Shown here: one piece after another, positions 1 to 64,000 of the stretch | Layout: each line of letters opens with the position of its first letter | How positions within the stretch are numbered: the stretch's first letter is position 1 | Source: Chlorops oryzae | Lineage: Eukaryota; Arthropoda; Insecta; Diptera; Chloropidae | Direction of reading: 5' to 3' | Assembly (NCBI GenBank): GCA_020466095.1 | Contig: CM035807.1 | Span: 64,542,561 to 64,606,560 of the forward strand | Length of the DNA: 64,000 nucleotides | Notes under the pieces: generated by a model | Seen by the model: only the letters and a program-made list of their open reading frames with translations | Database searches by the model: none | What the model was told of the DNA's origin: nothing | Program-made: the position numbers and the translations under genes

Positions 1-598
1 ATCGTGTTATATGTAGAATGCATTATTTCATGATGTTTTTGTTAAGAGGGGGGATGGCAGTGCTGTTTTTATCTTCACTTTTTGGTAAGTTTGTAATTTT
101 CAATTAAGCTTGATTGAATGAAACAAAAATTTTTGATTCACACAAACGCATGAACTGTGAGTGTATTATAAAAAAATTTTTTAACTGAGAGGACAATGGG
201 TTTCAATTACAAAGGATCGCATGTCCTGTGCACTTGTTTCATGCTGCATAACATGATACTTGGCTCATGAACCGTTGCGCTTGAAGTTATATCTGGTTTC
301 AAAATATTCTAGAAGTGTAGGGTGGGAGATTTTTATCAGGAGTGTTTAAAAATTTGCATCTCGTGTTGCAGAGCCTGGAACTTATGTTACAATTTAAATA
401 AATAAAATGAATATTATTCTTGTGCACAAAAAAGTAAGGGGTGAGTTTTGGATAGATAAATTTTTTTAAATCAGTGTAAACGTAAGTTCACAAGGCAAAG
501 TACAGTATTTAAAATTGAGCAACACTTTTTGTACCTATCAAAGTTTTTGACTATAATCTGAGTTTTACGAAAAAATTTTTCACTACATATCTTTTCAG
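1..598 (+). other. upstream bib intron, no gene seen
   Basis: AT-rich sequence with no open frame resembling a protein. It ends in a pyrimidine-rich tract and the AG at 597-598 that serves as acceptor for the first bib exon in the window, so I read it as the end of an upstream bib intron. The earlier bib exons (N-terminus, TM1-TM3, first NPA box) must lie left of the window. Confidence 0.7.
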
Positions 599-806
599 TA
601 TAAGCGTGCCTGGATACCAAGGGAACTTAAATGCAGCTGATGCTCAAAGTGCATTCCTGGCTAATTGGGAACGTTTTGGAATCGAATTTATCTTGACTTT
701 TGTGGTTGTACTCTCTTATTTCGTTTCAACAACTTCTTTGAAGAATGTCATGGGAGACTCAGCAGTTTCAATTGGTGTTGCCTACAGTGCATGCAACTTT
801 GTTTTG
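599..806 (+). CDS. bib: big brain (bib), internal exon: TM4-TM5 of aquaporin-family protein
   Basis: The product is Big brain, a plasma-membrane MIP/aquaporin-family protein acting with Notch in lateral inhibition in Drosophila. The exon encodes the stretch VPGYQGNL, then WERFGIEFILTFVVVLSYFV (TM4) and SIGVAYSACNF (TM5), which I recognise as the bib counterpart. The acceptor AG is at 597-598. The first base completes a codon from the previous exon, and translation then runs I-S-V-P-G-Y. The donor is TTG|GTAAGA, so the exon ends at 806 in phase 0. Without that splice the frame stops at 818. The next coding exon is 21.9 kb downstream and joins in phase 0. The GTG at 606 is an internal valine, not a start. 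Confidence 0.9.
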
Positions 807-1222
807 GTAAGAATATAATGCCTTTAAAAGATGTCATCTCAAGAATAACCTGGCACCTGATGTACTTTAAATTATTATACTAAGCCTCAGCAGCTCATTT
901 TGCTTATGTAAAGATCGTTTAGCAGCTAGTGTAAAGCTTCGGACATACACTGGCGTGCACTTGAACAGTGACAAGAATTTTGAAACAAATATGCAGCTAT
1001 TAAAGTGAAACTGAAAGACTGTTATTAACAAGAAAATTTTTTTATTATTCCTTATTGTATTGCGTATCAAGTACACCACCGAAAAATATGTTCAATCAAG
1101 GGGTTTTTGTATTAAAGTTTTTGTGTGAAAGTTCTTCGAAAAATGAGCACTTTTTATGCAGAATTTGAATAAGGAGAGTAACTTGCAATTGGTATACGTA
1201 AGAAAGTATTTTATTAAGTTTT

Positions 1223-2108
1223 TATACCCGACACACTCTGTGTCGAGGGTATATTGCGTTTGTTGGGTTGTGTGTAACACCCAGAACCAGTCGAGATAGA
1301 CCATACAAAATGTATATAGAAATGATCAGCGTCACCAGGAGATTCGATTTAGACATGTCCGTCTGTCTGTCTGTCTGTCTGTCCGTCTGTCTGTCTGTCC
1401 GTCTGTCTGTATACAGTTATCTTATCGAAGGAGTTGAGCTATCTTGACAAAATTTGGTATGCGTGCTCACGGGGACATGAGTAAGAACAAGTTCGAGAAT
1501 GGACCCGATCGGACCATTTTTAGGGGTACGTCCAGTACTAGGGTCTGTTATGAAAATCACAAAAACTGCTCTAAAACCTGAGTTTTTCAAGATATTTTGA
1601 TGAAACTTGGTATTTGAACATGTTTAAACGCAAGTAATATGATTTCAAAAAATTTGAAAAGTGGGCGTGGCATAAGGGCGTTTTTCGAAAATTGTCTCCT
1701 ACACCCGAAATACAAATGGGACTTGAACGAAAGTTGGCACGTATGCTTCCTCGATAGCCAGTAAAGTCCTCCCCAAAAATTTTTCGATAGAACCATTATT
1801 AAGGGTACCTCTAGTACTAGGGTCTGTCACAAAAATCTCAAAAATGCCTCAAAAGCGGACTTTGTTGAAATATTTCTATGAAACTTAGAATTTAAGCGTA
1901 TATATAGGGGTCCGATTAGAATCCCAAAAAAATTGAAAAACTGGGCGTGGCAAATGGGCGGTTTTTATAAAGAAATTAAACAAAAGTCGGTATATGGGGC
2001 CCCTAATGGCCTTAAACAACTCCTGATATTAAAAATTATTCGAACATAAGTGTCTGTGTCGGGTATTCTATTGTCAGGCTCGCCTGACTATAACACCCTT
2101 ACTTGTTT
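1223..2108 (+). mobile_element. DINE-1/Helentron-like repeat, family A, copy 1 (full length)
   Basis: Begins TATACCCGACACA and ends with TGTGTCGGGTA, the reverse complement of its subterminal motif. Then come the hairpin GTCAGGC-TC-GCCTGAC and the terminus ACCCTTACTTGTTT. It contains a (GTCT/GTCC)n microsatellite at about 1360-1411 and the GGGCGTGGC blocks typical of DINE-1 repeats. It has no coding capacity. It lies inside the Tc1-type element and is therefore younger than it. Confidence 0.85.
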
Positions 2109-2155
2109 TAATTGAAAATAAAAATATAATATAAACATTTATAAGCACTAAGTAT

Positions 2156-4093
2156 TTAGTAATGTGTGGGACCACCATCAGTGTTGGGCGAATTGTCTAC
2201 ATATACATTGTATACACGATTTTCTACATGTAGACAATGTAGGTAAACAATTCAATTTTTCTACGTAAACAATGTCAACAATGTAGACAATGTAGACAAT
2301 TTAGAAAAAACCATTTAAAAAATTCGATACTGATAAAAAAATTCGACTGCTGATAGTGTTGACTGCTTCATAATTCCCAAAACGTATTGTAAATTTAAGT
2401 AGCAGCTATTGATACGAATTTCAATTAAAATCCGAAGAATTCTAGCTGAACGAAGCGAAATGCCAAATAATTGGGAAGAAACAGCAGTACGTTTGAAATT
2501 TTGCTGGTAATGTTCTTAAAAACGCAGGAAAATATCTGTTCGTATTCTCTTTTTATTCAATAGAGGTACATATTTTAAAGACACATATTGTCAACACTAT
2601 TTTCTATATTGTTTACATTGTTTACATTGTCTACATTGTCTACACCATTGTCTACATTGTTTACGTGATTGTCTACGTCGACACGTAGACAATTACAAAT
2701 TGGTGTAAAATGCCCAACACTGACCACCATTCTTCGAAATAACTTCAAAGATTCTTTCACTAGGAGAATCATACAGAGATTTGAAATAACTCAAGGATAT
2801 CTCACTCCAGGCTCCTTTGATGGCAACTGTTAATGAGTGTATGTCATCGTATTGTCTTCCATCCCCATACATTTTAAAGTATATTGAGATCAGAAGAATA
2901 AGGTAGCCAATCCATGAAAGCAACGTTTTGCCTCTGAATACAGCTTTTTACCACTCGAGCTGTGTGAATCGGATCATTATAGTGCTGGAAATTCCACGGT
3001 AATGGTCCAAAAATATTATTCATTTCCGGAAATGCTTTCTCATGCAAGGCTTTATAATGAACTGTATTCATTTTAGAAGATAAAAATTGCAATTGAGACG
3101 TTCCGTAGTGTGAAATAGCACCCCACAAGAAGTGTTCTTTCTTTTCGGAGGTGGTGGAAATAATAGTTGAACCCATCAGGTCCATCCAAATTGAAACGTT
3201 TTTCATCTGAAAAAACTACGGTATGCCATTCGTTTTTCCAAGTCGTGTGATTTCGATCAAAAACTTTGCGAGAGTGATGTGCATAACTAACATATAAAAC
3301 ATTAAGCATTTTTTTAAATGTATGAAGCATTTCGTTTTATTTGCTTTCAAAATAAAACGTCTGTTGCATGGTTGAAATTTTAGTTGTTTCAAAAACTCCT
3401 TAATAGTCCAAAAAATGTACATTTTTCATATATTTTGGCCCTACTTTTTTCATACAAGTTTTATAATAAAAAATATGTTTCGATAATAGATAGATACAAA
3501 TTATTTGTTTCAACTTCAAAAACATTAAGTTCTTAATTAAAACGAACCGAAAAAGTTAATCAAAGTCAATATTTTACGTAATGAAAATCTGTTGATAACA
3601 ACGATAATTGAATGGAAAATGTATACTTTAAAAAAAGAATAAAATACCTAATATATCAGTCATGGCGTGTTGCTAGGGCCAACGTGAATTTGTATCGTAC
3701 ACAATCCGTGTGACACTAAATCAAATGCCAAAAAATCGTTGCTTGGGGAGATCATAGGGCTTGCACAACACTGATTTAGATGTTCAGATTTACGAATAAC
3801 TCTTCGGACAGTGTCGACACTAGCTTCAATACCCAAATTTGAACGGATTTTGGCAGCAGAACAGTGTGAATTTGAAGCTTCTCGAACTATTCGTCGCTCC
3901 TCAGTAAGTGAAAGTAATTTCTTGGTGCGCCCTTTTATATTACTTCCATAACTTGACGCATTTTTAAGAAAATTGCATGCCGCATTCTTGCTTCTCCCAA
4001 TGATTTGAGCGATTTTCCCGTTGGAAAGATTGCCCTCCTTAAAGTAATTATTTTCTCTTTTTTTCCGGATGTAAGAGCTTTACCGCGACCCAT
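2156..4093 (-). pseudogene. Tc1-type (IS630 superfamily) transposase, broken
   Basis: The start codon is at 4091-4093 (protein begins MGRGKALTS) and the expected end is the TAA at 2156-2158. The N-terminal helix-turn-helix part is frameshifted around 3930-4000. The first catalytic Asp is seen in VVFSDEKRFNLDGPDG (about 3190-3240) and the second in NDPIHTARVV (about 2955-2985). The final acidic segment (PYSSDLNIL, then a stop) is degraded. The C-terminus FEVISKNGG is cut by a hAT MITE. Downstream of the target duplication the same frame supplies PTHY and the stop, the usual Tc1 ending. It is inactive. Confidence 0.85.
2179..2722. mobile_element. hAT-type MITE inserted in Tc1 transposase
   Basis: Terminal inverted repeats CAGTGTTGGGC / GCCCAACACTG flank 544 bp. 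An exact 8 bp duplication ACCACCAT stands at 2171-2178 and 2723-2730, diagnostic of the hAT superfamily. The flanks carry short repeats of the type TGTAGACAA on the left and their complement on the right, so the element can fold on itself. There is no coding capacity. Confidence 0.9.
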
Positions 4094-4406
4094 TTTATTT
4101 TTTATATATTCAAATCGCATGTTTGACGACAAAACAAAACAAACATTCGGCACGTGGCGTTTTACCCAAAATGCAGAAATCACATCTGTCCCTATTCAAG
4201 TGCATGCAAAAATCATGACATACTCATCACATATAGGAAAAAACTATAAATTAATTGAAAGGCGTAAATATATTATGTCTTAAGCTGGTCACTACTATCT
4301 ACGTCAGAAAAGAGCAAGGCACAAGGTAATTGCAGCAAACGTCTAAGAAAACCGTGACTCCAAACTTGTAAAAATTATTGTCTCTATTCAAGTGAATGCC
4401 AGTGTA

Positions 4407-4718
4407 TGTTTTTATATATATCTATGGTGTCAATGCGACTAAAGGCCCCTTTGCTACTGTTCTCATTAAACTTTTTTGTTACACTGAGCTAAAGATCGTA
4501 GTAAAAATAAGAAAAGCGAAGTTTAATTCTACGAAAAGCAATGATTTTGCTCTATTAACGGGCGCAGTTAAAAAAATCACAAGATATTTAAATAAATTAG
4601 TTAAAGAAGAGTCTACTACGCGAAGTAAGTTTAAATACGAAAAAAATGGCAACATTTTGTCATCTGTACAATCCCAATTCGGCGGGTTCGATCCCCGGTC
4701 AGGCGGGCGTAAATTTTT
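4407..4718. other. intronic spacer with a pol III B-box-like motif
   Basis: No convincing gene. An open frame across it has no recognisable product. GGTTCGATCC at 4685-4694 within a GC-rich patch matches a tRNA/SINE B box, but no good A box precedes it, so I do not call a tRNA. Confidence 0.4.
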
Positions 4719-4991
4719 TATACCCGACACACTCTGTGTCGAGGGTATATTGCGTTTGTTGGGTTGTGTGTAACACTCAAAATCAGTCGAGATAGACTAT
4801 ACAAAATGTATATAGAAATGATCAGCGTCACCAGGAGATTCGATTTAGACATGTGCGTCTGTCTGTCTGTCCGTCTGTCCGTCTGTCCGTCTGTCTGTAT
4901 ACAGTTATCTTATCGAAGGAGTTGAGCTATCATGACAAAATTTTGTATGCGTGCTTACGGGGACATGAGTAAGACCACTAAGCATACAATA

Positions 4992-5225
4992 CATATATTA
5001 CTATATATGTCACTCAGGAGCCGTTTCTATTTTGGCTCTTTTCAACACGGTCTTGGGTACTCACCACAATCTTGTGTACCCACCAAAATGAGCATTTTTC
5101 ACTTAGGTACTCACCAAAAGTATTTCTCTCTCGCTCTTTTTTTGCCTGCCGAGTAACATCTCTTTCTAACTGGCGCGGAATGTCCCGCCCAAAATCTATG
5201 AGAGTGACATATATAGTAATATATG
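4992..5225. repeat. 234 bp unit with 24 bp perfect inverted repeats
   Basis: Bases 4992-5015 are the exact inverse of 5202-5225 (core GAGTGACATATATAGTAATA). The interior repeats GGTACTCACCA-type words. It has the size and layout of a small MITE, but no target duplication is visible and it abuts the larger foldback element. Confidence 0.6.
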
Positions 5226-5233
5226 ATACAATA

Positions 5234-6769
5234 TATAGAGGAATAATTTCATAGAAGCGTTTGGCACCCAAAAAGCAGCCATCAATAACTCCCAGGCTCT
5301 CAGTTTTATTCTTGCTCTCTCACTTTTGTTTAAGCTCTCTCAATTTGCGCTCATAAATGAGCGAGAATTATTTCATCTTCGCTTTGCTACACTGAAGTCG
5401 TATTGAACATACTACGTGTGTGTGTATGTGAATATGTCGAGTTTTTTCTTCTGTTGTTCTTCTTTAATTCTTTTGAAGAAGTTACGATGTGCGTATGTAA
5501 GAAAATTTTCGATTCGATGTTGATTTTTGGTTTATGCATGGAACGAAAATGTGCGTATAAGCTCTTTCACTGCCGACATGCCGCATTTGTTTTGAAGAGT
5601 GTTTTCATTAACAAAGTAACAACAAAATGAACAAGCATTTTCGGTAGTGTTCGACCTTTAGTGATTTTGTTAGTAGTGTTGTTGGGAAAACCTCTAATAC
5701 AAAAAATAAGCTAAACATTTTAAATGGTTAAAACAAATACAATAAATAATTCACTTCGAATTATCGAAATGTCTTACAGATTTTGCAAAGAAGATCTTTA
5801 GCTCCGAAAAATCGGAATTTCTTAACGTCTTCGTAACGAAAAATTAGTCTTTAGTTCCGAGAATTTATCGAATTCTCTTACCGACTTATTAAATAATTTT
5901 TTAAACATTCATTTTACTTGGATTTCGAAGAAATCGACAATACGAAAAGTAAAGAAAAGAGCATTACAGATTTTTTAATGCAATACCTATTATTAAAAAA
6001 ATATTCATGCTCCCATACTGTCCTTTTGATATATTCTTTCATTTTTCTTTGCCAATAAATAATGTTCATAATAATTGAAAATAATTTCAATTTAAAATAT
6101 AAATAATATGAAATATCAAAAAAAGGAGAAATTATTTTAATAGTGATCATACGAGTAACAAAATCACTAAAGGTCGAACACTACCGAAAATGCTTGTTCA
6201 TTTTGTTGTTACTTTGTTAATGAAAACACTCTTCAAAACAAATGCGGCATGTCGGCAGTGAAAGAGCTTATACAGTAGAGTACGGATAAATGCAACACGT
6301 TTTTTGCTCGAATTCTTGTGCACTTATGCGATCTTTGCATTAATCCGTGCATATTTCCATGAGAACTCAAAAAAAGGCATCAAAGCTTCTTGCATTTATG
6401 GGGTTTTTGCATTTATTCGTGTTGCATTTATCCGTAGTTCACTGTACGCACATTTTCGTTCCATGCATAAACCAAAAATCAAAATCGAATCGAAAATTTT
6501 CTTACATACGCACATCGTAACTTCTTCAAAAGAATTAAAGAAGAACAACAGAAGAAAAAACTCGACATATTCACATACACACACACGTAGTATGTTCAAT
6601 ACGACTTCAGTGTAGCAAAGCGAAGATGAAAATAATTCTCGCTCATTTATGAGCGCAAATTGAGAGAGCTTAAACAAAAGTGAGAGAGCAAGAATAAAAC
6701 TGAGAGCCTGGGAGTTATTGATGGCTGCTTTTTGGGTGCCAAACGCTTCTATGAAATTATTCCTCTATA
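5234..6769. mobile_element. foldback element with 439 bp inverted arms
   Basis: Left arm 5234-5672 (starts TATAGAGGAATAATTTCATA) is the near-perfect inverse of right arm 6156-6769 once a 172 bp MITE plus 2 bp duplication is subtracted (439 versus 440 bp). The centre (5673-6155) is non-coding. The ORFs that can be read across the arms are mirror images of each other and resemble no protein, so I treat them as chance frames. I see no clear target duplication. Confidence 0.85.
6273..6444. mobile_element. 172 bp pogo/Tc1-type MITE in foldback right arm
   Basis: Inverted ends CAGTAGAGTACGGATAAATG and, from the other strand, CAGTGAACTACGGATAAATG. A TA is present on both sides (6271-6272 and 6445-6446). 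The left arm of the foldback element preserves the uninterrupted sequence with a single TA at the equivalent position, giving an internal empty-site control. Confidence 0.92.
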
Positions 6770-6796
6770 GTGCACTCTACCAAATTGATTTTGGAA

Positions 6797-6873
6797 AATG
6801 AATTTGAAGCTTCAACTTTGTCGCTCCTCAGAAGTGAAAGAATTTCTTGGTGCGCCTTTTAATTACTTCCTAA
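6797..6873. repeat. fragment duplicated from the Tc1-type element
   Basis: About 75 bp (GAATTTGAAGCTTC through CTTGGTGCGCC) matches 3868-3952 of the Tc1-type transposase region with a few gaps. It is a small displaced copy at the right border of the foldback insertion. Confidence 0.7.
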
Positions 6874-7189
6874 TGTTCGAGAATTGGACCCGATCGGACC
6901 ATTTTAAGAATAACTCCAAGTTTGGCGCGCAGCCAGGATTTCAATTTGGGGGCTTCGCAGAAAATTTTTCTAAATATTTTTCCGTTTTTATTGCTTTAAC
7001 AGCTTACCAATTTTATATATTTATAATTCAATATTTCATAAATACGTAACAATTTCATAAGGTGGTCACGTGCGTACAAAAAGTATTTTCGCAGGAACTT
7101 ATTCCATTTCAAGTGCAATGTTAAGTCTGCGCTTGCATTACTATCAAGTTTAATTTAGTATGCTCTACACTGGGAGTAAGATCTCGATG

Positions 7190-7860
7190 GACGTAGTTAG
7201 TGCTAGGCACTACTTAACCTCTGTTCTGTCATTGTAGATCAAGGATAAGGTTTTGAGTAACGGTCTAAGAAACCGTACCAAACTCTCATGTTAAAAATGT
7301 CGTTATTGGAAGAGTAGCCAAAATAGTTAATAAAATAATAATAGTCTGGTAAGATGTCAATGTTACAACCCTTTATAGCGTCAAACACTTTAAATTGTTC
7401 TTTCATTTTTTTCTAAAATCGTTAATTAATTTATACCAAATAGTGATTCCATTTTTGAATCATCAAAATTTCCCTCTTAATGCTTAATAAAAATAAAGAG
7501 TATTTTTAAATTTGTCTAAAAAATCATCAACTTTTGCAGTATCGCTTTGAGGACATAAAACTTGAAAACCAAGAAGAATATCCTTGTCATTTGACAACGA
7601 TTGGTTAAGTTGACAATAAATGCATCCACAAAAGGTAAATAAAGGGAAATACGATAATAATATTCAACACTTTTAGTATGAAAATGTGCTTCGTGGTCCT
7701 GAGAATGTGCGAGCCTAGGTTTTTGCAAAATAAGTCCGCTTGATAAAGCTTGCTTCTCAGCGTTTTTAAACAATTTGCTGAAATTCTTCCTCAGCGTTGT
7801 TCTTAAGTTTGAATATTCTCTAAGCATATATCTGCTAGGACAAGAGCATATTGAGATCAA
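7190..7860 (-). pseudogene. hAT-superfamily transposase relic (ZMYM1-like type)
   Basis: The minus-strand frame 7860-7516 reads LQKPRLAHSQ, then EYYRISLYLPFVDAFIVNL, a pattern I associate with hAT transposases of the ZMYM1/52 kDa-repressor-like group. Further down the same strand, in a shifted frame near 7215-7250, STMTEQRLSSA resembles the hAT C-terminal block. The stretch between is full of stops and frameshifts. No inverted repeats found. Confidence 0.6.
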
Positions 7861-8143
7861 AATTTCTACCTTGTAAATATTTACATAGAGAAGTTATTAA
7901 AGACTTGATTTTACAATGAAGAGATATAGAAATTCGCCTTTTTGTAAGGTACATTTTAAAAATTAGACTGACTTGACACATTTTGATCATTCCAAGAGGA
8001 AATTCGGTCAATAACTAAAATTATTGCATCATAAAACTTAATAAGGAGTTCATAGAAGACGGCGATTGAAATGTAAGCTGTGTCGTGTATTTTTTCCTTA
8101 ATTTGGAAGCTTAACCCCAAGGCCTGTCGAATAGCGCACTGCC

Positions 8144-8711
8144 TCCAGTACTAGGGTCTGTTACGAAAATCACAAAAATTGCTCTAAAATTGATTTTCAA
8201 GATATTTTGATGCAATTGCATGTGAATTATATTTAAGCCAATAAAGTGATTACAAAAATCAGAAAAATGGGCGTGTCAGAAGGCGTTTTCGAAAATTGTC
8301 TCCTACTCCCGAAACGCCTATGGGACTTGAACGAAAATTGGCACTTATACTTCCTTTGTAACCATAAACATCCTGTCCAAAAATTTTCTGGATTGGTTCA
8401 TTATTAAGGGTACCTCCAGTACTAGGGTCTGTCACAAAAATCCGAAAACTGCCCCAAAATCTGACTTTTTCCAAATATTTCAATGAAACTTAGAACTTGC
8501 GCGTATATTTAAGCCTCCGATTATAATTCCGAAAAATTGGAAAAGTGGGCGTGGCAAAGGGGCGGTTTGCATAAAGAAATTTAAAAAAATGCGGTATATG
8601 GGGCCCCTATGGCCTTAAACAACTCCTGATATTAAAAATTATTTGAATATGTGTGTCTGTGTCGGGTATTCTATTGTCAGGCTTGCCTGACTATAACACC
8701 CTTACTTGTTT
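8144..8711 (+). mobile_element. DINE-1-like family A, copy 3, 5' truncated
   Basis: Starts mid-element at CCTCCAGTACTAGGGTCTG and runs to the complete 3' end with GTGTCGGGTA, the GTCAGGC/GCCTGAC hairpin (one mismatch) and CTTACTTGTTT. The microsatellite and 5' subterminal repeat are absent. Confidence 0.85.
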
Positions 8712-10191
8712 TTTTTTTGTGTTATTAATAATAACGTAACATTTAGATAATATTTAACAACCTAACAGGAATAAAAAGCTTTAAAGAAAACTTTTTATGC
8801 AAAAAAATAAGATATTTTAAAAGTCCGGGATTGGACCTCTTATTTATGGGCTTGAAAGCTAGATTTTTAATTCCAACTGATCCTTTTTTCCTTTAAATAT
8901 TTTTTCGTATTTTTTAATTCCCATTTTTCACACATTTAATTCCCTGCCAGGCCAGGGCAGCAGATCGTACCACCTTCTATGTAAAAAAAGTGTGCCGAAT
9001 ACCAGCGAATATGACGCATTTTTGCAAGACAATAATGAAAAGAAAAAAAATTTTGTTTGGATCGAACGTTGAGGTCGCGCGATAGTATTATTCTTTATAT
9101 CTCTGGTGTTTAAAGTCGGATTTTAAAGTTTGGTACATCAATGTTGTTGTCGCTAGGAGGACAATGTGGTCATTGACCTTAGGCGTACCGTTGTGCTACT
9201 TACCCCCAAGGACCTCAGTTCCTAACATCCTGGTGTGACCCCCTAATATGAAAAAAATAAGAACCTTAACATATCAACATAATAATTATACATTACAACA
9301 TCACAAACATATGTGAGCTAATTTTTGATTAGTATGCATGTCTCTTCTTGTGTGTAAGTCCGCATAAAGCTAATGAGAATTTTAGAAAAATAGTTATATG
9401 CACTTATACTTTCATTGTTTGATATGACAAAACAATCAAAAAACGGTTTGTTACGTGTTAATACCTTCGGTGTTCAATATAACAAAAATTTCAAACAAAA
9501 GTTTTCTCAACTATAACTACAATTTTAAACATCAGTTTTGTCAAGTGTTAATACCTTTGGTACAACATAAAAATTTCAAGCAAATATTTTGCTAAGCGTT
9601 AATGTTTTGGTATTTAATACAACAAAATAATCAACCAAAATTTTTGTTCGAAACTTAATATTACGAACTTTTCCCGAGTTTCGTGATTTGTTTGAAATTT
9701 TTAATTGGTACAACTAAAACACCGATTAATCGAGGTTAACAAACGCCGTTAATTGGATTTTTTGTAGATATTTATATAAAAAAAGTGTGGCATAACTTCC
9801 GGGGAATAAAGTCTTCTCATTTTTTCTATAAAACCCAATTAAAATATGAACCACTCATCGGATTTTGTTTTCTTGGTTTTGAAATGCTCTTAGAAATTCA
9901 CTCTTTTACTTGAGATAGCCTGAACAAGAATACTGGATCTCTTTCGGAAATTATATGGGTTTGAAACCAAGTTTTTGTACAAACTTGTTAAAAATTTCAT
10001 AAAACTTTTGCCTTTATCGACCTATAACGTCTACACTGTTAAACCGATTTCATCCACATTAATGAGGGATATGTTGTATTTTTACTCTTTTTTCATATAA
10101 ATTAAAGATTTTTTGAAACGGTCGCACGAGAATGTGGCTACGACAAAAAATTATTGACAAAAATTCGCAAAACCTTTACTAGTAAATATTT
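8712..10191. other. intron stretch with weak tandem repeats, no gene
   Basis: A GC-richer block at 8940-9245 contains no frame I recognise. Between about 9425 and 9660 a word of the type GTTAATACCTT-GGT-CAATA, followed by AACAAAA-TTTCAA, recurs about three to four times with heavy drift, suggesting an eroded tandem repeat of roughly 65 bp. Confidence 0.4.
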
Positions 10192-11045
10192 AAACAAGTA
10201 AGAAAGCAAAAGTCGGTCAAGCCCGACTTTGAAATACCCAGCGTCACGACATTTATGGCGCACTATGTTTTGCCTCTCCATTTGTGGGCGTGGCAGTGGG
10301 CGGGTTACAAAAATTATTTCCCTAGACCTTTCATTCGCCTTGGTGAACCTATATTGCGAATTTGAGACTTCTTCGGCTTTTAATTCGGAAGTTACAAAAA
10401 ATCTTCATTTGTGGGCGTGGAAGTGAACGCGCTATATTAAACTTTGTTCGTGCACTTTTCATTTGCCTTGGTCAATCTATGTTGCGAATTTGAAGCTTCT
10501 ATGCCTTTTACTTCGGAAGTTACGAAAATTCGCCATTTGTGGGCGTGGCAGTGGGCGGGCTACATAATGTTTTTTCCTACACCTTTCATTCGCCTTGGTC
10601 AACCTTTGTTGCGATTTTGAAGCTTCTACGCTTTATACTTCGGAAGTTACGAAAAATCTTCATTTGTGGGCGGGCCACATAAAATTTTTACCTACACCTT
10701 TCATTTGCCTTGGTGGACCTATGTTGCGAATTTGAAGCTTCTACGCCTTTTAATTCACAAGTTACGATAAGCTCTTATTTGTGGGCGTGGCTCGAGGAGG
10801 ACGGCGTCCATTTTTTTCCAAGATATGTCCCTTTTTGTAGTTTACCAGTACACCAAATATCAATGAAATGTGTTGAGTGGTTCGCAAGTTACAAGCATTT
10901 TATTGAAAACACAATAAATTCATTTGTGGGCGTGGCAGTGCGCGGATGTCTCCCATTTTTACTTAGGATCATACTCGGACCCCGATATACATGTGTGCCA
11001 AATTTCGACTTCATTGGTCCAGCTGTTTCGGAGGAGATCCGACCA
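10192..11045 (-). mobile_element. DINE-1-like family B, copy 1, 5' truncated
   Basis: Read on the minus strand it ends ...CGCTGGGTATTTCAAAGTCG, then a hairpin (AAAGTCGGGCTTGACCGACT) and CTTTCTTACTTGTTT. It contains repeated about 118 bp blocks with GTGGGCGTGGCAGTGGGCGG and TTCGGAAGTTACGAAAA. It breaks off at the GATCCGACCA motif before the microsatellite that other family B copies carry. Confidence 0.8.
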
Positions 11046-11189
11046 TTAAGGATTTTTTTGCGTAGTGTTTTTAGTAAATTAGAAAATTTTCAGGAAATTT
11101 TCATTCAAATTACAAGTAATTGTAATTGAAAAACATCAATTACAATTTGTAATTATAATTTTAAAAAAAATTACTTAAATATATACCAG

Positions 11190-11310
11190 TGATAGTGGCG
11201 CTGAGATAGCGCAGGGGATGCGTGCTATGCTCTTGATCCCAGGGTCCGAAGTTCGGTTCTCGACACAGGCGAAACGGTGTTTAATGTTCCAAGCCTAGCA
11301 CTGGTTTTTC
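11190..11310 (+). repeat. tRNA-like SINE head (A and B box motifs)
   Basis: A-box-like TAGCGCAGGGG at about 11209 and B-box-like AGTTCGGTTCT at about 11251 have tRNA-like spacing. No proper acceptor stem pairs around them. I interpret it as a tRNA-derived SINE or tRNA pseudogene, not a functional tRNA. Confidence 0.45.
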
Positions 11311-12401
11311 AAAAATCGCATGTAAGGGGCACACTACATACTCTGTGGGAACGAAGACAGTTAGTTCAATAAAAAAGATAGTTTTTCTATCAGTTGGAAA
11401 ACAAACTGTTCTAAGACTAACTGAAATTATATGCAGTCAACAGTCAGTTTGTGACTAAAATGAGGAAGAAAAAGAAGAAGAAGAAATACTACTTTGATTT
11501 TTAATGTAATTTTTTTTAATGCAATTTGAAATAAAGTAATTTTCTACTAGTTGAAAATATATGCAGAACTGGACAATTGACATACTCGTAGGACACCGTA
11601 ATGCTAAAAAGGTTAGTTCGCTCCATACAAAAAAGTCAGAATTTCAACTAGCTGTCACTGAGAATCAACTAATTTTAAATTATATAATTATATATAGCGG
11701 TCTTCGGATTGTGAGTCGAGCGCTTATACACTATGCCATCTGATGCTAACTAACGCTCAACTGACGCTAAAACCTTATCTAAATTTGAGTAGCCAATGAG
11801 ATTCAAGAACGTGAACAGTATCCATCCACAATGACATGTCCCCAAATTTGGCATGCATGACAATGTCAGCTGCATGACCCAGTCAAATCACTAATGTTTT
11901 TGTCCTGCTGGATATATTTGCCTGTTGGGACATCAACCTACCTACCTATACCAGTGATGTTCAAAATTGGCTATATGACCCCTGCAGGACATCGAACCGA
12001 TTTGAAAGCATTTTAAAGTAAGCTTTTTGTTAAGCACAACTGGTTGATTTATCGATTTCCTTCCTTGGCTTCAACTCACTATTTTAAAGTGGCGATGTCC
12101 TAGGCAGTAGTCAATTGTCCGTTCCTGTATGACATTGTAACTAAAGCTAAGATGACACGATATGCTATTCAGCAAATACTTTTTGAAAGAGATTTGGTAG
12201 GAATTTACTAAAAAATTGTAAATCAGCAAATTAGGTTTGCTGACTGATTACACGATTTTCTGAATCTGTCACAAAACGAAAATTTTTGATTTTCAACAAA
12301 TGCTAGAAAATAAATTTAAAAAAAAAATTCTGACAGATTTGTTAGTCGATTAGACTATTTGAAGAATTTTTCATTTATGAATTTGCTTAATCGAAAAAAA
12401 A

Positions 12402-14100
12402 AACAAGTAAAGAAGTTTACATCGGCTAAGCCGATTGCACACATACCTCTTCCTCAGCCTGAAATATGTTAAAACCTTACCTTAACAAAAATTCCTGCCG
12501 TTTTCGTTGTTCTAGCTGGATATCTATTTATACCTTATCTGTACTTCGATTTAGCTTCTAAAACTGGAGATTATTATTAAGCACAAAATTTTCGCGGATG
12601 GTGGGCATGGTCAAGTTTTAACCGTTAGAGGACATTTTGTCTAGCTGCGAAATCCTCAATTCAAAATAGTGAAAATCAAATTTTTGTGAATTTCGCGAAT
12701 GGTGGTCATGGTCAAATTTTAACCGTTAGAGGACATTTTGTTTAGCTGCGAAATATTCAATTCAAAATAGTGAAAATCAAATTTTCACGAATTTCGCGGA
12801 TGGTGATCTTGATCAAATTTTAACCGTTAGAAGAAATTTTGTCTAGCTGCGAAATACTCAATTCAAAACTGTGAAAATCAAATTTTCGCGAATTTCGCGG
12901 ATGGTGGTCTTGATCAAATTTTAACCGTTAGAAGACATTTTGTCTAGTTGCGAAATACTCAATTCAAACTAGTGAAAATCAAATTTTCACGAATTTCGCG
13001 GATGGTGATCTTGATCAAATTTTAACCGTTAGAAGAAATTTTGTCTAGCTGCGAAATACTCAATTCAAAACTGTGAAAATCAAATTTTCGCGAATTTCGC
13101 GGATGGTGGTCTTGATCAAATTTTAACCGTTAAAAGACATTTTGTCTAGCTGCGAAATACTCAATTCAAACTAGTGAAAATCAAATTTTTGTGAATTTCG
13201 CGAATGATGGTCTTGATCAAATTTTAACCCTTAGAGGACATTTTGTTTAGCAGCGAAATACTCAATTCAAAACTGTGAAAATCAAATTTTCGCGAATTTC
13301 GCGGATGGTGGTCTTGATCAAATTTTAACCGTTAGAAGACATTTTGTCTAGCTGCGAAATACTCAATTCAAACTAGTGAAAATCAAATTTTTGTGAATTT
13401 CGCGAATGATGGTCTTGATCAAATTTTAACCCTTAGAGGAAATTTTGTCTAGCTGCGAAATACTCAATTCAAAATAGTGAAAATCAAATTTTCGCGAATT
13501 TCGCGAATGGTGGTCATGGCCAAATTTTAACCTTAAGTGACGACTTTATTTGGCGGCAAAATACACAATCAGAAGAAGCAAAAAAAAATCATTTTTGTAT
13601 TCAGATATGAGAATAAGAGAAAGAGTGTTTTTTTCTAATGTGTAGGATGATGACCATAGCTATAGCGATGTCGCAATTTTTTTGCAGCGATTGCTTAAGT
13701 CTACATAGTAGCTATACACACACCAAATTTCAATAATCTGGGATGTATAGTAAAAAAGTTATTCACGGAACACGTTAAGAATCGTGATTTTTGAAACTTC
13801 TGAACCACTTCCCACGACCCAAGAATGGACTAAGAAAAAAATTTGTATGCAGTTTTTCGGACATTTACCTGGTTCAAGTCCATGCCAAATTTCAATATGA
13901 TATCTTTCATGGCTTAGGAGTAAATTACGAAAAACTAAAGTGTGACCGACAGACAGACAGACAGACAGACATGGCTAGATCGATTCCTCTTGTCACCCTG
14001 ATCAAGAATATATATATATGTCTATATCTATCGCGACTCCTTTGGTATGTTACATACTCCGTGCCAAACTTAATATACCCTTTCCTTCGGAAAAGGTATA
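12402..14100 (-). mobile_element. DINE-1-like family C, copy 1 (full length)
   Basis: On the minus strand it starts TATACCTTTTCCGAAGGAAA, has a GTCT microsatellite (13951-13971), and ends with GGAAGAGGTATGTGTGCAAT, a CGGCTTAGCCG hairpin and CTTCTTTACTTGTTT. The middle is a tandem array (separate entry). The last ten bases equal those of families A and B, tying the three families together. Confidence 0.85.
12590..13560 (-). repeat. about ten tandem units of about 102 bp inside family C
   Basis: The unit contains GAATTTCGCG-ATGGTGGTC, then TCAAATTTTAACCGTTAGA, CTAGCTGCGAAATACTCAAT and GTGAAAATCAAATTTTCGC. Units starting near 12600, 12704, 12802, 12904, 13006, 13105, 13207, 13308, 13410 and 13510 can be counted. 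Neighbouring units alternate between AAAACTGTG and AAACTAGTG versions, so the later part is built of about 204 bp dimers. Confidence 0.85.
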
Positions 14101-14860
14101 ACAAGTAAAGAAGTTTACATCGGCAAAGCCGATTGCACACATACCTTTTCCTCAGCCTAAAATATGTTAAAACATTACCTTAAGGAATATTCTTGCCGTT
14201 TTCGTTGTTCTAGCTTGGATATCTATTTATACCTTATCTGTACTTCGATTTAGCTTCTAAAACTCGAGATTATTATTAAGCAAAAAAATTTCGCGAATAG
14301 TGGTCATGGTCAAATTTTAACCGTTGGAGGACAATATGTCTTGCTGCGAAATACTCAATTTAAAATAGTGTAAATCAAATTTTTGCGAATTTCGCGAATG
14401 GTGGTCATGATCAAATTTTAACCCCTAGAGGACATTTTGTTTAGCTGCGAAATATTCAATTCAAAATAGTGAAAATCAATTTTTTGCGAATTTCACGAAT
14501 GGTAGTCTTGATAAATTTTTAACCCTTAGAGGACATTTTGTTTAGCTGCGAAATATTCAATTCAAAATAGTGAAAATCAAATTTTTGCAAATTTCGCGAA
14601 TGGTGGTCTTGATCAAGTTTTAACCGTTAGAGGACATTTTGTTTAGCTGCGAAATACTCAATTAAAAATAGTGAAAATCAGATTGAGCTTTTAACAGTCA
14701 AATATAGTGCTCTCTTAAGGTACAGTCCAAAATAGTGAAAATCTAAATTTAGTGAATTTCGCGAATCGTGGCCATGGTCAAATTTTAAGCTCAACGGATG
14801 ACCATATTTGGCTAAATTCACAGTCCAAAATAGCGAAAATTGAAGTTTTGCGACGTTTCA
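14101..14860 (-). mobile_element. DINE-1-like family C, copy 2, tandem to copy 1
   Basis: ACAAGTAAAGAAGTTTACAT begins immediately after the TATA end of copy 1, with no spacer, so the two copies are head to tail. It has four to five of the about 102 bp units and then fades before the microsatellite. The right limit is approximate. Confidence 0.75.
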
Positions 14861-15414
14861 ATGATATCAGCGTCCTCCTCCGCTGAGTACTCCAAATATT
14901 CCGAATTCAAATTTTAAAAAACTGCAAGTTCCAAACCAAATATGTAGCAAATTTGAAATTTGTTGAAGGGAGAAGTTTAGCTCGTTAGCAAATAGCAAAT
15001 ATGTCAGCAAATGCTGAAAATTCGTCCCAATATCAAAAATTGTCAGAAAAGGGTGATCACACGATTTTCTGACTCCGACATCAAATATTTGTGTCAGTGT
15101 CAGAAAATGCTAGTAAATGCCTCGTTAGCAAATATTTGCTTGTTGACATTTGCTGATTACACCATTTGTTGATTTCTGTGACAAATTTTTAGAAAATATT
15201 TACTGAATAGCATATCGTGTCATCTTAGCTTAAATAATATCTGGCTACTTTTTGGTTGACTGGAAGTCTGAAAACGAAATCACTGATTTCAATTAGTTAC
15301 AAAATGTTCGATTAAAAACCAGTTTCATTTAAATTATTGAAAAATGTGTTTTTTTTTGTTGTTTTTTTTTTCAACCAATTAGTTTTTGAAAAGTTTCATT
15401 TCATATTATTATTT

Positions 15415-16284
15415 AACAAGTAAGAAAGCTAAAGTCGGTCAAGCCCGACTTTGAAATACCCAGCGTCCCGACGTTATGAGCGCACTATGTTTTGCTTCTC
15501 TATTTATGGGCGTGGCAGTGGGAGGGCCACATAAATTATTTCCCTACACCTTTCATTCGCCTTGGTCAACCTATGTTGCGGATTTGAAGCTTCTATGCCT
15601 TTTACTTCGGAAGTTACGAAAATTCGCCATTTGTGGGCGTGGAAGTGGGCGGGCTACATAATGTTTTTTCCTACACCTTTCATTCGCCTTGGTCAACCTA
15701 TGTTGCGATTTTGAAGCTTCTACGCTTTATACTTCGGAAGTTACGAAAAATCTTCATTTGTGGGCGGGCCACATAAAAGTTTTACGTACACCTTTCATTT
15801 GCCTTGGTGGACCTATGTTGCGAATTTGAAGCTTCTACGCATTTTACTTCACAAGTTACGATAAGCCCTTATTTGTGGGCGTGGCTCACGGAAGGCGGCG
15901 TCCATTTTTTCCCAGGATATGTCCCTTTTCGTAATTTACCAGTACACCAAATATCAATGAAATGTGTTGAGTGGTTCGCAAGTTACAAGCATTTGACTGA
16001 ATACACAATAAATTCATTTGTGGGCGTGGTAGTGGGCGGATTTCTCCCATTTTCTTAGGATCATACTCGGATCCCGATATACCTGTGTGCCAAATTTCGA
16101 CTTGATTGGTCCAGCCGTTTCGGAGGAGATCCGACCACGGACGGACGGACAGACGGACATGTCTAAATCGATTCAGTTTTTGATCCTGATCATTTCTATA
16201 TACATTTTTCTATATCTCTGGAGCTTGATTCTCCCTGTTACAAGATTCGCACAAAACTAATATACCCCGCTTACGCTGGGTATA
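15415..16284 (-). mobile_element. DINE-1-like family B, copy 2 (full length)
   Basis: On the minus strand it runs from TATACCCAGCGTAAGCGGGG, through a GTCC/GTCT microsatellite (near 16138-16162) and GGGCGTGGCAGTGGG blocks, to CGCTGGGTATTTCAAAGTCG, the GTCGGGCTTGACCGAC hairpin and TTACTTGTT. The subterminal pair TACCCAGCG/CGCTGGGTA is intact. Confidence 0.85.
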
Positions 16285-16551
16285 AAAATTATAAAAACAA
16301 CGACGAAATAAATGTTTTTTACAAAATATAAAAATTTAACAGTCTTATTCATAAAAAATGTTATTAAACCTAATTTTTCTTAAACAGCGTATTAAAAATA
16401 AAATGCTGCTTAAAAACTGTTTATTCATTTAAGCCTTTTTGCTCTGTATTAACAAAAGTACAGATATCGATAAGAAAGTACAAAAAGTACCTACCTTTTT
16501 CTATTTTCCTGTTCAACATTTTTGTTCAATTTCGTTATTTGTGACATTTAA

Positions 16552-17445
16552 ATGCGTCCATATATAATGTTATTTTTAAATGGATTTGAAGAAAAAAAGA
16601 AATCGCGCAGAAAATTAGACAAAAGAGGACAAGGTTTGTTTAAAACTTATTGGCGAAGACATCACTTTTATCCTATTTGTTTTTTGGAATTACTTCAGCA
16701 TTTGGTGCGTGAAAAAGTTAAAATAATAGAGAACAAAAATACTGACACGAACACAACCAAACTTAAAACGGAAGGATGGAAAGCAATCACTGAAAGTTTC
16801 AACATGATGGGCAGTGCGCAAAGAAGTTGCGCTCAACTTAAGTGTCAATGGGCGGTTATTAAAATGAACGCCAAAAATGAAAATTCGTATCAAAAGCGGG
16901 AGCTTTTCAAAACTGATGGAGGAAATGACGTTCGCGCATGGCTACCGGAGGAATTTGAAATCGATACCAACCAGTTCGATTGTGACCAATTCAACGGCGA
17001 ATCTATCAAAATTCTTGAGTCCACAAATTATGATATTGATAAATCAGCTGTAATCCAAACCCCTGATGTACCAATGGAGAGACCGCAGAGCGATAATGAA
17101 ACGACTGAAAAAGAGCATTCAAATGTTAAAACAAAAAATCGCAAAAGACTTGCAAACAATATTGAAGCAAAGTCAATTTCAAACGAATCAATAAGTGCTA
17201 TTGCAGAAATGGAAACAAAATGTCGATACGACCTTCACCAAATTCAAATCGCAGCCGAGAAGAAAAAAATTGAGCTTTTTGAATTACAAATTGAAATTGA
17301 GCGTAAGCGATCAATGAACGTAGAACTGGAATGTGAACTTTTAGAAGAAAAGGTCGAAATGTTTAAGGAGCCTAATTCGAAGTGCAGCATGCATAGTGAT
17401 TTTTATGAATCTTCTCTAAAAGTACTTTTCAATGAAAGATCGTAA
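16552..17445 (+). CDS. Harbinger-associated Myb/SANT-like DNA-binding protein
   Basis: An intact 297-residue ORF. Residues about 45-120 (HLVREKVKIIENKNTDT, then W, then RSCAQLKCQW) match the Myb/SANT-like domain of transposon-derived proteins. Harbinger elements need such a protein for nuclear import and DNA binding of the nuclease. Residues about 215-275 are rich in E, K and L heptads and should form a coiled coil. A KTKNRKR basic patch precedes it. It is the longest undamaged TE reading frame in the window besides the Gypsy-1 integrase. The first 40 residues look atypical, so the true start may be different. A domesticated host gene is possible but less likely beside a broken nuclease. Confidence 0.7.
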   Translation: MRPYIMLFLNGFEEKKKSRRKLDKRGQGLFKTYWRRHHFYPICFLELLQHLVREKVKIIENKNTDTNTTKLKTEGWKAITESFNMMGSAQRSCAQLKCQWAVIKMNAKNENSYQKRELFKTDGGNDVRAWLPEEFEIDTNQFDCDQFNGESIKILESTNYDIDKSAVIQTPDVPMERPQSDNETTEKEHSNVKTKNRKRLANNIEAKSISNESISAIAEMETKCRYDLHQIQIAAEKKKIELFELQIEIERKRSMNVELECELLEEKVEMFKEPNSKCSMHSDFYESSLKVLFNERS

Positions 17446-18262
17446 TATAAAGTTATTCTGCCTCTTGGTCGCCCCTCTGCTTGGTTGAAATCTTCATCCA
17501 TTTGCTCTGCTTCTGATATTTTTGGATTAGCTAGTGAAATACGCAGACCATCCATCAAGCAACGGAAACGTTGTTTTAATACAACGTAGCATCTTTCAAT
17601 TGTGTTCCTAGTCGAGATATGGGCAGCGTTATATCTTTGTTCCCTCACAGATGCAGTCCTAAGCAAAGGTGTAAAGTGGTAGCTAGTTTGCTTGTAACCA
17701 GAGTCTCGAAGCAAGCGCCCCTTGTAGCGGTTTTCAACGAATTCTTGTTTAAGTTTCGACTCGTTAAATATTCGGCTGCCATGCGTACTACCTCTCCATC
17801 TGGCCACAACATTTTGAATTTTAAGGTGTGCGTGACATACTATTTGTATTTTTTTAGAGAATAATAACCGTTTCGATTGATATAGTACTGCGACGAATCC
17901 CCAGTTACTTTCTTTATTCGAATGTGGGTACAATCTTTAGCGCCGATTACTAATTGGAAGTTCCGTATATTTTTAAAGTCCTTCATCTTCAATGTCCTTT
18001 CCTCCAAGTTTTGTGGCATCTTTATAAAATCGTTTGCATGCTTCGCCAATCCCCGAGAAACTCTTGCACAAATACGACTTACAGTAGGATGGCTTAGTCC
18101 GTGTTTATCTCCAGCATCGTCTTGAAAGGACCTGTAAATGAGGCGAAGTCCCAGTACCTCTTGCACTAAGTTTCAAATCTGCCTTTATCATGTTGACAAT
18201 CCTGTTTACAACACGCTTACAAAATCGGTATTTGTTCCGAAACTCAATGTCATGCAAGACCA
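17446..18262 (-). pseudogene. PIF/Harbinger DDE nuclease (HARBI1-like), broken
   Basis: On the minus strand FRNKYRF (about 18240) begins the N-terminal part. LSHPTVSRICARVSRGL is the helix-turn-helix-like region and VIGAKDCTHIRI carries the first catalytic Asp (near 17935). After a frameshift near 17850, IVCHAHLKIQNVVARWRGST follows, where the family normally has a second Asp region. NTIERCYVVLKQRFRCL includes the catalytic Glu. At least two frameshifts and a C-terminal deletion make it inactive. It converges on the Myb-like gene. Confidence 0.8.
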
Positions 18263-18489
18263 TACACCGCGAGAAATAACAACAGTTAAATCAACTACTT
18301 AGAACCAGGGATCGTAAATAACTGTTATGGAAAAAAAGAGAGGCAAAAAAATCATCACTTTCAAGACATCGGAGGCTGAAGATTAATATATGGAAGGGAT
18401 CGCATTGAAACTAACTGTCGAAATCCGTGATGATATTAAATAAAAATCCTAAAATCCAACTAAAACAGTTATTTTTCAACTGAAAAGAA

Positions 18490-18662
18490 AACAAGTAAAG
18501 AAGTTTACATCGGCAAAGCCGATTGCACACATACCTTTTCCTCAGCCTAAAATATGTTAAAACATTACCTTAACGAAAATTCCTGCCGTTTTCGTTGTTC
18601 TAGCTGGGATATCTATTTATAACTTATCTGTTCTTCGATTTAGCTTCTAAAATTCGAGATTT
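18490..18662 (-). mobile_element. DINE-1-like family C, copy 3 (3' end fragment)
   Basis: ACAAGTAAAGAAGTTTACAT plus the CGGCAAAGCCG hairpin and about 150 bp of the family C terminus. The tandem array and 5' end are missing. Confidence 0.85.
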
Positions 18663-18731
18663 TTTTGTGGATATTTTGAATTGTAAAATCTTAATAGCCT
18701 TATTCATAGAAATAAAACGTTCTTTAAACCT

Positions 18732-19681
18732 TTATGGGTCGAGTTGCACGCAAAAAGCCGTTTATATCATTACTGAATCGCAAGAAACGTATAGCGTTTG
18801 CGAACCAGTATATAAATAAGCCGTTAGACTTCTGGAAAAATATTTTATTCTCGGACGAAAGTAAACTTGGCATGTTTGGAACCAAGGGTCGTAAAATGGT
18901 ATGGCGTAAGCCAGGTACAGCTCTCGACAAGCAAAATCTTTTGGGCACAATAAAACACGGTGGAGCTGGTGTCATGGTATGGGGTTGTATGGCAGGCAGC
19001 GGAACTGGAAACTTGGAATTTATTGAAACTATAATGAACAAGTTTGGTTATTTGGCAAATTTAAAAGAAAATATGAGAGAAAATGCAAACAAACTAGGGT
19101 TAACAACGCAGTTTTATTTTTAACAGGATAATGACCCGAAGCATACTGCAGATGTTGTAAGGCTCTGGTTACTTTATAATGCACCAAACCAAATCAAAAC
19201 CCCTCCCCCGTCGCCGGATCTTAACCCTATTGAACATCTTTGGACATTGTTAGAAAAAAATATTCGAAAACACAATATAACCAGCAAGAAAATGTTAAAG
19301 ATTGTCCTTAAGCAGGAATGGGAAAATATTTCCCAACAAGAAACTGCAAAACTTGTTGAATCAATGCCAAAACGATTGCAAGAGGTCCTAGACCGTTACG
19401 GATATCAAACTCGTTACTTTAATATTTATTTTTTTAAAATTTGTAAAATTTTATTTGTGTAAGCGTACACTTTTTTTGACATGAATAAAGCAGATTTTTT
19501 TCCAATGTGCCTGTATTTCTTAATGAATTGACTATATGAAGAAAAAAAACGCGTATTTATATAGTTGGAAATACCAATTAACAGCCTGCACCCAGTTTCT
19601 TTCCAACACATTAGGATTTTAACAGTTCTGACCTTTGAAAATAAAATTTGATTGGTGAGCGTATACTTTTTTGACACGCTG
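18732..19681 (+). mobile_element. Tc1-type element B, 5' truncated
   Basis: The 3' end is intact. GTACACTTTTTTTGACATG (about 19467) and GTATACTTTTTTGACACGCT (about 19661) are the inner and outer direct repeats of a roughly 220 bp IR/DR end, and the element stops before TA at 19682-19683. The left inverted repeat and the first third of the transposase are gone. Upstream is DINE-1 and Harbinger debris. Confidence 0.8.
18734..19462 (+). pseudogene. Tc1-type transposase, one nonsense codon, N-terminus lost
   Basis: The frame holds KNILFSDESKLGMFG (first catalytic Asp), GGAGVMVWGCMAGSG, then QDNDPKHTADVV (second Asp) and SPDLNPIEHLWTLL (catalytic Glu), i.e. a DD34E Tc1 core. It ends in VLDRYGYQTRY plus a short extension. 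A single TAA at 19121-19123, immediately before QDNDPKH where relatives have a glutamine codon, interrupts an otherwise continuous frame. The N-terminal DNA-binding region (about 120 residues) is absent. Confidence 0.9.
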
Positions 19682-19779
19682 TAAATAGATTTTGTCGAAC
19701 TCATTGCCTTTACAAAACTTTTCTTTAACAACTCTATTGAAGTTTTTGACTAATCTCTATCTTTCAGCACCATGTATGT

Positions 19780-20649
19780 TATAGAGGAAGGGCGGGTAAT
19801 GTGGTATACCTAATAGTTTTTTGCCGCCAACAACTACAACTTTTATCTGATTAAAATACTATTGAGCTATTGATATAATATGAATGTTAGGCACACAATA
19901 CGTTAACTGTTTAAGCGTTGGGGTTCCTTGTTTTTGACATATTTATCAATATATAAAAAAAACTCGAATATCGGCAATTGCAAAGTTTGGAGGGTAATGT
20001 GGTACACCAGGTCTGTTAATGTGGTAAAGTATACCACAACACCTGTAATTAATTTTTTTTTTTTTCTAATAAATAAGTTGTGGTTTATGTTTTATTTATT
20101 TATTTATGTTTTTAGAAAGATAAAAGATTATTTGCAAGAATTGCAAAGAAAAATGGCACTGCGATTTGGAATACATTTTTCATGAGCCCAAACGAGCTCG
20201 CATTGCAGACATGTGACCCATGCTATAATAACGGCATCGTCCCCATAGGCTTTATCGCCATAATTACACACAGCTTCTTTTGTTGGTGGAAAATCCGAAA
20301 ATTCTTCACCTGTTGTGTCATTTAATATTATGTTTTCGCCACTATCTGCTTTAAGAAAACAGTTTCTTGTTACATAAATGTAAGCTTCATGAAGTTTAAA
20401 AAATTTTTTAAATTAAAAAACTCAGTTTTTAGTTGAGCTCAAAAAAAAACACGAACACACTTCCACGCAGGTTCTTCCCAACTGATTTATAGCATGACTT
20501 GCAAAAATAAAAAACTGTCTTGCTTTCATAGTTCTATTAAAACGTGAAGCTATTAAGCGTAGTTCCATTAACCCTGTGTGTTTAGTTAAAGAGAAAAGCT
20601 ACTATACCACATTACCCGCCTATACCACATTACCCGCCCTTACTCTAAA
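19780..20649 (-). mobile_element. TIR element with AAGGGCGGGTAATGTGGTAT ends
   Basis: TAGAGGAAGGGCGGGTAATG near 19783 is repeated inverted at 20630-20649. A second copy of the right-end motif (CCACATTACCCGCC) stands just inside and a diverged one at about 19990-20020. The interior carries a PHD-finger coding remnant on the minus strand. Pogo/CENP-B-type transposases with C-terminal PHD-like fingers fit, but the catalytic part is missing, so the superfamily is inferred. Confidence 0.6.
20128..20385 (-). pseudogene. C-terminal PHD-like zinc finger of a lost transposase
   Basis: An open minus-strand frame of about 85 codons ends at the TAA at 20128-20130. It reads VCNYGDKAYGD, then WVTCLQCELVWAHEKC, then FLCNSCK-stop, giving a C-x2-C ... 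WAH-x2-C ... C-x2-C pattern like a PHD finger at the extreme C-terminus. Similar fingers end some pogo/jerky-like transposases. No DDE region is visible in the element, so it is an internal-deletion remnant. Confidence 0.55.
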
Positions 20650-21744
20650 CATATTTGCTTCTTTGCTTGGTTCTATTTAATGCGCCAAAAATTTTTTTCA
20701 GTCCCTGTAGGAAGTTGAACTAGTGCAGAAATATTCTTCGACTACTTCCTAAATCAACAGTACAACTCGCTCGTGATTTCCCCGCCAATGCATTGAACTG
20801 TAAACTTTTACTCTGAGGTGCCATTCGAAAATCGACAGTCGCGTTTGAACTAGTGCAGAAGTAGGGGCAACAGGGCCAATTCAGTAAATTTGCTATACTA
20901 CGTTGATAGATGGGGGACCGGCCCGCGCAAAAGTCAAAGGAATGTTATTCAATAAGTTTCAGATTAAAATTGTGGTCCAAAAAGAGAAAATTTTTTATGT
21001 AAAATCTAAAAATATTGCTTTTGTTTTATTTTTGGTGGAAATATAGCAATTACTCTTTCATGTAAAAAAAAATTATTAAAATTGGAAAAATAGAGTTATT
21101 ATTATAATTTGCCAGAAATTAGAGTAAAAAATATCAACTTCTAAATTTTTGTTGGAAAAAAATTTATGTGCTTTGCCTTGCTTAGCCCTCTTACTATATA
21201 AAACTGAGAGGTACGAGTCTATACTTTCAATCTAAACAAGAAAATCAAAATCAAATCAAAGAAAGTGAATTTTACTTTCTAGTACCTTTTCTGTAAGTAA
21301 CATCAATTTGAATAGCAAAAGTCACAGCAATATTTCATACAAATGCTCAATAAGACAAAAATTGGGGCAAACTTTTAGGTCTTTCGTAATTAAAAAATGG
21401 AACGATTTACAAATGAAACATTATTTATGTTTACGAATATGTAGGCGTAACGAAAAATGACATTTAAATGTAAAAAAAAATTAACATATTTAACATCAAT
21501 ATCTTTCTATGACACACTTTAACTTGGCATGCTTTACTAGAAAAGCGGAATGCATTTGTGAGATATGTTCGGTGATTTCAAAGGCTAATATCGTTCGCGG
21601 AAGGCTGTTGAGGGTATTATCTTCTTTTGAATGGAGACAACCAACGTTTCAGCTTTTGAAAAAATTAAAACTCTTTAATTTATGTGAAAGTTCCATATAA
21701 TGGTAGATAGGAAATAAACACATAAAAAATCTGCAAATTTAGAT

Positions 21745-21912
21745 GGGCGTTAAACCCAAAGTAGGCGTGACAGCCGCAATATTTTTAGTTTTTTTTTTGA
21801 GGAGAACTCAGTAAAGAAGTGTCCCGAATTTCAAGTCCCTAGGTCCGGAAACAAAAGTTTTGACCTTTGCACTTATATGGGAGGTGGGCGTGGCAGTGGG
21901 CGGATTTCCAAT
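21745..21912 (+). repeat. eroded DINE-1-type fragment
   Basis: GATGGGCGTTAAACCCAAAG, TTTCAAGTCCCTAGGTCCGG and GGTGGGCGTGGCAGTGGGCG resemble the internal blocks of DINE-1 repeats, but the ends are lost and it fits none of families A, B or C. Confidence 0.45.
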
Positions 21913-22704
21913 ATTTTTTCAAAATATTTTACTCTACGACCACTCCTTCTATTTTTTTCTACTGTGCAACGTAGCGCGTGCACCCCGCGATCCGAAGGAC
22001 ACAGATTCATATCTCGGGCCAAGCGAACGCCGATTTTTTTAAAATTATTAATTGAAATTGTAATCATTAGAGGAATAAAGAGCAGAAAATGTTGAGCGAA
22101 TTTGTGCGCAAAGTTGTGAGACAGCATTGGCGAAGACTTTTTCAATCTAATTATTTGAAGTTTTCGAATCATGCCATTCTTCCACAACTTATATTATTTA
22201 AAATATGTCTTAATTCTTGCAAATTTCACACATAGCTGAATATATTTCCTTCATGACAGGTAGTTGAAATCCTGAAGAAATAATCACCAAATAAAAAAAA
22301 TCCCAAAAAATTGCTACTGGCAACACCTGTACTTGGGTTTACGTTCTCGTAGTAAAAGTTGAGTATAAGGACAAAGGATATACAGAACCGGTATCAGCAA
22401 TAGTAGCGCCCTGGGCGAGATTTCGTCGACTGCAATTTATTGAATTCACTAGTAGGAAAAAAACGCTCCTTTACATCGGACGCATTTGGCGGTTGCCCAA
22501 TCGTACCCTACCCAAACGCCGTTACTGTCTAAATATCAAGTTAAGCAAATTGCTCTATCGTGTCTTTAAAGTCGCATCTATGTACGATATATTTATTTTT
22601 CCTGTTATCATATTTTTTTCTGCTAGCTCAACCAATTGCGCCAAAATCCGCAAAAGCAGCCCACAATTAATGGTGTATAGTAAATTTTTATTTTTTCTTT
22701 GTAG

Positions 22705-23781
22705 ATGCCTCATCTTAATCCAGCACGTACATTCGGGCCAGCATTTGTACTAAATAGGTGGGAGCATCATTGGGTACATTGGTTTGGACCAGTCATCGGT
22801 GGCGTATGCTCAGGCATTATTTATCAATATATATTTAACCCAAAATCTCGATATGACAAAGCAAGTTCTGGCAACGATTTATCGTCCATTCGCTCAGAAG
22901 ATTTTAACTCTGACTTTCATATCGATAAATTAAATGCTCGAAATAATTATTCGGATAGTATGCAACGCAATGGTCGTCTTAATGTGAATATGCAAAATTT
23001 GTACTCGGCTCAACCACACATGGGTAAATTTCAGTCACACGAACCAGTTTATGACGGAGTACAGTCTATGTACAGCGGCGCTCCAACACTCCCACGTGCG
23101 AATCTCAGCCGATCTCAATCGGTATACACTAAAAGCAATGTACCATTCAACTGTGAAACATCATTGATACCAGTACACAGCAGCTATCCCGTTCAAACTT
23201 TTGAAACTAAAACGTTAAATAAAAGTGTAAAATGCAGAATTCAGCAGTGTGATGAAACGTATTCTTCTTTGCGAGGAAAACAAAAACAAAATCATCAACC
23301 GCAAAATCAAAAAAACCATAAACATCAACAACTCACAAATGAGAAACAAAATGAACAACACGCAGCAAGCATTCAGCAGTCGAGCCAAGAAGGCCATCAA
23401 ACTGTATTGACAACAAGCCATATGTGTACACCAAATGAATTTGCCAACAAATATGAACGTCGAGCAGACGTTATATATGGGCTCACTGCACAACGTGTTC
23501 GTGGTCATTCGACCCAATCAGATGATAGTTCATATGGCTCATATCTTAGCTCAGCAATCACGCCACTAGAACGTATGACAGCTAACGACAATTTCTTGAC
23601 ACACACATCATCCCAACGGACTCCAGACGGTCACACGGTCGACTCACCAATATATCGTCAGGCAGAACGAAATGAAACAACGCCAGTTGCAAATGCAAAA
23701 TATGCACGTTATCAGCCACAGTCATGTATTCGAGGAGAAAACACCAACAGAAGCAATCAAAAAAAATCCGCGAATATATGA
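22705..23781 (+). CDS. bib: big brain (bib), last coding exon: second NPA box, TM6, cytoplasmic tail
   Basis: The acceptor GTAG ends at 22704. The exon starts in phase 0 with MPHLNPARTFGPAFVLNRW, the second Asn-Pro-Ala pore box of the aquaporin fold, followed by TM6 (HWFGPVIGGVCSGIIYQYIF). The remaining about 300 residues are the long cytoplasmic tail typical of bib, including SSIRSEDFNSD, LSRSQSVYTKS and STQSDDSSYGSYLSSA, which match conserved tail blocks in Drosophila. The tail lacks the long polyglutamine runs of Drosophila and is Asn/Gln-rich only moderately (residues about 190-235). Stop at 23779-23781. The initial ATG is an internal methionine, not a start. Frame undamaged. Confidence 0.93.
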   Translation: MPHLNPARTFGPAFVLNRWEHHWVHWFGPVIGGVCSGIIYQYIFNPKSRYDKASSGNDLSSIRSEDFNSDFHIDKLNARNNYSDSMQRNGRLNVNMQNLYSAQPHMGKFQSHEPVYDGVQSMYSGAPTLPRANLSRSQSVYTKSNVPFNCETSLIPVHSSYPVQTFETKTLNKSVKCRIQQCDETYSSLRGKQKQNHQPQNQKNHKHQQLTNEKQNEQHAASIQQSSQEGHQTVLTTSHMCTPNEFANKYERRADVIYGLTAQRVRGHSTQSDDSSYGSYLSSAITPLERMTANDNFLTHTSSQRTPDGHTVDSPIYRQAERNETTPVANAKYARYQPQSCIRGENTNRSNQKKSANI

Positions 23782-23822
23782 ACAAAGAATACTTCTGCTT
23801 TATATCTTTCTGTATCGATAGT

Positions 23823-23887
23823 AATAAAATTTTTGTAGCTTAGTTACGAACACGAATTCAAATAATGATGACACTGTATAAAATAAA
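23823..23887 (+). terminator. bib: candidate bib polyadenylation signals
   Basis: AATAAA occurs at 23823-23828 and 23882-23887, 42 and 101 bases after the bib stop codon. Either could direct 3' end formation. Confidence 0.6.
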
Positions 23888-23959
23888 AGTAATTTATTAC
23901 ATTAGATATATGAAACTAACTTACTAGCTAATTATCTTTAAAGGGCTAGTTTTGTTTTG

Positions 23960-24583
23960 CACGAACTTATGCGCAAAACAAATCCCATTCTATTGCGCTG
24001 CCGAAGCTTCCGCGCGTTTGGGGTTAGCTTTAGCTTACCTTAAAATACGCCTGCAAGCTATCCTATCTTCAACTACCTCATTTGTTAAACCTAGGCGCTG
24101 ACCTACCTTTGTCAACTGGCTAGCCCAAGAGTTCTTTTTCCTACCCCTTGTCCTAATACCCTGTTCTACCACTACTGCCATTTTGACTCGATTCGATTCA
24201 GGTCGTGTTTGGATATGACAATACCAGCTAAATCTGTTCTTTTCGATTTGTTCTACAATTGATTTGAAAATTTTTTAATTTCCTCGAATGAAGAAAGACC
24301 TTAGCGGTCGAGTTTTGTTACTCCAACTGTTATTTTCAACATTTTCATCTCAGTGGCTGTAATTTTGCTGTGCTTTGCTGTATGTCACAGCTGGTCTAAT
24401 TGCAGTTGTGTCAAATTTTACTTTAAGCTTAAGTGGCATCCTCCGCTTGCAAAAAAAAAAACCCGAATTTCCTTTCCACTTCATCCACCCGGCTTTTACT
24501 CTATGTGCAATATCATCTGAAAAATCACCACCATGATTTATTATTGATCCTAGATACTTAACCTTCATACAAACGCTAAACAC
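23960..24583 (-). pseudogene. 3' end of a non-LTR retrotransposon reverse transcriptase
   Basis: The minus-strand frame from 24583 reads VKYLGSIINHGGDFSDDIAH and RVKAGWMKWKG, then KRRMPLKLKVKFDTTAIRPA, a block seen downstream of the catalytic motifs in RTE/craniate-like endonuclease-RTs. After stops, further minus-strand words (FSWYCHIQTRPES, then GRKKNSWASQL) continue the C-terminal pattern to about 23990. No catalytic region or 5' part is present, so it is a 5'-truncated dead copy just past the bib 3' end. Confidence 0.65.
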
Positions 24584-24589
24584 GAAAAC

Positions 24590-25749
24590 ACGAAGTATTT
24601 ATCTCATAAACAACTCAAAAACACTTCTATCGAAAACAAATCGTATCGAAAATTGGAGCATATTTTACTGTCAAAGAGAAACTAAAACAAAACTCGATAG
24701 TAAGGGAAACCAAAATTGTTTAAATTGAGCCTTAAAAGTAAGCACGTCAATATTAAAGAAAACCGATATAAGGATAAGCCTGCGGAACTTAGTTCCAGCT
24801 TTTCTATGATTAATAAAATTTTATAATGCCCTTCTGACGGTGTGTAAAATAAGCGTGTTTTGAAGAAATCAACAGAGTTCTAGCATCGGAAATGTTTCAA
24901 AATATTGACATGTTTATTTTCAGAGCTCTATTTAAATACTTGTGGTTGTTCTGGCGAGAATGGAAGGTAAAAAGCACTTGTTTTAAATATTTGCGTAATA
25001 TCTTAAAATTTAATTAAAACTGAGACGTCAAGGAGTAACTTCAGTTTGAAAATAAAGATCTATAGAAACCAGATTGCGCAGATCTCGAAAAAAATGAATC
25101 GTTCTGCACATAACGTCACAAGGAACTTCATTAAAATTTTTTTTCGAAATTTTTTGACGAGCACAAATTTTCGGAAAATATTTGTTTAGTTTCAAGATTT
25201 ATAGAACATTTCTATAAACCTTGGTAGGCTGTGTTATTGTGCCTTATGACGTCACGTTAACAGCTGATTTTTTAAGTAACATAACGGAGCTGCGCAAATC
25301 GTAATCTTATTTTCTATAAATCTTGGTCCCAGGGTGTTTTGAAGCCGAAACAAGAACGAAACACTTGATTCGCTATACAAATTTTGTCATCCGAAAAAAT
25401 TCGAAACTACGTGTTTCAGCTCAAAACAAGTAGCGAAACAAGTAAAAAATTCCTTTCATCCCTAATTTTTTCGAATGTTATCGGGAAAAGACGTAAAGAG
25501 CAAAATAAAAATTACTAGATATGCGATCTAAATTCATTCATATTCTAACGTTTACCCCATTTCTATTCCATTTTCAAAGAAGGCCTGAAAGACTATTTCA
25601 AAACAATTAACAAAAAGAAGAAGAAGCAGAAGAAGAAGAAGAAAACGAAACACGAATGACTAAGTCTGAACGAGTAGTTTTGCATTCGTAATTCACGAAA
25701 CGAAACACATGTTTCGGAGCTCCGTCTGAACAAGCCTTAAAACAATTAG
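24590..25749. other. intergenic, no gene recognised
   Basis: AT-rich. It contains an AAG/GAAGAA microsatellite at about 25614-25641 and nothing with protein similarity that I can support. Confidence 0.5.
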
Positions 25750-25753
25750 TTAA

Positions 25754-26583
25754 CCCTTCTGCACTCTTTGGGTCAAAATGACCCAATTTTAAATTCAATT
25801 TCGTTGAATGACTGACTTCAACTTTCTGTATTGATGTAATGTTTAATTTTATCCATAAGAATATCAAATAGATGGGATATCTTTAAAAAACAATAAAATA
25901 AATTTACTTTTGTTTTACATAGAAGCATAAATAGGTTTTTCAAACACATGAAGCGTTTGTGGGTCATTTTGACCCCATTGACATTTTAGTTGGCCGACAG
26001 AATGATAAATTCCTATATTATATGGACTGAAATTAACCCTTCTTGGAACAGCAACTAAATGTTCAGACGCCGATTTCACCTTGCGGATCTAGGAAATCAG
26101 TTGATAAGACCACATATTTTGCGACGGCAAAGACTACCTTACGGAAAATCGGCCAAGAATGTTGTATAAGCAATTCAAAACACAAGACAAAGGTCAGAAC
26201 GTGCCCTTGAAATGGCATCCGGTTCGGAATCTCCTTCCACAAGTAAGAATGCCATCCGTGTGTCTTTCATCGAGCCTTCACGAAAAAGACAGCGCTGTTT
26301 CTTTTGTCCCCATGATAAAAATTCAAATAAATATTCAACTATTTGCGAAAAATGCCGAAAATATGTTTGCAAGGAACATAGTACTAAGGCTATTGTCTGC
26401 CTAGATTGTGGAAATAAGTCTTAATGTAATATTTATCTTAATAAATATGAAACAAAAAACCTTAAATTTATAAAAAAACATAAAATAAAATTTATTTAAA
26501 AAAAAAAAAATTATTTTTATGATCTTGGGTCATTTTGACCCAAAAGACAAAAAGTGTTACTTTTTTGAAAGAATGCAGAAGGG
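25754..26583 (+). mobile_element. piggyBac-type element, internally deleted
   Basis: Exact TTAA duplications at 25750-25753 and 26584-26587 flank termini CCCTTCTGCA / TGCAGAAGGG, diagnostic of piggyBac. The palindrome TTGGGTCAAAATGACCCAA lies just inside both ends and a relative recurs at about 25960. Only the C-terminal part of the transposase gene survives within 830 bp. Confidence 0.93.
26070..26424 (+). pseudogene. piggyBac transposase C-terminal cysteine-rich domain
   Basis: The frame before a stop reads RRRFHLADLGNQLIRPHILR, as in the region before the piggyBac tail. From 26212 an ORF gives RKRQRCFFCPHDK, then ICEKCRKYVCKEHS, then CLDCGNKS-stop, i.e. the C-x2-C ... C-x2-C-x3-C-x2-H ... 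C-x2-C cross-brace finger that binds the element ends. The catalytic DDD domain is deleted. Confidence 0.88.
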
Positions 26584-26587
26584 TTAA

Positions 26588-27754
26588 ACAAAATTAATCT
26601 GTATTAAAGTGATAAAAAATCGAAAACCAAGTGTTATCAAAAAAAAAAAATGCGTTGCATTGTTATATCTAATTAAAAAGAAGTGATGGGATCGATTTCC
26701 TTTTTTTTGTAAACTTTTGCTTCCACATTCAACGTAGACAAAAAAGCAATTCCATTAAACAATTCTTTACTAAATTAAAATATTTCACAAAGTGTTGAGC
26801 GAACAAAACAAAACCACGAAACGGCAAAACGACATCCGCATTGGTAAACAGCTCGTTTTAACTTAGCCGTATTAGCTTAAACGAGCAGCGCCAAAACGTA
26901 TACGTTAACGCCCTATAAGAAAACACTCTCTAAAATATACCCAGCAAATCCCGATACTTGTTTGCACTCACACAATTACAAAACATCATGCCACCCCATG
27001 CAAGCCAAACACGCGTATTAATCTAGGCTTCTCAGCAGTTTTTTTACACGGATTCTTTCAGTCACTCGCAAATGGGCGGATATAGATTTATACTTGTTAA
27101 CCTTACGTGTACCAGCTGTTGCGCTCTGGTGACAAAGAGTATAGATATAAAGAGGTGGAATTTCGCGTTACGCGCTCTACGGTTTTGACTAATTCGTTTT
27201 TCACAAACCATGGAAGATCATGAATTTTTTTTCCAACAGAACATAAGCAAAACAAAGATGAAAAAGGAAAGAGAATATGCGAAAAATGACTTTGCAACCA
27301 AAACCAGTTCTGGCTTTCAAAAATTTTGTTCTTTAATATGACTTCAAAAAGAACGTACAAATCTTTAATTTAATGGTCTAAAATTCTGCTCAAAGTCGGA
27401 AAATTAAAAACATATTTAAAATTTTCATTTGTTTTTAAATTTGCATATACATAGCTCAGTCATTATTTAGTAATTTGTCAAGCTCGCTTTCTCAGATTAA
27501 AGGACAATCAATCCTGCAAATTTATGTCAAATCTCAAAATCGTCGCGCGAACTCTTGCACAGATATAAGCACATTTCTAAAACAACTCAATTCGGAAATT
27601 TGTATACATAACATAACTATGTCCAATAAGTTGGCGCTGCTTTTTTTGAATTTAAAAAAAATGGAGGTTGTGCTGGATTGTGCCGGGCTTGTGCAGCTAT
27701 GTGCGGGATTTAAAACAAAAATTACCCTTAAATACATTTTTTCCTCTACTAGGT
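26588..27754. other. intergenic, no gene recognised
   Basis: Several short ORFs on both strands have no recognisable domains and biased A/T composition. I see no repeats with clear ends. Confidence 0.5.
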
Positions 27755-28429
27755 AGGCACCTTGTCGTGGTGTAGGGGCTTAGCTTCAACTCGCGCCACA
27801 CCGAAATGAATGACACCAGCACTCTCATGGGGTCCGGGGGTCAGCCAGATTGGTATCTGTATCGGGGAGTACAACCAAGATGTTTGTGTTGTCTGTAGTT
27901 TATGTTTGTGTTTGTTCTGCAGGTAGTGGGGAGGGGGCTAGCTAGCCAAGTCTGAATGGCTATCAACATCCAGCGTCTCAGCGAGCAGGCGAAAGGCAGG
28001 GACCGTCGCTGAGGTGCTAGCTAATTGGTCAGCCTCGTAAGAAGATGTGCGACTGTCTATCAGACCAATGGACAGTGTTTGGTACGGTTATGTCTCTGCC
28101 AAATTCTGTCCGCCGACAGTCGTGCGGGGCGAAGGAAAACTTCCTGGGTTTGCAAGGGTGGAATGAGTGACATTGTTTTTGATAAGTGTTTAGTAGCATA
28201 AAGGGAGACAGCTTAGATTTGAATTAGCAGAATGTATGTATGAGACCCAAACAACCCCCTAAGCTGCGGTGGAACAGCTATGCCTGCAGCACTTGGTCGC
28301 GGGGTAGATCGGCGTTATAGCGCACTGCGGATACCGGACGACCTCCGCTTTTAATTAGCCTTCCGTCGGTACAAGGGCTCTGCCGACGGTGATTGTTTAC
28401 TTCCCCATTACTCGTGGGAATCATATGGA

Positions 28430-29390
28430 TGTAAATTCAGAAAATTCAAGAGGGTTTGATGCGCTTCTTACAGCATCAAACACTGCTGCTGCCGGGCAGG
28501 ATGTGAGTGACGTTCTTATGACCGTAGGGTAACAATGCAGATGGCGCTGCTGGGCACATCTGCGAGAAATCAAAAATTGAGGAAAATGTCGGTTATCGAC
28601 AATTGAGCGATATAAGCGGCAGAGACACAGACGTGTGCGACGCAGCTCCAGCTGACATTGACGAAGTAAGCCTCTGTTCGGATCGTTCAGGAGCTACCCT
28701 CGTAAATGACGGTCTGGGGAAAGTTAGCTTACAAGGCCAGAAGGGATTTGTTTAGCTAACTTCCGCCCGAAAGAGGGGTTTTAAGCTCTATCTGAGCAAA
28801 GTTCTCTCTAGGGAATCTGCCCTCGACACGGTCGCGGATTTGAAGCCGAAAACACCCGTAAAACGGGCGCTCTTGGACGAAAATTAGACGCCATTGGGCA
28901 AGAAACCCAAGCCCACTCTCTACCCAGGGAGCACTCTAAGCCCACTTTCAGCAAGGTGGCTGGTCGGGCCAAGGGGATCAAATAAGGGTTTTGCCCTCTT
29001 GACTAAGCTAGCAGTCCTCTTAGTAGCGTGCAGGTGCCACTGCTACAAAAGGCCATTATTGCGACCGCCGTTGAGCTCAGCTCGGACGAGGTAAATGTGC
29101 AGGCTGTTTTCCTCGCATGGGCTGGCTCATGTTGGTCTGCTCAAATGAACCTCCTGCTAGTGGGTTAGAAAGAACGCAGGTCACATTTTGCACAAGGCTG
29201 GCTTTGAGAGCAAAGAAGTGGAGGAGACGGAGCTCCCAAGATCGCACCTTATGCTGGGTTACTTCCCACACAGCTGCGACGTTGAGAGCTCGATGATCTC
29301 CAGGCGAACCTGCATCACGCAAAGGGAGCATCGGCCAGGAATGCAGGAATTTCGCCTTGAAGGGACTAACCATAGCGCTCTTTAAGGAGC
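28430..29390 (+). pseudogene. ORF1 (gag-like) remnant of LOA/R1-type element
   Basis: Short open pieces begin MDVNSENSRGFDALLTASN (28430) but are broken by several stops and frameshifts. No intact zinc knuckles are visible. It is called ORF1 mainly from its position before the endonuclease. Confidence 0.4.
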
Positions 29391-29419
29391 AATGGGTATT
29401 CGAAGGAAAGGTGTGTGGC

Positions 29420-31406
29420 CTAAAACATAAATCATGTAAGTTGATCTATAAACGTGACACTAAAATGCCACGGACTGAATTAATCGTTAGAAATGGTACC
29501 AATTGCATTCCTATTGCAGAATTTATACAGAGGGACTTGGACTTGGTGGCGGCTATGTTCGACACCCTTACTGAGTGCGGCACCCGGGGCATTGTTATAG
29601 CGTCGGCTTACTTCCCGGGCGATGTCGAAGAAGCTCCACCTGAATCAATTAAAAGATTGGTAAGTTATTGGTTTTCAAATAACTTACAATTTATTGTTGG
29701 TTGCGATGCCAATGCGCATCGCACCGTATGGGGTAGTAATGGGGTTAATAACTGGGGTAAATGTTGTTGGAATACCTCATGGGAAACAACATAAGCATTT
29801 TGAACAAGGGTTCAGAACCTTATTAAACCCATTAGAAAAGAGATACTTGATCTCACTTTATCTAGCCAATTTATCTCCAATTATGTTGTTTACTGGAGAG
29901 TCTCGAATGATTTTTCCTTATCTGATCACCAGCATATTCTTTTTTATTTGCCAGGACAGAACACCTATGATAACATCTTAAGTAAGCACATCAACTGGAG
30001 TGCTTACAAGCTAACTTTAGCCAGCAAGACTGATTTGCTAATCAACACTATCAACTCTGTTGAGGAGCTGGATGTGGCAGCTAATCAACTTAATCGGGCG
30101 ATCTCCCTCGCCCATCAGGAAGCCTGTAAAGTCAAACCACGTTACTCCAGGCGGGATGTGCCGTGGTGGAACAACGCTTGCTGATATGCGTAGGGAGGTT
30201 AGGAAGCTTTTTAAAGCAGCGAAGCAATCAGGGAAGTGGGAGACTTATAAAAGATCCCTGACCACATACAATAACGAACGTAGGAAATCGAAAAGGACTT
30301 CCTGGAGAACCTTCTGCGGCAGTATCAACGACTGCCCACAGGCGGCTCGCCTACATAAAGTTCTGAGAAAATCTCTTACAAACGACATTGGTCAATTGAA
30401 AAAGAGTTACGGCCTCTATACAACAAACGGCAGTAAAACACTACAACACTTGCTAAACGTAAATTTTCCCGGGTCGATCTTAGGGGACGACCTTGTTGTT
30501 AATCATGTTGCAAACTATGAGCAACCTCACAACAGACTCAGGTCTCTGTCAGGCCTCATATTTGACACTGATAAACTGAGATGGGCTATAAGTTCTTTCA
30601 GTCTCCTCAAGTCTCCGGGGGTAGGAGGCATTTTTCCGGCTCTCCTTCAGAACGGCATAGACGATTTCTGAAGCATTAATCGCCCTCTTCTGGGCTAGTC
30701 CTGTTGAGGGTATATACCCAAACCGTGGAGAGAAGGTAAAATGTTCTTTATACCAAAATGAAGACGCGAAGTCTTACAGACCAATAAGTCTCACATCTTT
30801 TCTCCTGAAAACTATGGAACGATTAATTAATCTTTACATTCGTGCGGTATTGTTGAATTTTCAACCTCTGCATTGCACTCAATTCGCTTATTCTAAAGAG
30901 AAATCAACCAAATTGGCCTTGCACAGCACAGCAAAGCAACTGCTCTGTGCGCTTTCTTGGATATAGAAGGAGCATTTGACAACACGAGCTATGGCTCAAT
31001 AACAAATGATCTAAGAAATAGGAATATCAATTCCAACATCATATCTTGGATTGAGGTTATGCTTCGAAACAGAAAAATTAAGTCGATCCTAAGCAACAGC
31101 ACGATAGCGGTGAGTGCTGTCAAAGGTTGCCCACAGGGAGGGGTGTTGTTTCCTTTACTGTGGTCAGTGATTGTCGACGAGCAGCTTATTTACTTAGAAA
31201 ATAATGGTTGTGATGCCATTGGTTACGCTGATGACCTTGTAAATACAGTGTCCGGAAAACACGATAGTTGTCTATCCGAGATTGTGGCAGGACACCTTCG
31301 ACGCGTAGTGACATGGTGTGAGGGTAAAGGGCTTGCAATAAACCCGCGCAAAACTGTCGTGGTTCCCTTATCATTGATTTTAACATTCCTTAATGCAACG
31401 ACGTAA
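29420..31406 (+). pseudogene. ORF2 endonuclease-reverse transcriptase, broken
   Basis: Endonuclease: GIVIASAYFPGDVEEAPPES, then IVGCDANAHRTVWGS (D and H active-site residues present) at about 29590-29740. Linker pieces cover 29950-30670. Reverse transcriptase: FLDIEGAFDNTSYGSI (31000 region), KGCPQGGVLFPLLWSVIVDE, then GYADDLVNTV with the catalytic DD at about 31225, and GLAINPRKTVVVPL. At least five frameshifts or stops separate the pieces. The RNase H part begins at about 31940 and is cut at 32034. Confidence 0.85.
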
Positions 31407-32034
31407 AATATTTAGGACTTATCCTCGATAACAAACTACATTGGAACAATCATTTTGAAAAAGCCTATACTAAAGCACTACCAGGCAGTGGTACGTCTAA
31501 TTTTCACATATGGGTGTTTAGTCTGGTAGTAAAAGGTCACGCAAACTAAATCCATTACCATTGGTTCAAAACTTCAGAGACTTGCGTGTCTCTTAATAAC
31601 CGGTGCGATGAAGACATACCCTCTAGCAGCACTTGAAGCTATTGTTGGGCTGACTCCCTTGCACATTCACGTCCAAACATCAGCTGCACTTTGAGCAATT
31701 AGGCTGAAGATACCAACCAAACTGCTTCTTCCTGACTATGGTCACCAAAGGATTTTGAAGTGGTTTGGAGTCAACAAAATACCACGTGAGTGAATTTCTT
31801 GACGCAGAGCTCGACTTTGGAAGAAAATTCAAAGTGCACTTCTCATCCCGGTCAACGTGGTCGAATTGACCCCAAAAGCTTGATCTGGTACACCGATTGA
31901 TCAAAAATGGATATCGGGACTGGTTCAGGTATATATGGACCAGGGACAAGAATATCGGAACCTATGGGCATATAGCCTAGTGTCTTCCAAGCCGAAATCA
32001 CTGCAATAAATATATGCGTAAGATCCATAATCAG

Positions 32035-32525
32035 TGTTGTGAGGATTTTCCGGGAATCCTTCACTTGCCTATCGGACCGAATATTCTAAAGGAAACGCTC
32101 TTTAGTTTTTGTATAATTTATAATTATTTATTAAACGACTGTAAAGACTACTAGCAACTACTTATTGTAAAACGGCTATCAGCAACTGTTGGCAACTATC
32201 TCTTAGTATTAAAATGCACAGCTTATATACTAATTATTCTTAACCTGGTACTGCGCTCTGCAGACGCTGGTGTGTTCTTCGGGAACGGTGTCATGGGCCT
32301 GCTGACGCATGCTGACCTGTGCAGATGTACTTCCGGGTATCTTGGTCGTTTTGTGCCATGACCAGCATATTCGGTGATTCTGCGTCAGTCACCTATGACG
32401 CAACGTTGTACTTGGCACGCTTGTACGGTGGTGCGAAATGCCAGCTTGCGTTTTTGGCCGTCTGCCGTCGTTAGCGGTATTGCGTAAGCTACAAAATGAG
32501 CTGCTCTGCTGTTTGACTCATAACA
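32035..32525 (-). repeat. 3' LTR of Gypsy element 1
   Basis: About 491 bp. On the minus strand it starts TGTTATGAGTC, right after the polypurine tract, and ends CCTCACAACA. About 370 bp (32157-32525) closely match 39974-40331. The terminal about 120 bp match the other LTR poorly. Confidence 0.8.
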
Positions 32526-32541
32526 TCCCTCCCCCTTTGAA
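32526..32541 (-). promoter_or_regulatory. polypurine tract of Gypsy element 1
   Basis: The minus strand reads CTTCAAAGGGGGAGGGA immediately before the LTR start TGTTATGAG. This is the standard primer for plus-strand DNA synthesis and fixes the element's orientation. Confidence 0.85.
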
Positions 32542-34299
32542 GACGATGCCACGTTTTGGCATTCAAATTAACGGTGGAAGGTAAGGGAATGTTTGTCATT
32601 GCTCAAAAGCGATTGCCTCAGGAACCATCTTTGTAATTTTTTCGGCGAAGACGGTGATGGAAGATGGGTAAGCAGACGACCAGAAATCGAGAGGTTTGTG
32701 GTTCAAACCCAGCGGGTAGATTTAAAAAATATGTTATATGCAGTGGAGCCGTTTTAGTATTTGGAGCCATTGGTTCTTAGAGGATTTGCGATAGGAAAAA
32801 CTTGTTGATTTGGTCCCAAAATTTAACATGATTTTGACGTTTTCTTGTTGTCATATATGGCTTGGTGGTTGCGTTGTGTTGTTGCGTGCATCCATCAGTA
32901 TGGTCAGCCTCCCAACGATGTCATTTCCTGTGTCATTCTAGGTATTTATTTACTATTATTATTTTTTTTCTCATACTAGTTCTTTTTAATTTTTTTTTGT
33001 GTGTTATATATATATATATATATATTAATTAAGGATTTCTTATGTTTATTTTTTTATTTATTTATTTTTTAATTTTTTTTTTATTAATTTGTTTTTTTTT
33101 TTTGACATTAAATATTTTCTTTGCTTCCAACTATCTCCCACCTGTAATTTACAAAATCTGGACTTACAAATTATCTTAAAAGTCTATTTTGAGTTATATA
33201 GTTTTAACCTACTAATTTTTGATTCTTCTTAAGACTACTTTGTTATCAAAATTTGAGTTTTTTGTTGTTGTCATTTTAAGTTAAATTAAATTTTTTTTTA
33301 TTTTATCTTTCGTAATAATAGAAATCTCTGCGTTTTTTCTTTTCTTGAAATATTCTACTTATTTTAAAATGTTTAAATTTTATCTCAGGATATTTCTCTA
33401 TGCAATTCCATTAAAGTGCTCAAAAGATATTATTCTACCATTATTTATAGCTATATTTTTGTTTCTTTATAAGCGTTTTTTTTTTCAGTAGGCAAAATAC
33501 ATATATTTTACTTTTTTTTATAATTCTTTTAAAATTCGAGCTTTTCTTTTTAATTGTAGTGCAGAAGTGGGGAATTTCTCGCTTTTTATTTTTTTGTTTG
33601 TTTCTAATGTGAAGTGAAATGTAACAATTTTTTGTTTGTTTATTTATTTTTTTTTAATTTGTATATCTCCAATTTTTCTCTTTTTAATATTTTTTTTCTT
33701 TTTTTTTTCTTACCAATCACTCTTCTCCTCTTCTTATTTTGGAATCTAAATTGAACTTAGGAATTTCAACACTTTCAATTGAGTTTCCAAATTTAGAAGA
33801 GAAATTTTACGTCTGGTATCCATCGTTAAACCTCATTGGTCTTCCTGAAAAGAAAAAGAAAACATGAAATTATTCCCTACCTGTGCTTCAACTATTCTCG
33901 TGTCCCTGCCTTTATTTCGGCTGTGCAAATTGAACTTGAAAGTTTTTAATTTTTGCATAAGTAATTTTGAACTTGGCATCTTTTCCTTTCGACTGTCTTT
34001 TGTTTCTTTGAGTTCAATTATTATTTTCTTTTTTTTCCAATATTGCAATTTCAAGTGCACTATACAAGAAATTGTGTTTGCTCATCAACATTTACTTTGC
34101 GGCTGGCTTCAACTTATCAGATTTTTAAAAAAATTTCTGCTTTTATTGTGTCTTCGCTCGTTTTGATATGCGAGCACTTTTGGTCTTGAACAGAAAAATC
34201 GTTAATTTTTTATATATTTATTTATTTCGACATATGTAATTGTCGCGTGTTGGAGCTTTATTTCTGGTAGCGCCAGGTTGAAATAAGATCGCTTCGCAA
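32542..34299. other. AT-rich tail of Gypsy element 1, no coding sequence
   Basis: Long T-rich runs, a (TA)n tract at about 33005-33025, and no recognisable protein on either strand. It lies between the PTP pseudogene and the polypurine tract, where an env gene or 3' untranslated sequence would be. Its unusual length suggests flanking sequence may have been carried in with the PTP. Confidence 0.5.
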
Positions 34300-34326
34300 A
34301 TAAGAAAAAGCATAATATGAATAAAT

Positions 34327-35093
34327 TTATTTGATAATTTTTTCATTTAGTATGCTAAGGGCCTGGTAACAAAATATGTATTGTGTGGCGATTGGAATTG
34401 CTTGCGCCATTTGTGCACGTATTTTGTTTACTATTTCCCGTACCCTTATGTTCTTTTTATTTTCTTTCAAATCTAAGGCGATATTTAAAGCTATAAAAAC
34501 GCATGTTCTACCCTGCGTGCAGCGCAATGAACTATCATCGGCGGCGGATTTGTTATATAAGTAGTTAACCTCTTTTGATTTTCCTTAACTAATCTTATAA
34601 ATTGCCATAATAGTGTAGCATTTGGTATGCCCTGATCGGCCCAAGCCTTAAATTTCCAATGGTAAATTGTTCTAGAAGTTTCTGATTTTTGATCGTATAG
34701 TTCTTACTCCGTACAAACAAAATTCTTGTTTTCATTTTTACTGAGCGTTTTAACGCGAAATTGCAAAAAGATTTTGGTGGAATTTACGTCAGCTTCCCAG
34801 TATCTAGCACATTCTCTCGACTTCGTGAGCATAACTATGGTATTACAATTTTGTTCCCATACCATTTGAAAGAAGTCTTGTATGGAATTTTCACGAGGTC
34901 CCTGCGTAGCTATATATGACTTCGTCTTTTTGAATCCATCCACAAAACTAGAATGAATATATCCTGACATGTTCTCGTGTTGTCGTGATAATTTAACACG
35001 ACTGTGGTCAAAACAATGCACGTTCCTATAGCGATTTTTTTCTGAACTTCTTAGAAATTGTTTAAAAGATCCCTTGACTGGAATTCGAATCAA
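34327..35093 (-). pseudogene. protein tyrosine phosphatase domain inside LTR element, inactivated
   Basis: The minus strand encodes an almost complete, intronless classical PTP domain. SSEKNRYRNVHCFDHSRVKL (from about 35045) is the KNRY motif. YIHSSFVDGFK, YIATQGP (about 34900) and FFQMVWEQN follow. A stop interrupts at 34704-34706. The same frame then gives KAWADQGIP (WPD loop with Pro changed to Ala) and PPMIVHC at about 34530. A frameshift inside the HC-x5-R phosphate loop moves the rest to another frame, ending QYIFCYQAL, the conserved Gln-loop region. About 250 codons in all. It begins within a few bases of the pol stop, in the env position. No introns are visible, so it came from an RNA or an intronless gene. 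Source (host or viral PTP) is unknown. Confidence 0.85.
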
Positions 35094-36300
35094 TTGTAAA
35101 AATTTCTTTTAACAAATTTCTGTGGAAGGTTTTTTTCTTTGCCCTTGATTAAAATTCTAGCATTTACAGAAGTGGGAAGTGATACAACTCTATAAGGTCC
35201 CTTCCAAATGGGCGAAAATTTATTCTTTCTGGTTTGGTTTTTCAGCCAGACCTTATCTCCTACCTTAAATTCTCTAATTTTCGATCCCTTATCATATATA
35301 TATCATATATGATTTCGAATTTTGCGTTCTTTAAATCTGGTACTTTAATATTTTCGAATAATTATCAATATTGTATAGAGGAGCAGGCTTCCTTTTTAGA
35401 TTAACAGGTACATCAAAGTCGAAACCAAAAAGTGTTTTGCTAGGCGTTTGTTTCGTAGTTCTGTGTACAGTATTATTGTGTACATGCATGGCATGTTGAT
35501 GCCAATCATCCCAATTTGTACCGTCGTCTTTCGCAAAAGTTCTTAAAAATTCGGCTAAAGGTCTATGGCTTCTTTCTAAAGCACCATTGGCTTGCGGATG
35601 ATATGGAGAAGTTTCTATTTTCGTAATTCCCATTAGCTTGCATACTTCCTTAAAAAGTTTTGAAGTGAAGTTTGTGTCATTGTCAGTGACAAGAATTCGT
35701 GGAATATTGAATTTTGAAATTACTTCGTTAAAAAACGCTTTTGCTACTGTCGATGATTCTGCATCGGGAATGCCTGTACATATGAAAAATTTTGAAAAAT
35801 CATTTAGAATTGTAAGAATATATATATTACCGCTTGAAGTGACTGGTGGGGAACCCACCATGCCCATATATATCTTATCAAAAGGATGGTGGGATATCTT
35901 TGTGAGAACCATCGGCATTTTCTCGACTTTTGAACTTTTATTTTTCTGACAGAGTTCACATGTTTTCACGTAATCTTTTACTTGTTTTTGCATGCCTTGC
36001 CACTTAAATTGTTTTCCAATTCGCAAGAACGTCTTCATTGTCCCTTTATGACCTTCTATGGGTGAATCATGAAATGTTTTGATGACCTTTACAGTCTCCT
36101 TTGGGTCAGTTAAAACTTGTGCCATGTCTGCTTCAATGTTTTCATCATTTATTTCATCATGGTTTTCTTTAGCCTCAGCTCTTGTTACTACAGATATTGT
36201 GCTGTCGAAATGTGGAATTCTACTCAAGACCCAGCGTTTTGATTATTTTTTCCCGGCTTATAAACAATTTCAAAATCATACTCTAAAAGTTTAAATTGGC
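35094..36300 (-). CDS. integrase and C-terminal pol module of Gypsy element 1
   Basis: A 298-residue open frame (36227-35331) followed, after a small frameshift, by the C-terminal chromatin/GPF-like module (VGDKVWLKNQT, then WKGPYRVV) to about 35100. The zinc-binding H-x-H ... CELCQK region is at about 35960-36070. The second catalytic Asp lies in VTDNDTNFTS and the Glu in NGALERSHRPLAEF. The first Asp position reads IYMGMVG where relatives have M-D-I-V-G, so a catalytic residue is lost. It catalyses insertion of the DNA copy in live relatives. This copy is likely inactive. Confidence 0.85.
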
Positions 36301-38772
36301 TATACCTTTTAATGGCTTATGATCGGTGTATATTTTAAAAGGTCTCCCCAATAAATAGGTCCTACAATTTTTCACAGCCCAAACTATTGCCAAAAATTCT
36401 TTCTAAATTATAGAATATCGTTTCTCAGTTTCACTTAACGCTCTGCTTGCAAAATAAATAGGCAAATCTTCCCCTGGTTCTCCTTGCGAGAGAACAGCTC
36501 CTTAGGCCTCATTACTAGCGTCTGTTGTTAGAATAAAAGTTTTCAAAAAATCTGGATATTGAAGTAAAGGAGGTGAGGCTACCGCAGCTTTAAGCTGATC
36601 TATGGCCTTCTGACAATCATTATTCCATTCAAACTTAACGTCTTTCTACCCGACACATTCTGTGTCGAGGGTATATTGCGTTTGTTGGGTTGTGTGTAAC
36701 ACCCAGAACCAGTCGAGATAGCCTATACAAAATGTATATAGAAATGATCAGCGTCACCAGGAGATTCGATTTAGACATGTCCGTCTGTTTGTCGGCTGTC
36801 CGTCTGTCTGTCTGTCTGTTTGTATACAGTTACCTTATCTAAGGAGTTGAGCTATCTTGAAGAAATTTGGTATGCGTGCTAACAAGGACATGAGTAAGAA
36901 CAAGTTCGAGAATAGACCCGATCGGACCATTTTTAGGGGTACCTCCAGTACTAGGGTTTGTTACGAAAATCACAAAAACTGCTCTAAAATCGAAGTATTT
37001 CAACTAATTTGGATAAAATTTGATATTTCAACATGTTTAAAGGCAAGAAATACGATTTCAAAAAATTGGAAAAGTGGGCGTGACAGAAGGGCGTTTTTTG
37101 AAAATTCTCTCCTACACCCGAAATTCAAATGGGACTTGAACGAAATTTGGCACTTATGCCTCGTATGTAGTCACAAACATCCTCCCCAAAAATTTTTTCG
37201 ATCGGACCATTATTAAGGGTACCTCTAGTACTAGGGTCTGTCACAAAAATCCCAAAAATGCCTCAAAAGCGGACTTTATTGAAATATATCAATGAAACTT
37301 AGAATTTGAGCGTATATATAAGGGTCCGATTAGAATCCAAAAAAAAAAAAAAAATTGAAAATTGGGCGTGGAAAAAGGGCGGTTTTCATTTATAAATTTA
37401 ACAAAAGTCGGTATATGGGTCTCCTTTTGCCCTTAAACACCTGTTGATATAAAAAATTATGTGTCTGTGTCGGGTATTCTATTGTCCGGCTCGCCTGACT
37501 ATACACCCTTACTTGTTTATAAATAAATCTTACGATTTAAGAGATATTTTTCAATTTTTATATAAGTATTAGAAAATAAGTCTTGTTTCTTAATAATTTG
37601 TTTAGTGGAACTGAAATTTTTGCCGCATTTGGTATAAATTTGCGATAATAATTGATTAATCCAAGGAAAGCTTGAAACTCTTTTACATTTCTGGGTGGTG
37701 ATATTTTTTGTACACTTTCTACCTTTAGTGGATCTGGCAGCACGCCTGATTCCGAACATTTTTGCCTTCAATATAAAACTTCTTTTTTAAGAAAATAACA
37801 TTTCTCGTTTTGAAGTTTTAAACTGTTATGTCTTAAGACTTCAAAAACCTTACATAATCTATCTTCATGCTCTTCTAAATTCCTAGCATAAATAACGATA
37901 TCATCAAGATAAACAAAACAATCAATTCCCTGCAAACCAGTGAGAATGCTATTCATTACGCGTTGAAAAGTTGCAGGTGCTCCCGTGAGCCCATGAGGCA
38001 TTCTGGTAAATTCAAAATGTCCCATTCCCGTGCTTAATACTGTCTTCTCCTTATCTTTTTCTTCGATAAGCATTTGATGGTATCCGCTGGCTAAATCTAA
38101 AGTTGGAAAATACCTCCTGCAACCCAACTGATCGAGAATTTTATCAATTCTAGGAATTGGAAAAACTTGTTAAATAGTAATATCGTTCAATTTTCGGAAA
38201 TCTACCACAAGTCGCCATTTTTTTTTCCCATCGGCACCGGCCTTTTTTGGTACAAACAATATCGGAGAATTCCAGGGAGACCTGCTTGGAGAAATAATGC
38301 CATCTTTAAGCATTTTGACAACCTGTGAGGTTATTTCTGTTTTATGCAATTCTGGTACTCTAAATTGCCTAATATTAACTGGTGGCTGTCCTGGTTCTGT
38401 TGCAATTTCGTGTTTAAGAACTGTCGTATATGAAAGCTTATCCTCACTCAAATGAAAAATTTCAGAATATTCTCTGAATACGCTCTTTATAGATTTTAAT
38501 TCTTCTTCGTTTAAACTATTATCTAAACGTACTGTTTCCATAATCAATTGAAAACGATCATTCATTTTCTCATCCTTATTGACAAAATGTATCCCTGTTT
38601 TTCCTAACTCCTCATAATCCCTAAGAAGAGTATAATTAAGCTCCTTTAGCTGTCCAAATTTTACATTTTTTCTACTTGCATTCAGAACTGGTACAAATCC
38701 CTTTCCATTTTTGATTCTTTTTATTACATTTCCAACGTATACTCCTTGCAAAATTTCTTGCTTATGTACCAC
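36290..38772 (-). pseudogene. reverse transcriptase and RNase H of Gypsy element 1, interrupted
   Basis: RT: 38772-38170 ends KWRLVVDFRKLNDITI-stop. 38127-37768 holds LDLASGYHQMLIEEKDK and the catalytic CFVYLDDIVIYA (about 37900). 37743-37558 is the connection (KEFQAFLGLINYYRKFI). A family A DINE-1 (36645-37518) then splits the gene. RNase H resumes at 36640-36290 with FILTTDASNEA, YFASRALSETEKRYS and YLLGRPFKIYTDHKPL, with stops near 36510 and 36405. Pattern is of the Gypsy superfamily. Damage is light apart from the insertion. Confidence 0.87.
36645..37518 (+). mobile_element. DINE-1-like family A, copy 4, inside Gypsy element 1 pol
   Basis: CTACCCGACACATTCTGTG at the 5' end, GTCT/GTCC/GTTT microsatellite at about 36780-36822, GGGCG blocks, and 3' GTGTCGGGTATTCTATTGTC with hairpin and CCCTTACTTGTTT. 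It is antisense to the LTR element and younger than it. Confidence 0.87.
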
Positions 38773-38919
38773 TATATCTCCTGATTCAATATTAACCTTA
38801 ATTGGAATTATTTTTGAAGTTCTAGCGTTTATCGTAATTGACTCAACTACGCATATCCTTCTAGTCGGTTGCTCTGAACAAAGTGGTAATCTTGCGATTT
38901 CCTTGCTATTTGCAAAAAA

Positions 38920-39456
38920 TCAAATCGTCTTATTTACTCCATTCGTAACCGAACGGGTCCACAGTTCATCTCTACCCAAAAGTCCATCTGCTGGTATTTT
39001 GCTACCAAATGGAAGTACGTGCATATTGAAATTTAATGACTTGTTATCTTGGTGAGATATTCTTACAGTTCCCTCTGTATTAATGCTTCCACCAAATGCT
39101 CCACCTAATTGCTTAACCTTTGACCTGTCAACTTCAACTTCTTCTTTTAAGACTTCAGATTTGAGCAAACTAGTGTCTGCCCCTGTATCGATAAGCAGAG
39201 TTAATTTATCATTTTTAGCTTGTCCACACGGAAATACAATAAATGCATCATCTGATCGACATCCCTCATCTATGGTTAAAGAATTTGTTGAACTGTCAAA
39301 GTTGTTTAGTTTTAGGTCTTTGAGCAGCCTTTTCTTCTTAATTGACTCTGACTTACTCAATTTTCTATTTAAATGCAATTCCATTGTTTTTCTTTCTAAA
39401 ACAACTAAGCCCTTTGAAAGCGACTCTTGTAGACTAGTACACAAAATAATCAACAT
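38920..39456 (-). CDS. retropepsin-like protease ORF of Gypsy element 1
   Basis: Open frame of 178 codons. LTLLIDTGADTSLL (about 39185-39225) contains the D-T-G active site of an aspartic protease and MHVLPFGSKIPADGLLGRDE supplies the downstream flap/G-R-D-like end. The first 70 residues are Lys/Leu-rich with no zinc knuckle. Processing of gag-pol would be its normal role, but no gag precedes it. A 66-codon Lys/Glu-rich frame at 39824-39624 is all that lies between it and the 5' LTR. Confidence 0.8.
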   Translation of the reverse strand: MLIILCTSLQESLSKGLVVLERKTMELHLNRKLSKSESIKKKRLLKDLKLNNFDSSTNSLTIDEGCRSDDAFIVFPCGQAKNDKLTLLIDTGADTSLLKSEVLKEEVEVDRSKVKQLGGAFGGSINTEGTVRISHQDNKSLNFNMHVLPFGSKIPADGLLGRDELWTRSVTNGVNKTI

Positions 39457-39839
39457 ACTTAATAGTATGATCCATCCGTTGGTGAAAAATTGCTTTACAC
39501 ATGAATCACTAGAATATGATATTTCATAAACATGTCTTGGATAGGTATACTCAACAACTTGTTCAGAAAATGTAACCTTCTTATTAGTTTATTTTTGCTT
39601 TATAACGGAACATATAGGCTCGCTTAGCCTAACGTATGTTTTTTCATCTGCTCACTGCTACTCTGTAGCTGAATTTTGTTTATTTTAATAGTGAAGTCTT
39701 CGACTTCAATTTTATTTATATCCAGTTCCAATAGCAACTGTGACTGACAAGATAAGTTTGATTTTTCCTCTGTGCTCTTTTTCATATTTTTTAATTCTAT
39801 TTTCTTTCGTTCATTTTTCTGCACATTGCCGCCACCGGG

Positions 39840-40331
39840 TACTGGAATAGGCCTGAATTTTACTAATCTATTATTGGCTTTCCGGTCTACTGGCCTTGAC
39901 CGGGCCGTGTATAGTTTCCCTGACTCTGATTTATTAATCGAAATCGATCTTAACTGTAAGAACTACACGTAACTACTTATTGTAAAACGGCTATCAGCAA
40001 CTGTTAGCAACTATCTCTTAGTATTAAAATGCACAGCTTATATACTTATTATTCTTATCCTAGGTCTGCGCTCTCGGGAACGGGAACGGGAACGGTGTCA
40101 TGGGCCTGCTGACGCATGCTGACCTGTGCAGATGTACTTCCGGGTATCTTGGTCGTTTTGTTCCATGACCAGCATATTCGGTGATTCTGCGTCAGTCACT
40201 AATGATGCAACGTTGTACTTGGCACGCTTGTACGGTGGTGCGAAATGCCAGCTTGCGTTTTTGGCCGTCTGCCATCGTTAGCGGTATTGCGTAAGCTACA
40301 AGATGAGCTGCTCTGCTGTTGACTCATAACA
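39840..40331 (-). repeat. 5' LTR of Gypsy element 1 (inner border approximate)
   Basis: 39974-40331 matches 32157-32525 closely, with small indels such as a GGGAAC triplication at about 40076-40098. The outer end CTCATAACA precedes TCAG. The inner 100-130 bp show only patchy similarity to the other LTR, so the LTR/primer-site border could not be fixed and no primer binding site is assigned. Confidence 0.7.
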
Positions 40332-40335
40332 TCAG

Positions 40336-40600
40336 CAAAAACCCTGCGGTCCAAATGATTATTATATTTACTGACAGTCAGGCCTCAATTAAAGCCCTAT
40401 CAGCCCTAAAGCCCTATCCCTAATCACACGGATATCGATGGTAATAAGCTAGCTGATAGTCTAGCAAGAAAGATTTACACAAAGGCTTCGCACACCGCGT
40501 TGTTTTCAAATACCTTAATATGGCTCCCTGAAAAATGGCCCGAATACAAAATCGCCCCAAAATGAAAATGCAGAAAGGCCCCAATATTTTGTACTGCAAA
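40336..40600 (+). pseudogene. RNase H tail of the split LOA/R1-type element
   Basis: Directly after the duplicated TCAG the frame interrupted at 32034 continues: FTDSQASIKALSAL (RNase H Asp motif), then, after a frameshift, TDIDGNKLADSLARKIY with the second Asp block (D-G-N-x-x-A-D). It fades into GGCCCCAAA-type repeats near 40540. Confidence 0.85.
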
Positions 40601-42271
40601 CAACAACACGAATTTTAGGCCGATTTTTCTTTTTTTTTTTTGGGCCTTTTTATACCCAGCGTAAGCGGGGTATATTAGTTTTGTGCAAATCTTGTAACAG
40701 GGAGAATTAAGCTCCGGAGATATAGAAAAATGTATATAGAAATGATCAGGATCAAAAACTGAATCGATTAAGACATGTCCGTCTGTCCGTCTGTCCGTCT
40801 GTCCGTCCGTCCGTCTGTCCGTCTGTCCGTCCGTCCGTGGTCGGATCTCCTCCGAAACGGCTGGACCAATCAAGTCGAAATTTGGCACACAGGTATATCG
40901 GGATCCGAGTATGATCCTAAGTAAAAATGGGAGACATCCGCCCACTGCCACGCCCACAAATGAATATAATGTGTTTTCAGTAAAATGCTTGTAACTTGCG
41001 AACCACTCAACACATTCCTTTGATATTTGGTGTACTGGTAAACTACGAAAAGGGACATATCCTGGCAAAAAATGGACGCCGCCCACCTCGAGCCACGCCC
41101 AGAAATAAGCCCAAATTTAAGGGCTTATCGTAACTTGTGAAGTAAAAGGCGTAGAAGCTTCAAATTCGCAACATAGGTTCACCAAGGCGAACGAAAGGTG
41201 TAGGAAAATTTTTTTTATGGCCCGCCCACTGCCACGCCCAAAAATGAAGATTTTTCGTAACTTCCTAAGTAAAAGGCGTAGAAGCTTCGAATTCGCAACA
41301 TAGGTTCACCAAGGCGAATGAAAGGTGTAGGAAAAAATTTTTTGTGGCCCGCCCACTGCCACGCCCACAAATAAAGATTTTTCGTAACTTCCGAAGTAAA
41401 AGGCGTAGAAGCTTCAAATTCGCAACATAGGTTCACCAAGGCGAATGAAAGGTGTAGGAAAATTTTTTTTATGGCCCGCCCACTGCCACGCCCAAAAATG
41501 AAGATTTTTCGTAACTTCCGAAGTAAAAGGCGTAGAAGCTTCGAATTCGCAACATAGGTTCACCAAGGCGAATGAAAGGTGTAGGAAAAAATTTTTAGTG
41601 GCCCGCCCACTTCCACGCCCACAAATAAAGATTTTTCGTAACTTCCGAAGTAAAAGGCGTAGAAGCTTCAAATTCACAACATAGGTTCACCAAGGCGAAT
41701 GAAAGGTGTACGGAAATAATTTATGTTGCCCTCCCACTGCCACGCCCACAAATAGAGAAGCAAAACATAGTGCGCTCATAATGTCGGGACGCTGGGTATT
41801 TCAAAGTCGGGCTTGACCGACTTTAGCTTTCTTACTTGTTTCATTTTCAGTTTGGGGTAATTTTCCATTTTTCAAAATTTATGTTACATTTGGGGCGTTT
41901 TTCATTTTTTGATTAGCGGAAATTTTTCGTAATGAAAAACTACCCTAATTTTGGGGCCTTATTTTCTTATTTGAATTGGGGCAATTGTGCATTATGAAAA
42001 ATTACCCCAAACTTGGGGCGTTTTTTCCTTTTTTGATATGGGACAATTTTTTCATAATGCAAAGTTACCCCAAAAATTTATATATTTTCGGGCCCTTTTT
42101 CGTTCGTATAAAGTTAGGGCTCCACAAAACCCGTTCCCAAATTTGGGATAATTTTTCATTATGAAAAAATACCGCAAATCCAAAAAGGAAAAATGACCCC
42201 AAAGGGATTTTTTCGTTTTTGATCTGGGGTCTTTCTTCATTATGAGAAATTACCCCAATTTTGGGGCCTTT
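40535..42271. repeat. GGCCCCAAA/TTTGGGGTAATTTT repeats, split by DINE-1
   Basis: At 40535-40650 and 41842-42271 short words such as TTTGGGGC, TTTTTCATAATG and AAAATTACCCCAA recur in alternating orientation about every 50-60 bp. The same repeat fills 62050-62780 and 63600-63760, where it belongs to foldback arms. A family B DINE-1 sits between the two parts. Confidence 0.75.
40651..41841 (+). mobile_element. DINE-1-like family B, copy 3 (full length, expanded array)
   Basis: Starts TATACCCAGCGTAAGCGGGG, GTCC/GTCT microsatellite 40778-40838, and ends CGCTGGGTATTTCAAAGTCG, hairpin, TTCTTACTTGTTT. It holds five units of about 125 bp (41110-41740) containing GAAGTAAAAGGCGTAGAAGC and CACCAAGGCGAATGAAAGGT. 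It is inserted within the GGCCCCAAA repeats. Confidence 0.88.
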
Positions 42272-42994
42272 TATACCCGACACACTTTGTGTCGAGGGTA
42301 TATTGCGTTTGTTGGATTGTGTGTAACACCCAGAACCATTCGAGAGAGACTATACAAAATATATATAAAAATGATCAGCGTCACCAGGAGATTCGATTGA
42401 GACATGTCCATCCGTCTGTCTGTCTGTTTGTATTCAGTTATCTTATCGAAGGAGTTGAGCTATCTTGAAGAAATTCGGTATGCGTGCTAACGGGGACATG
42501 AGTAGGAACAAGTTCGAGAATGGAACCGTTCGGACCATTTTTAGGGGTACCTCCAGTACTAGGGTCTGTTACGAAAATTACAAAAACTGCTCTAAAATCG
42601 AAGTCCTTCAAGGTATTTGGAAGAAATTTGATATTTAAACATGTTTAAAGGCAAGTAATACGATTTCAAAATATTGTAAAAGTGGGCGTGGCAGAAGGGC
42701 GTTTTTCGAAAATTCTCTCCTACACCCGAATTTCAAGTAGGACTTGAACGAAATTTAGCACTTATGGCTCGTATGTAGCCACAAACATCCTCCCCAAAAA
42801 ATTTTTTCGATCGGAACATTATTAAGGGTACCTCTTGTACTAGGGTCAGTCACAAAAATCCCAAAAATGCCTCAAAAGCGGACTTAATTGAAATATTTCA
42901 ATGAAACTTAGAATTTGAGCGTTTATATAAGGGTCCGATTAGAATTCCAAAAAACAATTGGAAAATTGGGCGTGGCAAAAGGGCGGTTTTCATT
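42272..42994 (+). mobile_element. DINE-1-like family A, copy 5, 3' truncated
   Basis: TATACCCGACACACTTTGTG to GGGCGTGGCAAAAGGGCGGT, with a short GTCT array (about 42405-42428). It breaks off before the 3' subterminal repeat and hairpin at about 42994. It follows GGGGCCTT of the repeat cluster. Confidence 0.85.
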
Positions 42995-43504
42995 GTTACG
43001 TGTTCCAGTTGCAGGTTTCTGAAAAAAAGAAGAAAGTAATTGTAATTACAAGTATTTTTCTTGCTGAATTTAACCTGTTTAGTAAAAATATTAGAAATCA
43101 TCTCTTCAATGACGAATTACACAGACGGACAAAGCAATAAAGGACAACCTTAAATACATTGACCATGACACTTCTTAAGAGAACCTTTCCAGAATGACAA
43201 CGGAGAAATTTGCGGAAAAACTGGTAAATTCCATCCAGAATTATCGGGACTCACTGGCACTATACACGGGACTACAACCGCGCACAAAGATGCCGATTTA
43301 ATCGAAAGGCAGCACCCGAAAGCGAAGCGTATAACGCTTCAGCCGCTACAGCCTACGACATTAAAGCGACCCAAAAATTTAAAAGAATTACAGGTATTGC
43401 CCGAGTCCATTCACCACAAACCACCGCCACAGTCAGAAGCAAGACAGACAAAACAATGATCACCATCACCACCACAGCCATATGAATCAGATGACTGCTT
43501 AAGC

Positions 43505-43888
43505 TTGGATGGCAATGATATAAGCCAAGATGATTGGGGAGGCTACGAAGTGCTCCTTGAACCCACTACCAGTACTCGGCAACCATCATACAATCCGTAC
43601 TACCGGCATTTTGTTGTACCCACCTGCGAAACGGATAATGTCATTCCCTCAATTTTACGGGAAATAGTTCCCACGGCGCAGGAGAACCGAAAAGGACAGC
43701 GCCTGAAATTTATGAAGGCAGTAAATCGTGATTTTTTTCAAACAAATATATCTAAATGGAGAAAAGTTACCATAAAGAAGCTAGACGCACCTAAACGTAT
43801 GCCGAGCGCAACATCCACAACTTCAGGCTGCATCCGCGATCTAAAGCGCCGAACCGAGTGCCAGAAAGAAGAGATAGATGAGAAGTAG
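43505..43888 (+). CDS. unrecognised 127-residue ORF
   Basis: I do not recognise the product. It is acidic at the start (DDWGGYEVLLEPTTS), has a middle block ENRKGQRLKFMKAVNRDFFQ and a basic, Glu/Lys-rich C-terminus (KRRTECQKEEIDEK). The upstream 43150-43500 has GC content and codon-like texture suggesting the frame once extended further 5'. It sits between a DINE-1 copy and simple repeats. It may be part of an unknown transposon. I assign no function. Confidence 0.35.
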   Translation: MDGNDISQDDWGGYEVLLEPTTSTRQPSYNPYYRHFVVPTCETDNVIPSILREIVPTAQENRKGQRLKFMKAVNRDFFQTNISKWRKVTIKKLDAPKRMPSATSTTSGCIRDLKRRTECQKEEIDEK

Positions 43889-43939
43889 TGTCTGGAAGAT
43901 AGAAAAGGTATTACCAGCTAAAGGCTCTATGCAAGTTTA

Positions 43940-44600
43940 TACATTTAAGCATACACATATATATATGTATATATATTAAGTGAAATGAAGTGAAAAAAAA
44001 GAAAAATAATATATATAACATATATCTTTATATATATATTTCTACTGCACGTGTGTATGTGACTGAACTCCTCCTAAACGGCTGGACCGATTTCAATGAA
44101 TTTTTTAGTATGCGTTTTGGTGGCGCCCTGGATGGTTTAGATTTACAAATCACTATCACTGATACCCTCCTCCCTCTTCAAGGGGGTAAAAATGGGATTT
44201 TTTGTGTTTGTTATTATGTTTGTTTTTGTTTTGATTTTGTTTTGTTTTGTTTTTATTTTGTTTTTGTTTTTGTTTTGTTTTTGTTTTTATTTTGTTTTGC
44301 TGTTGTTGATAAATTGATAGATTGACACATTGATAGATTGATGGATAAATGGGTTGATAGATTGATAAATTGATCGATTGGCAGATTGATAGATTGACAG
44401 ATTGACAGAAAATATATTTATAGATTGATAGATAGAAAGATTGATAGATTGATTGATTGACAGATTGATAGATTGATTAATTGAAAGATTGACAGATTGA
44501 TAGGTTGATAGATTGAAAGATTGATAAATTAACAGATTGACCGAATGATAGATTGATAGATAAATATATTGAAAAATTGATAGATTGAGAAATTGATAGT
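43940..44600. repeat. (TA)n, Helitron-like end motif, T-rich and GATAGATT microsatellites
   Basis: A (TATA)n tract at 43955-44040 leads into TGAACTCCTCCTAAACGGCT GGACCGATTT-type sequence (44062-44095), a motif I associate with Helitron-type repeats of arthropods. Then come a GTTTT-rich run (44200-44305) and about 290 bp of variable 8 bp units of the type TTGATAGA (44310-44600). There is no gene. Confidence 0.6.
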
Positions 44601-45247
44601 GTTACTCTTAGGGACAGTAAGTGCAAACGTACCTGGCTGTTATAACGGCGAAGCCATGCAACTTCTCTGGATGTGCGATGGATTTCCTGGCGTTTGCGCG
44701 ACGCGGATTTTTATTTACGTTTATTTAAATGATTTTTGAAAATTAGCGCCTTCTTGGCGGTTTCCTCTTATGGAGAAATTTGTATTTCGAAATATAAGTT
44801 TCAGCCTTCGTGGCGAATGATATTCAATGCGAACACAAAACTATAAATTGTACGTTTAAATTTAAATTTGCCTTCGTGGCGACTTACGCATAAGAAAATT
44901 TTAATTCACTTTTTGTTGTGCACTTTTTAGTTCATTTGAGTCTTACTTATTATTTTGTTGTCTATAAAATTATTAGTTTGTGATGTTGGTTTTGGTTTCT
45001 CTTTTCTTTATAATTTGCGATTTTTTATGAATTTTGGCGGTTGGTTTTTTCACTATTGCGGATCGCGACGCACACTCCGTTTCCATTCATCGAAGACTGT
45101 GCCGTCGTCGCTGGAGGTCGAGCTGTCGAGCGTGAGAGCAGAAAGGTTTCGTTAAAAAGTGATTCGGCTAAAGGCTCGCCTCCAAAGCGGCTGCGGCGAA
45201 AAACGGACATACTGCCCGCCTTGCGCTACGCAATAGATATTTCTTGC

Positions 45248-45860
45248 TTACCTGCGCCGGCTGCGCAGGAACTCCCGGACTTCCTGCATCACCTCCTGGA
45301 CGAGGGTTGGCGAAGGACGACGAATCAGTGGCGGCGACCGCGATCGTACGGGTGTTGATGTCCAATGCTGATGGCAAGGCCGATGCCTGCCCGTGGAGTT
45401 AGCCCGACGGTGGGATGGGCTTCGCTCGTTGATCGACGACTGGTGCCAACGACGGGGTGTATTACCGCCTTCTGACCGGTGGCGTGGATTTGGATGATTC
45501 CGGCGCCGGCGCGATCGATGCCGACGACCTGGGACAACTGAACCTTCCGCACCCGGGCACTCCGGGGCTGCCACGGGCCGGGTTCAGGAGGCGACGGCGA
45601 TCGAAACCGTTGGTGACTCAAGGTGTGATGCTCTTCGTCACATATTTTGCATCCGTGTTGCTTTGGGCAGTCCTTCCGCAGATGCAATGGGGATAGACAG
45701 CGGAAACAGGATTTTTGCTGCTGGATTGTCAGCAACCGCTTCTCAACGGCCCAGCGGCGGAAGCGGCGACAGCAACTCAGTCCGTGGGCTCTATTGCACA
45801 CCACACATGCCCGTCGTTCATCCATGGCACTCTGAAATGAATAGGAGACACGGATGAGCA
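45248..45860 (-). pseudogene. BEL/Pao gag-type zinc-knuckle ORF, downstream of integrase
   Basis: The minus strand from the ATG at about 45828 reads ACVVCNRAHGLSCCRRF, then KSCFRCLSPLHLRKDCP (a CCHC knuckle) and CKICDEEHHTLSH. This Cys/His block normally ends gag in BEL/Pao elements. Here it lies after the integrase with only about 90 bp between. TATTCATTTCAG just before the ATG looks like a 3' splice site. The remaining about 150 residues are Arg/Pro-rich, open in overlapping frames, with no protease active site. It may be an acquired spliced ORF or a rearranged gag fragment. Confidence 0.65.
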
Positions 45861-45924
45861 GATGCGAAATGATAAACAAAGAGAGGGGGAGGCGGGAGTG
45901 TTGCGAAGGGATGAGGAATACTAG

Positions 45925-46949
45925 TCATAATGTTTCTGGTAATTTGACTGGCAAGAGGCAGAGCTTTGTAATCGGCCTTGTGATGATTCCAAATTGCGTT
46001 TTGACGTCTACAATGCGCACAAGACCATCATCTCCCGGGTGCACTTGAACGATTCTTCCCTTTCTCCACTCAAATGGTGCCAGCTGAGCATCCAGGAGGA
46101 CGACGAAGTCGCCAACCTTCAAATTTGGTTGCGGCATCTTCCATGTATGTCTCTTATGTAGATTTAGGAGATATTCCATTTTCCACCGTTGAGCGAAGCG
46201 GTGATGTAGAATTTTTACTTTCTCCCATCGCGTAGTGAGCGGCAAATCAGCGTGTGATTCTTCAGGCCAAGCGGTAAGTGGAGCTCCTCGGAGGAAGTGC
46301 CCAGGTGTCAGTGCTAATAGGATCATCTGACATTGGCGTGAGCGGACGCGAGTTCAAGACTCCTTCGATTCGTGCCAGCAATGTGGCGAATTCTTCAAAC
46401 GAGAATTTGTGCGGACCAGCTACCTTGACGAAGTGGATCTTGAAGCTTTTGACCGCCGCCTCCCATAATCCGCCCATATGAGGTGCGTGGGGCGGGATCA
46501 GATGCGACTCGAATCCTTGCAGAGAATACTTCCGCTGAAGGTCCTCCGCGGTACTCGAAATGAAGCTGGCGAGTTCGGTATCTAGAGCATTTTTTGCGCC
46601 AATGAAATTTCGGCCGTTGTCGGAGAAAATTCTCTTAGAAAGTCCCCGGCGCCCTACAAATCGATCGAACGCGGCTCGGAACGACGAAACACACCAATAC
46701 GCTGACGTAGCCCTTGAGATATGGAGCGGTTCGAAGAGTGGAGCTTTTGATGTCGAATGGTCCGGCAAAATCGACGCCAGTATGCGTGAACGGCAGCGAT
46801 AACGTCGAACTTTCGGCTGGCAAAGCAGCTATCATATGTGTTTTCAATCGTTGCTTGTGGATAGTGTACGTGTGACAGCAAATAATGCAGCTTTTGATCT
46901 TTCGCTTCAATCGCGCGATGTAGAAATTTTGTCGTATCATGCGAAACAT
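45925..46949 (-). pseudogene. BEL/Pao integrase with C-terminal DUF5641-like domain
   Basis: 46949-46635 holds the zinc region remnant CIICCHTY and THTGVDFAGPFDIK (first catalytic Asp). 46768-46262 holds RIFSDNGRNFIGA (second Asp) and PPHAPHMGGLWEAAVKSFK (Glu), then LNSRPLTP. 46326-45925 continues with TPGHFLRG and VGDFVVLLD, the C-terminal domain usual in BEL/Pao pol. Frames overlap and shift at about 46740 and 46290, so it is probably inactive. Confidence 0.85.
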
Positions 46950-46997
46950 GAGTTAAGCGCCACCATGCAAGAGTATTTGGTGTACGAAAGCCAAATA

Positions 46998-47284
46998 TAA
47001 ACTTGAAAAAGTAATGATGCAGTTTGATAGACTGTGCGTTTGTTAAAGCGTGTAAATATTAAAATATTTATTTACTTTCGCGGTGGTAAGGTAATAACCT
47101 AAAACCAATGTGTTGCATACATAAAGTGGGATATTTTTAACAGTCTTTGCTTATGTGATTTAATAATTTTCTAAGTTTTCTGTATTTATATCAGAGTTCT
47201 GAAAACTTCTTGAAAAATTTATTGCATACTTAAAGTGCAAGTATAATTTGCATTTTTAAATGTATTTTGATAATATCTGCTAAA
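46998..47284. repeat. fragment of the palindromic element arm
   Basis: Matches 57735-58025 in the same orientation with about 20% drift: CGTTTGTTAAAGCGTG, TTTCGCGGTGGTAAGG, TGCTTATGTGATT and ATAATATCTGC. It marks another, older copy of the palindrome family between the BEL remnant and Gypsy element 2. Confidence 0.8.
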
Positions 47285-47299
47285 CGATGTTTTATTTAG

Positions 47300-48095
47300 A
47301 AAAATGATAGGAACACAAGTGTTCCAAAGTTCTAAATTTTTCAGATATGCTGCTATGCAATCTCTCTACATCGGCGTTGCCTGTATGGTTGTTAGGTCAA
47401 GTGTAATAAACTTCTATATTTTCTGTTCTAAAAAGTCGTTGATAGTTACTGAGTTAAATTCGTTGTCTGTCACAATTTTCTTTGGTTTATTTCTGAGAGA
47501 TAAAAACATTCTGATCTTTTCTACTAATGTTTTGCTGTTCCTGTCTTCCAGATTCATTGCTATAGCGTATTTGGAAAATTTGTCGATAGAAGTAAAAAGC
47601 TATGTTTTTTATTTGTATACACGTCCTTATGGACTATTTCATTTATATCTGAAGGGGTTTCTATGATTGCAAATTTGGGTTTAATTGGTGATCTGCTGTA
47701 TTTTGCTCTATTGCAACCGTCGCAATTATTTATATTTTTTTGTATGAAATATTTAAGCTTTTTAAGAAATAATTTTGTTTTAAGACCCTCATAGTTTTCA
47801 GTAATGCCTGCATGTCCAGTTTCATTACTATGATATTTTCCAATATGTTTGTGTAGCTCATTTTCATTATCAATATCTCTTGCGATGAAACCACATCTGA
47901 CAAATTTTATTCTGGTGCCGAACAGTTCAATAAGTTTTAATTGCACTCCATTGTAAAGGTGATCAGATATTTCGGTAAAAATTCCTATTCGTCCATGGGT
48001 AATGTGCTGACGAAAAAGATCTGTCACGTAATTACTTTCGATATCCCTGGTGCTAATGAAAACCTTTTTATTGTTGTTGACAATTTTGAAATCCT
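47300..48095 (-). pseudogene. integrase of Gypsy element 2, 3' truncated
   Basis: 48027-47560 contains HKHIGKYHSNETGHAGITEN with the integrase H-x-H zinc half and NCDGCNRAKYSRSP with the C-x2-C half. After a frameshift near 47590, pieces of the catalytic core follow (SKYAIAMNLEDRNS, then IVTDNEFNS with the second Asp near 47460). It ends at about 47300 before the catalytic Glu. Confidence 0.8.
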
Positions 48096-48099
48096 CTGT

Positions 48100-49683
48100 T
48101 TTATGGTATGTTAGTATGATTAGAGTTTTAAATCTATTGACTACGGTGCACTATGGGAAAAAATTCCAAAAAGCTGGCCAAAACCCTGAATTTTTTTTTA
48201 TATTCTGACAATTTTTCGGACGCACCTCGTTATAGAAACATTTGGACTATCACATTCTGGGAACCCCAATGATGTGGTATGAATAGCTTGCGTTAGCTTT
48301 CAGTTTAAATCTAGCAGTTAAGCGAGTGGCATCGCGCGCATAACTTGACCGGAAAAAAGCACTGTTCTTTAAAATTGTGTAAAAACTCAGAAGCCGTTCG
48401 ACAGAAAATGAGTAATATGTCCGAGAACCACGAAGGTATATAGAAGCTTAATACATAAACAACGATTCAAAATTTTGAACTGGATAATAACTAGTTCAGA
48501 ACAAACTACAGGCAAAATATGTGTTTTTGGTTTGTTGAAATATCATATTTAATGATGGAAATAAAAAAAGGTCCACATTGTTCTGCAGTCAATTGTGTTC
48601 AGATTTACTTGTTACACATCCGTTATTATAAATCATCCAAAAAATTTGGCGTCCCCCTGCTATTCTTCTTTGGTGTTGTTTGGGCCCGTAAAGAATTATT
48701 GGTCTTGCGACCCAAATGGGGCAAATGGAAATCGTATGGAAGTCGAATAAAATCACGTACCTTTAAATGGTGTTGTTTCTGCTGCTGTTGTTGTTGTTGC
48801 GTCTGTTAATGTTGATGTGGATTATTTTGATGTGGATGAAGCAGGTGCTGGTAATTATGTTGGGTTTTGAACGAGTCCCGAATCACCCGATTAAAAACGC
48901 GAACGCGGCCCGTACTGCACTTTAATCACTTTCGATTTATATTGCGAACGTTTCGACTTCGATTGCGGATCGGTTTTATAATCGCGGACGTGTTGCGCCT
49001 TCAACTCTTCTTTTGGAATATTATTTTAAACGACCGGTGTTGCCAGTCAAGCCCGGCGGGAAAAGTGGCGAGCAGCTGGGCTCGAAGTGCTGCCCTTCTT
49101 TTTCCCGTTTTTTCGCCGCTGGTGGGATTTAGCTGCGTAGCGACAGCGGCTAAAACGGACAGGTGTATTGATTTTTAAAATTTTGTAACAAACAATTGTC
49201 ACAAAATTTTCACATTGTTAGGCTAGTGATGCCATACTTCAAAATTAAGAATCTCAATTAAAAAGAGTAAAAAGTACTTCCGAAAGATCTTGAAATATTA
49301 AGTGAAGTCTTTCTTAATAATTTTTTAAATCAAACGAAAGGAGTTGAGGTTATAAATCATAATTTTAAAGAAAAATGTTAGAGCAAATACAGGAAAAAAA
49401 TTAAATTTTTTTTCAGACCCAGGCCGCAAGTGCGGTATAACAAGGAAAGAGCTTTTTGACTTAATAAGAGGTCGCTTTTGTGATAATTTGAATAACATTT
49501 ATAAGGTTGTTGAAGATGAAATGAGTCGCAAATTAAAATATGGTTTTAAGCTTAACAAGAAAAACAAAATGGCCATACGCACTAATGTATATAGTATATA
49601 TACATAATAAGATGTAAATTTTGGTAAAACACATGTAAAAATTTCGTTTTATAATTAAAAAATATTCTATATATGAAATATAC
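48100..49683. other. unassigned insert between RNase H and integrase; LTR-like and exon-like parts
   Basis: 48560-49190 is GC-rich. On the minus strand it has TATAAAACCGATCC (about 48970), CAG-type repeats and AAAGGTACGTG (about 48762), resembling an LTR promoter, leader and splice donor, possibly of the BEL element. 49421-49605 on the + strand follows TTTTTTTTCAG and is open for about 60 codons (DPGRKCGITRKELFDLI, then MSRKLKYGFKLNKKNK). I do not recognise it. 48140-48420 matches nothing here. Confidence 0.4.
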
Positions 49684-49746
49684 CTACAAAAAAGTATAAA
49701 AAATTTTCAAAGCTTCATTTTGAAAAAAATCCGCCATATTATATTC

Positions 49747-49777
<31 letters not shown>

Positions 49778-51540
49778 GAAAATTCTAACTCACCTACCTC
49801 AAACACCCTCAAAACCAAAGTTTTGGATTTTTTGCCATGTTTTTGGGTTTTGTGAATGAATAGTGACGCTGTGCTGAAATTATCATCATTATTTTCTGTT
49901 TCTCCTGAGTTTTCTATTGCTAGTATTTCTCCAAATTCATTGTTTATTCTGCTCAAAAAATCTGCTACTTTGTTATCCTTGCCTTTTATATAGTTGATAG
50001 TAAAGTCATATTCACCTAATTTTAATAACCATCTTTTTAGTTTTGGATTTATGTCTTTGCCTTTGGTTTTAGTGTGTAACTTTAATATTAAGGGTTGGTG
50101 GTCAGTTAATAGCTCGAACTGTCTGCCATACAAATACGGTCGGAAATAATTTATTGACCAGACTATTGCAAGTTATTCTTTCTCTACTAAGCGTTATTTT
50201 TTTCATGATCATTTAACGTTCTGCTTGCATAAGCAATTGGGTGTTCGCTTTGGGAAAGTACCGCCCCCAATTCATGATCACTAGCATCTGTTGTTAATTT
50301 AAAGCCTTTGGACCAATCTGGGTATTTTAGCAAAGGTGGATTTACAAGAAGGTTTTTTAATTTTTCGAAGTCGTCTATGTATTGGGAATCGTTCACATTT
50401 ACTTTTGAATTTTTTTTCAAATAATTAGTAAGGTTGTATGCAATTTTTTGCATAATCTTTAACAAATTTTCGGTAATAACCTATTATACCAAGAAAAGAT
50501 TTGATTTGTTTTTGAGTCTTGGGGAGTTTAAGTTTCTAAATTGATTCAACTTTGGTTGGATTAGCTTGCATACCTTCTGGGGTAAGAGTATGGCCCAAAT
50601 AAACAGTCTCTTTGCAGAAAAATGCGCATTTATCGATTTGGAGTTTTAAATTATGCTCTCTTAATTTAGAAAAAATTTTATTTATGCTATCAACGTGTTC
50701 TTCGATACTCGTACTTAAAATTAATATGTCGTCGAGGTAGACGAAAGAAATTCTAGTGATATATTCCCGTAGTACTGAATTAATCAACCTTTGAAAGGTT
50801 GAAGGTGCGTTTTTCAGTCCGAATGGCATTCGAATAAATTCATAGTGACCGAATGGAGTGGAGAAGCCAGATTTCCTTCGATCATCTTCTTCAATAAGAA
50901 TTTTATGAAAGCCTTTTGCCAAGTCCAAGGTTGAGAAATAATTAGCTTTCCCTAATTTTTCTAATGTATTTTCTATATTGGGAATAGGGAATTTGTCGCT
51001 GACAGTTATCTCATGAAGCTTACGGTAATCTATTACGATTCGCCATTTTGGCTTGCCTGAGTTATCTAGTTTCTTCGGCATTATCCAGATCGGAGAATTA
51101 TAAGGGGAATTACTTTCTTTAATTATGTTCTGATCTAACATTTCGCTAATTTGTTTGCTTATTTCCTCCTCGTGTATCTTTGGATACCTATATTTCCGAA
51201 TATATATATTTCGTGCATATTGGTCTATCAGTTTGGGTTATAAAACTATGTTTAATTGCATGTGTATTGGTGTATATGGTGAGGTTTAGTCCTTCGTGGT
51301 AAAAAATATATGTGTTTTCTTCTAGTATCGATTTAAGAAATTTTTTTTCGTCCTCATTCATATCGCTTCCATATAATTTTTGACATAATTTTCACTGATA
51401 TTCATCGGTTCCAAGGTATGGATTTCCTTTACTTTATATGGGCAAGAATGAAAAAAATTTATTTTATTGTTATTTATTTCAATATATTCTTCTTCAAGGT
51501 TAATTTTTGCTTTCAATACTTGTAAAATATTTTGACCAAT
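49684..51540 (-). pseudogene. pol (RT and RNase H) of Gypsy element 2
   Basis: 51540-51142 is a broken linker (IHTLEPMNISENYVKN). 51141-50536 is a clean RT: ESNSPYNSPIWIMPKK, LDLAKGFHKILIEED, RMPFGLKNAPSTFQRL and FVYLDDILIL with the YLDD active site at about 50735. 50465-50187 carries FKLTTDASDHELGAVLS, the RNase H Asp. 50133-49800 is [14 protein letters not shown] and [14 protein letters not shown] stop/frameshift lies between these. The end runs into a 24-base poly-T tract at about 49752-49777. Confidence 0.88.
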
Positions 51541-53145
51541 TAATCAAACAAAATTTTTATTTTTGAATTCTGTCAATCCATAGCATAAAGCCATTATCTC
51601 TGGATTCCTTCGGCATAAAGTTCTATAAATGGGAGCCAGCGATGAGTAGTTCGTGCGTCTGACATCTAAGTAAAAAGTATCAACACGTCTAAGAGCTCTA
51701 AAAGGGACGTTGAAATTAATAAGCTCTAAAAGAGCAGGACAATCAAGTCTGGCACTAATAATATCAGCAACAAAAAGCGCTAAGAGTACTTTTCGTCTAG
51801 ATTCTAGTGATTTTAGCCCAATAAGCATGCAACGCACATTATATGCTGGCAGTTGATTTTCAAAATGCAGAGAACGTAACGCAAAACGGGTAAACGCTTT
51901 CTGGATACGCTCAACTCGTAAGATCTGATAATTGTAATATGGATTCCAAATAATAGACGCACACTCCAATTTAGAACGCACAAACGCGGTGAAGAGAGCT
52001 TTATAAGTGTATGGATCTGAGAAATTTAGGCTATTTCTTCGGATAAATGCAAGCATGACATACGCTTTTGGAATAATGTAATTGAAATATTATTGAATGT
52101 GAATTTGGATTCAAAAATAACACCTAAATCCTTAACAAAATCAATTTTTTTGAGAGAAGATTCAATGAGTTGATAGGAGGAAACAATAGGTCTATGGGAT
52201 TTATTATACGTTACGGCAACGCATTTATTGAAATTCAAAAAAAGCTTATTGTTATTGCACCAACTATTTAGTGCATTTAAATCTGATTGAAGAATTAAGG
52301 AGTCGTTAAAAGATCTGATTTTAAGATATATTTTTAAGTCGTCTGCAAAAAGCAAACATCGACAGCCTCGAATGACGCTTGAAATATCATTAATATAAAT
52401 AATGAAAAGAAGAGGTCCAAGAATACTTCCTTGAGGCACACCAGAGGTAGCTATAAAAGAGTATGATTGGACATCTTCCAAGCGGACACATGATACTCTA
52501 TTTGTAAGATAAGATTTAATCCAATTTATAAATTTTGAATGAAACCCTAAACATTGTAGTTTATTTATTAGTATCGAATGGGAAAATTTATCAAACGCCT
52601 TCGAAATGTCAGTATAAACGGTATCCACTTGAAGGCCTTCATTGAAAGCTGAGATACAATATTCCGAAAAGACAGCAAGATTACTTACAGTAGATCTACC
52701 CACTACAAAGCCATGCTGAAATGGCGAAATAATGGTTTTCATGGCAAAATAAATTTTACCTTTAACAATTGACTCAAATAGTTTACTTGAAGTTGAAAGC
52801 TTCGAGATCGGTCTATAATTTTCTACATTATTTTTATTTCCCGATTTAAAAATAGGGCTAATAAAAGCTTTTTTCCAATCAGAAATGAAGTCGGCAGTAT
52901 ACAATGATTAGACAGCGGATTTTATGCACTTTTTTGTTTTAAGTCAGAATGAAATAAAATTTTGAATTTGGACTTCTTGAAAGACCTATTTTTGATTTAA
53001 GACTGCATATCCAAAATATGCAAAAACATATGCAAGAATATGCAGGAATATGCAGGAATATGCAGAATAAAAACAGTATATTTTGTATATAAATTGAGAT
53101 ATTTTATTTTCGTTGACATTTGGAAAATAAAAAAATTGATAACAT

Positions 53146-53240
53146 AGGCTTCGTGGCGTAGTTGTCTGAGATGCCAACTTACGATTTGGAAGTATGTGGG
53201 TTCGATTCCCGCCCTGGTCGCGTTTTTTTTCTTTTTTTTT
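53146..53240 (+). repeat. tRNA-derived SINE piece or tRNA pseudogene
   Basis: A box TGGCGTAGTTGTC at 53154 and a perfect B box GGTTCGATTCC at 53199-53209 with a paired T arm (GTGGG/CCCGC). The anticodon loop would read TTACGAT (anticodon ACG). The 5' acceptor bases do not pair with CCTGGTC, so it is not a working tRNA. A T-rich tract follows (53222-53242). Confidence 0.65.
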
Positions 53241-53306
53241 TATTAATTCAAAACTTCGCCTAAGCATCCAACCTTGGGAGCTTAAGTTTAACTTAAGCGG
53301 TACTTT

Positions 53307-53549
53307 TTAAAGCACTCTGAAATTGATTCTGTCGCTTAAGCAACGTTGAATCATTAAAGGAGGGTTAAGTGTGCACTGTGAAACTGGGCATGAGAAAACT
53401 TTATGCTTTGGTTCAATATGAAAACTCACATATTTTTTGCACCTGACGCATATTAATTGATTGCCATCAAACTCAAAACATGCCGATTGCGTTTCATTGA
53501 GCCAATTATTTATTTGTGCTCTTTTGGAAGCAAACTTCGTTTTCGGCAT
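53307..53549 (-). pseudogene. BED-type zinc finger end of a hAT transposase
   Basis: 80 codons starting MPKTKFASKRAQINNWLNET, then ICVRCKKYVS and HKVFSCPVSQCTLN. The Cys pairs and basic N-terminus suit the BED/ZBED-like DNA-binding domain that begins many hAT transposases. The catalytic domain is absent. It lies within the hAT ends, on the minus strand. Confidence 0.65.
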
Positions 53550-54576
53550 CTTATACGTTCATTTAAAAATCGAAGTAAAATTATAACTTTTGATTCAAAT
53601 GACAAATATTTGCAACGGTTTTGCATTTGCCTACTAGATCAGCAGTTGTATTTCGCGTAAGACAAGTCGAAAACAATTATTTCATAAGGTTTTTGTCGTG
53701 CATATTAGTGCATATACGTGCATATTCCTGCATATTTTTGCATATTGGAAATAAGAATATGCATTTAAGCAAAATATGCAAAATGAAATAGGGCTCATTT
53801 GCAATATTTTCTTATGAAACGAATTTGTGTGCAAACAAAATTTAAATCCGATCATCTATTAAAGATATGCATTTGCATATTATCCGCTGTCTAACAATGA
53901 TTTATTGAAAATTATAGTCAAAGGAACAGATAAGCTTAAAGCACACATCTTAAAGAGGTTCATGGAAAGACCATCGTTATCAATTTTTACGGAGTTTTTT
54001 AAATTAATCATGGCCGATATAACCTCAGCCAAAGATAAATTTAATATACCAAAATTAACATTTGCCATATTACCAAGAATATCTTGAGAAACGTCATGAT
54101 ACGATTCAAAATTTGATTTAAAATAATTCGCGAATAAGTTAGCTGATTCCAAGGGAGAAGTAGCAGTAACTTCATTAAGGTACACTAAATTTGGGATATT
54201 GGAGGTCTGTTTTTTAGAATTGACAAAACGCCAAAACTCTTTTGGATTTGATTTAATGCTCGATTCAAACTTAGAAATATAATATATCTTTTGAACAGAA
54301 ACTTGTCGAGAAAATTAAATTCACGCATGTAATGCTTGTATTTATTTAAGAAGAGCAAATTACTAGAAGTGATATGCTTCTTATAAAATTTGTTTCTCAA
54401 ATTTTTAAGCCTTTTTAGACCGGGCGTAGCCCAAGGAGTTTTGTAGTTTGAGTGTCTAATGAGCGGAGAACACTCTTTAAAAAGGCATACAACTATAGAT
54501 TTAAATCGAGAAAAGGAGAATTCCGTACTTGAAAACTCTAACTCTCGTTCCCAATATATACTTTTGATTTTAGAAC

Positions 54577-55483
54577 TTAAAAGAGAGAAATTACAATTTT
54601 TAAAGTAAAACTACGCGTATTATCATTGACATGAGTAATAGGTATAAATTCATAAAATTTGATAGAAATTTCCAATGGATTATGATGCATGCTAGCTGCA
54701 CAAATGGGGAAAGCTGATTCAATTATGGAGCTAGTAATATTACTATTTGTGTAGATCAAATCAAGTAACCGATTTAGTTTGTTAAAAACACTATTAATTT
54801 GAAAGAGCTCAGAATTTGAAAAACCATCTATTAAATATGATTCACTATTACTGGTTACATTAGACGGAATAAGACCATTACAATTAACAGAAAAATTCCA
54901 ATCTAACCTATTTAGATTGAAATCACCTAATACACAAATATAATTATTATTTGTTGCAATTTCATTTACGTTATCAACATGCGCTTTATACAATTCCAAA
55001 CCGGAATTAGGGGGAATGTAAGATGCACAAACGAAAATAGTACCTAAACTACCGCGAATTGCAACACAAAGCTGATCCAAAAGAGAATCATTATTTTGTA
55101 ATGCAACTTGATAAGAAAAAAATGTTCGTCTGACTGCAATGAGAACACCTCCTCCCCTATTGCAACCAGTTTTAAATGAGTCACGATCTTTGCGATATAC
55201 TTGGAACATATTTAAACAAAAAAAACTCTCCATCAAAGAAATCAGCATTTAGACACGATTCAGTAATAACGATTATATCGAAATCAAGATTCATTGTTAA
55301 AGTATAAAAAATATTAGATTTTGTTCGCATTCCAGCAACATTCTGGTAGTAAATCTTAAGTTCATTGCTATAATCGTCAACACCTTCTTCCCTACTGGGA
55401 ATATTATTTGAGAGAGAGACCTTGTTATTTGAATTATTTACAGCTATGGGCACGGAAGCTGTTTCGGAGCCGCGCTCTCTCAC
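54577..55483 (-). pseudogene. AP endonuclease domain of CR1/Jockey-type element
   Basis: 55483-55181 has LKIYYQNVAGMRTK and DFDIIVITES (Asn and Glu of the active site). A frameshift near 55230 leads to 55180-54577 with NRGGGVLIAVRR, VCASYIPPNS, CVLGDFNLNRLDW (Asp/Asn) and LLDLIYTNSN. The usual final S-D-H reads SMHHNPLEI. The stretch 54576-54186 to the RT is frameshifted. Confidence 0.85.
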
Positions 55484-56216
55484 TCATGTATACGTACACA
55501 AAAACGGAAAAGCAAGCAGAGTAATGAAAATTGATTCAGTCTGACTAAAAACTCGAAGCAAGTCAGACGTGTGCCGTATCGCGCGAAAAGAGAGGATATA
55601 AATAGACGAAAAAGTACATTGTAGAAAAGCGAATCGAAAATTTTTTGACTGTGTTTGTTGCTCATACCGCTTCATTAATGCGCGTTAATTTAAAGAAGTA
55701 TTGTAATATTACACGTTTTTTAACACGTTTTTTTTTTTCAATATTTAATAGTTTTAAGCAAAATTGAAATATATAATAAAAGCAAATAAAAAGCAAACAT
55801 GTTTGATATAAAATATGAAAATTAATTTATAAAAACTTCTACTGCAAATATCGATGAGATTATAAGGTTTTCAAAACCATAAATTGAACAACCCAAAGCC
55901 TTTTCCTGTTACAGTTATGAAAAAAGCAAATCTGTTTTATAAATTTTTATTTCACGCAAAATATTTTTTCCAGTGCCACGCATACAAATTTGCACGCAAA
56001 ACAACAATGTAGTGGTGCCCATACCTGATTATTTATGATGTTTAGCGCTACGTGAGTACTTCTTCGTTGTCTTGCTTTCGGAAAAAACGAAAAGCACGTA
56101 CTCTTACACCAGCAGGCCATAAAGATGAGTCTAAGAGTTTTGTATAGGGAGCATCAGAAACTCCAAGCTTAAAATTTACTCTCCTAAGAGCTTCATTCGG
56201 AGTGTCTTTTTTATGT

Positions 56217-56738
56217 AATTTATAGCAGGAAAAGCGATATTGTCCAGAATTTCTGCCTATTGTGTTATTTTGGTTTGTATTAGTGTTTTGAGTGTTAATC
56301 TGAGTGTTTTGTCTGTTAGCGTTAGTGTTAAAGTTGGTGTTTTGTGCGTTATTTTGAGTGTTTTGTCTATTGCCCGGCGGATAAGAGTTGGAGTTTTGAG
56401 TACTATTCTGATTGTTCTGTCGGTTTTCGGACCTGAAAGTATTTTTGACTAAGTCACATTCTTCCAAACAATAATATGATTCTCTAAGGGTTTTTATGTT
56501 TCTACTGTAGATTATGCTGCACAGGTGTGGTGGGATATTAGCGAGGAATGTTTTTAAAATAAGAGCTTCATTTACAATGGGTGAGAATTCTGTAGGTTTC
56601 AAAGGGTCTTGAAAATATTTACTATTGAGCTTATCTAATATATTTCTTAAATATATAAAAGATAGGCTTACGTTATATTGCGTTGATTTGTGACCATGTC
56701 GGGTTGTTTATTGTCCTGATTACGTTGGCTGCTTCACC
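56217..56738 (-). pseudogene. gag of Gypsy element 2, C-terminal part
   Basis: The minus strand reads GEAANVIRTINNPTWSQIN (just below the palindrome), then FIYLRNILDKLNS, KPTEFSPIVNEALILKTFLA and IPPHLCSIIYSRNIKTLRES, a gag capsid pattern. It continues into an Asn/Gln-rich linker (repeats of the type NRQNTQNN) and the first Cys of a zinc knuckle (FSCYK) before the CR1/Jockey-type element begins. In-frame stops near 56655 and 56700. Confidence 0.75.
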
Positions 56739-56742
56739 ATGT

Positions 56743-59700
56743 GGGCAAGGCCACGTGAAGCGGTCCTAGTGGTCTTCAGATTTCCAAATTTGATCCTCAT
56801 ATCGAAAGTATATGTCAAAACATAAAGAACTGCATACCTAGTTTGTTGTAATTCCTTCGCATATTGTTGTTGCAGCATAAGAAATCTTGGAAATTTTGTA
56901 ATTTTTTGAATTTAGTGCCTATTTGAAATAATCATAACTCAGAGACTATAGAAGATATCGATGCAATTTTTTTTGTTTATATCAAGAAGATATGAAATTT
57001 TTCTTCGCAATAACTAAAAAAAATTTACACTGAAAATAAAAGGCCTATTTATGACATTTTCTTAAACAATATAAATTTTCAAATTGTTCTCAATCAATGG
57101 TAATCATCAATCGCCACTTATAAGGTGGGTAATTTAATTATCTTTCATGAACTGTAATAAAAAATTTGTATATTCATGTAGTTTCGGAGTTATGACCGTT
57201 ATTGTGATGACATCTCTGAAAATTCTAGGAAAAAGTAAGCGCAAACACAAAAAACACTTGGGATTATTAGTGGTTTTTGTTTTAATTAATTGTTTTTTTT
57301 TTATTTATAAAAGTCTTTAAAGCAGTTTTGTTAAAATTAAGATTTTTGAATTCGGCTATCCACATTAGAGTGTCCCAAAAAAAAATTTTTTTTTTGGCAC
57401 AGGCTTTTTTTGAATGCTTGGGGGTAAAGGACTTTCTACAATTTTTTTCAGATTTTTTCGAAAACGTTTAGAGGTCGCGCAAGCTCAGTTTTGTCTAGTT
57501 AACAGAGCTTTGCGACTTTTTTATATTTTAAGCATATTCCCATTTATGTCGCACTCTGTTTAAGTCTTTCCGCCATCGTGCCAAAATCAAAATGTTCAAT
57601 CTTTCCGTCTGTGTCGAAAGAGCAAAAGGTTCGATTGATCTCATGGTCTATTTTCAACAACAAATTCAAATTTTTTGAAAAATTTGCGTTAACAGTATAA
57701 AAAAGGTGTGATAACTTCTAAAGTTACTATGAAACCATGGAAAACTAATGATACAGTTTGATTCACTATACGTTTGTTGAAGCGTGTTAATATTAAATTA
57801 TTTATTTAATTTCGCGGTGGTAAGGAAAAAACCCCAAAAACAATATGTTGCATACACAAAGGGGTAACTTTTAACATTCCCTGCTTATGTGATTGAAAAA
57901 TTCTCTAGGTTTTTTGTTAATATATCAGAGCTCTGTAAAGTGCTCTGTAAACTTTTTGAAAAATATATTGCATACTTTAAGTACAAGTCCTATTTTCATC
58001 TTTAAATGCAATTTTATAATATCTACGCGAATTTGTCATAACTTTTTAAGTCAAAAAACATAGTTTTATAGGTCGTACACAGCTTCTTCCCTATCTATAT
58101 ATATAAAAATTAATTGCTATTCGTTATCTCGCTAAAACTCGAGAACGGCTGAACGGATATATCTTACTTTGGTCTTGGTGTTCGTGAAGATCTAAGAAAG
58201 GTGTAAGAGGTAAGAATACATAGATGATTGATGTTAATTTTTTAAAGCAAGTAATTTCTATGGGGGAGAGGGCTTTTTGGAGTTGTGTCTTTGTCATATA
58301 ATTGTATAATATATACTGGTTGCTATTTATTATTAAAATCGCACCATTCATCTCTTCGTCACATAAAAGTCGTAATCTATCCCTTCCTTCATATCCATCT
58401 TCATCTATCCTTTTCTCTTTTTCTGAGCCCACTCTGCGATTGAAATTATCTCCTCTTCCATTCGCCCACTGAGCACCCCATTCTTCAACCCTTTTCCAGC
58501 CCTACCAGTCATCCTAGCCACATCACACACTCTCCCTCTCTTCCTCTCTCCCTCCCACCAGGGGAATAGAATAAAAAGTACTCAATGTCCGCCTCCTGGT
58601 TCTAAGTTATCTCTCCACCAATTTTCAGCCACATCGGTTCAGCCGTTCTTGAGTTATACTTTTTATAAACGGCGCGCGCAAAACGTTTGTATGGAACATA
58701 GAAAAGGCCGTTCAGCCGTTCTCGAGTTTTAGCGAGATAACGAATAGCAATTAATTTTTATATATATAGATAGGGAAGAAGCTGTGTACGACCTATAAAA
58801 CTATGTTTTTTGACTTAAAAAGTTATGACAAATTCGCGTAGATATTATAAAATTGCATTTAAAGATGAAAATAGGACTTGTACTTAAAGTATGCAATATA
58901 TTTTTCAAAAAGTTTACAGAGCACTTTACAGAGCTCTGATATATTAACAAAAAACCTAGAGAATTTTTCAATCACATAAGCAGGGAATGTTAAAAGTTAC
59001 CCCTTTGTGTATGCAACATATTGTTTTTGGGGTTTTTTCCTTACCACCGCGAAATTAAATAAATAATTTAATATTAACACGCTTCAACAAACGTATAGTG
59101 AATCAAACTGTATCATTAGTTTTCCATGGTTTCATAGTTACTTTAGAAGTTATCACACCTTTTTTATACTGTTAACGCAAATTTTTCAAAAAATTTGAAT
59201 TTGTTGTTGAAAATAGACCATGAGATCAATCGAACCTTTTGCTCTTTCGACACAGACGGAAAGATTGAACATTTTGATTTTGGCACGATGGCGGAAAGAC
59301 TTAAACAGAGTGCGACATAAATGGGAATATGCTTAAAATATAAAAAAGTCGTAAAGCTCTGTAAACTAGACAAAACTGAGCTTGCGCGACCTCTAAACGT
59401 TTTCGAAAAAATCGGAAAAAAAAATTGTAGAAAGTCCTTTACCCCCAAGCATTCAAAAACCGCCTGTGCTACTATGAATTTCGAAAAAAAAAATTTTTTT
59501 GGGACACTCTAATCCACATATTCAGTGCTTGCTGAAAAAATTTTGCACCGAATGACGTGTGCATTTAAGGGGACGAATTGATGAAAATTTCTGGTTGGTT
59601 TTATGGTAACGGTATTGGCAAATCGTGTTGCATTATTCTTTTCATCTTCTTCATGTTCTTTGATGGTGCAAAATTCGAAATAAATATTGGAAAACCAGCT

Positions 59701-60437
59701 TTTTGCCCAAACAAATAGGTCATGAGTTGATTTGATGAAGCTATTATCAGCACGTTGCAAACTGACTCTTAATGCTTGTCTTTTCACAACAGCTCCTAAC
59801 CCATCACATCCTCCTTTTCCGTGTGACGTTGCGAAAAAGTTCCATTCGCATTCTATATTACTTTCATTTTTTAGCTGAGCCATTTTTTGCAAGTAATCCT
59901 AGTGGATAATGATTGTGTAGCGAATTTTTGATATTTTTCCTAGAATTTTCTTATAAATTTTAAGAGATGTCATCACAATAACGGTCATAACTCCGAAACT
60001 ACATGAATATACAAATTTTTTATTACAGTTCATGAAAGATAATTAAATTACCCACCTTTAAGTGGCGATTTATGATTACCATTGATTGAGAACAATTTGA
60101 AAATTTATATTGTTTAAGAAAATGTCATAAATAGGCCTTCTATTTTCAGTGTAAATTTTTTTTAGCTATTGCGAAGAAAAATTTCATATCTTCTTGATAT
60201 AAACAAAAAAAAATTGCATCGATATCTTCTATAGTCTCTGAGTTATGATTATTTCAAATAGGCACTAAATTCAAAAAATTACAAAATTTCCAAGATTTCT
60301 TATGCTGCAACAACAATATGCGAAGGAATTACAACAAACTAGGTATGCAGTTCTTTATGTTTTGACATATACTTTCGATATGAGGATCAAATTTGGAAAT
60401 CTGAAGACCACTAGGACCGCTTCACGTGGCCTTGCCC
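56743..60437 (-). mobile_element. 3.7 kb palindromic (foldback) element
   Basis: Left arm 56743-58156 and right arm 58708-60437 are near-perfect inverses, from GGGCAAGGCCACGTGAAGCG at the tips to CTCGAGAACGGCTGAACGG at the centre. Only one internal segment differs (57245-57355 left against 59520-59945 right, where the right arm keeps coding sequence). ATGT at 56739-56742 and 60438-60441 is a 4 bp target duplication. The loop 58157-58707 with the adjoining arm sequence resembles a Helitron-type repeat (TATATATAAAAATTAATTGC, then CTCGCTAAAACTCGAGAACG). It is inserted in gag of Gypsy element 2. Confidence 0.9.
59509..59892 (-). pseudogene. transposon-associated protein fragment (SHGKG...DG family)
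   Basis: A 127-codon frame reading ECEWNFFATSHGKGGCDGLG, VVKRQALRVSLQ, LFVWAKSW and TRNFHQFVPLNAHV. I recall similar blocks, W-x-FFATSHGKG-x-x-DG-x-GG-x-x-KR, in arthropod proteins that appear transposon-borne, but I cannot name the family with certainty. It is found only in the right arm of the palindrome, flanked by non-coding arm sequence, and lacks the upstream part where a catalytic core would be. Confidence 0.5.
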
Positions 60438-60441
60438 ATGT

Positions 60442-60800
60442 ATATTTTTGAGGACGTATCGTTAAAAAAAATATTGTTCCATGTTGGTGCCATTGAATAG
60501 GTTGGCGAACAACTCCACCTCGTTTATGAAGGAAGTGACATCGTAGCTTTTATCGCCCCTGAACTCCTGGATTCTGGCAGCCTCTTTTAATGCTTCTTAT
60601 AAAGGCAATCGTTGGTTCATATTATTTTGATTCTCTGGTATAGTTGGTACAGATGCTGCGGCTACTGGATTGTCTGTTTGCTGATTTGCTATGCTTGGTA
60701 CAGGTGGCAGAAAATTTTGCAGCGGCTGAATGTCTTCAATTGTTTCTAGCCCAAAATATGGCTTATGGGATCCAGTTTTCCTTTCGGTGTCCTTTGGCAT
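60442..60800 (-). pseudogene. gag of Gypsy element 2, N-terminal part
   Basis: The start codon is at 60798-60800 (MPKDTERKTGSHKPYFGLET). A Pro/Asn-rich N-terminus follows, then stops near 60597 and a frameshift. The rest (NMEQYF-like, FFNDTSSKIY) reaches the palindrome insertion. An A-rich leader (60801-61160) lies upstream. Confidence 0.7.
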
Positions 60801-61074
60801 TTCGTTTTGATTATTTTTTTTTTTTTTTGTTTTTATTGAAATTTAAAAATAGGATTTTATTATTATAATTAATTTTTTTTCGCGTTTTTGAATAAGAATA
60901 TTTCACATTTAATTTTAAATATGCAGGTTTTTGATATTAACTTTGAGTTTAATTTAAATTTTTCAAATTTTGGGTTTTGGTTTAAATTATTTATTTTATA
61001 TTTTCTTTGATTTCATTCAATAGTGTCTTTTTAAAAAAAAGGGGGAAACACAAAGAAGAGTAAAAAAAAATCTC

Positions 61075-61160
61075 ATCTTAATCTTCAGATTAAGATAACC
61101 GTGGACTTTTCGATAGAGTTTTTTTTTTTTAATATTCCCGACTTAATCTACTGATTAAGT
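61075..61160 (-). promoter_or_regulatory. two stem-loops in the Gypsy element 2 leader
   Basis: ATCTTAATC-TTCA-GATTAAGAT (61075-61096) and ACTTAATC-TACT-GATTAAGT (61141-61160) are perfect 9 bp and 8 bp stems with 4 base loops and related sequence, both just downstream of the primer site in the element's RNA. A role in packaging or dimerisation is only a guess. Confidence 0.55.
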
Positions 61161-61162
61161 TT

Positions 61163-61177
61163 CCGTCGACTGCGCCA
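61163..61177 (-). promoter_or_regulatory. tRNA-Ser-type primer binding site of Gypsy element 2
   Basis: The minus strand reads TGGCGCAGTCGACGG. TGGCGCAGTCG is, from memory, the primer site of 17.6 and 297 elements, complementary to the 3' end of tRNA-Ser. It marks the end of the 5' LTR at 61178. Confidence 0.8.
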
Positions 61178-61830
61178 GTTTCGTTACTGCGGTAAGAAAA
61201 AATACAACTTAAGTTATATTTAAGTCAATATATGATTATTTTATTTTCCTTTTGAATAATTATTTAATATTCTTTTAAAAGAACACTTTTACACTTCGGT
61301 GTACAATAGTGTACAATAGAAGTGCTTAAGCACTGAACTGTATTTTCCTTCTGAAATAAGTTTTTAATTTTTCTTAAAAACTATCTTCCGTTCTGTTGCT
61401 GACAAACCGGCAGAATCGAAGCAATATAAAAATATACTTCAAACAAACATATTGCAATTCGACTCCTCTTTTCTTTTTATTTTAAATACTTTGTGAAATG
61501 CAGTGAATTCTTGGGCTTGAAGTGAAGGTTCATATTTCTCTTTGGCCTTGGCTTTGATCGAGAAAATACGTTTCGAAATAGCTTCGGTCAAGAGCCTCAC
61601 TTGAGTTTTTCAAAAAGAGATTGAGGAGTTGTGAATTCAACAAACAGAAGTTTCAAATTTCATTGAAGCCGCACTTTGCTTTACTTAGTGGATTGAAATT
61701 TATGCAGTTCTTTTGATCGGCATAATTTCCGTTGCAAAATCATTTAGAACTTTTTTATTATTTTTGGAAATAAATTTGAAGCGCCGTTTTTGTTGTTGTT
61801 GCATTTTTTGGTGTTTGTGTCTGTATAGAC
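61178..61830 (-). repeat. 5' LTR region of Gypsy element 2 (outer end uncertain)
   Basis: AT-rich, non-coding, upstream of the primer site. It contains the palindrome AGTGCTTAAGCACT (about 61320-61333) and an ATATTTTTATATT box (61425-61437, minus strand). Without a second LTR the outer border cannot be set, so the part beyond about 61700 may be flanking sequence. Confidence 0.55.
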
Positions 61831-61839
61831 ATAACTCGC

Positions 61840-62990
61840 GCGATGTTAAAAAAATTTTGCCTGCTTTCACCCGATTTCTTCAATAAAAATTTTCGCCTCC
61901 GTCAGTAAAAATGTCTTTTACTGGTTTTTGCAGCAGTCATACTTTTTTCTTTAATATCTGTAATGTTTTTATAACTATATTTTTCCAATATTTTTTGTCC
62001 TTATGGATAAAAAAGTAAAGCCGCTTATGAACATATGTTCAAATACTTAAAAACAACATTTGGGGCCATTTTTCATTTTTTGATTTGGGGCTATTTTGGA
62101 CTATGAAAAGTTATCCCAATTTTGGGGCCTTTTTTCTTTTTTTGTTTGGGGCCTTTTTTCAAAGTGCAAAATTAATCAAAATGAAAAATGGCCCCAAACT
62201 AGAAAATAAAACGGCCGTTATGGAATTGAAAAATGAAAAAGGCCCCTATTTTGGGGTTGTTTTTCATAATGCATTATTGCCCCACTTTGAAAAAAGAGAT
62301 TTGACCCCTAAATCAAACAAAAGTCAAGAATATAAAACAGGGCTGCAATACGAAATGGCTTCATAACGAAATAAAAAATGCCCTGACGTTTGGGGTCATT
62401 TTGCATTATGAATTATGGCCCCAACATGACATGAAAAAACACCCGACAAATCAGGGTTCGTTTTGAATATAAATGAAAAATAGCCTCAAACTAAAACTTG
62501 AACAATTTGAAATGAAAGAAGTCCTCAAATGTGGCATTATGCATCATGAAAAAAGAGCTCAAATCAAAAAAGAAAACAAGCCCTAAAATTTGGTTAACTT
62601 TTCATAGTGCAAAATGGCCCCAAAACAAAAAACGAAAAATGTCCCCAAATTTGGGGTAATTTTGCACTATGAAAAAAGACCCCAAACAAAAAAAGAAAAA
62701 AGGCCCCAAAATTGGGATAACTTTTCATAGCAAAATAGCCCCAAATTAAAAATGGAAAAATGGCCCCAAATGTTGTTTTTTAAGTATTTGATTCATAAGC
62801 GGCTTTACTTTTTTTATCCATAAGGACAAAAAATTTTGGAAAAACCTAGATATAAAAACATTACAGAATTTAAAGAAAAAAGTATGACTGTTGTTCAAAC
62901 CAAAAAAAGACATTTTTACTGACGGAGGCGAAAATTTTTGTTGAAGAAATCGGGTGATAGCAGGCAAAATTTTTTTTAAATCGCGCGCGC
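61840..62990. mobile_element. foldback element with GGCCCCAAA tandem arms (FB-like)
   Basis: Outer unique parts 61840-62050 and 62765-62990 are inverse copies (CGCGCGATG-TTAAAAAAATTTTGCCTG against CAGGCAAAATTTTTTTTAAA, then TCGCGCGCG). Inside, 62050-62765 is built of short units alternating TTTGGGGCC-TTTTTC-TTTTTGATTTGGGG and its complement, with ATAATGAAAAATTA spacers. Long inverted repeats made of short tandem units are the hallmark of Drosophila FB elements. Confidence 0.75.
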
Positions 62991-63410
62991 ACAGTAACGA
63001 AACTCGCGCACCTGCGGCGCAAAAACTTCTCACTCTGCTTATTTCCAATTTATTTACATCATCCATATATTCTATATATATTATTAGAACTTGCTCATAA
63101 CAGACGCGAGAAACTATTTTGAATTTGGCGTCCATCAGGTATTTTCGGTCTTGTTTGTTTTCTTTAAATCGATCGATAGATTTCAAAGATGAAAATATGC
63201 AGTACGAGAACTCGTCTTCAATTATACATGCGGTATAAAATGCTGTGGGATTTTGCTCAACTTTCGAAACACAAAAATTTGTCCACACTCGCTCTAATTG
63301 AAACGATTCTCTAACCTCTATCGAAGACGTGGGACATTTTAAGAATGATTTGCTGACCAAGTAGTTCAATCCTCTTATAATTCTTGGCAGCGAAACCTGA
63401 TACTTTCATC
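62985..63410 (-). pseudogene. MULE-type transposase fragment (NOF-like)
   Basis: Minus-strand frame starting at 63369: LERVWTNFCVSKVEQNP, ACIIEDEFSYCIFSSLKSID, then RKYLMDAKFKIVSRVCYEQV and LIIYIEYMDDV. The last two blocks match the beginning of the MULE DDE core, where the Asp of L-M-D-x-x-F-K-I-V is the first catalytic residue. The frame then runs into foldback repeat. It is flanked on both sides by GGCCCCAAA arms, like NOF within FB4 of Drosophila. Truncated and inactive. Confidence 0.65.
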
Positions 63411-63589
63411 CTGAAATCTGGAATTTTTACCTAACATAAGTGACTACTTATCTCTTTAAATGTTGTGAATATTATCTTGTACATATGTTCCTGTAGGCGG
63501 TCCTTATTGTGCTAATGGAATTTCGCTCTCCGACTAAGGTTTTAGCTATAGACAGACTTTCCATTGTTATCGCGTTTTTAACATTAAGC

Positions 63590-63760
63590 TCTCTTCATTT
63601 TTCATTATGAAAAAAATACCCCAAATCAAAATTGGAAAAATGGCCCCAAATTTGGGGTAATTTTGCATTACGAAAAAAGACCCCAGATAAAAAAGGAAAA
63701 ATGGCCCCAAATTTGGGTTAAATTTTGATAGTGCACAATGGCCCCAAATCAAAAAAGGAA
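63590..63760. repeat. second block of GGCCCCAAA foldback repeats
   Basis: AAAAATGGCCCCAAATTTGG, GGTAATTTTGCATTACGAAA and similar units, the same repeat as at 62050-62765. With that block it brackets the MULE fragment. It is cut by a DINE-1 copy at 63761. Confidence 0.8.
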
Positions 63761-64000
63761 ACAAGTAAGGGTGTTATAGTCAGGCGAGCCTGACACACAT
63801 CTTCAAATAATTTTTAATATCAGGAGTTGTTTAAGGCCATATGGGCCCCATATACCGACTTATGTTTAATTTCTTTATGAAAACCGCCCCTTTACCACGC
63901 CCACTTCTCCAATTTTTCGAAATTCTAATCGGAGGCTTAAATATACGCGCAAACTCTAAATTTCATTGGAATATTTGGAAAAAGGCAGTTTTTGCGGCAG
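63761..64000 (-). mobile_element. DINE-1-like family A, copy 6, runs off the window
   Basis: AACAAGTAAGGGTGTTATAG, the GTCAGGCGAGCCTGAC hairpin and the reverse of the family A 3' third. Part of the GTGTCGGGTA subterminal motif is deleted here. The 5' part lies beyond 64000. Confidence 0.85.

Follow-up and report, generated by a model that had tools for sequence, protein, structure and literature searches.

A Ty3/Gypsy-type retrotransposon family of Chlorops oryzae whose Pol ends in a protein tyrosine phosphatase domain

Retroviruses can carry off host genes, and no LTR element carrying a protein tyrosine phosphatase (PTP) is described among the top-ranked titles and abstract openings found in an open-licence library. 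The locus analysed here in Chlorops oryzae raises the question of whether a PTP domain lying inside an LTR retrotransposon is a part of the element, where it came from and what it does there. The window, namely the whole stretch of 64,000 nucleotides that was analysed, contains on the minus strand, at 32035-40331, a single decayed Ty3/Gypsy-type copy with a PTP domain behind the integrase (IN). The preferred reading, to which a probability of about 0.8 is assigned, is that this copy belongs to a recently active and diverse Ty3/Gypsy-type family whose Pol ends in a captured classical PTP that helps the element. The features of the window copy are the following.

32031 to 32034, no strand: TCAG target site duplication on the 3' side of the element, read at the element border
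32035 to 32525, minus strand: 3' LTR (TGTTATGAGTC...CAACA)
32526 to 32539, minus strand: polypurine tract CAAAGGGGGAGGGA adjoining the 3' LTR, read from the sequence; a similar tract lies at the 3' LTR of other copies
34330 to 35099, minus strand: PTP domain, 91-93% identical in two parts to the intact copy L021 (Pfam and comparison with L021)
35099 to 35105, minus strand: deletion scar between IN and PTP, 7 nt here and 84 nt in L021
35331 to 36242, minus strand: integrase with H2C2 zinc binding domain and rve core (Pfam)
36646 to 37582, no strand: nested insert of repeat DNA within pol (comparison with L021)
37597 to 38796, minus strand: reverse transcriptase region (Pfam RVT_1 in 37768-38169; tblastn with L021)
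38920 to 39588, minus strand: 5' part of pol, putative aspartic protease (open frame; homology to L021 from its position 2363, where RVP matches)
39953 to 40331, minus strand: 5' LTR, whose inner end is gone along with the PBS and gag
40332 to 40335, no strand: TCAG target site duplication on the 5' side of the element, read at the element border

The TCAG duplications by which the initial annotation had delimited the element are thus present at both of its borders. The window copy begins near the start of ORF2: set against L021, it has lost gag and the PBS as well as the inner end of its 5' LTR, and its pol is interrupted by a nested insert about 0.9 kb long; since its LTRs differ at 26 of 379 sites in the parts that are kept, a rearranged stretch included, it is an old copy. 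The PTP domain is recognised by Pfam as PF00102 (Y_phosphatase) in two pieces, at 35108-34704(-) with an E-value of 4.5e-34 and at 34584-34327(-) with 6.6e-10, values far above chance level that rule out a chance motif as the source of the signal. The domain and motifs annotated earlier are all found, namely KNRYRNV, YIATQGP, a WPD-like loop (WADQG) and QYIFCYQAL, together with YIHSSFVDGF. The P-loop is present, although a frame slip that lies between roughly 34512 and 34518 divides it, with HCAAR.. in one frame and ..GRTCVFIAL in the other, and one in-frame TAA is found at 34704-34706.

Other repeats lie in the same window. The reverse transcriptase of another retroelement (PF00078; 30897-31406, plus strand) adjoins the 3' LTR side; a 127-bp tandem repeat at 41096-41758 recurs beside the 3' end of L021 (9487-9900) and beyond the copy L029 (L045, 19-895); an array of 8-bp tandem repeats occupies 44282-44624; and at 49684-51237 on the minus strand there is a second, decayed Gypsy-type pol fragment, with a reverse transcriptase 51% identical to that of L021, in which no PTP was detected.

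The relation between pol and the PTP is best seen in copies that are intact. The search for other copies with pol, PTP and LTR in the same order, which had been proposed for this locus, finds them, L021 being an example. Its ORF1 (705 aa) gives weak gag and zinc-knuckle matches and is overlapped by 100 nt, in a different frame, by ORF2 (1622 aa), which, analysed by pieces with Pfam, matches RVP, RVT_1, RT_RNaseH, Integrase_H2C2 and rve and then PF00102 with an E-value of 1.2e-71; no chromodomain was found behind the IN of L021 (Pfam, E up to 0.1), PF00102 being there instead. A single frame runs from the C-terminal region of the integrase into KNRYRNV (or KNRFKNV) at 14 of 20 loci, and for this reason the PTP is to be considered a domain of Pol. 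The other six are the window copy (L001), with its deletion, L010 and L018, which have inserts, L013, which has a stop in the linker, and L019 and L020, in which part of IN is deleted. By eye, a mariner-like transposase frame breaks Pol just upstream of the PTP in L018. The few bases between pol and PTP noted in the initial annotation do exist in the window; nevertheless, this gap is the product of a small deletion (a net loss of about 77 nt relative to L021) that broke the Pol-PTP frame, while in intact copies the two parts are fused. Nor does the PTP occupy the env position assigned to it there, because it is the C-terminal domain of Pol and env, where present, is downstream of it. In intact copies, therefore, the PTP is fused in frame to the Pol C-terminus in the order PR-RT-RH-IN-PTP; the PR-RT-RH-IN order of L021, the TG..CA LTRs and the short target duplications are those of the Ty3/Gypsy type. 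This anatomy, together with the selection on the PTP described below, can be regarded as nearly certain.

The family is large. With the first PTP piece of the window as query, 151 genome matches were obtained, counting that of the window itself (150 of 437 candidates were scored), and a PF00102 search also gave 151 (150 of 596 candidates scored), spread over many contigs. From the latter, five were set aside, namely one partial match and L046-L049, which look like host PTPs and share 27-39% identity with those of the elements; the remaining 145, classed as element-type by exclusion, are to be taken as a lower bound for the genome, and 37 PTP copies in all were read. Among the 145, 33 lie in frames of at least 1500 aa, although in two of the 33 the match is interrupted by a stop. 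The PTPs fall into at least ten lineages, the ten compared being 39-66% identical to one another, and the capture of a PTP by an LTR element, as first proposed from the window, is borne out by these copies and by the continuous frames. One scan of viral contigs with an alignment of four PTP lineages found no relative. None of the protein-database matches listed (35, 71 and the best 120 of 5389), many of which are unnamed, has a reverse transcriptase or integrase domain, and YIHA, YIHS, NVPC and DVPC occur in none of the 217 proteins from the database searches.

The residues on which phosphatase catalysis depends are retained in the family, which has the HC(X)5R P-loop, the WPD-loop Asp and the KNRY motif of classical PTPs. 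Of the 37 copies read, 34 have an intact HC(X)5RT; it is not intact in the window copy, in L020 and in L018, where the His is changed while Cys and Arg are kept. W.D is disrupted in L020 and intact in the other 36. In the alignment, the catalytic residues (Cys, Arg and Asp) and the His that precedes the Cys are invariant in ten of ten lineages. Lineage A, to which the window copy belongs, has WAD instead of WPD and HCAAG instead of HCSAG in the P-loop, substitutions by which its phosphatase activity could be weaker.

Purifying selection, whose examination across copies had been suggested at the outset, is found in five of six pairs outside lineage A, with dN/dS of 0.12-0.32: three close pairs give 0.24, 0.32 and 0.24 (pooled P 3e-11), and the distant pairs give 0.27 and 0.12, the third being saturated. 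For lineage A, 15 of the 20 small loci were used, with L001, L010, L012, L019 and L020 left out owing to stops or frame slips within the compared part; over all pairs of the 15 copies the PTP has a pN/pS of 0.41, and the upstream part of the integrase 0.28 (11 copies). In five disjoint pairs, made of ten of the 11 copies used for this test out of the 15, the PTP value is 0.49 (P 0.015), a weaker signal. Between lineages, PTP identity is 43-56% and integrase identity 70-80%, with dS saturated in several of the distant pairs of this comparison.

It is likely, judging from these residues, that the element PTP is enzymatically active. The alternative is that it serves mainly as a phosphotyrosine-binding or structural domain of the particle, or as a targeting module of IN, and not as an enzyme. 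Its position behind IN is the one held by the chromodomain in chromoviruses, LTR retrotransposons that likewise carry a cellular domain in frame at the C-terminus of Pol (PMC12440569), although theirs is a chromatin reader and that of the present family a tyrosine-signalling enzyme. The WAD of lineage A goes in the same direction, as does the baculovirus PTP, which is reported to be a structural protein of the virion whose catalysis was dispensable for the trait studied (PMC3320614), so that conserved residues need not mean that activity matters. Of the bracovirus PTPs, only some are described as active (PMC3573978). On the other hand, Asp, Cys and Arg are all kept across the lineages, which is more than binding alone would be expected to require, and a non-enzymatic role is considered unlikely.

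As for the origin of the domain, the 13 element PTPs included in a tree with four host and 24 database PTPs form one clade with support of 100/100, apart from all the others, in a set of sequences that is without PTPN9/Meg2 and bracovirus rows. The assignment to a cellular type comes from profile scores against solved structures: a profile of ten lineages scores 253.7 bits with PTPN9 and 223.1 bits with the next other single-domain kind, and a profile of four lineages 252.4 and 220.3 bits, respectively. Tandem-domain receptor PTPs (Lar, S, alpha and others) outscore PTPN9 in the sum over two domains, their totals being higher because the two domains add up. PTPN9/Meg2 is therefore the best single-domain match, from which the element PTP differs in following IN and in having YIHA at the usual YINA site. 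These comparisons suggest that the PTP was probably captured once, from a cellular mRNA of the PTPN9/Meg2 type.

The initial annotation had considered a different source, a bracovirus gene brought by a parasitoid, on account of the YIHS motif, which it linked to bracovirus PTPs. Most classical PTPs read YINA where the element copies read YIHA, and the majority line of one PTP alignment also reads YINA. YIHS itself turns out to be a local variant, as 35 of 37 copies have YIHA and a single one, that of the window, has YIHS, the remaining one having YINA. The PTPs of bracoviruses, ichnoviruses and baculoviruses are known insect-virus phosphatases, that of baculoviruses being regarded as host-derived (PMC3573978, PMC3320614). 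They are separate genes of DNA viruses, while that of the present family belongs to the Pol of a retroelement. Bracovirus PTP genes are described as intronless too (PMC3573978), and PTPs of bracoviruses and ichnoviruses are frequent among the matches of the window PTP in a viral structure library, searched with an alignment-based model of fair quality (pLDDT 83; 31 for the single-sequence model). Nevertheless, the two best-ranked named bracovirus matches are 28-29% identical, the unnamed first match 32% and two fragments 34 and 37%, while the best cellular protein, aligned by a different method, reaches 39% over 85% of the query; bracovirus PTPs are thus not especially similar to the window copy. 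Since, in addition, PTPN9 is about 30 bits ahead of the other single-domain solved structures, a polydnavirus gene is an improbable source in comparison to a host mRNA. The baculovirus PTP is of the dual-specificity type.

That the PTP is a passenger, a host fragment caught by chance and functionless, would agree with its faster evolution relative to IN and with the stop, frame slip and deletion of the window copy; this is very improbable in view of the catalytic Cys, Arg and Asp kept in all ten lineages, of the dN/dS in the five unsaturated pairs and of the long frames in 33 of the 145 copies among the matches listed. An assembly join, which the initial annotation had named as a danger to its own reading, or a host PTP exon beside an unrelated LTR element, has nothing in its favour except the small gap and broken frame of the window and can be discarded, as can a chance insertion, since one frame joins IN and PTP at 14 of 20 loci of the same genome and the matches lie on many contigs.

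Additional genes are found downstream of the PTP in part of the family, as determined from the ORFs in nine stretches of 9.9 kb. L027 and L029 carry an ORF that matches Baculo_F (5.2e-8 and 2.5e-7, respectively), that is, an F-type env, the two being 57% identical to each other, and L024, L025 and L026 have env remnants of 60 residues. By tblastn no env was detected in the window or in the 3' stretches of L021, L022, L023 and L028. L023 has a third ORF that was considered as a possible env and rejected, as it is a nested mariner. L021 and L022 have no third ORF of at least 150 aa and no similarity to env or to the Ulp1 gene described below, and as these lineage A copies show neither, env and Ulp1 are not required by all members of the family. 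In Gag, Pol and F-type env, L027 and L029 resemble the errantiviruses (gypsy, ZAM and others), which the copies examined also recall in their 4-bp duplications and TG..CA LTRs; they differ in that no errantivirus with a PTP or an Ulp1 gene is described in the titles and abstract openings listed and in that lineage A is without env, on the basis of L021, L022, L023 and the window.

The other downstream gene is a Peptidase_C48 ORF, present in L024, L025, L026 and L028 (PF02902, 6.5e-11 to 9.2e-14), downstream of env in L027 (L043) and, partly, downstream of L029 (L045). Its closest solved structures are yeast Ulp1 (1.6e-8) and SENP5 (1.1e-7), and the active-site set H135, D150, Q192 and C199, lined up with yeast Ulp1, is kept in four of the four sequences aligned; the L028 ORF is only 39% identical and yet keeps His-Asp-Gln-Cys. 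A genome search with this ORF gave at least 130 matches (130 of 870 candidates scored), with identity down to 36% and many with stops. For 54 of the 130, one of the 145 PTPs listed is found on the same strand no more than 6.5 kb upstream of the Ulp1 match, a few of these 54 being fragments of one gene (for example on C529), while in the two control arrangements, on the opposite strand and upstream of a listed PTP, the count is 0 of 130 each; on this basis the Ulp1 gene belongs to the PTP element family. The 76 unlinked matches may correspond to PTP copies beyond the matches listed or to broken copies. Selection on Ulp1 appears as a weak signal between L024 and L043 (dN/dS 0.63, P 0.09), and between L024 and L028 pN/pS is 0.49 (P 9e-22) with dS saturated. 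The Ulp1 ORFs stand as a second captured enzyme of the family, with diversified lineages of their own.

In L027 the 3' part, from the Ulp1 ORF onward (L043), is 94% identical to L026, of lineage B1, while its env is only 57% identical to that of L029 and its PTP 51%, a mosaic of identities that suggests recombination between lineages. Mobile elements with Ulp1 are also known among DNA transposons, since Ginger1 and Mutator elements with Ulp1 or OTU domains are reported in PMC2836005, where the Ulp1 of Ginger1 is described behind a Gypsy-like integrase; the present family differs in that its elements are LTR retroelements with Ulp1 in an ORF of its own, close to the 3' LTR, and with a PTP in Pol besides.

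The family has moved recently. In six of the nine copies examined, the two LTRs show about 99.5-100% identity in their compared parts: 99.8% in L021, 100% in L022, L023 and L025, 100% over 614 bp in L028 and about 99.5-99.8% in L026, for which two overlapping pieces match at 99.7 and 98.9%. L024 has only a 226-bp match (97.8%), and in L027 and L029 the search for an LTR pair gave nothing. L021, L022, L023, L025 and L026, which are all the five copies with both ends read, are flanked by duplications of 4 bp.

The mechanism proposed for the preferred reading, in which the PTP is an enzyme that serves the element, would start with the synthesis of the PTP within Gag-Pol and its packaging alongside reverse transcriptase and IN. 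The element protease would then free the PTP, or the PTP would stay attached to IN, and it would enter a new cell with reverse transcriptase and IN in a small fixed number, where its removal of phosphate from tyrosines of a host protein involved in signalling or trafficking, or of Gag or IN, would benefit the element. That host signalling is the target, rather than a protein of the element, is a tentative proposal that is somewhat less likely to be right than wrong. The Ulp1-type enzyme, made separately, could strip SUMO from host silencing factors; SUMO is reported to be required in fly ovaries for Piwi-mediated silencing (PMC8733420).

A broader and doubtful reading is that of insect endogenous retroviruses armed with two host-derived enzymes, a PTP that each particle contains along with IN and a SUMO protease with an ORF to itself. 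If this were true, the PTP, on arrival in a new cell, would reset the signalling or trafficking of that cell, and the SUMO protease would undo the SUMO-dependent chromatin silencing of transposons by the piRNA pathway; the two would represent, in a retroelement, a counter-defence set of a kind so far known from DNA viruses. The linked Ulp1 gene leads to a sharp prediction, namely that the SUMO-dependent silencing of the host is a target worth attacking.

A signalling enzyme as a standing domain of Pol, kept across lineages that are 39-66% identical and recently mobile, is undescribed in the literature found. With this family it can be tested in a natural setting whether tyrosine phosphorylation is manipulated by retroelements at entry, at nuclear import or at integration, and copies that have or lack env and Ulp1 provide dozens of natural replicates within a single genome.
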